Source: Gammaproteobacteria bacterium
GTDB lineage: Bacteria; Pseudomonadota; Gammaproteobacteria; Burkholderiales; Gallionellaceae
Direction: 5' to 3'
Assembly: GCA_018819205.1 (NCBI GenBank)
Contig: JAHJQE010000013.1
Coordinates: forward strand, 1 to 35,408
DNA length: 35,408 bases
Shown: piece by piece, positions 1-35,408 of the stretch
Layout: each line of letters begins with the position of its first letter
Position numbering within the stretch: the stretch's first letter is position 1
Program-made: the position numbers and the translations under genes
Notes under the pieces: generated by a model
Told to the model about the DNA's origin: nothing
What the model saw: the letters and a program-made list of their open reading frames with translations, nothing else
Databases searched by the model: none

Positions 1-309
1 ATCGTTGGTGTAATCACGGGTGGGAATTGGGCGAAAGGCATCGGCTTCTCTAACATGAACGTCAAACTCATCGTTACGCCGGCCGGCGGTGGTGAGCCGA
101 TCGTCGTCTTCGTTCGCTCGGATGCCAAGGCCTATGATGAATCTGGTATGCAGGTAGATTATCTGGAAGCTTTCAAGATGCATGGCAAGAAAGTAGAGAT
201 ACAGCCGTTCTTGATCCAGGACGCGACGGGCGGGCAGCCTGGGCGCAGCGATTTCGCCTACGAGATCGGCCAGCAAGGTGCGCGCACCTTGCGCGTTCTG
301 GGGCAGTAA
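1..309 (+). CDS. C-terminal part of an unknown protein (5' end outside window)
   Basis: The reading frame is open from the first base and ends at a TAA at 307-309, so this is probably the last 102 residues of a longer protein. An internal ATG at 55 exists, but no convincing ribosome-binding site precedes it and the sense of the frame continues upstream. The visible part mixes hydrophobic beta-like stretches (KLIVTP, EPIVVFVRSD) with a Gly-rich tail. I recognise no family. The next gene follows 58 bases later on the same strand, so cotranscription is possible. Confidence 0.6.
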   Translation: MVGVITGGNWAKGIGFSNMNVKLIVTPAGGGEPIVVFVRSDAKAYDESGMQVDYLEAFKMHGKKVEIQPFLIQDATGGQPGRSDFAYEIGQQGARTLRVLGQ

Positions 310-367
310 CGGATTCGGGTTTCTTTTTCAAACTGACCACATCGGTCATCAGGGAAAGGAGTACATC

Positions 368-844
368 ATGAGCACCAATGACGAGATATGTTGCCCGCGT
401 TTCGATCCCGAACCCTGGGATGGCAAGACCATCACCTGGCAGGGCAAGCGCTTCATGCAAGACCGTGTGACCAGTCTGTTCCACATCCCACTCAATTACG
501 GCGCCGTGATGACGCGTATGGATAATGCCATCCGCGCAGCGGGTGCGAAGCTGGAAGCACCGGTGATGCTGACCGATGAGGATTCGCTGTGGGGCGCGGA
601 CGTGTTCATGGAGGTCGGCAAGGATGTACCCGGCGCAAAGATGGTCTCCATCTCCGGTACGTTCATGGGCAAGGTGTTCGAAGGGCCGTTCAGCCAGGTC
701 GGGCAGTGGGTGAAGACGATGCGGGCGTGGCTGGACAGCGAGGGCAAGCGCAGCGACAAGCTGTATTTCTATTACACCACCTGTCCCAAGTGCGCGAAGA
801 AGTACGGCAAGAACTATGTCGTGCTGCTGGCGCACATCGCATAG
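368..844 (+). CDS. Conserved small protein with C-terminal CPKCAKKYG motif (often labelled putative hydrolase)
   Basis: A 158-residue soluble protein. The ATG at 368 is chosen because GGAAAGGAG lies just upstream; the frame extends further up without a better start. The sequence begins with a CCPRFDPEPW motif and ends with YYTTCPKCAKKYG. From memory, this pattern marks a widespread family annotated as 'hydrolase' without solid biochemistry, possibly with a GyrI-like small-molecule-binding fold. The paired N-terminal CC and C-terminal CxxC could bind a metal or form disulfides; that is inference. No signal peptide or membrane segment is visible. Confidence 0.75.
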   Translation: MSTNDEICCPRFDPEPWDGKTITWQGKRFMQDRVTSLFHIPLNYGAVMTRMDNAIRAAGAKLEAPVMLTDEDSLWGADVFMEVGKDVPGAKMVSISGTFMGKVFEGPFSQVGQWVKTMRAWLDSEGKRSDKLYFYYTTCPKCAKKYGKNYVVLLAHIA

Positions 845-926
845 CAGCGTGGATGTCGGGATGCTTGCGGTCGATAGGCCGCGATCAAGGGTATTGAAGC
901 GGACGGAAGCGCATACAAAGGATACG

Positions 927-1916
927 ATGAATACCTTACTGAGGGCCACATTGATGGCCGTTGTTTTGTCGGGGTTGGGCGGTTGTTCGTCCGTGGTGAA
1001 GCTGAACGTGAAGCATACGCCGGAGATGGAACTGGGCGCGGCGCGGACGCTGGGGGTGGAACGGTTCACGGTTACCGGGCGGGTGAATCTGGACGTGGCC
1101 AATGGCAGGGATGTCTGGGGCAATCTGATGAAGAATGCCGTGGTGGGCAGCTTTGCGGCTCCATCGGATGTGAGCGTGCAGGAGAACCAGTACTCGGGCC
1201 TTGTCGATGCGCTGATGCGCAACGGTTATTACCAGATCAGCACGGGCGCGGCGGATGCGAAACTGTCCGGGCATGTCGATTACCGGGTGGATGACCAGTT
1301 GTCATCGTGGGAAGCCAAGGATGCGGACGACGAAAAGCGCAAGAAGCGATACACCCTGAAACGGACGGTGGCGGTGACACTCCACTTCCTGGTGACGGAT
1401 AGCCAGGGAATGGTGCTGGGCAATTCACAGGTGCAGCATTCCTCCGAGAAGAAGTGGGACGACGGCAGCGAGGAAGAGGTGCGCAAGCGCGCACAGCAGT
1501 TGAGTGTGTCGTCTTATGTGATGGATGAGATCGCGGCGGCGAACGCGTTGCTGGTAAAGAAGATCGCCCCGCACTATGTGCTGGAAAGCCGCGTGCTGGA
1601 CGAGTGCGACAGCGAGCAGAGCGAGCAGGGCAACCAGGCTGCGGAAGACGGGGATTGGCGGGCGGCGGCGAGTCACTGGCAGGCGATGAGCCGCAGCGGT
1701 GATGCGCAATGCCGCAATGCGGCGGAATACAATCTGGGCGTGTTCGACGAGAGCGAAGGCCGGCTGGGCGAGGCGCTGATGCGCTTCGAGAACGTGCATG
1801 CCTTTACGCATGAGGCGAAATACGCTGCAGATGTAGAGCGCATCCGCCGGCGCATGCAGGAAGAGGAACGGATGAGGTTGAACGAGGCGAAGCGGCAGCA
1901 GGCTGCGCCGCTTTGA
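927..1916 (+). CDS. Predicted outer-membrane lipoprotein with C-terminal TPR-like region
   Basis: A protein of 329 residues. The ATG at 927 follows AAAGGA and gives a clean lipoprotein signal peptide with lipobox LGGC (cysteine at residue 20); the longer upstream frame would destroy it. Residues 20-210 look like a beta-rich domain. The last 90 residues are helical and Ala-rich, with TPR-like spacing (NAAEYNLGVF, LGEALMRFENV) and a charged end. After signal cleavage it should be lipid-anchored facing the periplasm; Ser at +2 favours the outer membrane. The partner and role are unknown. Confidence 0.8.
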   Translation: MNTLLRATLMAVVLSGLGGCSSVVKLNVKHTPEMELGAARTLGVERFTVTGRVNLDVANGRDVWGNLMKNAVVGSFAAPSDVSVQENQYSGLVDALMRNGYYQISTGAADAKLSGHVDYRVDDQLSSWEAKDADDEKRKKRYTLKRTVAVTLHFLVTDSQGMVLGNSQVQHSSEKKWDDGSEEEVRKRAQQLSVSSYVMDEIAAANALLVKKIAPHYVLESRVLDECDSEQSEQGNQAAEDGDWRAAASHWQAMSRSGDAQCRNAAEYNLGVFDESEGRLGEALMRFENVHAFTHEAKYAADVERIRRRMQEEERMRLNEAKRQQAAPL

Positions 1917-2018
1917 TGAACAGGAGTGCCTGCGCATGCGGGTCACCTGTAATACATTTAACATTGGCATGTTGCATCATCTGTTTCACCGGTGAACATC
2001 AACAGGAGGGGTAGGCGC

Positions 2019-2504
2019 ATGAGTGCAGTCGCAGATTTCAGGATCGTTCGTAATTCCACAGTCGGTGCCGAACTGACTGAAGAGAAGGCCAAGCTGCTGA
2101 CCGAGAAACTGGGTGTGCGCAGCTTGAAGGACGGTGAACTGCTGGTGAACGAGGGTGAAGCAAACCAGACGCTGTTCATCCTTGCTTCCGGCAAACTGGC
2201 GGTGACCAGCAAGGATGCCGATGGGGTGGAGCAGCCGGTCTACACCATGAAGGAAGGCGAGTGCGCCGGCACGCGCGCCTTCGTCGAGCAGTCGCCGCGC
2301 AAGGCGACGCTGCGCTCGGTAGGGGACTCCACTGTCTATACGCTGACACCGGGCGATTTCGAGTCACTGATCGATTCGCGGCCGCGTCTGGCATTCATGG
2401 TGATGCGCGCGCTGTTCCGGGTCACCCACGCCAACTTGTCGCGCATGAACCGCGAGAGCAAGGAACTGGCGAACTACATCACCAAGACACAAGGACGTTA
2501 CTGA
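2019..2504 (+). CDS. Stand-alone cyclic nucleotide-binding domain protein
   Basis: A 161-residue protein, essentially one CAP-type effector domain (about residues 25-135) and a short helical tail. A strong AGGAGGG at 2004-2010 fixes the start at 2019. The phosphate-binding cassette region reads GECAGTRAFVEQSPRKAT, keeping the Glu and the PR-x-AT arginine expected for binding cAMP or cGMP, though its middle departs from the usual pattern. No helix-turn-helix follows, so it is not a Crp-type transcription factor and may act by protein contact. It lies 25 bases upstream of the TIGR03546/TIGR03545 pair. A class III adenylate cyclase elsewhere in the window could supply cAMP (inference). Confidence 0.85.
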   Translation: MSAVADFRIVRNSTVGAELTEEKAKLLTEKLGVRSLKDGELLVNEGEANQTLFILASGKLAVTSKDADGVEQPVYTMKEGECAGTRAFVEQSPRKATLRSVGDSTVYTLTPGDFESLIDSRPRLAFMVMRALFRVTHANLSRMNRESKELANYITKTQGRY

Positions 2505-2529
2505 TGCGCTTTCATCCAGGAGTGGCAAG

Positions 2530-3054
2530 ATGACTTTGATACTGAAGCAGCTGTTCGCATTGCTGCGCCTGCTCAATTCCGACACGGGCACCAACCAGAT
2601 CGCGGCCGGCGTGGCATGCGGCCTGATCCTCGGGTTCGCGCCCATGCTGTCGCTGCAGGGACTGCTGGTGTTCCTGTGCATGTTCCTGTTCCGCATCCAG
2701 ATCGGGGCGGCGCTGACCTCGGCGGCCTTTTTCGCGATGGTGGCGTGGTTGTTCGACCCGGTCTCGCATGCGCTCGGTGCGAGCATCCTCGAGACCGAGT
2801 CGCTGCAGCCGCTGTTCACCACGATGTACAACCTGCCGCTGGTACCGCTCACGCATTTCTATAACAGCGTGGTGATGGGGGCGGGGGTGCTGAGCCTGGT
2901 GCTGGCGCCGCTGGTGTTCTTCGGCAGCAAGCGCCTGATCGTGGCATACCGCGTGAAGGTTGTGGCGAGATTCAAGAGCAGTCCGTTCTGGAAGCTGTGG
3001 AGCGGGACGTCTTTCTTCAAATGGTATTCGACCTATGACAAGCTCCGTGGATAA
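2530..3054 (+). CDS. TIGR03546 family membrane protein
   Basis: A 174-residue inner-membrane protein whose start at 2530 is preceded by AGGAGTGG. It has a hydrophobic pair of segments around residues 25-75 with Gly/Pro-rich turns (ACGLILGFAPMLSLQG) similar to DUF2062 proteins, another hydrophobic stretch near 110-130, and a basic C-terminus. The family is uncharacterised and known for sitting beside a TIGR03545 gene, as here. Its end overlaps the next gene by 20 bases, so the two are almost certainly translated together. Confidence 0.85.
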   Translation: MTLILKQLFALLRLLNSDTGTNQIAAGVACGLILGFAPMLSLQGLLVFLCMFLFRIQIGAALTSAAFFAMVAWLFDPVSHALGASILETESLQPLFTTMYNLPLVPLTHFYNSVVMGAGVLSLVLAPLVFFGSKRLIVAYRVKVVARFKSSPFWKLWSGTSFFKWYSTYDKLRG

Positions 3055-4951
3055 GTCGCAGACCGGGCAGAAGCCGGTGAAGAAGCAAGGGGCGATCCGC
3101 GTCGAGGCCGTGGTGCCGATGCTGATCGTGGTTGGCCTGATCGTGCTGTATTTCTCGCTGTTCTTCGATGCCCATCTGCGGCGCGGTCTGGAATTCGGGG
3201 CGACGCAGGCGAACGGTGCGGAGGTGAATATCGGCACGCTGCAGACCAGCGTGTTCAATGCGTCGATGCTGATCGGCGATGTGCAGATGACCGATCCGTT
3301 ACAGCCGCATCGTAACCGTGTGCAGATCGGCGAGGTGCGCTTCGGCATGCTGTGGGACGCCTTGCTGCGCGGCAAGGTGATGATCGACGAGGCGACCGTA
3401 GCGGATGTGCAGATCGATACGCCGCGCAAGCGGGCCGGCAAGGTGCTGCCGCCGCCTGCGCCGCAGTCCGGACCGAGTGCTTCCGACAGGATGATGGCGA
3501 AGATGAAGGAGGCGTTCTCCGGCAACGTGGTGGGCGACTTGGCAGCCATCGCGGCGGGAGCAAACCCTGCGGAGCAGTTGCAGCAGATCGGCGGCGATCT
3601 GAAGAGCGATGCCTATATGGCCGATCTGCAGAAGTCGATGGACGAGACCGAACAACAATGGAAAGCACGCATGGCGGCCTTGCCACGCGGCGAGGACTTC
3701 AGCGCGTTGCGCACGCGTCTTGCCAATGTGCAGTTGAAAGACTTCAAGGATCTGCAGCAGGTGCAGGCCTCGGTCAAGGAGCTGCAGGCCATCCGCGATG
3801 AGTTCGAAGCCAAGAGCAAACCCATCGCTGAAGCGGGCAGCAGTCTGTCAGGGGATCTGAAGGGATTGCAGACTTCGTTCTCTGGCCTCGACGATGTGGT
3901 GCGCGAGGATGTACGCGGCCTTCAGGCCCGCATGAAGTTGCCCTCGCTGGATGCGGGCAATCTGTCACAGGCCCTGTTCGGCATGGATGTATTGAACAAG
4001 CTGCAGCAGGCGCGCGGCTACATGGATCAGGCGCGCCAGTACATGCCGGCCAAGAGCAAGCAGGCGACCAAGCCCGCACCGCGCAACATCCACAAGGGAC
4101 GCGACTATGCCTTCGGCCATCCCAAGGGCTATCCGGCATTCTGGCTGCGCCGTGCGATAGTGACTTCCACGCTGCCGGGCGGAAAAGGCCTGTCCGGTGA
4201 GATACGCGATGCGGCGACCGATCAGGCGCTGGTCGGACGTCCGATGATCGCGACGCTGAAGGGTGATTTCCCGCAACAGGGCGTGGCCGGGATCAAGGCG
4301 GAGCTGGTGGTCGATCACACGAAACCTGAACCGCTGGAGCGCATGGAACTGTCGGTGGCGCGCTACGGGGTGGCAGGCCGTTCACTGGTGAGCAGTCCGA
4401 ACGTGACGCTGGGTTTCGCACAGGCGACTGCGGCAGCGGGATTCACGGCTGAACTGCGCGGTGAGCAGGTGGCGATCCAGGCGAGCAACCAGTTCCGTGA
4501 CGTGGCGTTCGAGACGACGGCCCAGTCCCCCGTGGTGCGCGAGATGATGAACGCATCTCTGTCCGGCTTGAAGACCGTGAGTATGGACGCGCGGGTGAGC
4601 GGTACCTGGGGAGACCTTGACTGGGACCTGTCGACGAATCTGGGTGATGCACTGGCGCGTGGTATGAAGCGCTACCTGCAGGAAAAGATGGATGCAGCAC
4701 GCAAGCGCATCCAGGCTCAGGTGGACCAGCGTATCGCTGCCCAGCGCCAGAAACTGACCGCACGCCGAGGCGAACTCGAATCGCGTCTGAAGTCGGCACT
4801 GGCAGATAAGCAGGCGCAGGTGGACAAGCTGCGTAACGATCTGGAGACAGCGCGACGTGATCTGGAACAGCGCAAGAACGCCGCGACTGATGAGCAGAAG
4901 CAGAAGCTGAAACAGGAAGCGAACAAATTGCTGGACAAGTGGCGTCGCTAG
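3035..4951 (+). CDS. TIGR03545 family protein (single-pass membrane, long periplasmic coiled-coil region)
   Basis: 638 residues from the ATG at 3035, which overlaps the previous gene by 20 bases. Earlier in-frame starts would lie deep inside that gene and add a non-membrane leader. One transmembrane segment lies at about residues 24-46; the remainder should be periplasmic. The part after the membrane anchor (INIGTLQ-like and VMIDEATVADVQI segments) resembles AsmA/TamB-type repeats. The last 90 residues are a Lys/Gln/Arg/Glu-rich coiled coil. The family occurs with TIGR03546 in outer-membrane-bearing bacteria; its function is unknown. A role in envelope lipid or protein traffic is only a guess from the AsmA resemblance. 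Confidence 0.85.
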   Translation: MTSSVDKSQTGQKPVKKQGAIRVEAVVPMLIVVGLIVLYFSLFFDAHLRRGLEFGATQANGAEVNIGTLQTSVFNASMLIGDVQMTDPLQPHRNRVQIGEVRFGMLWDALLRGKVMIDEATVADVQIDTPRKRAGKVLPPPAPQSGPSASDRMMAKMKEAFSGNVVGDLAAIAAGANPAEQLQQIGGDLKSDAYMADLQKSMDETEQQWKARMAALPRGEDFSALRTRLANVQLKDFKDLQQVQASVKELQAIRDEFEAKSKPIAEAGSSLSGDLKGLQTSFSGLDDVVREDVRGLQARMKLPSLDAGNLSQALFGMDVLNKLQQARGYMDQARQYMPAKSKQATKPAPRNIHKGRDYAFGHPKGYPAFWLRRAIVTSTLPGGKGLSGEIRDAATDQALVGRPMIATLKGDFPQQGVAGIKAELVVDHTKPEPLERMELSVARYGVAGRSLVSSPNVTLGFAQATAAAGFTAELRGEQVAIQASNQFRDVAFETTAQSPVVREMMNASLSGLKTVSMDARVSGTWGDLDWDLSTNLGDALARGMKRYLQEKMDAARKRIQAQVDQRIAAQRQKLTARRGELESRLKSALADKQAQVDKLRNDLETARRDLEQRKNAATDEQKQKLKQEANKLLDKWRR

Positions 4952-5000
4952 CGTGCGATCCGATGTCGTGCAACTCACAGGTGGAGGTGAGCACGCCTAT

Positions 5001-5141
5001 ATGAAAGGGGTGGTCTTCCGGTGGGCAACACCTGCCGATGCGATGTCCATCGTTGCATTGGTCAACACTGCCTATTGTGGAGATTCCAGCCGCGCGGGCT
5101 GGAACGCGCTGCCGAGCAAGGGAGAGGACAAGGCGGCATAA
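5001..5141 (+). pseudogene. Truncated GNAT acetyltransferase (N-terminal fragment)
   Basis: A 46-residue open frame from ATG 5001, preceded by GGAGGTG at about 4983. Its first 34 residues match the usual opening of a GNAT N-acetyltransferase: a first strand (FRWATPADA), a first helix (IVALVNTAY) and the GDSSRAGW loop. After the Trp the sequence becomes a low-complexity charged tail (PSKGEDKAA) and stops, so the acetyl-CoA-binding strands are missing. I see no continuation in the next 170 bases in any plus frame. It is most simply a remnant left by deletion; a functional micropeptide cannot be excluded. Confidence 0.55.
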
Positions 5142-5316
5142 ATCATGTCGCGCATGAGATAGTGGCGATGGTGCATCAGGAAGTATGTGTAACGTAGCTG
5201 AAACAGTGTGGGATGAATGTCGTCTGCCCGTATTGTCGTTCCATTGTGGACGACTCGGGTAGGCAGTGGGGGCTAGTTAGTGCAGAATGACAGTAGTCCT
5301 GTCTGGAGTGTGGGTA

Positions 5317-5598
5317 ATGAATCGGATAACCGAGTCCTCAGGCCACAAGCGCAACATCTGGATGCGCGGGCTGTTCATGTTGCTGATGGGGCTTGCGTTC
5401 CAGGTGTGTGGCACAGTGCTGTGCATCGTCACAGTCATCCAGTTCGCGGTCGTGGTGCTGGGAGGCGAACCCAATGTTCGCCTGCTGTCATTTGGTCGGA
5501 ACCTGGGTACTTATTTGCGGCAGATCGTGGCGTATCTGACCTTTGCGGCGGAAGAGCTGCCGTTCCCGTTCAGCGAGTGGCCGACGTCCGGAGAATGA
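5317..5598 (+). CDS. DUF4389 family membrane protein
   Basis: 93 residues from ATG 5317 (TGGAG eight bases upstream). An in-frame ATG at 5287 would add ten residues but has a poorer ribosome site. One long hydrophobic segment (about residues 20-48) is followed by the family-typical GGEPN, LLSFGRNLGTYLRQI and FPFSEWP motifs. DUF4389 proteins are small inner-membrane proteins of unknown function, common in proteobacteria. The stop is five bases before the next start, so it probably forms an operon with the diguanylate cyclase gene; no functional link is known. Confidence 0.85.
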   Translation: MNRITESSGHKRNIWMRGLFMLLMGLAFQVCGTVLCIVTVIQFAVVVLGGEPNVRLLSFGRNLGTYLRQIVAYLTFAAEELPFPFSEWPTSGE

Positions 5599-5602
5599 TC
5601 GC

Positions 5603-6730
5603 ATGTCCTGTCGCGAGCGAATGAAGGACGAAATGTCGACCTCCGCCTTGCGGAACTTGTTCCAGTCTGGTGTAAGGAGTGCTGAAGACAGCACGACGCG
5701 CCGCAAAGTGTTGCTGTGCAATGTGGGCGCGTTCGTCGGGATCTGCTCGCTTCTGCTTTACGATTCCATCTTCCTGTATAGCGGCAGTCCTTCAGCAAGG
5801 CTGGCCGCGTTCAGTCATATTCCGTTCTATGCCGGATTCGCTTCGATCTTCTGGCTGAACCGGAAAAGTCACTATGTATCTGCAACCTGGTTGCTGGTGT
5901 TGTGCGCGATGGCTGCGAACTACTTGCCGATGCTGATCGCATTCGGTACCTATTTGGCTCACCATCACTATTTCATCCTGTTTGCCGTGGTGCCTATCGC
6001 CATACTGTCCGCCAGTCGATGGCCGACGGTCGCGTTCCTGTTTATTATTAATTCGGCCTTGTTCATCTGGTTCAGCTTGTATGGTATGGCACCGGCTCCA
6101 GACATCCTTTCCATCGACCGTTCTGTGGTGATCACGTTCCGTACGCTGCTGTCGTTCATGGTGATACTGACATTGGCCATCTTTTATTGGGCCTATGACA
6201 TCTTTGCCGGCAAGAGCGAGCGTGAATTGCAAATGCTTTCCATGACCGACAGCCTGACCCAGTTGCCCAACCGTCGCTATTTCGAGAATGCCTTCCGGCA
6301 AGAGGTGGCGCGAGCCGAGCGGTCTGGAACGCCCATTGCCATCGCCTATATGGATATCGACCGTTTCAAGTCTGTTAACGATAACTATGGCCATAACATG
6401 GGCGATGCTGTCATCCGCCATGTCGCCGATGTCGTGCGTCAGAATCTGCGTGCCGGGAGTACCGTAGGCCGTTTGGGCGGCGACGAACTGGTGGTGTTGA
6501 TGCCGAACGCCAACGAGGATGATGCATGTGAAGCGATGGAGCGTGTCCGTACGGCAGTCGAATCCACTCCATGCAAATATGCAGGAAAACAGTTGAGCGC
6601 AACAGTGAGCATCGGTGTGGCGCAGGTGGATATCCGTGCCGAGATGACGGATGCATACAGGAATGCTGACGAACTGTTGTATGAGGCCAAGAGTGCCGGT
6701 CGTAATATGGTGAAGCGGCGAGCGGCTTGA
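5603..6730 (+). CDS. Membrane-bound diguanylate cyclase with GGDEL active-site motif
   Basis: A 375-residue protein: about six transmembrane segments (roughly residues 35-200) and then a GGDEF domain. It should make c-di-GMP from two GTP. Start 5603 has GGAG nine bases upstream; ATG 5633 is a possible alternative. Conserved features: DSLTQLPNRRYF, AYMDIDRFKSVND, and RLGGDEL (G292-L296), where Leu replaces the usual Phe; catalytic Glu and metal Asp are kept. The place of the inhibitory RxxD site, just upstream, reads RAGS, so product inhibition at that site is probably lost. The membrane part is a MASE-like sensor of unknown ligand. Confidence 0.9.
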   Translation: MSCRERMKDEMSTSALRNLFQSGVRSAEDSTTRRKVLLCNVGAFVGICSLLLYDSIFLYSGSPSARLAAFSHIPFYAGFASIFWLNRKSHYVSATWLLVLCAMAANYLPMLIAFGTYLAHHHYFILFAVVPIAILSASRWPTVAFLFIINSALFIWFSLYGMAPAPDILSIDRSVVITFRTLLSFMVILTLAIFYWAYDIFAGKSERELQMLSMTDSLTQLPNRRYFENAFRQEVARAERSGTPIAIAYMDIDRFKSVNDNYGHNMGDAVIRHVADVVRQNLRAGSTVGRLGGDELVVLMPNANEDDACEAMERVRTAVESTPCKYAGKQLSATVSIGVAQVDIRAEMTDAYRNADELLYEAKSAGRNMVKRRAA

Positions 6731-7585
6731 ATGATGGCTGCGTTATCTCAGTTACATCCCGATACAGTTGAGTTGCGCGAATGCGCGTTGCGTTATTTGG
6801 CTGAATCGGATGTCGAAAGCAAGGTTTCCGGTGTACGGCGGTTAGCCCTTGCCTGGCAAGCAGGTCAGGCAAGTCTGGACGTCGGTGCCGCCTTGCACGA
6901 ACTGCCTTCCATGGCCGGTCACCCGGCGAAACCGGAATTGGTTGCGCCGCACGATGTGCCGCGACGTGCCATGCATACGCCTGACGGTCGTGCGGCGATG
7001 GTGCACGCGATGGCGCATATCGAATTCAATGCGATCAATCTGGCACTGGATGCCTTGTGGCGATTCCCCGGCATGCCGCGCGAGTATTACGCCGACTGGT
7101 TGCAGGTGGCGGACGAAGAAGCGCTGCACTTCACCTTGCTGGCCGATCACCTTGGGACGTTGGGTTATGCTTACGGCGATTTTTCCGCGCATAACGGTCT
7201 GTGGGACATGGCGCACAAGACCCGGCATGACGTGCTGGCGCGCATGGCTTTGCTGCCGCGCACGCTGGAGGCGCGCGGGCTGGACGTGACGCCGGGCATG
7301 AAGGCACGTCTGGTGCAGGCTGGAGATGCTGCGATAGCACCCATCATGGATGTGATCCTGTGCGATGAGATCGGCCATGTCGCGATCGGCAATCGCTGGT
7401 TCAACTGGCTATGCGTGCAGCGCGGACTGGAGCCGGTAGCGGCCTATGCCGAGTTGTTCGCTGCTTTTCACGTTGTGCCGCTGCGCGGGCCGTTCAATCT
7501 GGAAGCACGTCGCGCCGCGGGCTTCAGTGATGTGGAAATACAAGCGCTGTCTGCGCAAGGTTCTGAAGGGGTGCGTACCGCATGA
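6731..7585 (+). CDS. DUF455 family ferritin-like di-iron protein
   Basis: 284 residues, starting immediately after the cyclase stop codon and overlapping the next gene by ATGA. Ferritin-like ligands can be placed on four helices: E98 (HIEFNA), E130 and H133 (DEEALH), E180 (RTLEAR), E213 and H216 (DEIGH). This complete E/ExxH/E/ExxH set predicts a di-iron site. DUF455 proteins are related in fold to MiaE-type oxygenases, but their substrate is not known. The overlap with a spermidine-synthase-like gene suggests a joint role, perhaps oxidation of a polyamine-like or nucleoside substrate (inference). Confidence 0.85.
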   Translation: MMAALSQLHPDTVELRECALRYLAESDVESKVSGVRRLALAWQAGQASLDVGAALHELPSMAGHPAKPELVAPHDVPRRAMHTPDGRAAMVHAMAHIEFNAINLALDALWRFPGMPREYYADWLQVADEEALHFTLLADHLGTLGYAYGDFSAHNGLWDMAHKTRHDVLARMALLPRTLEARGLDVTPGMKARLVQAGDAAIAPIMDVILCDEIGHVAIGNRWFNWLCVQRGLEPVAAYAELFAAFHVVPLRGPFNLEARRAAGFSDVEIQALSAQGSEGVRTA

Positions 7586-8328
7586 GTTTTACAGTGGAAG
7601 TTCGCGAAAAAGATGGACTCAGGTCGCTGCATTTCGGTTCGGCGTGGATGCAGGGCGCGATGCGGGTGGATAGTCCTTTTGATCTGGTATTCGAATACAC
7701 GCGGGTGATGATGGCGGCGCTGTTGCTGCGCGAAGGCGATTTTCAGAAAGAGGTGCTGCTGATAGGTCTTGGAGCGGGATCGCAGGCCAAGTTCCTGTAC
7801 AAGCATCGCCCGTCGGCACATATGACAGTGGTGGAGATAGAGCCGCGCGTAGTGGAAGTGGCGAAAGAATCGTTCTGTCTGCCGGACGATCCGGCACGGC
7901 TGGAGGTGGTGATAGGCGACGGGGTAGAGTTCGTGTATCAGACCGACAAGCGTTACGACCTGATCATGGTGGATGGTTTCAACGACCATTCGCACCCCGG
8001 TGACCTGAACACATTGCCGTTCTATCGGGCCTGTCGCGAGCGATTGACTGATCGGGGTGTATTGGCCGTCAATCTCATCGGCTTGAGCGATGGTGTGAAG
8101 GGCGGTTTCGCCTTCATCGAGACGGCATTCGAGCAGCGGGCAGTCAGATTCCCGCGATGTGCGAGTGGCAATACCATCGCTTTTGCGGCCACAGGTGCAC
8201 CGATTGATATTGCGCTGGATGAACTGCAGGCAAGGGTACTTAAGGAAGATTCAGGACTGGCTTTGCTGCTGATGCTGGACAGGCTGGCGACGTTACCGGC
8301 CTGTGCCGAGGGGCGTTTGCGGATCTAG
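7582..8328 (+). CDS. Spermidine synthase-like (polyamine aminopropyltransferase fold) protein
   Basis: 248 residues with the Rossmann methyltransferase-like fold of spermidine synthases. Visible motifs: LLIGLGAGSQAKFL (nucleotide-binding loop, with GLGAGS instead of the classic GGGDG), VVEIEPRVVEVA, GDGVEFV and YDLIMVDGF. The N-terminus carries the MRVDSPFDLVFEYTRVMM segment typical of SpeE homologues. Many such short homologues are not true polyamine synthases, so the substrate is uncertain. It overlaps the DUF455 gene by four bases. Its TAG stop lies inside a CTAG palindrome that also supplies the stop of the gene on the opposite strand. Confidence 0.85.
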   Translation: MSFTVEVREKDGLRSLHFGSAWMQGAMRVDSPFDLVFEYTRVMMAALLLREGDFQKEVLLIGLGAGSQAKFLYKHRPSAHMTVVEIEPRVVEVAKESFCLPDDPARLEVVIGDGVEFVYQTDKRYDLIMVDGFNDHSHPGDLNTLPFYRACRERLTDRGVLAVNLIGLSDGVKGGFAFIETAFEQRAVRFPRCASGNTIAFAATGAPIDIALDELQARVLKEDSGLALLLMLDRLATLPACAEGRLRI

Positions 8329-8558
8329 TGGTGGGAGATGACCATGTCGGTCGTGACATCGTTGTCCGAATGGCGGATCACAGTGGGTGTGACGGTGATG
8401 CGCTCATCCTTGCGCAGGCCGTAATGTTCGGTCAGCAGATGGGCAATCAGGTTCGCATTGCTCTCGTCGGGTACGAGTGCCATGGTCATGTCTTCGACGG
8501 TGTTGTGCAGAGTGACACGGAAGAAGGTGGCAGGGATGCGGATAAAAGTACGGTGCAT
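8325..8558 (-). CDS. Small conserved-looking protein of unknown function
   Basis: 77 residues on the minus strand. AAAGGA lies upstream of the ATG at 8558 and the codon pattern looks coding, so I consider it real. No signal peptide, membrane segment or cysteine is present. The sequence is mixed alpha/beta with ESNANLIAHLLTEHYGL and two histidines at the end. The stop codon overlaps the stop of the convergent spermidine-synthase-like gene within the tetranucleotide CTAG (8325-8328). I do not recognise a family. Confidence 0.65.
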   Translation of the reverse strand: MHRTFIRIPATFFRVTLHNTVEDMTMALVPDESNANLIAHLLTEHYGLRKDERITVTPTVIRHSDNDVTTDMVISHH

Positions 8559-9094
8559 GACAATCCTTTAGCGGCTCGGATATTGTTTCCTATTACAGAA
8601 ATTGCCCATACAGTCGCAGCTCAGTGAATGGGCGTTCTGCAGACCTGCACGTAAGCTACCGCCACATTCTGTTTTTGTAAACAATAAAAAATATATAGGC
8701 CTATTAAAAAGTATATAGACCTGCGGGTCTGGGGCATTGCCCAGGCAAGTGGAGATGACCAAACACGCCCATTCTTCCGCTTCAACAGATAATTGGGTAT
8801 ATCGATGATATTAACCATGTATCCATTATGGAATATCGTGATCTCCCTCATCTTGTTCTTTGTGGCGGGGCACCCCAGTGATGCTTTCCAGCTCCTGAGG
8901 GGGCGGAACGTGTGCCTCGGCTTGCGGTGTAGCAAATGCGACGGAGCGAACATGGCATTCCAGTTGTATGGCGACATCAGGATCGTCGGCTGTGTACCCC
9001 TTCACCGAAAAGACGGCGATGCGCTCATTACCCGGTTACATAATGGCGATGAATACTTATGGACAGTATTCTGTGCAACAAGGAGCAAGCCAGC
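8559..9094. other. 536-bp region without a convincing intact gene
   Basis: Long open frames here on either strand lack good ribosome sites or protein-like composition. The block 8671-8718 is strikingly AT-rich, with two TATATAG(G/A)CCT-like direct repeats and a small hairpin (AGACC/GGTCT, 8716-8730). Toward the right end a minus-strand frame has protein-like composition but no proper start and is listed separately. The last 90 bases probably hold the promoter of the zinc-ribbon gene, though I cannot point to a clear -35/-10 pair. Confidence 0.5.
8826..9035 (-). pseudogene. Possible gene remnant or unannotated small protein
   Basis: A 69-codon minus-strand frame open from a stop at 9036-9038 to a TAA at 8826-8828. 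Its translation looks protein-like (VAIQLECHVRSVAFATPQ, then a Pro/Glu/His-rich tail), but it has no ATG and only a GTG at 9005 without a ribosome site, giving 59 residues. An ATG in another frame a few codons upstream would join it after a one-base shift, so a frameshifted remnant is one reading. Chance openness in GC-rich DNA is the alternative. Confidence 0.25.
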
Positions 9095-9355
9095 ATGAGA
9101 TACAGATGCGCTGCATGTGACTTTCCGATATTCAATCGCCGCGTAAAGCGTTGCGAATCGTGCGGTGAGGCACTGCCCGAGGAGTTGTTATATTCTGCGC
9201 GACAGATAGCCTCCATCGACGCGGAGTTCGAGAAGAACAAGGCGCAGGTGGATCGCATGAAACGCAGCCTGGGCGCCAACGGTGGTGTAGGGGGTGATAC
9301 GGGTGGAGGAGACTTCGGTGGAAGTTGCGGCGGCGATGGGGGCGGCTGTGACTGA
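9095..9355 (+). CDS. Small zinc-ribbon protein with Gly-rich tail
   Basis: 86 residues; AAGGAG about ten bases upstream supports the ATG at 9095. The N-terminus has two CxxC knuckles (CAAC at residues 5-8 and CESC around 20-23), a zinc-ribbon-like arrangement. A charged helix follows (FEKNKAQVDRMKRS), then a tail almost entirely of Gly with Asp, Cys and Ser (GGDFGGSCGGDGGGCD). The two tail cysteines might also bind metal. The function is unknown. It is followed 53 bases later by another unknown gene. Confidence 0.75.
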   Translation: MRYRCAACDFPIFNRRVKRCESCGEALPEELLYSARQIASIDAEFEKNKAQVDRMKRSLGANGGVGGDTGGGDFGGSCGGDGGGCD

Positions 9356-9408
9356 TCAAGCCGCTTGTCATATTGCTCTGAACCATTAGCGAGTCGGATA
9401 GGAACATC

Positions 9409-9828
9409 ATGAGTCAGGAATTCCTGGATAGATTGAAAGGCCCTTTCCGGGGCATGCTGCACTGGAGCGACCTTGATAGTTTGTGGAGCGCTGTGCGGGC
9501 GCAGCCTGAAGGCTGGTACATCAGCATGGTGGGAGTGCAGCCAGCGCAGCAGACGATGAGCGTCGAAGCGCTGTCGAACTTCATCTCCGAGGTCGATGCA
9601 TTGTTGCGACGCGAACATGACTGCAGCCACTGCGGCATCGTCTACGCCGACGACATCGAACAACCTTCGTTCATCAAGATCCACGATCCGAGCAGCGTCG
9701 GCAGTTCATGCAGCAGTACGCCGGTGCCGCCACGCTGGATGTTGAGCAGGATGCCGCCGTCGATGATCATGGACGAGACGCCGTTGCCGGGCAATCGTCG
9801 TCGCTGGTGGCAGAAGCTGTTCGGCTGA
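9409..9828 (+). CDS. Hypothetical protein, 139 residues
   Basis: The ATG at 9409 has AGGA upstream. The first 95 residues look like a compact alpha/beta domain (GWYISMVGVQ, FISEVDALLRR, CSHCGIVYADD, SFIKIHDP) with a CxxC pair. The rest is Pro/Ser/Met-rich and basic, ending RRRWWQKLFG, which may be a membrane-interacting or flexible tail. I do not recognise a family. It lies between the zinc-ribbon gene and the GGDEF-EAL gene on the same strand. Confidence 0.7.
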   Translation: MSQEFLDRLKGPFRGMLHWSDLDSLWSAVRAQPEGWYISMVGVQPAQQTMSVEALSNFISEVDALLRREHDCSHCGIVYADDIEQPSFIKIHDPSSVGSSCSSTPVPPRWMLSRMPPSMIMDETPLPGNRRRWWQKLFG

Positions 9829-9921
9829 ATTCAAGAGCAGGTCACAGATCGGAGTGCGATCCCGGTCCTCCAAGTCAGCTGATGGGTGCAGCATGGCGTT
9901 TTTAAAGAGAGGTAGTATCCA

Positions 9922-12171
9922 ATGGAAGTGTTGCCATTTCTGAGCCGGCATCGAGGCATCTATCTGCGCTATACCCTGCTGGGCCTGATCATCGTATTGT
10001 CGTTTGCATCGTTCCAGCTCTTCTTCGTCTTGGGCGATCATCAGCCCCGGCATTTCATCATTCCGGTCTTGCTCGGTACATTCATCGGGATATTGCTGTC
10101 CACACTGGTCGCCTTGCGGTATGAGATCGCCGAAAGGAAGCGGGCCTTCCGCGCAGTGGCAGACCTTGCACAGGAATTCATCTATGTGCGCAATCTGGAT
10201 GGTAGCTATGAATACGTGTCTCCCTCCTGTTTGGCGGTGACCGGCTATTCCCAGGAAGAGTACTATGCGCGGCCGCATCTGATGGACGAGTTGATCGTGG
10301 AAGACGATCAGCCGCTCTGGAGGCAACACGTGCACCGCATGCATGAACACGGAGTGCCGGAAAGGCTGTTGATCCGGATCAGAACGCTACAGGGCGAACT
10401 GCGCTGGCTTGAGCACGTCTGCAGCGATGTCCGTGACGTGCAGGGCAGGATACTGGGCGTGCGATCCACCAACCTGGATGTCACGGATCGCATCCTGCGC
10501 GAACAGCAACTCTCTGTGGCAGCAATCGCCTTCGAGACCCACGAAGCGATCCTGATCACCGATGCCGACAACAGGATCATGCGTGCGAACAAGGCATTCA
10601 CCGAGATCACCGGTTACGAGGCCAGCGAAGTCATCGGCAAGACGCCATCCATACTCAAGTCCGGCAAACATGACCAGGCTTTCTACGAGAAGATGTGGGC
10701 GACCCTTGGCCGGGAGGGACGGTGGGAGGGAGAGCTGCTCGATCGGCGCAAGAGCGGCGACATCTATCCCAAGCACTTGACCATCACGGCCGTTAAGGAC
10801 GAGCAAGGCAAGGTCTCCAATTACGTCGGCATATTCAGCGACATCACGGCACATAAGCAGGCTGAGGCAGAGATCCATCGCCTTGCGTTCTACGATACGC
10901 TCACTTCGTTGCCGAACCGGCGCCTGCTCGTGGATCGGTTGCAACAGGCGATGGTCACCAGCAAGCGCAATGATGGTTATGGCGCGGTGCTGTTCATCGA
11001 TCTGGATAACTTCAAGGAACTGAACGACACGCAGGGACACGATGTCGGCGACCAGCTGCTGATAGAGGTGGCGAACCGTCTGCTGGCTTGTGTGCGAACC
11101 GGTGATACGGTGGCCAGATTGGGGGGGGATGAGTTCGTGGTCATGCTGGCAAGCCTGTTTGACACTGATCTGGATGTGGTGCCACGGGCCGAGTCCGTGG
11201 CGAGCAAGGTACTGGCTGCGCTGCATATGCCTTATCTGCTGAACGGACAGCCATATCACGGTACCGCCAGTATCGGCGTGACGCTGTTCCACGGTAACGA
11301 GAAGAGCGTGGATGAGTTGCTCAAACATTCCGATATGGCGCTGTATCAGGCCAAGAACAGCGGCCGTGCCACGTTGCGTTTCTTCGATCCTTCCATGCAG
11401 CAGGCACTGGAAGCGAGGGCGAGATTACGCATGGATATGCGCGTCGCCCTGAGGGAGAGGCAATTCAAGTTGTATTTTCAACCGCAGGTTGATGCTGAAG
11501 GAGATTGCATCGGGGCCGAAGTACTGTTGCGTTGGCAACATCCCGAGCGCGGTCTGCTGCAGCCCAAGGAATTCATCCCCTACGCGGAGGAGGCCGGCCT
11601 GATCGGGGACATCGATTTCATGGTTCTGGAAGAGGCCTGCATGCACCTGAGGGCATGGCAAGGAGATGAGTACTTGCAGCAAATTCCCCTGGCCGTGAAC
11701 ATCTCGGCAGCGGCCTTCATGCGTGACGATTTCGTCGATGATGTGTTGGCGATCATCAATCGTTGCGGAGTAGATTCCGCGCTGGTCAAACTGGAGTTGA
11801 CGGAGACTTCTCTGGTCGACCGAGTGGATGAGTCGATCGGAAAGATCAGCCGGCTCAAGTCGGCCGGTGTGCGCTTCTCGCTGGATGACTTCGGCACCGG
11901 TTTCTCGTCGCTCGCCTATCTGCGTCAGTTGCCGATCAGCCAATTGAAGATCGACCGGGCTTTCGTGCGCAATGTGGTCACGGAGCGCAGCGATGCGGTG
12001 ATTGCGAAGACCATTGTCGGTATGGCGCACAATCTGGGGCTGGAAGTCGTGGCGGAAGGCGTGGAAACGAAAGAACAGCTGGAAGTGCTGGTGTCATTCG
12101 GCTGCCGGATATTCCAGGGCTATCTCTTTTCCAGGCCGTTGTCCCTGGTCGAATTCGAGAGTCGTCGCTGA
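9922..12171 (+). CDS. Membrane PAS-PAS-GGDEF-EAL protein (c-di-GMP synthesis/hydrolysis)
   Basis: 749 residues. GAGAGG precedes the ATG. Order: two transmembrane segments (about 15-65), PAS/PAC (about 75-185), second PAS/PAC (about 195-310), GGDEF (about 315-480) and EAL (about 495-745). The cyclase motif RLGGDEF (G401-F405) is intact with an inhibitory RTGD site at 392-395. The phosphodiesterase has EVL at 533-535 in place of EAL, a common active variant, plus LDDFGTG (D655, D656), a conserved TET and AEGVET, and QGYLF. Both activities therefore look possible. The GGDEF codons contain a run of eight G, unlike the usual GGC codons here. Confidence 0.93.
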   Translation: MEVLPFLSRHRGIYLRYTLLGLIIVLSFASFQLFFVLGDHQPRHFIIPVLLGTFIGILLSTLVALRYEIAERKRAFRAVADLAQEFIYVRNLDGSYEYVSPSCLAVTGYSQEEYYARPHLMDELIVEDDQPLWRQHVHRMHEHGVPERLLIRIRTLQGELRWLEHVCSDVRDVQGRILGVRSTNLDVTDRILREQQLSVAAIAFETHEAILITDADNRIMRANKAFTEITGYEASEVIGKTPSILKSGKHDQAFYEKMWATLGREGRWEGELLDRRKSGDIYPKHLTITAVKDEQGKVSNYVGIFSDITAHKQAEAEIHRLAFYDTLTSLPNRRLLVDRLQQAMVTSKRNDGYGAVLFIDLDNFKELNDTQGHDVGDQLLIEVANRLLACVRTGDTVARLGGDEFVVMLASLFDTDLDVVPRAESVASKVLAALHMPYLLNGQPYHGTASIGVTLFHGNEKSVDELLKHSDMALYQAKNSGRATLRFFDPSMQQALEARARLRMDMRVALRERQFKLYFQPQVDAEGDCIGAEVLLRWQHPERGLLQPKEFIPYAEEAGLIGDIDFMVLEEACMHLRAWQGDEYLQQIPLAVNISAAAFMRDDFVDDVLAIINRCGVDSALVKLELTETSLVDRVDESIGKISRLKSAGVRFSLDDFGTGFSSLAYLRQLPISQLKIDRAFVRNVVTERSDAVIAKTIVGMAHNLGLEVVAEGVETKEQLEVLVSFGCRIFQGYLFSRPLSLVEFESRR

Positions 12172-12217
12172 CCGATCTTCGCCCCAAGTGACCTGATCCT
12201 GTGTGCTGGTTATTCGA

Positions 12218-12247
12218 TTGAACCGCCGCAGCGCAAAGTGCTAGAGT
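12218..12247 (+). promoter_or_regulatory. Possible sigma70-type promoter for the GNAT-nitrilase operon
   Basis: TTGAAC (12218-12223) and TAGAGT (12242-12247) are separated by 18 bases, about 30 bases upstream of the GTG start at 12280. The match is partial and this is a pattern call only. Confidence 0.3.
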
Positions 12248-12279
12248 TGAGGCAAACATAAGCACTGGGGAGGTGGGGC

Positions 12280-12939
12280 GTGAAGATCCGCATCATGGAG
12301 GCGAGGGACATCGAGGCTGCGACCGATCTGCAGCAGCGGGTCTATTCCGCTATCCCGCCATTCACACGGCAACAGTTCGAGAGTCTGCTCGAACATTTCC
12401 CGCAGGGGCAGTTCGTCGCAGAGCTGGACGGCAGGATCGTCGGGCTGGCGGTGGCGCTGGTGGTCATGTGGGACGACTACAGTCTGCACCACACGTGGGA
12501 CAGCGTGACGAACAACGGTTTCTTCGATACGCATGACATGAGCGGCCGTACCTTGTACGGTGCTGAGGTGTGCGTGGATCCGGATGTCCGCCATCATGGT
12601 GTGGGGCACGGTTTGTACGAGGCACGGCGCAGGTTGTGCCGTGCCATGAACCTGAAGCGCATCATCGCCGGCGGACGCTTGCCCGGTTATCGCAAGGTGG
12701 CGCAGCGCATGCCGCCCGAGGAGTATGCCAAGCGCGTGGTGTGGGGTGACATCTATGATCCGGTGCTGCGCTTCCAGCTCGGGGAAGGTTTCAACTATTG
12801 CGGCATCCTGAAAGGCTATCTGCCGGCGGATGACGATTCACTGGGCAATGCGGCGCTGATCGTCTGGCTCAATCCGGATTTCGATGCGGAACGTCCCACC
12901 ACGTTGCCGCCCGCCAACCAGTTACAGGAGGGGATATGA
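12280..12939 (+). CDS. GNAT family N-acetyltransferase (partner of nitrilase-like gene)
   Basis: 219 residues from a GTG start at 12280 with GGGGAGGTGG close upstream. It shows a GNAT fold: IRIMEARDIEAATDLQ opening, FVAELDGRIVGLAVAL, then the acetyl-CoA-binding segment GAEVCVDPDVRHHGVGHGLYEARR. A long C-terminal part contains GGRLPGYRK and LGEGFNYCGILKGYL. In other bacteria (B. subtilis YhcX-type) this domain is fused to a carbon-nitrogen hydrolase; here it is a separate gene overlapping that hydrolase by ATGA. The amine substrate is unknown. Confidence 0.85.
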   Translation: MKIRIMEARDIEAATDLQQRVYSAIPPFTRQQFESLLEHFPQGQFVAELDGRIVGLAVALVVMWDDYSLHHTWDSVTNNGFFDTHDMSGRTLYGAEVCVDPDVRHHGVGHGLYEARRRLCRAMNLKRIIAGGRLPGYRKVAQRMPPEEYAKRVVWGDIYDPVLRFQLGEGFNYCGILKGYLPADDDSLGNAALIVWLNPDFDAERPTTLPPANQLQEGI

Positions 12940-13808
12940 GAGTTCGCATCGCGGCAGTCCAGTACAAGCTGCGGCACGTCGACGACTGGGAGGGGTTCGC
13001 CAATCAGGTGCGCTTCGTCCTGCACAGTGCGGCCGACTACCAGCCGCATTACGTATTGCTGCCGGAGATATTCACCACGCAGATCCTGTCTTTCATGGAC
13101 AACGAGGATGTGCCCAAGGCGGTACGCGAACTGGGCGAATATACGGAGCGCTATGTCGAGCTGTTGCGCGGTCTGGCGATGAAACACAAGTTCTTCCTGA
13201 TCGGCGGCAGTCATCCGACCATGCGCGAAGGACGACTGTTCAATACCGCCTATCTTTTTACGCCGGACGGCGAGGTGCATACGCAGGACAAGATACACCG
13301 CACGCGCTGGGAGAAGGAGAAATGGCACACCGAACACGGCGATGCCCTCAAGGTGTTCCACACGCCGCATGCCAAGATCGGCATCCTGATCTGCTATGAC
13401 ATCGAGTTTCCCGAGCTGGCGCGTCGCCTGTCGGAAGAAGGCGCAGAGATCGTGTTCGTGCCTTCGTGCACCGACGACAGGCAGGGTTTCCTGCGCGTGC
13501 GCTATTGCTGTCATGCGCGCGCCATCGAGAACCAGATCTACGTCGCCATGACCAGCACGGTGGGCAACCTGCCGGTGGCCGGTCTGCGTCTGCATTACGG
13601 ACAGGCCTCCATCATCACCCCGTCCGATTTTCCGTTCGCACGCGACGGCATCGCGGCGGAAGGCGTGATGAACGAGGAGCAGATCGTGGTGGCGGATGTG
13701 GACCTCGCCCTGCTCGACGAGAACCGGCTCAAGGGCACCACCATCCCCTTGCTGGATAAACGTACCGACTTTTACGATGAGAAAGCGGTGAACATCACCG
13801 TATCCTGA
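12936..13808 (+). CDS. Carbon-nitrogen hydrolase (nitrilase superfamily)
   Basis: 290 residues with the complete nitrilase-superfamily triad: E44 (LLPEIF), K119 (TQDKIHR) and C153 (ILICYDIEFPE). It therefore should cleave an amide or nitrile through a cysteine thioester. The start overlaps the GNAT stop (ATGA), so the two proteins are probably made together and act as a split YhcX-like enzyme. The substrate is not known; amide products of the acetyltransferase are an obvious but untested idea. Soluble, no signal peptide. Confidence 0.9.
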   Translation: MRVRIAAVQYKLRHVDDWEGFANQVRFVLHSAADYQPHYVLLPEIFTTQILSFMDNEDVPKAVRELGEYTERYVELLRGLAMKHKFFLIGGSHPTMREGRLFNTAYLFTPDGEVHTQDKIHRTRWEKEKWHTEHGDALKVFHTPHAKIGILICYDIEFPELARRLSEEGAEIVFVPSCTDDRQGFLRVRYCCHARAIENQIYVAMTSTVGNLPVAGLRLHYGQASIITPSDFPFARDGIAAEGVMNEEQIVVADVDLALLDENRLKGTTIPLLDKRTDFYDEKAVNITVS

Positions 13809-13810
13809 AC

Positions 13811-15292
13811 ATGAATGAAACAACAAAAGCATCTGCCTTGAGTGGCTTGCAGCCAGCTCTGGTGTGGTCCCACTTCGCCACCCTGTGCGCGATCCCGCGC
13901 CCCTCGTATCATGAAGCAGCACTGAAGCAGCATCTTGTCGCCTGGGCGGATGCGCGCGGCATCGCGCATTTCGAGGATGCGGTGGGCAATCTCATCCTGC
14001 ACAAGCCGGCTTCCCCCGGTTGCGAATCCGCGCCCGGCGTGATCCTGCAAGGTCATCTCGACATGGTGTGTCAGGCCAACGCGGGCACGCTGCACGATTT
14101 CGAGCGCGATGCCATCCAGACCGTGCTGCGCGACGGCTGGGTGGTGGCTGAGAACACTACGCTGGGCGCGGATAACGGCATCGGTGTGGCGCTGGCCCTG
14201 GCTGCGCTGGAGGCGGAGGGACTGGCGCATCCGGCGCTGGAGGTGCTGCTGACCATCAATGAAGAATCGGGCATGGACGGCGCGCGCGGTCTGGCGCCCG
14301 GCGCCTTGCAGGGCCAGTCGCTCATCAATCTGGACACGGAGGAATGGGGACATTTCTATCTGGGCTGCGCGGGCGGGGTGGATGTGGAGGTGCGCCACAC
14401 CAGCGAGATGGAGTCGTTGCTGCCGGACTATGCGGTGCTGCGTTTTGATGTGTCCGGCTTGCGCGGCGGCCATTCCGGTATCGATATCCATCTAGGGCGC
14501 GGCAATGCTATCAAGCTGCTGGCCGAAGCCTTGCGCGACTTGGCTGCGCACACCGATGTGCGCCTGATCGAGATGCAGGGCGGCTCTGCGCGCAATGCCA
14601 TCCCGCGCGAGGCATTCGCCATCTGCGCGGTGCCGATCGCGGCCGTGTCCGGCATAGACGAATGGGTGGAGCATCGCCTGGCTTCCTGGCAGCACCGTTT
14701 CGCGGATGTGGATGCGGGCGTGACCTTTCGCTATGAACTGGATGAGTTGCCAGTGGGGCAGGCAGTGACGGCTGCAGAGCGGGACCGCCTGCTCGGCTTC
14801 CTCGATAACGCGGTCAATGGCGTCGCCCGCATCAGCGAAGATTTTCCCGGTGTGACCGATACCTCTAGCAATCTGGGCGTGTTCAAACTGGCTCAGGGGG
14901 AGAGCAAGGCTACGTTCAAAGTGCGTTCCCTGCATGATGTGCGGGCGGATGTGCTGGCTGACAAGCTGGTCTCGTTCGCTTCGGGATACGGATTGCGCGC
15001 CTGGAAGGATGGCGCATATCCGGGCTGGGCGCCGAACCCTGCTTCATCTTTGCTTGCGCTATGCCAGCGTGTGTATAGCGAGCAGTTCGGGTCCCCGGCT
15101 TCGTTGCAGGTGATCCACGCCGGATTGGAATGCGGCCTGCTGGCGGCCAGCCATCCGCATCTGGACATGATCTCGTTCGGGCCGGACATCCGCGGCGCGC
15201 ATGCGCCGGGTGAGAAGGTGGAGATCGAATCGGTCGCGCGCTGCTGGGGACTGTTGCAAGCGGTGCTCAGCGCTTTGGCACGTGAGGCTTGA
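13811..15292 (+). CDS. pepD: Aminoacyl-histidine dipeptidase (Xaa-His dipeptidase), M20 family
   Basis: 493 residues, matching the usual PepD length of about 485. It hydrolyses Xaa-His and related dipeptides in the cytoplasm with two zinc ions. Zinc-site motifs are visible: GHLDMV, LGADNGIGVA, TINEESGMDGA and LDTEEWG. The dimerisation/lid part contains GLRGGHSGIDI and the C-terminus AGLECGLL and SFGPDIRGAH. The start lies two bases after the nitrilase stop with no clear ribosome site, suggesting coupled translation. Confidence 0.92.
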   Translation: MNETTKASALSGLQPALVWSHFATLCAIPRPSYHEAALKQHLVAWADARGIAHFEDAVGNLILHKPASPGCESAPGVILQGHLDMVCQANAGTLHDFERDAIQTVLRDGWVVAENTTLGADNGIGVALALAALEAEGLAHPALEVLLTINEESGMDGARGLAPGALQGQSLINLDTEEWGHFYLGCAGGVDVEVRHTSEMESLLPDYAVLRFDVSGLRGGHSGIDIHLGRGNAIKLLAEALRDLAAHTDVRLIEMQGGSARNAIPREAFAICAVPIAAVSGIDEWVEHRLASWQHRFADVDAGVTFRYELDELPVGQAVTAAERDRLLGFLDNAVNGVARISEDFPGVTDTSSNLGVFKLAQGESKATFKVRSLHDVRADVLADKLVSFASGYGLRAWKDGAYPGWAPNPASSLLALCQRVYSEQFGSPASLQVIHAGLECGLLAASHPHLDMISFGPDIRGAHAPGEKVEIESVARCWGLLQAVLSALAREA

Positions 15293-15293
15293 A

Positions 15294-15635
15294 GTGCTTC
15301 GCCTGGAAGCCGCGCTGGCATCGTGGGGCAGGCCGGAATTCGCAGCGGAGCTCGAGCGTGAGCTGGAGCATAAGGGAACATCTGTCCTGCCCCTGCAACG
15401 CGCAATGGCATTGGGCAGTCATGTGGTTGACGGACAGATCAGCGTAATGGTCAAACGTAGCGAGGAGTACAGGGCACATCTCAGTGTGTGCGTGGGTGTG
15501 TTCTTCAAGAGTGTGATTGCGGGCTGCAGCTGCGCCGATGACCCTACACCCCTGAACGAGTTGGAAGAATTCTGCGAATTGCAGCTGGATATTGACAAGA
15601 TGACGGCTGTCACCACCATTACGCTGCTGGATTGA
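15294..15635 (+). CDS. Small conserved protein with AGCSCADDPTP motif, unknown function
   Basis: About 113 residues. The likely start is GTG 15294, with GTGAGG six bases upstream; GTG 15282 is an alternative inside the end of pepD. The protein is compact alpha/beta with a Cys pair in AGCSCADDPTPLNE and a short C-terminal CELQLDIDK segment. I recall similar short hypothetical proteins in betaproteobacteria but know no function. The pepD stop at 15292 and this start nearly touch, so it belongs to the same transcript. Confidence 0.7.
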   Translation: MLRLEAALASWGRPEFAAELERELEHKGTSVLPLQRAMALGSHVVDGQISVMVKRSEEYRAHLSVCVGVFFKSVIAGCSCADDPTPLNELEEFCELQLDIDKMTAVTTITLLD

Positions 15636-15758
15636 ATCTCGCAAAGTGATTCAAACATCGAAGGCGAGCCGTTTTAGCCCCTTCTTCTGTACAATTGCGC
15701 CCTCGCGAGCGGCCTGACCGGCTCGTCTGCTACAAAAAACTAAACGGAGTCCATCGTT

Positions 15759-17075
15759 ATGAAAGCACCGATCCCATTACGCAACGTTCCCCAGTCCAAC
15801 ATCTTTCGCAAAGGCGATGTCTTTGTGTTGTTCGGTGAACTGTTCGGAAGGGGGTATGCCAACGGTCTGATCAACGAAGCGCGCAAAGCGGGGATGACCA
15901 TCGTCGGCGTCACCGTGGGGCGACGCGACGAGAACAACGCACTGCGCGCCTTGACTGCCGAGGAACTGGCGACTGCCGAACAGAATCTGGGTGGTCGCAT
16001 CATCAACGTGCCGCTGATGGCAGGTTTCGATCTGGATGCACCGGCCGGTGAACCGACCCCGACCGACCTGATCGCCGACATGACCCTCAAGAGCTGGCAG
16101 ACCGACAAGCTGGACTGGGCGCAGATCGAGCGCTGCCGGGCCGCCGGCGTGCAGCGTTTCCAGGATTCGGTCGCCAAGGTGATGGCCGAGCTGGACGGCA
16201 TGATCCCGGACGGCGCCAATGCCTTTTTCGCGCACACCATGGCCGGCGGCATCCCCAAGGTGAAGGTGTTCCTCGCCATCGCCAACCGTATCTACAAGGG
16301 ACGCGGCGAGCGTTTCATGCCGTCCAGCGCGCTGGTCAACAGCGACCTTGGAAAACTGATCCTGATGAATTTCGACGAAGTCACGGCCAATACCTTCCAG
16401 TACCTGATCGAGGGCAGCGCCGCGATCCGCGCGCGTCTGGAAAAGACCGGCGGGCAGGTGCGTTACACCGCCTACGGCTACCACGGTACCGAGATCCTGA
16501 TCGGTGGCAAATACGAATGGCAGACTTACACCAACTACACGCAGGGTCGCGCCAAGATGCGTCTTGAGCAGCATGCGGAAGCGGCCTGGAAGCAGGGCAT
16601 CAAGGCCACGGTGTACAACTGTCCCGAGATCCGCACCAACTCTTCTGACATCTTCGTCGGCGTGGAGTTGTCGCTGTTCCCGCTGCTGAAGGCCTTGAAG
16701 CAGGAAGGCGGCGGCGCGTGGGCGGAAGCGCAATGGCAAGCCTGCCGCGAGGTGTTACAGGAAGGCGAATCGCTGGAGAACCTGCTGCACACCATCGACG
16801 CCTATAACGATAGCGAAGTGATGAAGGGTTTCCGCAATTTCGCAGCATGGCCGATGGACAACACGGCTGAACTGGCGGATGTGATGATCGGCACCTCGGA
16901 AGCGATCACCAAGATGCACAAGACGCGCGATGCGCTGGTGACGGACATACTGAGTGCGCTGGTGCTGGAAGGCACGGGCCCGCTGATGTTCCACGAGACT
17001 TCTGCACCTGCGGGCCCGGTGCTGTGGCTGAACCACGATGTGATTTCCAAGCAACTGAACCAGATGCACGCTTGA
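15759..17075 (+). CDS. Enoyl-ACP reductase FabMG-family-like protein
   Basis: 438 residues; CGGAG about ten bases before the ATG. The N-terminus has a Rossmann-like turn (VFVLFGELFGRGYANGLINEA), followed by a GRRDENN segment, an alpha/beta body (FFAHTMAGGIPKVKVF) and a long helical C-terminus. From memory, whole-length homologues are labelled 'enoyl ACP reductase FabMG family', a group defined from metagenomic triclosan-tolerance work; it is not the classic FabI. I cannot confirm the catalytic Tyr/Lys by eye. A TACAAT box at 15690-15695 could be its -10 element, without a good -35. A strong hairpin terminator follows. Confidence 0.6.
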   Translation: MKAPIPLRNVPQSNIFRKGDVFVLFGELFGRGYANGLINEARKAGMTIVGVTVGRRDENNALRALTAEELATAEQNLGGRIINVPLMAGFDLDAPAGEPTPTDLIADMTLKSWQTDKLDWAQIERCRAAGVQRFQDSVAKVMAELDGMIPDGANAFFAHTMAGGIPKVKVFLAIANRIYKGRGERFMPSSALVNSDLGKLILMNFDEVTANTFQYLIEGSAAIRARLEKTGGQVRYTAYGYHGTEILIGGKYEWQTYTNYTQGRAKMRLEQHAEAAWKQGIKATVYNCPEIRTNSSDIFVGVELSLFPLLKALKQEGGGAWAEAQWQACREVLQEGESLENLLHTIDAYNDSEVMKGFRNFAAWPMDNTAELADVMIGTSEAITKMHKTRDALVTDILSALVLEGTGPLMFHETSAPAGPVLWLNHDVISKQLNQMHA

Positions 17076-17078
17076 ACC

Positions 17079-17123
17079 AAATGAACAAAGCCGCGAGCAC
17101 CCTGCTCGCGGCTTTGTTCATTT
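17079..17123. terminator. Long bidirectional terminator hairpin between convergent genes
   Basis: A perfect inverted repeat of 21 bases per arm (17079-17099 and 17103-17123) around a three-base loop. The stem has a GC-rich core (GCCGCGAGCA) flanked by AAATGAACAAA/TTTGTTCATTT, so either strand ends in a T-rich run. It lies directly between the FabMG-like gene (plus) and the nitroreductase gene (minus) and should stop transcription both ways. Confidence 0.9.
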
Positions 17124-17136
17124 ATTGCCTGCTGTG

Positions 17137-17730
17137 TCACTCTATGCGGCAGGCCTCTACAAAACTCAGCCTCGGATTGCGCGGATATACGCCCTTGGGG
17201 TCGCCGTAGCCGAGACTGCAGATGAAGTTCGATTTCACGCTACTTCCCGCAAAGAACAGTTCGTCCACCTTGGCATTGTCGAAACCGGACATCGGTCCGC
17301 AATCAAGGCCGAGTGCACGGGCGGCGATGATCAGATAGGCGCCCTGTAAGGTGCCATTGCGAAAAGCAGTGGTCTGCGCGACTTGCGGATCCTTGAACCA
17401 GTCCGGTGCGTCTGGTGCATGCGGGAACAGCTTGCCAAGCTGATCGTAGAAATGCAGGTCGTGGCCGATGATGGCGGTTACCGGGGCGGCCATGACCTTG
17501 GCACGGTTGCCTTCCATCAGGGTGGGCAGCAACTTTTCTTTGGCTTCCTTCGATTTTACGAACACGATCCTTGCCGGGCTTGAGTTGGCCGAGGTCGGCG
17601 CCATGCGCAGGATGTCGTACAACTGGTGCAACAACTCGTCCGCAACAGGTGCATCGGTCCAGAGGTTATGTGTGTGGGCTTCCAGAAAAATCTGGTTCAG
17701 TGTCTGTTGATCCAGTGCACGATTAGACAT
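17137..17730 (-). CDS. rutE: RutE-type nitroreductase / malonic semialdehyde reductase
   Basis: 197 residues on the minus strand with AGGAGA upstream of the ATG. FMN-dependent nitroreductase fold of the HadB/RutE subgroup: [17 protein letters not shown] near the N-terminus, the internal [22 protein letters not shown] and the C-terminal [16 protein letters not shown]. In E. coli RutE reduces malonic semialdehyde to 3-hydroxypropionate in pyrimidine breakdown. No other rut gene is nearby, so here it may be a general aldehyde or nitro reductase. Confidence 0.85.
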
Positions 17731-17950
17731 TAGGTCTCCTGCAATATGACGGTTGATGAGCGGTGTACAGCAGAGAATGTTGCTTTATAGGATACATGTT
17801 GTTTGGGATGGATCTCCTGAAATTTCTTGCAGTCAGGTGGCATGAAAAACCCTGTCGCAATGATTGTCTATCAAGGTGAAATATGCCTTAATGCAGGGCC
17901 CGATTTCATCGCCTTGGTAGTACCGATTCATCTCACAACGGAGTTCGAGT

Positions 17951-19504
17951 ATGGATAAAGAGCAGGAGAAGCTGGTGATTAGCCAGTTGGTATTTGAGTT
18001 GACCGTCACTGGCGGTGACTCTACTGATCTGGATAATCTGCTGGATAGACTGTTCACGTTTTTGCAGGGATATCGGGACATCCCTGTCGAATCACGTGGT
18101 GCAATCCTGTTGCTCAATCCGCGTGGAAAATACTTCCAGGTCGCCCAGTTCGGCATGCTCCCTCCATGGGAGAGCACTCTGGACTGGTCCAGACTCAGGA
18201 TTTCGAAAGCTATGGCAGGGCGTTGTCATACGCAGTTGTTCTCCTGGCGGACAGGCCTTGGTAGTGAGGTGATCCATAGTCGCTTGCTGTTGCTTCCTCT
18301 GCTCATTGATGGCCGACTTATCGGTTACGTCACATTGTTTGTCCCGCTGGATTATGTATTGTCCGGGGTCTATGAGGATTTCTTCAGCGATCTCGCTCGT
18401 GCACTGTCTGGTTTGGTGCAGCGAACCCTGTCGATCGAGACCGTGCGCATCCGTGAACTTGAGCTTGAAGAGGCTCGGGCGGATGCAATTCGCACCTTGG
18501 GCGTGGCGTCAGAATACCGGGATAACGTGACCGGCTGGCATATCATGCGTATGACCAACTATGCGCAATCCATCGCCAAGTTCATGGGCATGTCCGACGA
18601 ACAGCGTGAATTGCTGTATATCGCGGCCCCCATGCACGATGTTGGCAAGATCGGTATTGCTGATGCGGTGTTGCTGAAGCCGGGCAAGTTGACCGACGAA
18701 GAGTACGAGGTGATGAAGACGCATGCCAACATCGGCGTCACCATTCTTGAGGGCAAGGATGAGTTGATCAAGGCCGCGCGAGATATCGCCGGCTCTCACC
18801 ACGAACGTTGGGACGGACAGGGTTATCCGAATGGTTTGGCTGGTGAGGAGATACCCTTGCTGGCACGTATCTGCGCGGTCGCTGATGTGTTCGATGCGCT
18901 CACCTCGACCCGCCCCTACAAAGAGCCGTGGACGGTGGAACAAGCGCATGAATGGATGATGTCCGAGGCGGGCAAGCATTTCGATCCGGCGGTAGTGCAG
19001 GCTTTCGATGCCTCGATGCCGGAGATTCTGCGTATCCGCGAACTGTACCGGGACGACATCATCGATCCCAAACAGGTCTTGACCCTGCCGCCCATCCGTC
19101 GTCGCGTGAACGAATGGGTGCCTTGGGACGACAGCTTGAGCGTGGGCATTGATGTGATCGATGAACATCACCGCTATTTGTTCGATCTGATCAACGATCT
19201 GTATCAGGTGGTGATCCGCAAGCGTGGCGCACGCGAGGTGGCGCGGCTGATCAAGTCACTGGACGCCTATGCAAAGATACATTTCCGCGCGGAAGAGCAG
19301 ATGATGAACCACTATTCCTATAGTGGTGTTGACCGCCAAATGCACCAGCATCATGCCTTCGAGGAAAAGGTCGCCGAATTCTATGAAGAGCTGCACGCAA
19401 ATCCTCTGGTTGCGCAGTTCGATGTGCTGTCCTATCTGCGCGACTGGTTACTCCACCATATCCGCGTCGAAGATGCCCAACTGGTCGAATTGACCCATAG
19501 CTGA
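17951..19504 (+). CDS. GAF-like / HD-GYP / hemerythrin fusion protein (c-di-GMP phosphodiesterase)
   Basis: 517 residues. A GAF-like N-terminal domain (about 10-165) and a short helix precede an HD-GYP domain (about 170-365) with HDVGK (H229, D230) and HHERWDGQGYP (GYP 291-293), so it should hydrolyse c-di-GMP. The last 130 residues are a bacteriohemerythrin: DEHHRYLF (H407), HFRAEE (H444, E448), HQHHAFEE and HIRVED (H503, D508), the full ligand pattern of an O2-binding di-iron site. The arrangement implies that oxygen, NO or iron state controls c-di-GMP breakdown. A weak promoter-like TTGTCT-18-TTAATG lies at 17864-17893. The gene is 446 bases upstream of the grxD end of the next operon and is not clearly part of it. 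Confidence 0.92.
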   Translation: MDKEQEKLVISQLVFELTVTGGDSTDLDNLLDRLFTFLQGYRDIPVESRGAILLLNPRGKYFQVAQFGMLPPWESTLDWSRLRISKAMAGRCHTQLFSWRTGLGSEVIHSRLLLLPLLIDGRLIGYVTLFVPLDYVLSGVYEDFFSDLARALSGLVQRTLSIETVRIRELELEEARADAIRTLGVASEYRDNVTGWHIMRMTNYAQSIAKFMGMSDEQRELLYIAAPMHDVGKIGIADAVLLKPGKLTDEEYEVMKTHANIGVTILEGKDELIKAARDIAGSHHERWDGQGYPNGLAGEEIPLLARICAVADVFDALTSTRPYKEPWTVEQAHEWMMSEAGKHFDPAVVQAFDASMPEILRIRELYRDDIIDPKQVLTLPPIRRRVNEWVPWDDSLSVGIDVIDEHHRYLFDLINDLYQVVIRKRGAREVARLIKSLDAYAKIHFRAEEQMMNHYSYSGVDRQMHQHHAFEEKVAEFYEELHANPLVAQFDVLSYLRDWLLHHIRVEDAQLVELTHS

Positions 19505-19525
19505 AGTATCAACCCCCCCCATTGG

Positions 19526-19546
19526 GAGTAATTGACTAAATTACTC
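19526..19546. promoter_or_regulatory. Inverted-repeat operator candidate over the -35 box
   Basis: GAGTAATT (19526-19533) and its exact complement AATTACTC (19539-19546) are separated by five bases. The palindrome overlaps the -35 hexamer of the promoter at 19532-19560, the position expected for a dimeric repressor site. The regulator is unknown; an Rrf2/IscR-type protein would suit the Fe-S/sulfur genes downstream, but the bases do not match a site I can name with confidence. Confidence 0.5.
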
Positions 19547-19560
19547 AAGTTAGGTTAAAT
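19532..19560 (+). promoter_or_regulatory. Sigma70-type promoter of the tusE-bolA-grxD operon
   Basis: TTGACT (19532-19537) and TTAAAT (19555-19560) with the optimal 17-base spacing, 32 bases upstream of the first start codon. The best promoter match in the window. A run of eight C (19513-19520) lies just upstream. Confidence 0.65.
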
Positions 19561-19592
19561 GGCTGCACTTTTAATCAAGAGAGGGGTAGACC

Positions 19593-19886
19593 ATGCAATT
19601 ACCAGAACGTGACGGCGACGGATATCTCGTCGATATGAGCGATTGGAGCGAGGAGATCGGCCGTGCCATGGCCGAAGCGGACGGCTACGAGCTGAACGAC
19701 AAGAAGTGGGAACAGATCATGAAGGCGCGCGAATATTTCGAAGAGTTTGCCGCGGTGCCGCCTATCCGCAAATTCGCCAAATACATCGAGGAAGACCAGA
19801 AGGACGTGTTCGACCTGTGGATGACCGGCCCGATGAAGCCGATCACCAAATATGGCGGCATGCCCAAGCCGACCGGCTGCGTCTGA
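19593..19886 (+). CDS. TusE/DsrC family sulfur-carrier protein
   Basis: 97 residues; GAGAGGGG upstream of the ATG. The family fold is clear: DGYLVDMSDWSEEI, a helical middle (KAREYFEEFAAVPPIRKF) and the C-terminal arm GGMPKPTGCV. The penultimate Cys96 is the sulfur-carrying residue. It is the only cysteine in the protein: the second cysteine, about ten residues earlier in true DsrC, is absent. It is therefore more TusE-like (tRNA 2-thiouridine relay) than a sulfite-reductase partner, though no tusBCD genes are in view. First gene of a set with bolA- and grxD-like genes. Confidence 0.88.
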   Translation: MQLPERDGDGYLVDMSDWSEEIGRAMAEADGYELNDKKWEQIMKAREYFEEFAAVPPIRKFAKYIEEDQKDVFDLWMTGPMKPITKYGGMPKPTGCV

Positions 19887-19895
19887 GGGGTATCG

Positions 19896-20135
19896 ATGAA
19901 AGTCACACCCGATAACGTCAGGGATTTCATCCTGCAGGGCCTGCCGTGCGAACACATCCAGGTCGAGGGCGACGGTCGCCATTTCGATGCGGTGATCGTG
20001 AGCAAGGATTTCGAGGGCAAGGGCATGTTGCAACAGCACAAGCTGGTGTATCAGGTGCTGGGCGACAAGATGGAGAAGATCCATGCCCTGTCGATGAAGA
20101 CAATGACCCCCACGCAGTGGGCTAACATTCAATAA
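19896..20135 (+). CDS. BolA/IbaG family protein
   Basis: 79 residues with the BolA fold: HIQVEGDGRHFDAVIVSKDFEGKGMLQQHKLVY and GDKMEKIHALSMKT. The conserved His (QQHK) and the other His positions can bind a [2Fe-2S] cluster together with a CGFS glutaredoxin. The gene lies nine bases after the TusE-like gene and nine bases before the CGFS glutaredoxin gene, the classic partner, so a BolA-Grx complex in iron-sulfur handling is likely. Length and sequence suit IbaG (YrbA) better than BolA itself. Confidence 0.88.
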   Translation: MKVTPDNVRDFILQGLPCEHIQVEGDGRHFDAVIVSKDFEGKGMLQQHKLVYQVLGDKMEKIHALSMKTMTPTQWANIQ

Positions 20136-20144
20136 GGAATAGCA

Positions 20145-20480
20145 ATGGACGACAAAGATATCGCACTGGAAATCATCCGCAAGACGGTGACTGAAAACCC
20201 CATCGTGTTGTACATGAAAGGCACACCGCAATTTCCGCAATGCGGCTTCTCAGGACGCGCCGCACAAGTGCTGAAGGCGGCAGGTGTATCGAAATATGTC
20301 GCAGTGAACGTGCTGGAAGACCCGGTTTCCTGGAACTACCTGAAGTTCTATGCAGACTTCCCCACCTTCCCGCAGCTCTATATCAATGGCGAGTTGGTCG
20401 GCGGCTCCGACATCATGCTGGCGATGTACGAGCAGGGCGAGTTGCAGCTGCTGATCGAAAAAGCGACCGCTACAGCCTGA
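20145..20480 (+). CDS. grxD: Monothiol glutaredoxin (Grx4, CGFS type)
   Basis: 111 residues with the CGFS active site (C33-S36) preceded by KGTPQFPQ and followed by the family motifs FPTFPQLYINGELVGGSDI. Monothiol glutaredoxins of this type carry and transfer [2Fe-2S] clusters with glutathione and pair with BolA proteins, whose gene lies immediately upstream. Last gene of the operon; a weak hairpin (GCGCATCA/TGATGCGC, 20488-20511) follows at the convergent junction with yaeQ. Confidence 0.95.
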   Translation: MDDKDIALEIIRKTVTENPIVLYMKGTPQFPQCGFSGRAAQVLKAAGVSKYVAVNVLEDPVSWNYLKFYADFPTFPQLYINGELVGGSDIMLAMYEQGELQLLIEKATATA

Positions 20481-20492
20481 TCTGCGCGCGCA

Positions 20493-21029
20493 TCAGCGCA
20501 GCTTGATGCGCTCGACCTCCAGGCTGTGCTCACCGTCGCTCAGCCACACCTGACCGTCCTGTATGGTGCATTGCAGATTCATGGTGCGCTGCACCAGTTT
20601 GGGCAGGTCGCGGGTACTCTCTGGAGGTAGGTTGATGATGGTGAGATTCTTTTGCCGTTCAAACTGGGCGCGGTTCTGCGCGAACCACATGTCGGCCACG
20701 CGTCCGCCGTAGCTGTATACCAACACTTGTCTGGCACGGCCGCAGGCTTTGCGGATCAGTTTTTCATCCGGGATACCGACATCGATCCATAGCTCAATGG
20801 CACCAGTCAGGTCCTTCTGCCACAGGTCGGCTGCATCCTCGTCGGTCATGCCTTGCCCGAACTCCAGATATTCGTGGGCGTGCAGGGCGAACGCCAGCAG
20901 GCGCACCATCAGTCGTTCTTCCGTCTCGGAAGGGTGTTGCGCCAGCGTGAGCGTGTGGTCCTGGTAATAATGTCGTTCCATATCCGCGATCTGCAGATTG
21001 GCTTTGAATACGGTTGCTTTGATCGCCAT
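20493..21029 (-). CDS. yaeQ: YaeQ family protein
   Basis: 178 residues on the minus strand, the usual YaeQ length. The ATG at 21029 is preceded by AGGAAA and begins MAIKATVFKANLQI as in the family; a 39-residue upstream extension of the frame is Cys-rich and not conserved-looking. YaeQ has a PD-(D/E)xK nuclease-like fold; visible parts include LTLAQHPSETEERLMVRLLAF, YLEFGQG and DLWQKDLTGAIELWIDVG. E. coli YaeQ was once tied to hemolysin expression; its biochemical activity is unproven. Confidence 0.92.
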   Translation of the reverse strand: MAIKATVFKANLQIADMERHYYQDHTLTLAQHPSETEERLMVRLLAFALHAHEYLEFGQGMTDEDAADLWQKDLTGAIELWIDVGIPDEKLIRKACGRARQVLVYSYGGRVADMWFAQNRAQFERQKNLTIINLPPESTRDLPKLVQRTMNLQCTIQDGQVWLSDGEHSLEVERIKLR

Positions 21030-21144
21030 GTGATTTCCTGATACGGCAGCATTGCTGCACAATGCACGGGGGGCGTAAGCATAGCGCATTGCGCCGCGTC
21101 CTCCGGGACTTTGCCATAGCCAACAACAGGGAAGACAGCAGCTC

Positions 21145-22182
21145 ATGTTTGAACAGACATACTTTGGGAATACGATACTTGCTTACCTCACATCGCTTGC
21201 CATCCTGCTGGGCGGAATGGCGGCGATCTATGTGTTCAAACGCTATATCCTTAATCATCTGAAGAAGCTGGCCGAGTCGTCGGCCACCACTATCGACGAC
21301 CTGCTGGTCAAGGCGATCGAACGAACAGTGGTGCCTATCCTGTATTTCGGTGTGCTGTACGCTTCGATCCATACGCTGCAGCTAAGCAGGGATTTCGAGC
21401 GCGGTTTCAACATCGCCGCCATCGTGCTGGTCACCATTCTTGTCGTGCGCACCCTGACCGCGGCAGTGCATCACCTGCTGCGCAGTTATTCCAATGCCGC
21501 CTCTGAAGAGGGGGGCAAACAGATCAAGGGGATAGGCGGGCTGCTCAATTTCCTGATCTGGATGCTGGCGCTGCTGTTCCTGCTGGACAATCTGGGCGTG
21601 AAGATCTCGGCAATGGTGGCCGGTCTGGGTATCGGTGGTATCGCGGTGGCGCTGGCGGCGCAGGCGGTGCTGGGCGACCTGTTCAGCTACTTCGTCATCT
21701 TCTTCGACAAGCCGTTCGCGGTGGGCGACTTCATTGTGGTGGACGACAAGATGGGCGTGGTGGAGCATGTCGGAATCAAGACCACTCGCATCAAGGCCTT
21801 GAGCGGCGAACAACTGGTGTTCTCCAACACCGACCTGACCAATTCGCGCGTGCACAACTTCAAGAAGATGGAACGTCGCCGAGTGGTGTTCAAACTGGGC
21901 GTGACCTATCAGACACCCGCCGAGCAGCTGAAGCGCATCCCGCAACTGGTAAAGGACATCATCGTGGCGCAGCAGGATGCCGAATTCGATCGTGGACATT
22001 TTGCGAACTACGGAGATTTCAGCCTGAATTTCGAGTTCGTGTATTACGTGATCGGTGCCGATTACGCCAAGTACATGGATATCCAGCAAGCCATCAATCT
22101 GGCTATCTTCGAGGCATTCGAGAAAGAAGGCATTGAATTCGCCTACCCGTCGCAAACGCTGTTTGTAAACAAAGTCGCCTGA
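21145..22182 (+). CDS. Small-conductance mechanosensitive ion channel (MscS family)
   Basis: 345 residues with about four to five transmembrane segments in the first 180, the last being the pore-lining TM3 with its Gly/Ala pattern (GIGGIAVALAAQAVLGDLFSYF). A cytoplasmic beta domain follows (PFAVGDFIVVDDKMGVVEHVGIKTTRIKAL) and then the alpha/beta vestibule (NFEFVYYVIGADY). It should open on membrane tension to release solutes. The topology with extra N-terminal helices is closer to YnaI/YbdG-type relatives than to minimal MscS. Divergent from yaeQ, with a 115-bp gap. Confidence 0.92.
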   Translation: MFEQTYFGNTILAYLTSLAILLGGMAAIYVFKRYILNHLKKLAESSATTIDDLLVKAIERTVVPILYFGVLYASIHTLQLSRDFERGFNIAAIVLVTILVVRTLTAAVHHLLRSYSNAASEEGGKQIKGIGGLLNFLIWMLALLFLLDNLGVKISAMVAGLGIGGIAVALAAQAVLGDLFSYFVIFFDKPFAVGDFIVVDDKMGVVEHVGIKTTRIKALSGEQLVFSNTDLTNSRVHNFKKMERRRVVFKLGVTYQTPAEQLKRIPQLVKDIIVAQQDAEFDRGHFANYGDFSLNFEFVYYVIGADYAKYMDIQQAINLAIFEAFEKEGIEFAYPSQTLFVNKVA

Positions 22183-22194
22183 GAAAGCATACGC

Positions 22195-23481
22195 ATGCTG
22201 AACGATCTGCAATCAAATCAACTCGTACGCCTGCGCTGGACTGCATTCGGGATCGTCGGTCTGGCCTACGTCCTGTCGTTCTTCCACCGCTTCGCACCGG
22301 CGGCGATCTCATCCGACCTGCAGCTCGCTTTCAATACGACGGGTGCATCTTTGGGCGGTCTGGCCGCGACTTACTTCTACGTCTACACCGTGATGCAGAT
22401 CCCCACCGGCATCCTCGCCGACACGCTGGGGCCGCGCCGTGTGGTCGCCATCGGCGGCGTCATCGCCGGCATTGGTTCCATCCTGTTCGGTATGGCGGAC
22501 ACATTGGCAATGGCTTCCATCGGCCGCCTGCTGGTCGGACTGGGCGTGTCGGTCGCTTTCATCTGCATGCTCAAACTCAATGCCGTGTGGTTCCATGACC
22601 GCCACTTCGGCACGGCGACCGGTGCCACCATCCTGCTGGGCAACCTGGGTTCGGTGCTGGCTGCAGCGCCGCTGGCCTGGGCACTGGGATTCGTCTCCTG
22701 GCGCACCTTGTTCATCGCGGTCGGTCTGGCATCATTGGTGCTGGCAGCATTGGCATGGTGGTACGTGCGCAACCATCCCGGCGAAGCAGGGCTGCCCAGC
22801 CTGCGCGAGCTGGATGGAAAAGAGTCGCATCCTGCGCATGAGGGGCACTGGTACGACGGCTTGCTGGTAGTGATTAAGAATCGTGCGACCTGGCCCGGCC
22901 TGTGGGTGAATATGGGTCTGGCAGGCACGCTGTTCGCCTTCGGGGGATTGTGGGCCGTGCCATTTCTGCACGATGTGTACGGCATGGATCGTGCCATGGC
23001 GACCGACCATACGACGCTGCTGCTGGCTGGTTTCGCCATTGGTGCGTTCTTTATCGGTACGTTGTCGGATCGTATGGGAAGGCGTAAGCCGGTGATGTTC
23101 GCCGGTGCGCTGGTGTATAGCATGTGCTGGGTGGTACTTTGGACGGGCACCCAGATGAGCGGTGTGCTGAGCCACATATTGTTTCTGGTGATGGGTTTGA
23201 GTGCACCGAGCTTCACGCTGAGTTGGGCCTGCGCCAAGGAAGTGAATCCGCCCGCGTTGTCGGGCATGGCAACTAGTGTGGTCAATGTGGGTGCCTTTCT
23301 GGGTACCGCCATCATGCAACCGCTGGTGGGCTGGGCCATCGACCGTGCTCATGCGGGCAGTGAGCTGCCGTTGGGGCTGGCCGACTATCAGGCAGGTATG
23401 GGCATCATGCTGGGATTCTCGTTGATGGGGCTGTTTGCCATCCTGTTCGTGCGCGAGACGTATTGCCGATACGCTGACTGA
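22195..23481 (+). CDS. Major facilitator superfamily transporter
   Basis: 428 residues with twelve predicted membrane segments. MFS signatures are visible: GILADTLGPRRVV after TM2 (motif A), GRLLVGLGVSVAF in TM4 and the second-half equivalent FIGTLSDRMGRRKPV. It lies 12 bases after the MscS gene, with GAGAAAG ahead of the start. The substrate cannot be read from sequence; the overall pattern resembles organic-acid (anion:proton) symporters. No neighbouring enzyme gives a substrate hint. Confidence 0.9.
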   Translation: MLNDLQSNQLVRLRWTAFGIVGLAYVLSFFHRFAPAAISSDLQLAFNTTGASLGGLAATYFYVYTVMQIPTGILADTLGPRRVVAIGGVIAGIGSILFGMADTLAMASIGRLLVGLGVSVAFICMLKLNAVWFHDRHFGTATGATILLGNLGSVLAAAPLAWALGFVSWRTLFIAVGLASLVLAALAWWYVRNHPGEAGLPSLRELDGKESHPAHEGHWYDGLLVVIKNRATWPGLWVNMGLAGTLFAFGGLWAVPFLHDVYGMDRAMATDHTTLLLAGFAIGAFFIGTLSDRMGRRKPVMFAGALVYSMCWVVLWTGTQMSGVLSHILFLVMGLSAPSFTLSWACAKEVNPPALSGMATSVVNVGAFLGTAIMQPLVGWAIDRAHAGSELPLGLADYQAGMGIMLGFSLMGLFAILFVRETYCRYAD

Positions 23482-23508
23482 TCTGCTTCGCCAGGAAGTC
23501 GCCGCGCG

Positions 23509-23925
23509 CTAGAACGTCTTGTGCCAGGTGACTGAGGTCGAATCGGACTGCACTGCAACTTTCAGATGTTCTGTTTCCATCACTGCAGCGTCGGGGCGTA
23601 CGGAAAGTTTCATCTGTTCGTTTTGCATGCTCATCCGTTGGTAAAACAGCGCATTTAACACATTGACGAGATTTTTCTGACTTTGAGTCAACGCGGCGGA
23701 CGAAAGCTCGGAAGTCGCCAACTGAGGCGCGGAAAAGACCAAGTCAGCGGACTTGAAGTCGGAATACACTACGCTGTTGTGCATATGCTTTTCCGGCACG
23801 TACTGCGTGTAATGCATCGCAACAGGCGCGTGTTTGGCGGCATGCGAATGTTTATGAATCTCGGCCGCATGTGCACCAAAGGATGCACCGAAGAACAACA
23901 GACCTGTATAGAAATTGCGCATCAT
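23509..23925 (-). CDS. Small exported His-rich protein, unknown function
   Basis: 138 residues on the minus strand with TGGAGG before the ATG. A Sec signal peptide ends near AHA (about residue 20). The mature N-terminus is rich in histidine (EIHKHSHAAKHAPVAMHY), which might bind a metal. The rest is alpha-helical with Met-rich parts (YQRMSMQNEQMKL). Exported to the periplasm or beyond. No family recognised. Confidence 0.7.
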   Translation of the reverse strand: MMRNFYTGLLFFGASFGAHAAEIHKHSHAAKHAPVAMHYTQYVPEKHMHNSVVYSDFKSADLVFSAPQLATSELSSAALTQSQKNLVNVLNALFYQRMSMQNEQMKLSVRPDAAVMETEHLKVAVQSDSTSVTWHKTF

Positions 23926-23966
23926 AGCCTCCAGTGGATTGAAGGAATCTGCGAAGCTAACTGTAA

Positions 23967-23996
23967 GTATTATGCGCCTCTGACATCACATTACAA
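23967..23996 (-). promoter_or_regulatory. Likely promoter of the His-rich exported protein gene
   Basis: On the minus strand TTGTAA (23991-23996) and TAATAC (23967-23972) are 18 bases apart, about 40 bases upstream of the start at 23925. It begins just beyond the left copy of the 36-bp repeat. Confidence 0.45.
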
Positions 23997-24000
23997 CTGT

Positions 24001-24036
24001 CAGTGCCAAGGCTTCCAGCGAGAGTTCGCCGATCTG
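24001..24036. repeat. 36-bp direct repeat, left copy (fragment of rsuA)
   Basis: Identical to 25853-25888 except for one base (T at 24014 against C at 25866). The right copy lies inside rsuA and encodes its QIGELSLEALAL segment; here the same bases sit in noncoding DNA and the flanks do not match. The two copies bracket the beta-barrel gene at 24193-25773. The likely cause is a recombination or insertion event that copied a piece of rsuA. Confidence 0.85.
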
Positions 24037-24192
24037 CATGTTGTGATGTTGGCAGGTTTTTTCCATGCCGTGAAAGTCATGAAGACATAGCATCGCACTC
24101 CGGCTGGGGGGCGATCCATTTGCCTTTATCTTTGTGTGCGCAATGTATTATCACCAACTCAACGGTACTTGCTTGCCAATCGATTAAATTTC

Positions 24193-25773
24193 ATGATGCG
24201 ACGCATAATTAAACTGGCGATATCGATCACCGCTCTTGTCTTGGCACCCTTCTCAATGATGGCACAAGCTGAAAAGAATGAAGCACAGCTGGGTCTGGCG
24301 GTTAATGAAACTAGTTTGGTGAATCACATTCTGACAGATGAGCTAGGGCTCTTCATGCTGGATTACGAATCTATTCCGGTGCCCGGCAATGCCACTATCG
24401 ACTTGATCGGTTTTCATGCCATGCATCAGTTAAATGATTGGCTTTATGCGGGCGTTGGAGTCTATGCTCCACTGCTACAGGGAAATTATGGCGGCTTTAT
24501 GGCAGGTGGTGTGACCGTTCTTGCCAGAAAGAATCTGTTCGGGAACTATTTTGCCGATGCCGGTGCTTCAGCAGGTGGAGGTGGCGGTGGGAATAGCGTT
24601 GAGCACAGCAAAGTTCTTTCCGGAACGGGCGGATACCTCAAGAGTTTTGTCGGACTGGGCTACGACTTCGAAGGGTTCTCTGCAGGCGTCAATATCGCCA
24701 GATTCAGGTTTCTGGGATCGGCAATTGACCATTCACAGTTCAATATATTCATGCTGGTGCCGTTCAGTTATGCCTCCGCTCCCTATGCGTTATCCGGCTT
24801 GGAGCTGCCAGCAAGCGAAGTGAACCTGTTCAATGGCTTAAGAGAAAGTATGCTGATGCTGGGCCTTGATAATATGATGCAGATTCAACCCACAGGTTCG
24901 AACAAAGGCACCATTCATACAATCGATTTGCAATATTCGTATTTCCTGAATGAAAAAATGTACTGGCTAATCGAAGCCGGGGTGGGATATCGCGGATTGC
25001 CGGTATACAACCAAATCCTCGGGGGCGTTGGGTATAGATATGCATTATCACCACGAGTGAATCTCTATAGTCAACTGGCGCTTGGTTCTGGGGGTTATTC
25101 GCCGGATATCATCGATACCGGCTCAGGACTGCTGGTTTATCCAAAACTGTCGGCTGAATACGCATTGAATGACGATACAGGAATCGCTTTCTCTGGCGGG
25201 TATATGTTGGCACCTGGAGGCACCTCAAGGAATTTCACCCTTGGCGCGTCATTGAACTACCACTCACGCTATGGAGAAGATATCCATCACGCAAGCACAG
25301 CAAGGGATGTTGAGTTCAATGGTTACCGTATCAATGTTTATCAGCAAACAGAATATTTAAAGAATATGGCGAATCGGTATCACAGAAGAGTGAATATGAT
25401 TTCTGTTCAACTTGATACCATCATCAATGACCATCTCTTCGTGCCCTCTCAGGGGAGTATTGCCTACAACGACTATTATGAGTATCCGGGATACGGTGAG
25501 CTTCTTGCGGGATTGGGAGTTCAAAGCAAGCATTCGACGGATAATCGATTTCAAGTGTTTGCCCAATTGTTGGCAGGTGCCAATGTGCATGGTGAAATCG
25601 TGAAAGCCGAGGCGGGCATCAACTATGGGTTAAGTGACCGTTTCGCAATATATGCCAATATTGGCACTACATTTTCCCCGAGAAAAAGTGGCTTGTCCGG
25701 TAAAAAGACACAATTCAAGGCGGACTCCATAGGCCTTGGAATGACCTATCGATTCTCCGCCCCCAGTCAGTAA
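24193..25773 (+). CDS. Outer-membrane beta-barrel-type protein, unknown function
   Basis: 526 residues from the ATG at 24193 (a second ATG follows directly); no clear ribosome site precedes either. A signal peptide runs to AQA near residue 26. The mature protein is full of alternating aromatic/hydrophobic strands and Gly (KSFVGLGYDFEGFSAGVNI, FALYANIG-like) and ends with GLGMTYRFSAPSQ, close to a C-terminal barrel signature. A Gly tract (AGGGGGGN) follows residue 130. Base composition is more AT-rich than its neighbours and the gene is bracketed by 36-bp direct repeats, both consistent with recent acquisition. Pore, adhesin and exopolysaccharide-linked roles are all possible. Confidence 0.75.
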   Translation: MMRRIIKLAISITALVLAPFSMMAQAEKNEAQLGLAVNETSLVNHILTDELGLFMLDYESIPVPGNATIDLIGFHAMHQLNDWLYAGVGVYAPLLQGNYGGFMAGGVTVLARKNLFGNYFADAGASAGGGGGGNSVEHSKVLSGTGGYLKSFVGLGYDFEGFSAGVNIARFRFLGSAIDHSQFNIFMLVPFSYASAPYALSGLELPASEVNLFNGLRESMLMLGLDNMMQIQPTGSNKGTIHTIDLQYSYFLNEKMYWLIEAGVGYRGLPVYNQILGGVGYRYALSPRVNLYSQLALGSGGYSPDIIDTGSGLLVYPKLSAEYALNDDTGIAFSGGYMLAPGGTSRNFTLGASLNYHSRYGEDIHHASTARDVEFNGYRINVYQQTEYLKNMANRYHRRVNMISVQLDTIINDHLFVPSQGSIAYNDYYEYPGYGELLAGLGVQSKHSTDNRFQVFAQLLAGANVHGEIVKAEAGINYGLSDRFAIYANIGTTFSPRKSGLSGKKTQFKADSIGLGMTYRFSAPSQ

Positions 25774-25792
25774 TTAGAAAAAATATACCTGG

Positions 25793-26509
25793 TCAGAGTG
25801 GTTTGAGCAGGGCCAGTTCGCGGGTATCCAGATAGCCCCATTCGCCTGCTTCCAGTGCCAAGGCCTCCAGCGAGAGTTCGCCGATCTGGGTGCGGCACAG
25901 GGCACTGCAATGGTTGCCAGCGGCTGCCAGCATGCGCTTCACCTGATGATATTTGCCCTGTTCCAGCACGATCTTCAGTTGATGCTCGCCTAGTTGTTCA
26001 CATATCACGGCGGCCAGCGGTGCGGGCTCGTCGTTTAGCTTCACGCCTTTCAGCAAATGCTCCACCAGTTGTGGCGTGACCGCATCATGCGTGGTGGCGA
26101 CATACACCTTGGGCACGTGATGCTTGGGTGAAGACTGCTTGTGGATGAAGGCACCGTCGTCCGACATCAGCAACAGACCCGTAGTGTCATGATCCAGACG
26201 ACCGACCGGTTGCACATCCCGATTCGAAAATTGCTCCGGCAACAAGGAAAGCACACCGGGATGGTGAGAGGGTTTGCGCGAACATTCGTAGTCAGCCGGT
26301 TTGTGCAGCGCGATGTAGACATGCTCCCGATACAGCCAGGGTTCGCCATAGACGCTGAACTCCAGCCCGTCGGTTTCGAACTTGGCCCGAGTGTCCGTGA
26401 CGACCTCGCCGCTCAGTGATACCTCACCTTCGGCGAGCAGGCTCGCACACCATTTGCGTGTACCGAAGCCTTGCGATTGCAGGATACGTTCGAGAGTCTG
26501 CTTGCTCAT
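25793..26509 (-). CDS. rsuA: 16S rRNA pseudouridine synthase RsuA-like
   Basis: 238 residues on the minus strand. An S4 RNA-binding domain (residues 4-60) precedes the catalytic domain with VGRLDHDTTGLLLM; D106 is the catalytic aspartate. Other family marks: LHKPADYECS, SPKHHVPKVYV and EGKYHQVKRML. Length and the KYHQVKRM form match RsuA, which modifies U516 of 16S rRNA; RluF/RluE relatives cannot be ruled out. Its 3' part (25853-25888) is the source of the repeat found at 24001. No clear ribosome site; it follows the barrel gene upstream by 11 bases. Confidence 0.87.
   Translation of the reverse strand: MSKQTLERILQSQGFGTRKWCASLLAEGEVSLSGEVVTDTRAKFETDGLEFSVYGEPWLYREHVYIALHKPADYECSRKPSHHPGVLSLLPEQFSNRDVQPVGRLDHDTTGLLLMSDDGAFIHKQSSPKHHVPKVYVATTHDAVTPQLVEHLLKGVKLNDEPAPLAAVICEQLGEHQLKIVLEQGKYHQVKRMLAAAGNHCSALCRTQIGELSLEALALEAGEWGYLDTRELALLKPL
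25853..25888. repeat. 36-bp direct repeat, right copy (inside rsuA)
   Basis: Lies within the last 100 bases of rsuA. Matches 24001-24036 at 35 of 36 positions; homology ends abruptly on both sides. Confidence 0.85.
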
Positions 26510-26520
26510 GGGGTAAGAGG

Positions 26521-27150
26521 TTATTCGAAACGATAGATGAAGTTTATTCCGGCATGGTTGCCACTGAACGATAAATTGGCGTGCTGGTATTTTTCGGATA
26601 CGACCCGGAAGTTCATCCAGAGGACAGGGGTCATGGCGTAGCCGAACTCGCCAACCACACCTACCGTGTTGTCGAAATTGACAGTGAATGGAACGCCGAC
26701 CTTGTCTTCGTACCTGGGTGAGAGAACATACCGTGCGCCGAGTCCGAAACGCATGCGTTCAACCCTGGTGTAATACACAAGCCCTTCAAGCGGGTAACGC
26801 TTAAAGGTGATCGAGCCGTTGCTACCGGATGCTCCATCAAAGTGATAGTTTGCTGTGAGCTGTAAAGCGATGGGATTTTCACTTGCTTGCCACAGCATGC
26901 CCATGCCCAACTGGACTAGAGAACCGGCTTTGATGTCTTTGGTCGTGCCATCGGTATAGACGGCTGTGGTCAACGTGTCACCGCCATATGTCAGGCCGCC
27001 GCCCAGAATGAAATGCGCTCCCGGCGGCGTATAAAACGACAAGGTCTGCTGAGGTGCTGGTTGAGGTTCTGGAATATCGCTGAGCGCGTATGTATTCCAG
27101 CATGCGAAAAAGAACGAAGTAGCTGCAAACAGCCTGGATTTGCGTGACAA
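26521..27150 (-). CDS. Small outer-membrane beta-barrel protein, unknown function
   Basis: About 209 residues on the minus strand. I place the start at the TTG at 27150, which has AGGTG five to six bases upstream and gives a compact signal peptide ending near TYA; a TTG at 27168 is the longer alternative without a ribosome site. The mature protein begins with a Pro/Gln-rich stretch (PEPQPAPQQT) and then shows eight or so amphipathic strands (FILGGGLTYGGDT, LQLTANYHFDG, RFGLGARYVL, GINFIYRFE), ending in a C-terminal aromatic signature F-E preceded by YRF. It is cotranscribed with rsuA downstream. Confidence 0.72.
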   Translation of the reverse strand: MSRKSRLFAATSFFFACWNTYALSDIPEPQPAPQQTLSFYTPPGAHFILGGGLTYGGDTLTTAVYTDGTTKDIKAGSLVQLGMGMLWQASENPIALQLTANYHFDGASGSNGSITFKRYPLEGLVYYTRVERMRFGLGARYVLSPRYEDKVGVPFTVNFDNTVGVVGEFGYAMTPVLWMNFRVVSEKYQHANLSFSGNHAGINFIYRFE

Positions 27151-27366
27151 GAGAACACCTGATTTCAAGTATCGAGGGGCATGGATTCTAGCTGCAATAT
27201 ATGCTTCGGTATACCGACCTCATGAGATGTGCTCTGGATTTCAAAAGAAGATTTATATGCCGTTCGGCATAAGGACGTTTGGTGGCTACGGCATAAGAAC
27301 CGGCAAAGAGGTATACATACGCGAAATGGATGGGGCGGCATGACCAGCTACATGACTGCGCGAGCG

Positions 27367-27372
27367 TATAAT
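27367..27372 (+). promoter_or_regulatory. Consensus -10 box upstream of mnmC
   Basis: A perfect TATAAT 51 bases before the mnmC start codon. I find no good -35 at 16-18 bases, so the promoter assignment is tentative. Just upstream, CGGCATAAG occurs twice (around 27255 and 27289). Confidence 0.35.
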
Positions 27373-27422
27373 CCGGTCTCCCTGTTTCAGAATCCTCAGG
27401 CGGTCATGCCGCCATACCATCC

Positions 27423-29273
27423 ATGCTTGAATGGAAAGACGGCCAGCCTTTCTCCGCTCGTTTCAGCGACGTGTACTTCTCCACCGAATCCGGTGTTGAG
27501 GAGAAGCGGCATGTATTTCTGCGAGGCAACGACCTGGCTCAGCGTTTTGCAGCACTGAATCCGGGTGAGAGCTTTTGCATAGGTGAAACAGGCTTCGGTA
27601 CCGGGCTGAACTTTCTGTGTGCCTGGCAGTTGTTCGAGCAGACCGCCCCGCCCGGAACCAGTCTGGATTTTTTCAGTACCGAAAAATTCCCCATCAATGA
27701 TGACGAGTTGCGCGCTTCGTTAGCCATGTGGCCTGAACTTGCTGTGCAGGCCGATGCACTGCGATCTTGCTGGCGCCATCGCGTTCCGGGATGGAACCGC
27801 TGGCATTTCGCTAGCGGACGTATCCGTCTGACGCTGGCGCTGGAAGATGTGATGCAGTCTTTGCCGCAGTTAAGGTCGGGCAGTGTAGATGCATGGTTCC
27901 TCGACGGCTTCTCGCCGGCGAAGAATCCCGAGATGTGGAGCGACGAAGTGCTGGCTGCTATTACACACGCCTCGCATCAGGGAACGACGCTGGCCACTTA
28001 CACCAGCGCAGGCTGGGTGAGACGCAGCCTGCAGGCTGCCGGGTTCGAAGTGCAAAGAATCCCGGGCTATGGTCGCAAGTGGGAGATGGTGCGCGGCAGC
28101 ATCCCCGTCGTGCGATCTCCTGCCGCGCGAATCGCACCGCCGCGACGCGCGCTCGTCATCGGCGGCGGACTCGCCGGTTGTGCAGCGGCGCATGCGATGG
28201 CACAACGCGGTATCCAGGTCGCGCTGATCGAGAGCGCTTCACAACTCGCCAGCGCAGCCTCCGGCAATCCGCGCGGCATCCTGCATGCGCGCTTCGGTGC
28301 GGGCATGAATGTGCTGCATCGTTTCGTGCTGGCAGCCTATGGACATGCGCTGGCGTTGCTCGACGAAGTGTTGCCGGTGGATGGTGTGTATCGTGCCGAA
28401 TGCGGACTACTGCAACTGGCTGCCACCGAGGCCGAAGCAAGACGCATCGCCAAACTGGCCACGCAGGAATGGCCGCCGCACTTGTTGCAAACCGTGGACG
28501 CTGCGCAGGCCTCGGCACTGGCAGGTTTGCCAATGACGCATGGTGGTCTGTGGTTTCCCGCTGGTGGCTGGGTGGTGCCACCGCAAGTCTGCACCAGACT
28601 GGTTAAGCATCCGAACATCACGCTGAGTCTGGATAGCGAGGTCACTTTACTGGAGCGGACTGCAAGCGGCTGGCGTGCGCGTGGCGATAGCTTCGCCATC
28701 GAGGCGGAGCAAGTCGTGGTGTGCTCAGCGCATCAGGCGAGGCGGCTGGCGCAGTTTGCCGCCTTCCCCTTGCAGCCGGTGCGCGGACAGATCAGCGTGC
28801 TCGCCGCAACGGAGACGAGCGGCAAGTTGCATGCCGTGCTGTGTGCCGAAGGTTATTGCGCGCCTGCGGTGGATGGGGAGCATGTGGCAGGTGCGACTTC
28901 TTCGTTCGATGATGATGCGACGGATGTCCGCGATGCCGACCATGCAGAGAATCTGGTCAGGATAGCCACACATATGCCCACGCTGCGGCAGGCCTTGGGC
29001 GATGCGTCGCCTTTGAGCGGGCGCGCCGGCGTGCGTTGTTCCGTGCCGGGTGCGACACCTGTGATCGGCGAGGTGGAACAGGGGCTGTATTGCAGTCTGG
29101 CGCATGGCACGCGCGGCTTGCTTACGGCCGGCATCGCGGCGGAGGTCATCGCATCCGCGATGTGCGGGCAAATGCCGCCTTTGCCGGCAGATATCCTGAA
29201 TGCGTTGGCGCCATTGCCAAGGATGGGAGGCAGCGGTAGTGTAGTGACACCTGACTCGACGGGGAAGCGATAA
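27423..29273 (+). CDS. mnmC: Bifunctional tRNA mnm5s2U biosynthesis protein MnmC
   Basis: 616 residues with both MnmC parts. The N-terminal methyltransferase (about 1-230) shows DVYFSTESGVEEKRHVFL, IGETGFGTGLNFLCAW and VDAWFLDGFSPAKNPEMW. The C-terminal FAD-dependent oxidoreductase (about 245-600) has ALVIGGGLAGCAAAHA and SGNPRGILHARF. MnmC converts cmnm5(s2)U34 to nm5 and then mnm5(s2)U34 at the tRNA wobble base. The start at 27423 matches the family N-terminus (LEWKDGQPFS) but has no obvious ribosome site. The TAA stop shares its last base with the ATG of the next gene. Confidence 0.95.
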   Translation: MLEWKDGQPFSARFSDVYFSTESGVEEKRHVFLRGNDLAQRFAALNPGESFCIGETGFGTGLNFLCAWQLFEQTAPPGTSLDFFSTEKFPINDDELRASLAMWPELAVQADALRSCWRHRVPGWNRWHFASGRIRLTLALEDVMQSLPQLRSGSVDAWFLDGFSPAKNPEMWSDEVLAAITHASHQGTTLATYTSAGWVRRSLQAAGFEVQRIPGYGRKWEMVRGSIPVVRSPAARIAPPRRALVIGGGLAGCAAAHAMAQRGIQVALIESASQLASAASGNPRGILHARFGAGMNVLHRFVLAAYGHALALLDEVLPVDGVYRAECGLLQLAATEAEARRIAKLATQEWPPHLLQTVDAAQASALAGLPMTHGGLWFPAGGWVVPPQVCTRLVKHPNITLSLDSEVTLLERTASGWRARGDSFAIEAEQVVVCSAHQARRLAQFAAFPLQPVRGQISVLAATETSGKLHAVLCAEGYCAPAVDGEHVAGATSSFDDDATDVRDADHAENLVRIATHMPTLRQALGDASPLSGRAGVRCSVPGATPVIGEVEQGLYCSLAHGTRGLLTAGIAAEVIASAMCGQMPPLPADILNALAPLPRMGGSGSVVTPDSTGKR

Positions 29274-29952
29274 TGAAAATACTGTTATTTTTGGTTCGTT
29301 CGCATGCCTGTTGTTTTCAACTTCCACAATGGCCGCTGGGAAGAACAGTTTGCTGGGGAACTGGACATGTCAGGGGGATGGCGGCACTACTTCGCTCTCT
29401 TTTCAGAGCACAAGCAGCCTGCTCTATGACGGTGAGATGAGCAGCTACCGATTACAGGGCGACGCGATCATGGTGCAGGGTGATTGGGGCGAAGAAGCTT
29501 ACCGCTACACTTTAAAAGGCAATCGATTGCAGGTGATCTTCCCGGAGGGGGACAGGATCAGTTGCAAGCGCGTGACTGCGGCGAGTCGTCAGGCGGAAAA
29601 TGGCAGCCGAGCGCAAGGTGGCGATGCCCAGTTGCGTGGCCGTCTGTGCCAGTGGTCCGGCTCGTCCAGCAGTTACAGCGGCAGCAGTTACAGTCGCACA
29701 GCTTCGATCGAATTCGACGGACAGGGCAATGCCCTGTACAGCAGCGAATCTTCCTATAGCGGCAATGCCGGTATGGCCTACGGCAACAGTGGCGGTACGC
29801 GCGGGCAATACCGTGTGGAAGGTGATCAAGTCACGATCAGGCTGGAAGATGGCAGCAATGTCGTGGCAAGAGTGAACATGAGACAGAACGATGGCCGTAT
29901 CACTGAGCTGATGGCGAATGGCAAACTTTGGGCGACCGGCTTGTGCCAGTGA
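29273..29952 (+). pseudogene. Secreted protein gene with one-base frameshift in the signal peptide
   Basis: From ATG 29273 (GGGGAAG upstream, overlapping the mnmC stop) the frame reads MKILLFLV and then leaves a sensible path. The frame ending at 29952 reads FGSFACLLFSTSTMAAGKN at the same place, a typical signal peptide core and cleavage region. Adding one T to the T5 run at 29288-29292 joins both perfectly. Downstream the mature protein of about 200 residues is intact: Gly/Ser-rich, beta-like, with cysteines in WTCQGDG, ISCKRV, RLCQWSG and GLCQ. Either a real phase shift, a sequencing error, or use of a TTG start at 29311 that would lack a signal peptide. Function unknown. Confidence 0.7.
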
Positions 29953-30006
29953 AGCCCGTTTCTTGAACAGAATGGAATAAAGGGAACGACGACCGCTCCG
30001 CAATCT

Positions 30007-30969
30007 ATGAAAAAGAACCCGACACCCGAATACCCCGAGATCCGTCCCGGCCAGTCCATCGAACTGCTGAAGGCGCTGCACATCCTGACGCGCGACGGCA
30101 AGATGAACCAGGACTCGCGCCGCAAACTGAAGCAGGTGTACCACCTGTATCAGTTCATCGAGCCGCTGTTGCAGGAAGTGAAGGACGAGCGCGGTGCCGT
30201 GACGCTGGTCGATCACGGCGCAGGCAAGTCCTATCTGGGCTTCATCCTGTACGACTTGTTCTTCAAGGCAATAGAACATCAACATGAATCGTCACGAGCG
30301 GTTGAAGTGCAAGGCGCACGGAGCACAGCGAACGAGTCATACCTTGAAGGTAGGCGAGGGAGCGAGCACCGCGCAACGCAGCAATTCGACCGCGCAGTAG
30401 ATTCATCGCATATCTATGGCATCGAGACACGCGAAGAGCTGGTGACCCACTCACGCGATCTGGCGCAGCACCTCGATTTCGGGGGTATGTCCTTCCTCAA
30501 CTTGTCGGTGGCGGATTCCATCACCTCGGACAAGCTGCCCGCCCAAGTAGATGTGGTGACTGCGCTGCATGCCTGCAACACGGCGACTGACGACGCGATC
30601 AGGTTCGCACTGGCCAAGCAGGCCAGGCACATCGTACTGGTGCCGTGCTGTCAGGCCGAGGTCGCTGCGGTGTTGCGCAAGAACAAGGGCGCGGCATTGA
30701 AGAACACGCTGACCGAACTGTGGCGGCATCCCATCCACACGCGCGAGTTCGGCAGCCACGCCACCAATGTGCTGCGCTGCCTGCAACTGGAAGCACACGG
30801 TTATCAAGTGACGGTGACTGAACTGGTGGGCTGGGAACATTCGATGAAGAACGAACTCATCATCGCCAGTTACAAGGACCTGCCGCGTCAGAAGGCGGCA
30901 CAAAGATTGCAAGAGATGCTGGAACTGCTCGGACTCGAAGAACTGAGCGCAAGATTCTTTACGGAGTGA
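30007..30969 (+). CDS. SAM-dependent methyltransferase (METTL25/Methyltransf_32-like) interrupted in frame by a palindromic element
   Basis: 320 residues. The SAM-binding loop is VDHGAGKSYLGFILYDLF (about 68-85); YGIETREELV, VVTALHACNTATDDAI and VLVPCCQAEVA are later family motifs. Between LFFKA and SHIYGIE lie roughly 40 residues rich in Arg, Glu and Ser with no counterpart that I can recall in homologues. They are encoded by a 123-bp imperfect palindrome (30284-30406) that keeps the frame open. The insertion falls between the first and second Rossmann strands, in a loop where it could be tolerated. The target of methylation is unknown. First gene of the hemoglobin-cyclase operon. Confidence 0.85.
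   Translation: MKKNPTPEYPEIRPGQSIELLKALHILTRDGKMNQDSRRKLKQVYHLYQFIEPLLQEVKDERGAVTLVDHGAGKSYLGFILYDLFFKAIEHQHESSRAVEVQGARSTANESYLEGRRGSEHRATQQFDRAVDSSHIYGIETREELVTHSRDLAQHLDFGGMSFLNLSVADSITSDKLPAQVDVVTALHACNTATDDAIRFALAKQARHIVLVPCCQAEVAAVLRKNKGAALKNTLTELWRHPIHTREFGSHATNVLRCLQLEAHGYQVTVTELVGWEHSMKNELIIASYKDLPRQKAAQRLQEMLELLGLEELSARFFTE
30284..30406. repeat. Palindromic repeat element inserted in frame in a coding gene
   Basis: A 123-bp imperfect palindrome: outer ends ATGAATC (30284-30290) and GATTCAT (30400-30406), further paired segments GCGGTTGAA against TTCGACCGC, and a perfect core TACCTT-G-AAGGTA (30340-30352) exactly at the centre. It contains the GGAGCGAGCACCGCGCAACG type of sequence seen in bacterial REP/extragenic palindromes. 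Its length (123, a multiple of three) and open frame leave the host gene readable. No second copy is seen in this window. Confidence 0.7.
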
Positions 30970-30971
30970 AC

Positions 30972-31370
30972 ATGCAAGCGACAGAACCCCAGAACGACCA
31001 TTTCCAGCGTATAGGCGGCGAGGCCAAGATACGCGAGCTGGTGCAACGCTTCTATCAGTTGATGGACGAGTTGCCCGAGGTACACCGCATCCGCAAGATG
31101 CATCACATCAGCCTGAAGAACTCGGAAGACAAACTGTTCATGTTCCTCACCGGCTGGATGGGCGGGCCGCAGCTGTATGTGGAGAAGTTCGGCCATCCGC
31201 GTCTGCGCCAGCGCCACATGCCGTTCGCCATCGGCGACGAAGAGCGCGACCAGTGGATGATGTGTATGCAGCAGGCGCTGGACGATGTGGTGGAGGACGA
31301 AGCGCTACGCAAAGAGCTGAAGGACGCCTTGCAGAAGGTGGCTGATTTTATGCGCAATCAGGCAGCTTAA
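30972..31370 (+). CDS. Group II truncated hemoglobin (TrHbO/GlbO-like)
   Basis: 132 residues from ATG 30972, with ACGGAGTG just upstream; a GTG at 30966 overlaps the previous stop. Two-over-two globin marks: Tyr28 at B10 (RFYQLMDE), LFMFLTGWMGGPQLY, the proximal His82 (RQRHMPF) and Trp95 at G8 (DQWM), the Trp being typical of group II. Such proteins bind O2 tightly and can act in NO detoxification or peroxide chemistry. It stands three bases after the methyltransferase and four before the adenylate cyclase gene, so it is part of their operon. Confidence 0.93.
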   Translation: MQATEPQNDHFQRIGGEAKIRELVQRFYQLMDELPEVHRIRKMHHISLKNSEDKLFMFLTGWMGGPQLYVEKFGHPRLRQRHMPFAIGDEERDQWMMCMQQALDDVVEDEALRKELKDALQKVADFMRNQAA

Positions 31371-31374
31371 GGCC

Positions 31375-33225
31375 ATGCCCAAGGTTCCGCGCAACGCAGA
31401 CCGTCAGAGCGCACAGCACATCGGGCTGGCGTTCATGTTGCTCGCCTTGCTGGAGTTGCTGTTCCTGCATACCTTGTCGCCGCTGGAGAATCGCTTGTCG
31501 GACGCCTTTGTGCGCATGCAGGCAGCAGCACTGACGCCCGATCCAGATATCGTCATCGTAGACATCGATGACACCAGCCTGGCACAGATGGAGAACGAAG
31601 CCGGGCGTTGGCCATGGCCGCGCGCCATCCACGGCGAGCTGGTGCAGGGCATCGCGGCGCAACAGCCAAAAGCCATCGTGTTCGACATCCTGTTCAGCGA
31701 ACGCGACGAATTCCGTCCCGACAGTGACGCCGCTTTCAATCAGGCGCTGCAGGGTTTGGATAACGTCTACTTCCCCATGGTGCGCCGCGATGCCGCGATG
31801 GATGCGCAGGGTGCGCCAATCGCTGACATCGCAGCACTGCTCGGATTGCAACGCGGCGACGAAGTGGACGATAAAGCCAGGCTGGCCGTGCTGCCACCGC
31901 TGGCGCTGGACCCAGAACACTGGCGCGTAGGCACCATCAACTTCGCAGAGGATGCTGATGGTGTCGGTCGCCGTTACCAGCTGTACACCGATGCCTACGG
32001 CTGGCGAATTCCCTCGTTGCCTGCCCGTGTGGCGCAAGACCTGGGCTTTGACGTGCCACAGCAGACTGACCTGATCCTCGCCTGGCGCGGTAAGCCGGGT
32101 GTGTTCAAACATATCTCTTATGCAGACTTGTATGCCGACCTCAACCGCGAGCAGCGCCAGCGTCCGGCCGATGAACTGAAAGACAAGATCGTCATCATCG
32201 GCACCGCCGCCACCGGCATGCACGACGTGCGCGTGACGCCCATGGCAAGCCTGTATCCCGGTGTGGAGATGCTGGCCACCGCCATCGACAATCTGAAGAA
32301 CAGTCGTGCCATGCGCCGAGCCGATGAAGGCTTCCCGAGCGGACTCGCGCTGTTGCTGATCGGCGTGTTGAGCATCGTTTTCATGCGCGGCATGAACGCG
32401 CTGAAAGTGGGGCAGGGCATGCTGCTGGTCACCGTGCTGCTGTTGCTGGCGCAATACTTCGCGGTCGGCAACCTGCTGTTGTTGCCGGTATTGTCGCCGT
32501 TGCTGTTGGCATGGCTGGCCTATGTCGCTTTCGCCTTGCGCGCCTATCTGCGCGAGCGCAAGTCGCGCGAACAGGCGGTGCAACTGTTCAGCCGCTTCGT
32601 CAATCCACATGTGGTGCAGGAACTGGTGGCGCACGGCGGTCTCAGCCGTTCCGGTGAGAGCCGCCAGATCACCATCCTGTTCTCCGATATTCGCGGCTTC
32701 ACCACCTTGTCCGAGAAGCGCACCCCGGAGCAGGTGGTGGAGCTGCTCAACCGCTATTTCAGTTTGCAGGTGGAAGTTGTGTTCCGCCACGGCGGTTCGC
32801 TCGACAAGTTCATCGGCGATTGCATCATGGCATTCTGGGGTGCGCCGCTGGATGATGCTGACCATGCCAAACACGCGGTGGAAGCTGCGCTGGAGATGGG
32901 CGAAGTGCTGCAGAAGTTCAAGAAAGAACTGGGTGAAGAGGATGCGAGCTTCGATGTCGGCATCGGCATCCACACCGGCCCCGCCGTGGTCGGCCTGATC
33001 GGCAGCGAGCAGCGCCGCGAATATACCGCCATCGGCGACACGGTGAACCTGGGTAGCCGTATCGAGGGTCTGACCAAAGGCGTTTCGCGCATCCTCGTCT
33101 CGCGCGAGACTATGCAGGCCTGCGGCGATGCATTCGAGTTCCAGTCGTTCGGATCGTTCAAGGTGAAAGGGCGTGAGCAGGAAGTCGAGCTGTTCGCTCC
33201 GTCCAGAAAAGGAGAGTCGGCATGA
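31375..33225 (+). CDS. CHASE2-domain class III adenylate cyclase
   Basis: 616 residues. One N-terminal membrane segment, a periplasmic CHASE2 sensor domain (about 45-320; PDIVIVDIDDTSL, KAIVFDILFSE, GVEMLATAIDNL), three further membrane segments (about 320-395) and a cytoplasmic cyclase domain (about 425-605). Catalytic residues are present: metal aspartates D438 (FSDIRGF) and D482 (KFIGDC), adenine-specifying K478 and D555 (IGDTVN), and transition-state N558 and R562. It should make cAMP in response to a periplasmic cue. Its stop overlaps the next start (ATGA). The hemoglobin gene ends four bases upstream. Confidence 0.93.
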   Translation: MPKVPRNADRQSAQHIGLAFMLLALLELLFLHTLSPLENRLSDAFVRMQAAALTPDPDIVIVDIDDTSLAQMENEAGRWPWPRAIHGELVQGIAAQQPKAIVFDILFSERDEFRPDSDAAFNQALQGLDNVYFPMVRRDAAMDAQGAPIADIAALLGLQRGDEVDDKARLAVLPPLALDPEHWRVGTINFAEDADGVGRRYQLYTDAYGWRIPSLPARVAQDLGFDVPQQTDLILAWRGKPGVFKHISYADLYADLNREQRQRPADELKDKIVIIGTAATGMHDVRVTPMASLYPGVEMLATAIDNLKNSRAMRRADEGFPSGLALLLIGVLSIVFMRGMNALKVGQGMLLVTVLLLLAQYFAVGNLLLLPVLSPLLLAWLAYVAFALRAYLRERKSREQAVQLFSRFVNPHVVQELVAHGGLSRSGESRQITILFSDIRGFTTLSEKRTPEQVVELLNRYFSLQVEVVFRHGGSLDKFIGDCIMAFWGAPLDDADHAKHAVEAALEMGEVLQKFKKELGEEDASFDVGIGIHTGPAVVGLIGSEQRREYTAIGDTVNLGSRIEGLTKGVSRILVSRETMQACGDAFEFQSFGSFKVKGREQEVELFAPSRKGESA

Positions 33226-33716
33226 AGAGATTGATCGCAGCCTGTCTGGCACTCGGCTTCATCGCCAGCGCCGCAGCCGAGGAGGCCATCACTTTGCGCA
33301 GCACCGAGTTGAAGGCCAAGCCCTACAGCGATGCGCAGACCCTGCTGACCTTGCCCGAGCGTAGCAAGGTGCAAGTGCTGCAGCGCCGTGCCTCGTGGAC
33401 GCAGGTGAAGAGCGGCAAAACCACAGGCTGGGTGAAGATGCTCAGCCTGCAGTTGGTGCGTGGTACCACGCAGCGCCGTGCCGACAACGGCCTGCGCTCT
33501 TTGTTCAACGTGGCACAGACCGGTCGCGGCGGTAGCACTGTCACCACCGGTGTGCGTGGCCTGTCAGAAGAAGACCTGAAGAACACCAAGCCGAACCCGC
33601 AGGAACTGGAGGAGGCAAAACAGTACGCAGCCACCGAGGCCGAGGCGAAACGTTTCGCCATGGCGGGCAAACTGAAGGCACAACAGGTCGACTATCTGCC
33701 GGGAGGTGAGCGATGA
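33222..33716 (+). CDS. Exported SH3-like domain protein
   Basis: 164 residues with a signal peptide ending near AAAEE (about residue 20). Residues 22-75 form a bacterial SH3-like fold (TELKAKPYSDAQTLLTLPERSKVQVLQR, WTQVKSGKTTGWVKM), which usually binds peptidoglycan or peptides. The rest is Gly/Thr-rich and then helical (EEAKQYAATEAEAKRFA). It overlaps the cyclase gene and the M48 protease gene by four bases each, so all three are translated in tandem and probably act together in the periplasm. Confidence 0.85.
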   Translation: MKRLIAACLALGFIASAAAEEAITLRSTELKAKPYSDAQTLLTLPERSKVQVLQRRASWTQVKSGKTTGWVKMLSLQLVRGTTQRRADNGLRSLFNVAQTGRGGSTVTTGVRGLSEEDLKNTKPNPQELEEAKQYAATEAEAKRFAMAGKLKAQQVDYLPGGER

Positions 33717-34552
33717 GAACACTCATAGTGATGATGGCGTTGAGCCTGACCGTTCCAGCGCAGGCGTTCGACTTCGGCAATTTCGATCTGGAGAAAGCCG
33801 TGAAGACGGTGCAGAAGATCAAGAAGGCCAACGAGGATGTGAGCGAACCGCAGGAGATCGAGCTGGGTGGCGGAATCGCCAGCAACCTGCTGGGCGCTGC
33901 GCCCTTGCTGGACAACCCCGAAGTGCAACGCTATGTGAACCGCGTTGGCCGCTGGATCGCGTTGCAGACCGAACGTCCAGACATCCCGTGGCAGTTCGGT
34001 GTGCTGGATGACCCGGACATCAACGCCTTCGCCGCCCCCGGCGGTTACGTGTTCATCACCAAAGGCCTGCTCGCGCGCATGAACAGCGAAGCCGAGTTGG
34101 CCGGCGTGCTCGCGCATGAGATCTCGCATGTGCTGCGCAAGCACCACCTGCTGGCTTTGAAGAAGGGCGCGAAGGCCGAACTGTTTTCCGATCTTGCCAA
34201 TGATGCGATCAAGACGCATGGCGGCGACCCACGCCTGAGCAAGCTGGTCAGCGCCGGTACCGAGATCTATGCACGCGGTCTGGATAAACAGGATGAGTTC
34301 GAGTCCGACCGCATGGGCGTCGTCCTTGCCGCCCGTGCCGGTTACGACCCATACGGCCTGCCTGCTGTATTGCAGACCCTGCAATCCATCAACCCCAGCG
34401 ATTCCAATCTTGCCCTTATGTTCAAAACCCATCCGGCTTTTGACAAGCGGCTGGCACTGCTGGCGGACGAGATGACGCCAGCGCTGGACGCGTACGAAGG
34501 GCAACCGGATCTGGATGCGCGCTTCGCAGCCGTGCTGGGCGCGAAGAGGTAA
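33713..34552 (+). CDS. Exported M48 family zinc metalloprotease
   Basis: 279 residues with a signal peptide ending at AQA (about residue 18). The gluzincin motif HEISH (H135-H139) and downstream E197 (DEFESDRMG) supply three zinc ligands and E136 the catalytic base. The family layout (VNRVGRWIALQTERPD, INAFAAPGGYVFITKGLL, THPAFDKRL) resembles periplasmic BepA/LoiP-like proteases but without the TPR part. The ATGA overlap with the SH3 gene indicates coupled expression; a periplasmic protease that reports to the CHASE2 cyclase is an attractive but untested idea. Confidence 0.92.
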   Translation: MRTLIVMMALSLTVPAQAFDFGNFDLEKAVKTVQKIKKANEDVSEPQEIELGGGIASNLLGAAPLLDNPEVQRYVNRVGRWIALQTERPDIPWQFGVLDDPDINAFAAPGGYVFITKGLLARMNSEAELAGVLAHEISHVLRKHHLLALKKGAKAELFSDLANDAIKTHGGDPRLSKLVSAGTEIYARGLDKQDEFESDRMGVVLAARAGYDPYGLPAVLQTLQSINPSDSNLALMFKTHPAFDKRLALLADEMTPALDAYEGQPDLDARFAAVLGAKR

Positions 34553-34562
34553 GGGGCGAGCG

Positions 34563-34838
34563 ATGCAAAAACTGTCCGCGCATATCGAGATGGCCGCAGC
34601 GGAGTATCGGCAGGAAACCGGCAAAGAAGAACTGACACCGCTCTGGATCGCCGAGTATTTTCAGGACTGCGGCGTGATGGACGACTACCCCGGACTGAGC
34701 CTGATCGAATTCCACGCATTGGTGCAAAAGGCCCTCACACTGGATGTTGAAAGGGAAGAAAAACGCGCGCGATTGGAGCAAGCTAAGCACGAGCGCGCCG
34801 AAAAAAAAATAGGGCAGGCCGCTCCCGCCGGAGCGTGA
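34563..34838 (+). CDS. Small helical protein, unknown function
   Basis: 91 residues from ATG 34563, ten bases after the protease stop. Mostly helical and charged; the first 60 residues form a compact-looking unit (TPLWIAEYFQDCGVMDDYPGLSLIEFHALVQKAL). The C-terminus is a Lys/Glu/Arg-rich helix. A run of nine A (34801-34809) near the end would cause an immediate stop (EKK-stop) if one A were lost by slippage, making a protein shorter by nine residues. Last gene of the operon. No family recognised. Confidence 0.7.
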   Translation: MQKLSAHIEMAAAEYRQETGKEELTPLWIAEYFQDCGVMDDYPGLSLIEFHALVQKALTLDVEREEKRARLEQAKHERAEKKIGQAAPAGA

Positions 34839-34899
34839 GTTCGCCGCAGTCCGGGATGCATGTCAGATTTTGTTCTCAATTGAAGGCAAGGAGGACGCA

Positions 34900-35271
34900 A
34901 TGAAAATCCTGTACAACAAAAACGAGATCATCGCGGCGGCCCACTTCATCGTCGAAAACAATCCCAGCCGAAAGATCCCCTCGCTCATTCCCCATACCGA
35001 TCGCGGCTATCAGCCCGTGCGCGGGGAGGTGGATGAGATATTGGGAAACATGCGCAACCTGGCCAAAGAGAACAGGGCTGTGTTCGAAGAAGTTCAACGG
35101 AAGCTGGCTGCCGGTGATGCGGATGTGAATACCGTTCTGCAGAAGTGGATCGAGGTGTTGGGCGTGGGCGGCTACTGGATCATCGCCGAGATAGAAGACC
35201 ACACCATCCTGTTCACCATCGCGGTCTCTCCGTGGTTCGGTGAAGACCTGATCGTCGAGGAAGAGATATAA
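34900..35271 (+). CDS. Conserved-looking soluble protein, unknown function
   Basis: 123 residues; AAGGAGG ahead of ATG 34900 gives one of the strongest ribosome sites in the window. Alpha/beta sequence: KILYNKNEIIAAAHFIVEN, a loop with SLIPHTDRGYQPVRGE, a helix rich in charged residues and a C-terminal IIAEIEDHTILFTIAVSPWFGEDL. No signal peptide or membrane segment. Probably its own unit after the cyclase-protease operon, or its distal gene. I do not recognise the family. Confidence 0.72.
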   Translation: MKILYNKNEIIAAAHFIVENNPSRKIPSLIPHTDRGYQPVRGEVDEILGNMRNLAKENRAVFEEVQRKLAAGDADVNTVLQKWIEVLGVGGYWIIAEIEDHTILFTIAVSPWFGEDLIVEEEI

Positions 35272-35408
35272 GGCGAATGGCCTAGCTTCGGCCAAAGCGG
35301 AAGTTCGCTCTTCAAGTAATGCTCTTCCGCTACGGTGCTCATAGCGGGCGGTCAAAAACTTTATGCGATGCCGCCCTATTTGATTTTATTGGTTTGAAAT
35401 GGGCGGTC
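35272..35408. repeat. Repeat-rich noncoding tail
   Basis: Several short inverted repeats follow one another: GGCC-7-GGCC, AGCGGAAG (35296-35303) against CTTCCGCT (35324-35331), and GGGCGG (35346-35351) against CCGCCC (35371-35376). GGGCGGTC occurs at 35346-35353 and again at the very end, 35401-35408. This may be the edge of a repeat or mobile element that continues outside the window. Confidence 0.45.

Follow-up and report, generated by a model that had tools for sequence, protein, structure and literature searches.

A dispersed palindromic repeat lies in frame within a methyltransferase gene of a Gallionellaceae bacterium, in a loop that holds two other repeats in relatives

The methyltransferase gene and its insert

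The window (the whole stretch of DNA that was analysed, 35,408 nucleotides) lies on contig C38 of its own genome (G000), which has 2.15 Mb in 103 contigs. The host belongs to Gallionellaceae, a family that NCBI, to judge from its entry for Sideroxydans, assigns to Nitrosomonadales. A class I SAM-dependent methyltransferase gene was identified in it (Table 1), with an open reading frame uninterrupted over all 320 residues, insert included. The gene was present as a single copy in the genome (threshold E <= 1e-20). An MnmC-like gene, named by eye, was observed two open reading frames upstream (27423-29273).

Table 1. Features of the methyltransferase gene and its insert (window positions)
Feature	Position	Strand	Basis
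Class I SAM-dependent methyltransferase gene, 320 aa, holding the insert	30007..30969	+	ORF; Pfam Methyltransf_32 (PF13679), E 1.8e-48
Glycine-rich loop with the first core strand (LVDHGAG, residues 67-73)	30205..30225	+	translation; AF2 strand 66-70
Full covariance-model match to palindromic family A	30270..30419	+	model R1, 148 bits, E 2.1e-38 in own genome; the copy is among the 26 training rows of R1
In-frame insertion relative to insert-free orthologues, 123 bp, residues 91-131	30277..30399	+	span comparison; homologue matches
Perfect palindromic core TACCTTGAAGGTA, hairpin tip	30340..30352	.	sequence; within consensus helix 8, 99.3% of cells paired

The methyltransferase gave no sequence match in PDB at E <= 0.01 and none in NCBIfam, while Foldseek with its model returned generic methyltransferase folds, with TMq of 0.27-0.43 among the matches listed. 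The AF2 model (30 sequences, mean pLDDT 83.1, pTM 0.80) contained a strand at 66-70, a helix at 77-111 and a strand at 135-140, and confidence was high in the core. The LVDHGAG loop, presumed to bind SAM as in class I methyltransferases generally, directly precedes the helix extended by the insert. Since the modelled helix runs from 77 to 111 and residues 114-128 have pLDDT below 50, the insert (91-131) is predicted to prolong helix A at moderate confidence and then to be disordered. The insert, itself modelled at low confidence, connects helix A with the second core strand (strand 2). In class I methyltransferases generally, this connection is found on the sheet face opposite the SAM pocket.

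From GAGKS to IETR the window protein spans 72 aa, compared with 31 aa in matched insert-free relatives of the genus, therefore the gain is 41 codons, or 123 bp. The preliminary description had located a 123-bp in-frame insert at 30284-30406. Its length and frame held, but the best placement is 7 bases further left, and is ambiguous by a few codons because GATT at the right end of the element is similar to GAT TCA in the gene itself. The same stretch, 30284-30406, had been described as an imperfect palindrome with a perfect core at its exact centre; the ends ATGAATC/GATTCAT and the core were found as described, but the core is centred at 30346 and the stretch at 30345, one base off. No ungapped inverted repeat of 8 bases or more was listed within 30270-30420, and the arms of the palindrome are imperfect. 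Folding as RNA had been suggested as a check and agreed with a hairpin: 30274-30416 reached -48.1 kcal/mol against -37.45 +/- 3.67 in dinucleotide shuffles (z -2.9), and 0 of 200 shuffles were equally good. The window copy makes 37 of the 39 base pairs of the consensus hairpin of family A, the repeat described below. The rightmost part of the family A match, beyond roughly position 30400, probably belongs to the original gene, and no clean 4-bp target duplication was observed at the window copy.

The insert was absent from nearly all relatives, which have the short loop that had been expected. With the window protein as query, most homologues of the genus matched only at about 1-90 and 132-320, and 79 of 80 named homologues, other genera included, had a span of 30-37 aa (the remaining one, L130, was unmatched). 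With an insert-free query, the gene was present in 137 of 158 genomes of the family. Five of these (G034, G036, G161, G174 and G184) were left out since the contig ends near or before the insertion site; among the 132 assessable Gallionellaceae genomes the site was empty in 127 and the loop held an insert in five. Smaller differences were also present. The methyltransferase of G191 has 10 additional residues located elsewhere in the protein, and eight rows have 4 additional residues, five of which were read (G103, G116, G117, G146 and G129), each with the loop itself slightly longer. Across the order the gene was found in 189 of 399 genomes, and among the matches listed only that of G000 was split at the insertion site, in a survey judged by split matches alone. 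The MAG contigs of G036 (L073) and G184 (L074) end or begin exactly at the insertion site, as assemblies do at repeats, and these breaks may conceal further inserts.

Family A, a hairpin repeat dispersed through the genus

The stretch is one copy of a dispersed repeat. It matched a second place in its own genome at 79% over nearly the full length, and model R1, built from 26 copies and used with 90 candidates scored per genome, gave 7 matches in G000. Matches existed in 33 of the 34 genomes of the genus, at least 256 in all, so the further copies predicted for the host and its relatives were found. A DNA search with the element gave a match in 48 of 100 genomes (its own included), some of them outside Gallionellaceae. 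Thus both observations that had been named as evidence against an inserted repeat failed to appear: the same 40 residues did not recur across distant genera, and the palindrome was not confined to one copy.

Family A is a single hairpin of 120-150 nt. In an alignment of 73 distinct rows, 94.0% of cells were paired, compared with 28-47% in slid controls, and two-sided changes occurred in 33 of 39 base pairs, whereas shuffles averaged 24.0 and slid controls gave 11-20. The outermost consensus helix was paired in 92.6% of cells. The outer arms diverge strongly among copies and are mostly complementary within each copy (alignment A3), while the inner core is near-invariant, with conserved mismatches. 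On the gene-sense strand the stems contain 172 G-U against 48 A-C, giving a hint of an RNA role on that strand, in an alignment of related copies fitted to a model that favours G-U. Short, with terminal inverted repeats and without a transposase gene, family A is MITE-like.

Rfam gave one match only, which lay on the opposite strand beyond the element and scored far below its gathering threshold, so identity with a curated Rfam family was rejected. Phage origin was rejected too, since no phage record matches family A, while one plasmid record carries a partial copy (NZ_CP133084.1, 67469-67554, 80% over 86 bases; plasmid of Nitrosomonas sp. sh817, predicted to be conjugative). In a Formivibrio MAG, a family A copy (L114, 1295-1445) stops some 55 bp short of the methyltransferase match.

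The ORF context was inspected at 33 family A loci and then at 40 more, and by a crude ORF test the majority of copies were intergenic. Ten candidate ORFs from the first 33 loci were compared with Pfam. Only COQ7 of G012 had the element within a domain; four had it ahead of the conserved domain, where it is probably upstream of the true start, and five matched no family. For the second set, ORFs that span the element were assessed only by eye. COQ7 is a second in-frame insertion of family A, with PF03232 spanning the element. Its insert of 147 bp consists of a 143-bp element and one of two copies of CTTG, a 4-bp target duplication, and was missing in 27 of the 27 other genus genomes with a match. 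The methyltransferase and COQ7 copies have identical orientation and frame. Of the 70 copies tested (from 75 rows, after exclusion of 5 with a missing anchor or insufficient length), 23 had no stop codon in that frame, and 36, 38 and 46 had none in the reverse-strand frames. Because the reverse-strand frames are open more often, stop-freeness alone leaves the common coding orientation unexplained, and two cases are few.

Two further repeats in the same loop, and mobilisation

The five loop inserts belong to three kinds of repeat, with net gains of 123 bp for A (G000), 87 bp for B (G020, G016 and G193) and 42 bp for C (G035). One and the same GAT codon follows the A insert and the B insert of G020, and the others lie within a few codons. 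Repeat B gave 70 matches in G020, 95 in G016 and 59 in G193, counts which include both strands of one palindrome, and 0 in G000 and G035. Repeat C is a GTAG-type REP starting GTAGGAGCGGCTTCAGCCGCGA; with two mismatches allowed, 67 sites were found in G035, 13 in G020, 12 in G016, 5 in G193 and 0 in G000. A tree of 30 methyltransferase genes, with the loop removed, required four gains, in which 9 of the 27 inner branches are open and the starred branches by themselves force three changes. G000 was sister to the insert-free G032 (98/89), and G193 to the insert-free G194 (94/84). Between G020 and G016 the B insert was identical at 83 of 87 positions, and the flanks at 254 and 265 of 300.

Other genes carry these repeats as well. 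For B, 20 of the best-scoring loci, a non-random sample, were read, and six of them (five genes) showed Pfam families at or flanking the insert: NAD-dependent DNA ligase (in two genomes), a P-type ATPase, a U32 peptidase (for which the placement relative to the insert lacks the position of the second DUF3656 stretch), a DUF3418 helicase-like protein and a 2-oxoacid dehydrogenase E2. Within the ligase gene, B lies at the same place in opposite orientation (L214 735-819 in G020, L215 751-835 in G016); the two copies are identical at 65 of 85 positions and the flanks at 281 and 271 of 300 (94% and 90%). This reversal may be an inversion, a replacement or a repeated insertion. For C, at least 4 sites in 20 regions of G035 looked in frame, in genes resembling MutL, MnmC, a RecB-like nuclease and uracil-DNA glycosylase by eye. 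In the MnmC-like gene (L237, 694-715) the REP is in frame within a linker.

For the mobilisation of family A, one subtype is informative. The GGAAACGCTGA subtype includes palindromes of 143, 206 and 272 bp with identical ends in G056 (L286-L290). Five of these elements were read: two have exact 4-bp direct repeats (CTAT, TTAG), one has TTAG with an extra base, and two agree at 3 of 4 positions. A sixth element of the subtype, L042, has CTTA on both sides. Each of the lengths 143, 206 and 272 bp becomes a multiple of three when 4 bp are added, and paired pattern hits suggest a 173-bp copy, which fits, and a 93-bp copy, which does not, so the divisibility is a mere hint. Across the whole family a strict test for target duplication, which found 1 of 69 where 0.36 was expected (P 0.31), was negative and did not support a general 4-bp duplication. 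A laxer test was positive, with 7 of 69 against 1.3, 0 of 1000 permutations as high and no excess at 3 or 5 bp; of these seven, the one at the window copy seems accidental, and two come from near-copies with identical four bases.

Six genomes were searched for PF01609, and seven matches came from three of these. In G056 a transposase remnant is followed by the end GGAAACACTGAACAA, nearly the same as the end of the GGAAACGCTGA subtype, and G012 has one apparently intact copy whose ends are related but distinct, with CTAA outside both. These transposases are presumably of the IS5 type. The analysis revealed no complete autonomous element bearing family A ends, and the ends of the window's subtype differ from those of the GGAAACGCTGA subtype. 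A RAYT-type Y1 transposase (Y1_Tnp) was present in 10 of 18 genomes, with 4 matches in G000. It was not found in the A-bearing G004, G006, G015, G024, G026 and G056 or in the C-bearing G035, genomes of which some are incomplete; mobilisation of family A by RAYT was rejected, as no Y1_Tnp was found in several copy-bearing genomes.

Interpretation and comparison with known repeats

The insert is very probably the result of a chance in-frame insertion of a dispersed, non-autonomous repeat into a tolerant loop, where it has been kept near neutral. One copy of the Gallionellaceae palindrome would have landed by chance. Its length is a multiple of three, and the orientation and frame taken contain no stop codon, so the protein would have acquired 41 residues, presumably translated, in the loop that joins helix A to strand 2. 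The loop would be tolerant, since its length varies in any case and the general fold places it across the sheet from the SAM pocket. Selection would discard other outcomes and retain the present insert as near neutral, and B and C would survive in the same loop because of the same tolerance filter. Mobilisation would be in trans, and for one subtype the 4-bp duplication and terminal repeats point to an IS5-type transposase.

An ordinary lineage-specific expansion of the loop by 41 residues, with a coincidental palindrome, is hardly conceivable: the span does vary naturally among the named homologues, but the dispersed copies in the host's own genome, seen both in the 79% match and in the 7 model places, contradict it. 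The gene could also be a dying pseudogene, still open by chance after an inactivating insertion, as 41 extra residues could impair the enzyme and this is the sole copy found in the genome. That is very improbable, since Nei-Gojobori dN/dS between the window gene and five insert-free relatives was 0.048-0.077, an average over the periods before and after insertion, like the 0.032-0.112 among insert-free pairs. In addition, the B-bearing genes of G020 and G016 have diverged to a dS of 0.415 with the insert, yet their dN/dS is 0.087, an argument which presumes one common insertion event. The methyltransferase gene remains under purifying selection.

Two other explanations concern the clustering itself. 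The insert might be adaptive, its mRNA hairpin regulating the gene or its peptide altering function, with the repeated insertion reflecting selection. Four gains of three repeat kinds in one loop would agree with this, as would the pairs kept by the window hairpin within coding sequence, a G-U bias compatible with a sense-strand RNA role, and a B insert more alike than its flanks in G020 and G016. Even so it is improbable, because B and C are in frame in several unrelated genes, as expected from a tolerance filter, the inserts are different sequences, B and C being unmatched in G000, and 127 of 132 genomes have no insert in the loop. The loop DNA might instead be a sequence-specific target of the mobilising enzymes, so that target choice and not tolerance causes the cluster. 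The shared GAT codon of A and G020's B, and the one site of B in the DNA ligase gene in opposite orientations, are in its favour. But the B of G193 and the C insert sit a few codons away, repeats with different ends would require a common target, and the flanks of other B copies have no evident shared target by eye, which makes target choice unlikely.

Chance insertion with tolerance is thus preferred, and the loop seems to be a place where small mobile DNA can land and be tolerated. A wider hypothesis is possible but doubtful: that the loop of this housekeeping methyltransferase is a natural insertion hotspot for three palindromic kinds of mobile DNA in Gallionellaceae, and that family A, as a MITE with RNA-like structure, has subtypes that exchange terminal arms, and perhaps transposase partners, around a fixed core, with lengths tending to suit in-frame insertion. 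The site is a natural experiment, because all three repeats hit one enzyme loop and empty sister genes are at hand. It can be used to separate protein tolerance from target choice by the element, and, with a close relative of the enzyme that lacks the insert for comparison, one can measure how an inserted hairpin affects translation and activity. Palindromic repeats that colonise genes in frame are best known from the obligate intracellular Rickettsia; at least three kinds do so in free-living iron-oxidising bacteria as well.

The in-frame palindromic element that had been proposed in a betaproteobacterial gene is borne out by copies in 33 of 34 genus genomes, empty loops in 127 of 132 genomes and the second case in COQ7. 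Thauera, too, is a betaproteobacterium. The preliminary description went too far in regarding such elements as known mainly from Rickettsia, because passages of a 2013 survey (PMC3733652) describe REPs within ORFs of several other genera, Thauera included, and those of a review (PMC2229807) describe ERIC and Correia elements fused within genes.

According to the same passages of the review, RPEs are palindromes of 105-146 bp with predicted long stem-loops, both intergenic and fused in frame in conserved genes, and 19 Rickettsia reading frames contain them (PMC2229807). Family A likewise is a dispersed multi-copy palindrome, in frame in conserved genes and absent from orthologues. Going by that description, the two are alike in the palindromic stem-loop and in having intergenic and in-frame sites, and differ in clade and in number, with two supported in-frame cases for family A against 19 frames in Rickettsia. 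ERIC and Correia elements, as described there, are alike as palindromic MITEs with open frames fused in genes, in other genera.

The intragenic GTAG/CGTC REPs in the passages of PMC3733652 are similar in their insertion into conserved ORFs, and family C begins like a GTAG repeat, while family A differs as a single hairpin of 120-150 nt instead of a tagged unit of 20-40 bp. For the shared site, the survey offers a precedent in different REPs at about the same recB site in two Xanthomonas species (PMC3733652), compared with three repeat kinds at one site here. One subtype of family A resembles IS5-type MITEs by its GGAAACGCTGA ends and 4-bp YTAR-like duplications, while the window's subtype differs by other ends and no clear duplication. 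The literature searched, with partial coverage, contained no report of repeats inside Gallionellaceae genes. The convergence of three families on one loop is unusual. The phenomenon is of a known kind, in which, as far as the searches go, the family, the clade and the three repeat kinds in one loop are new.
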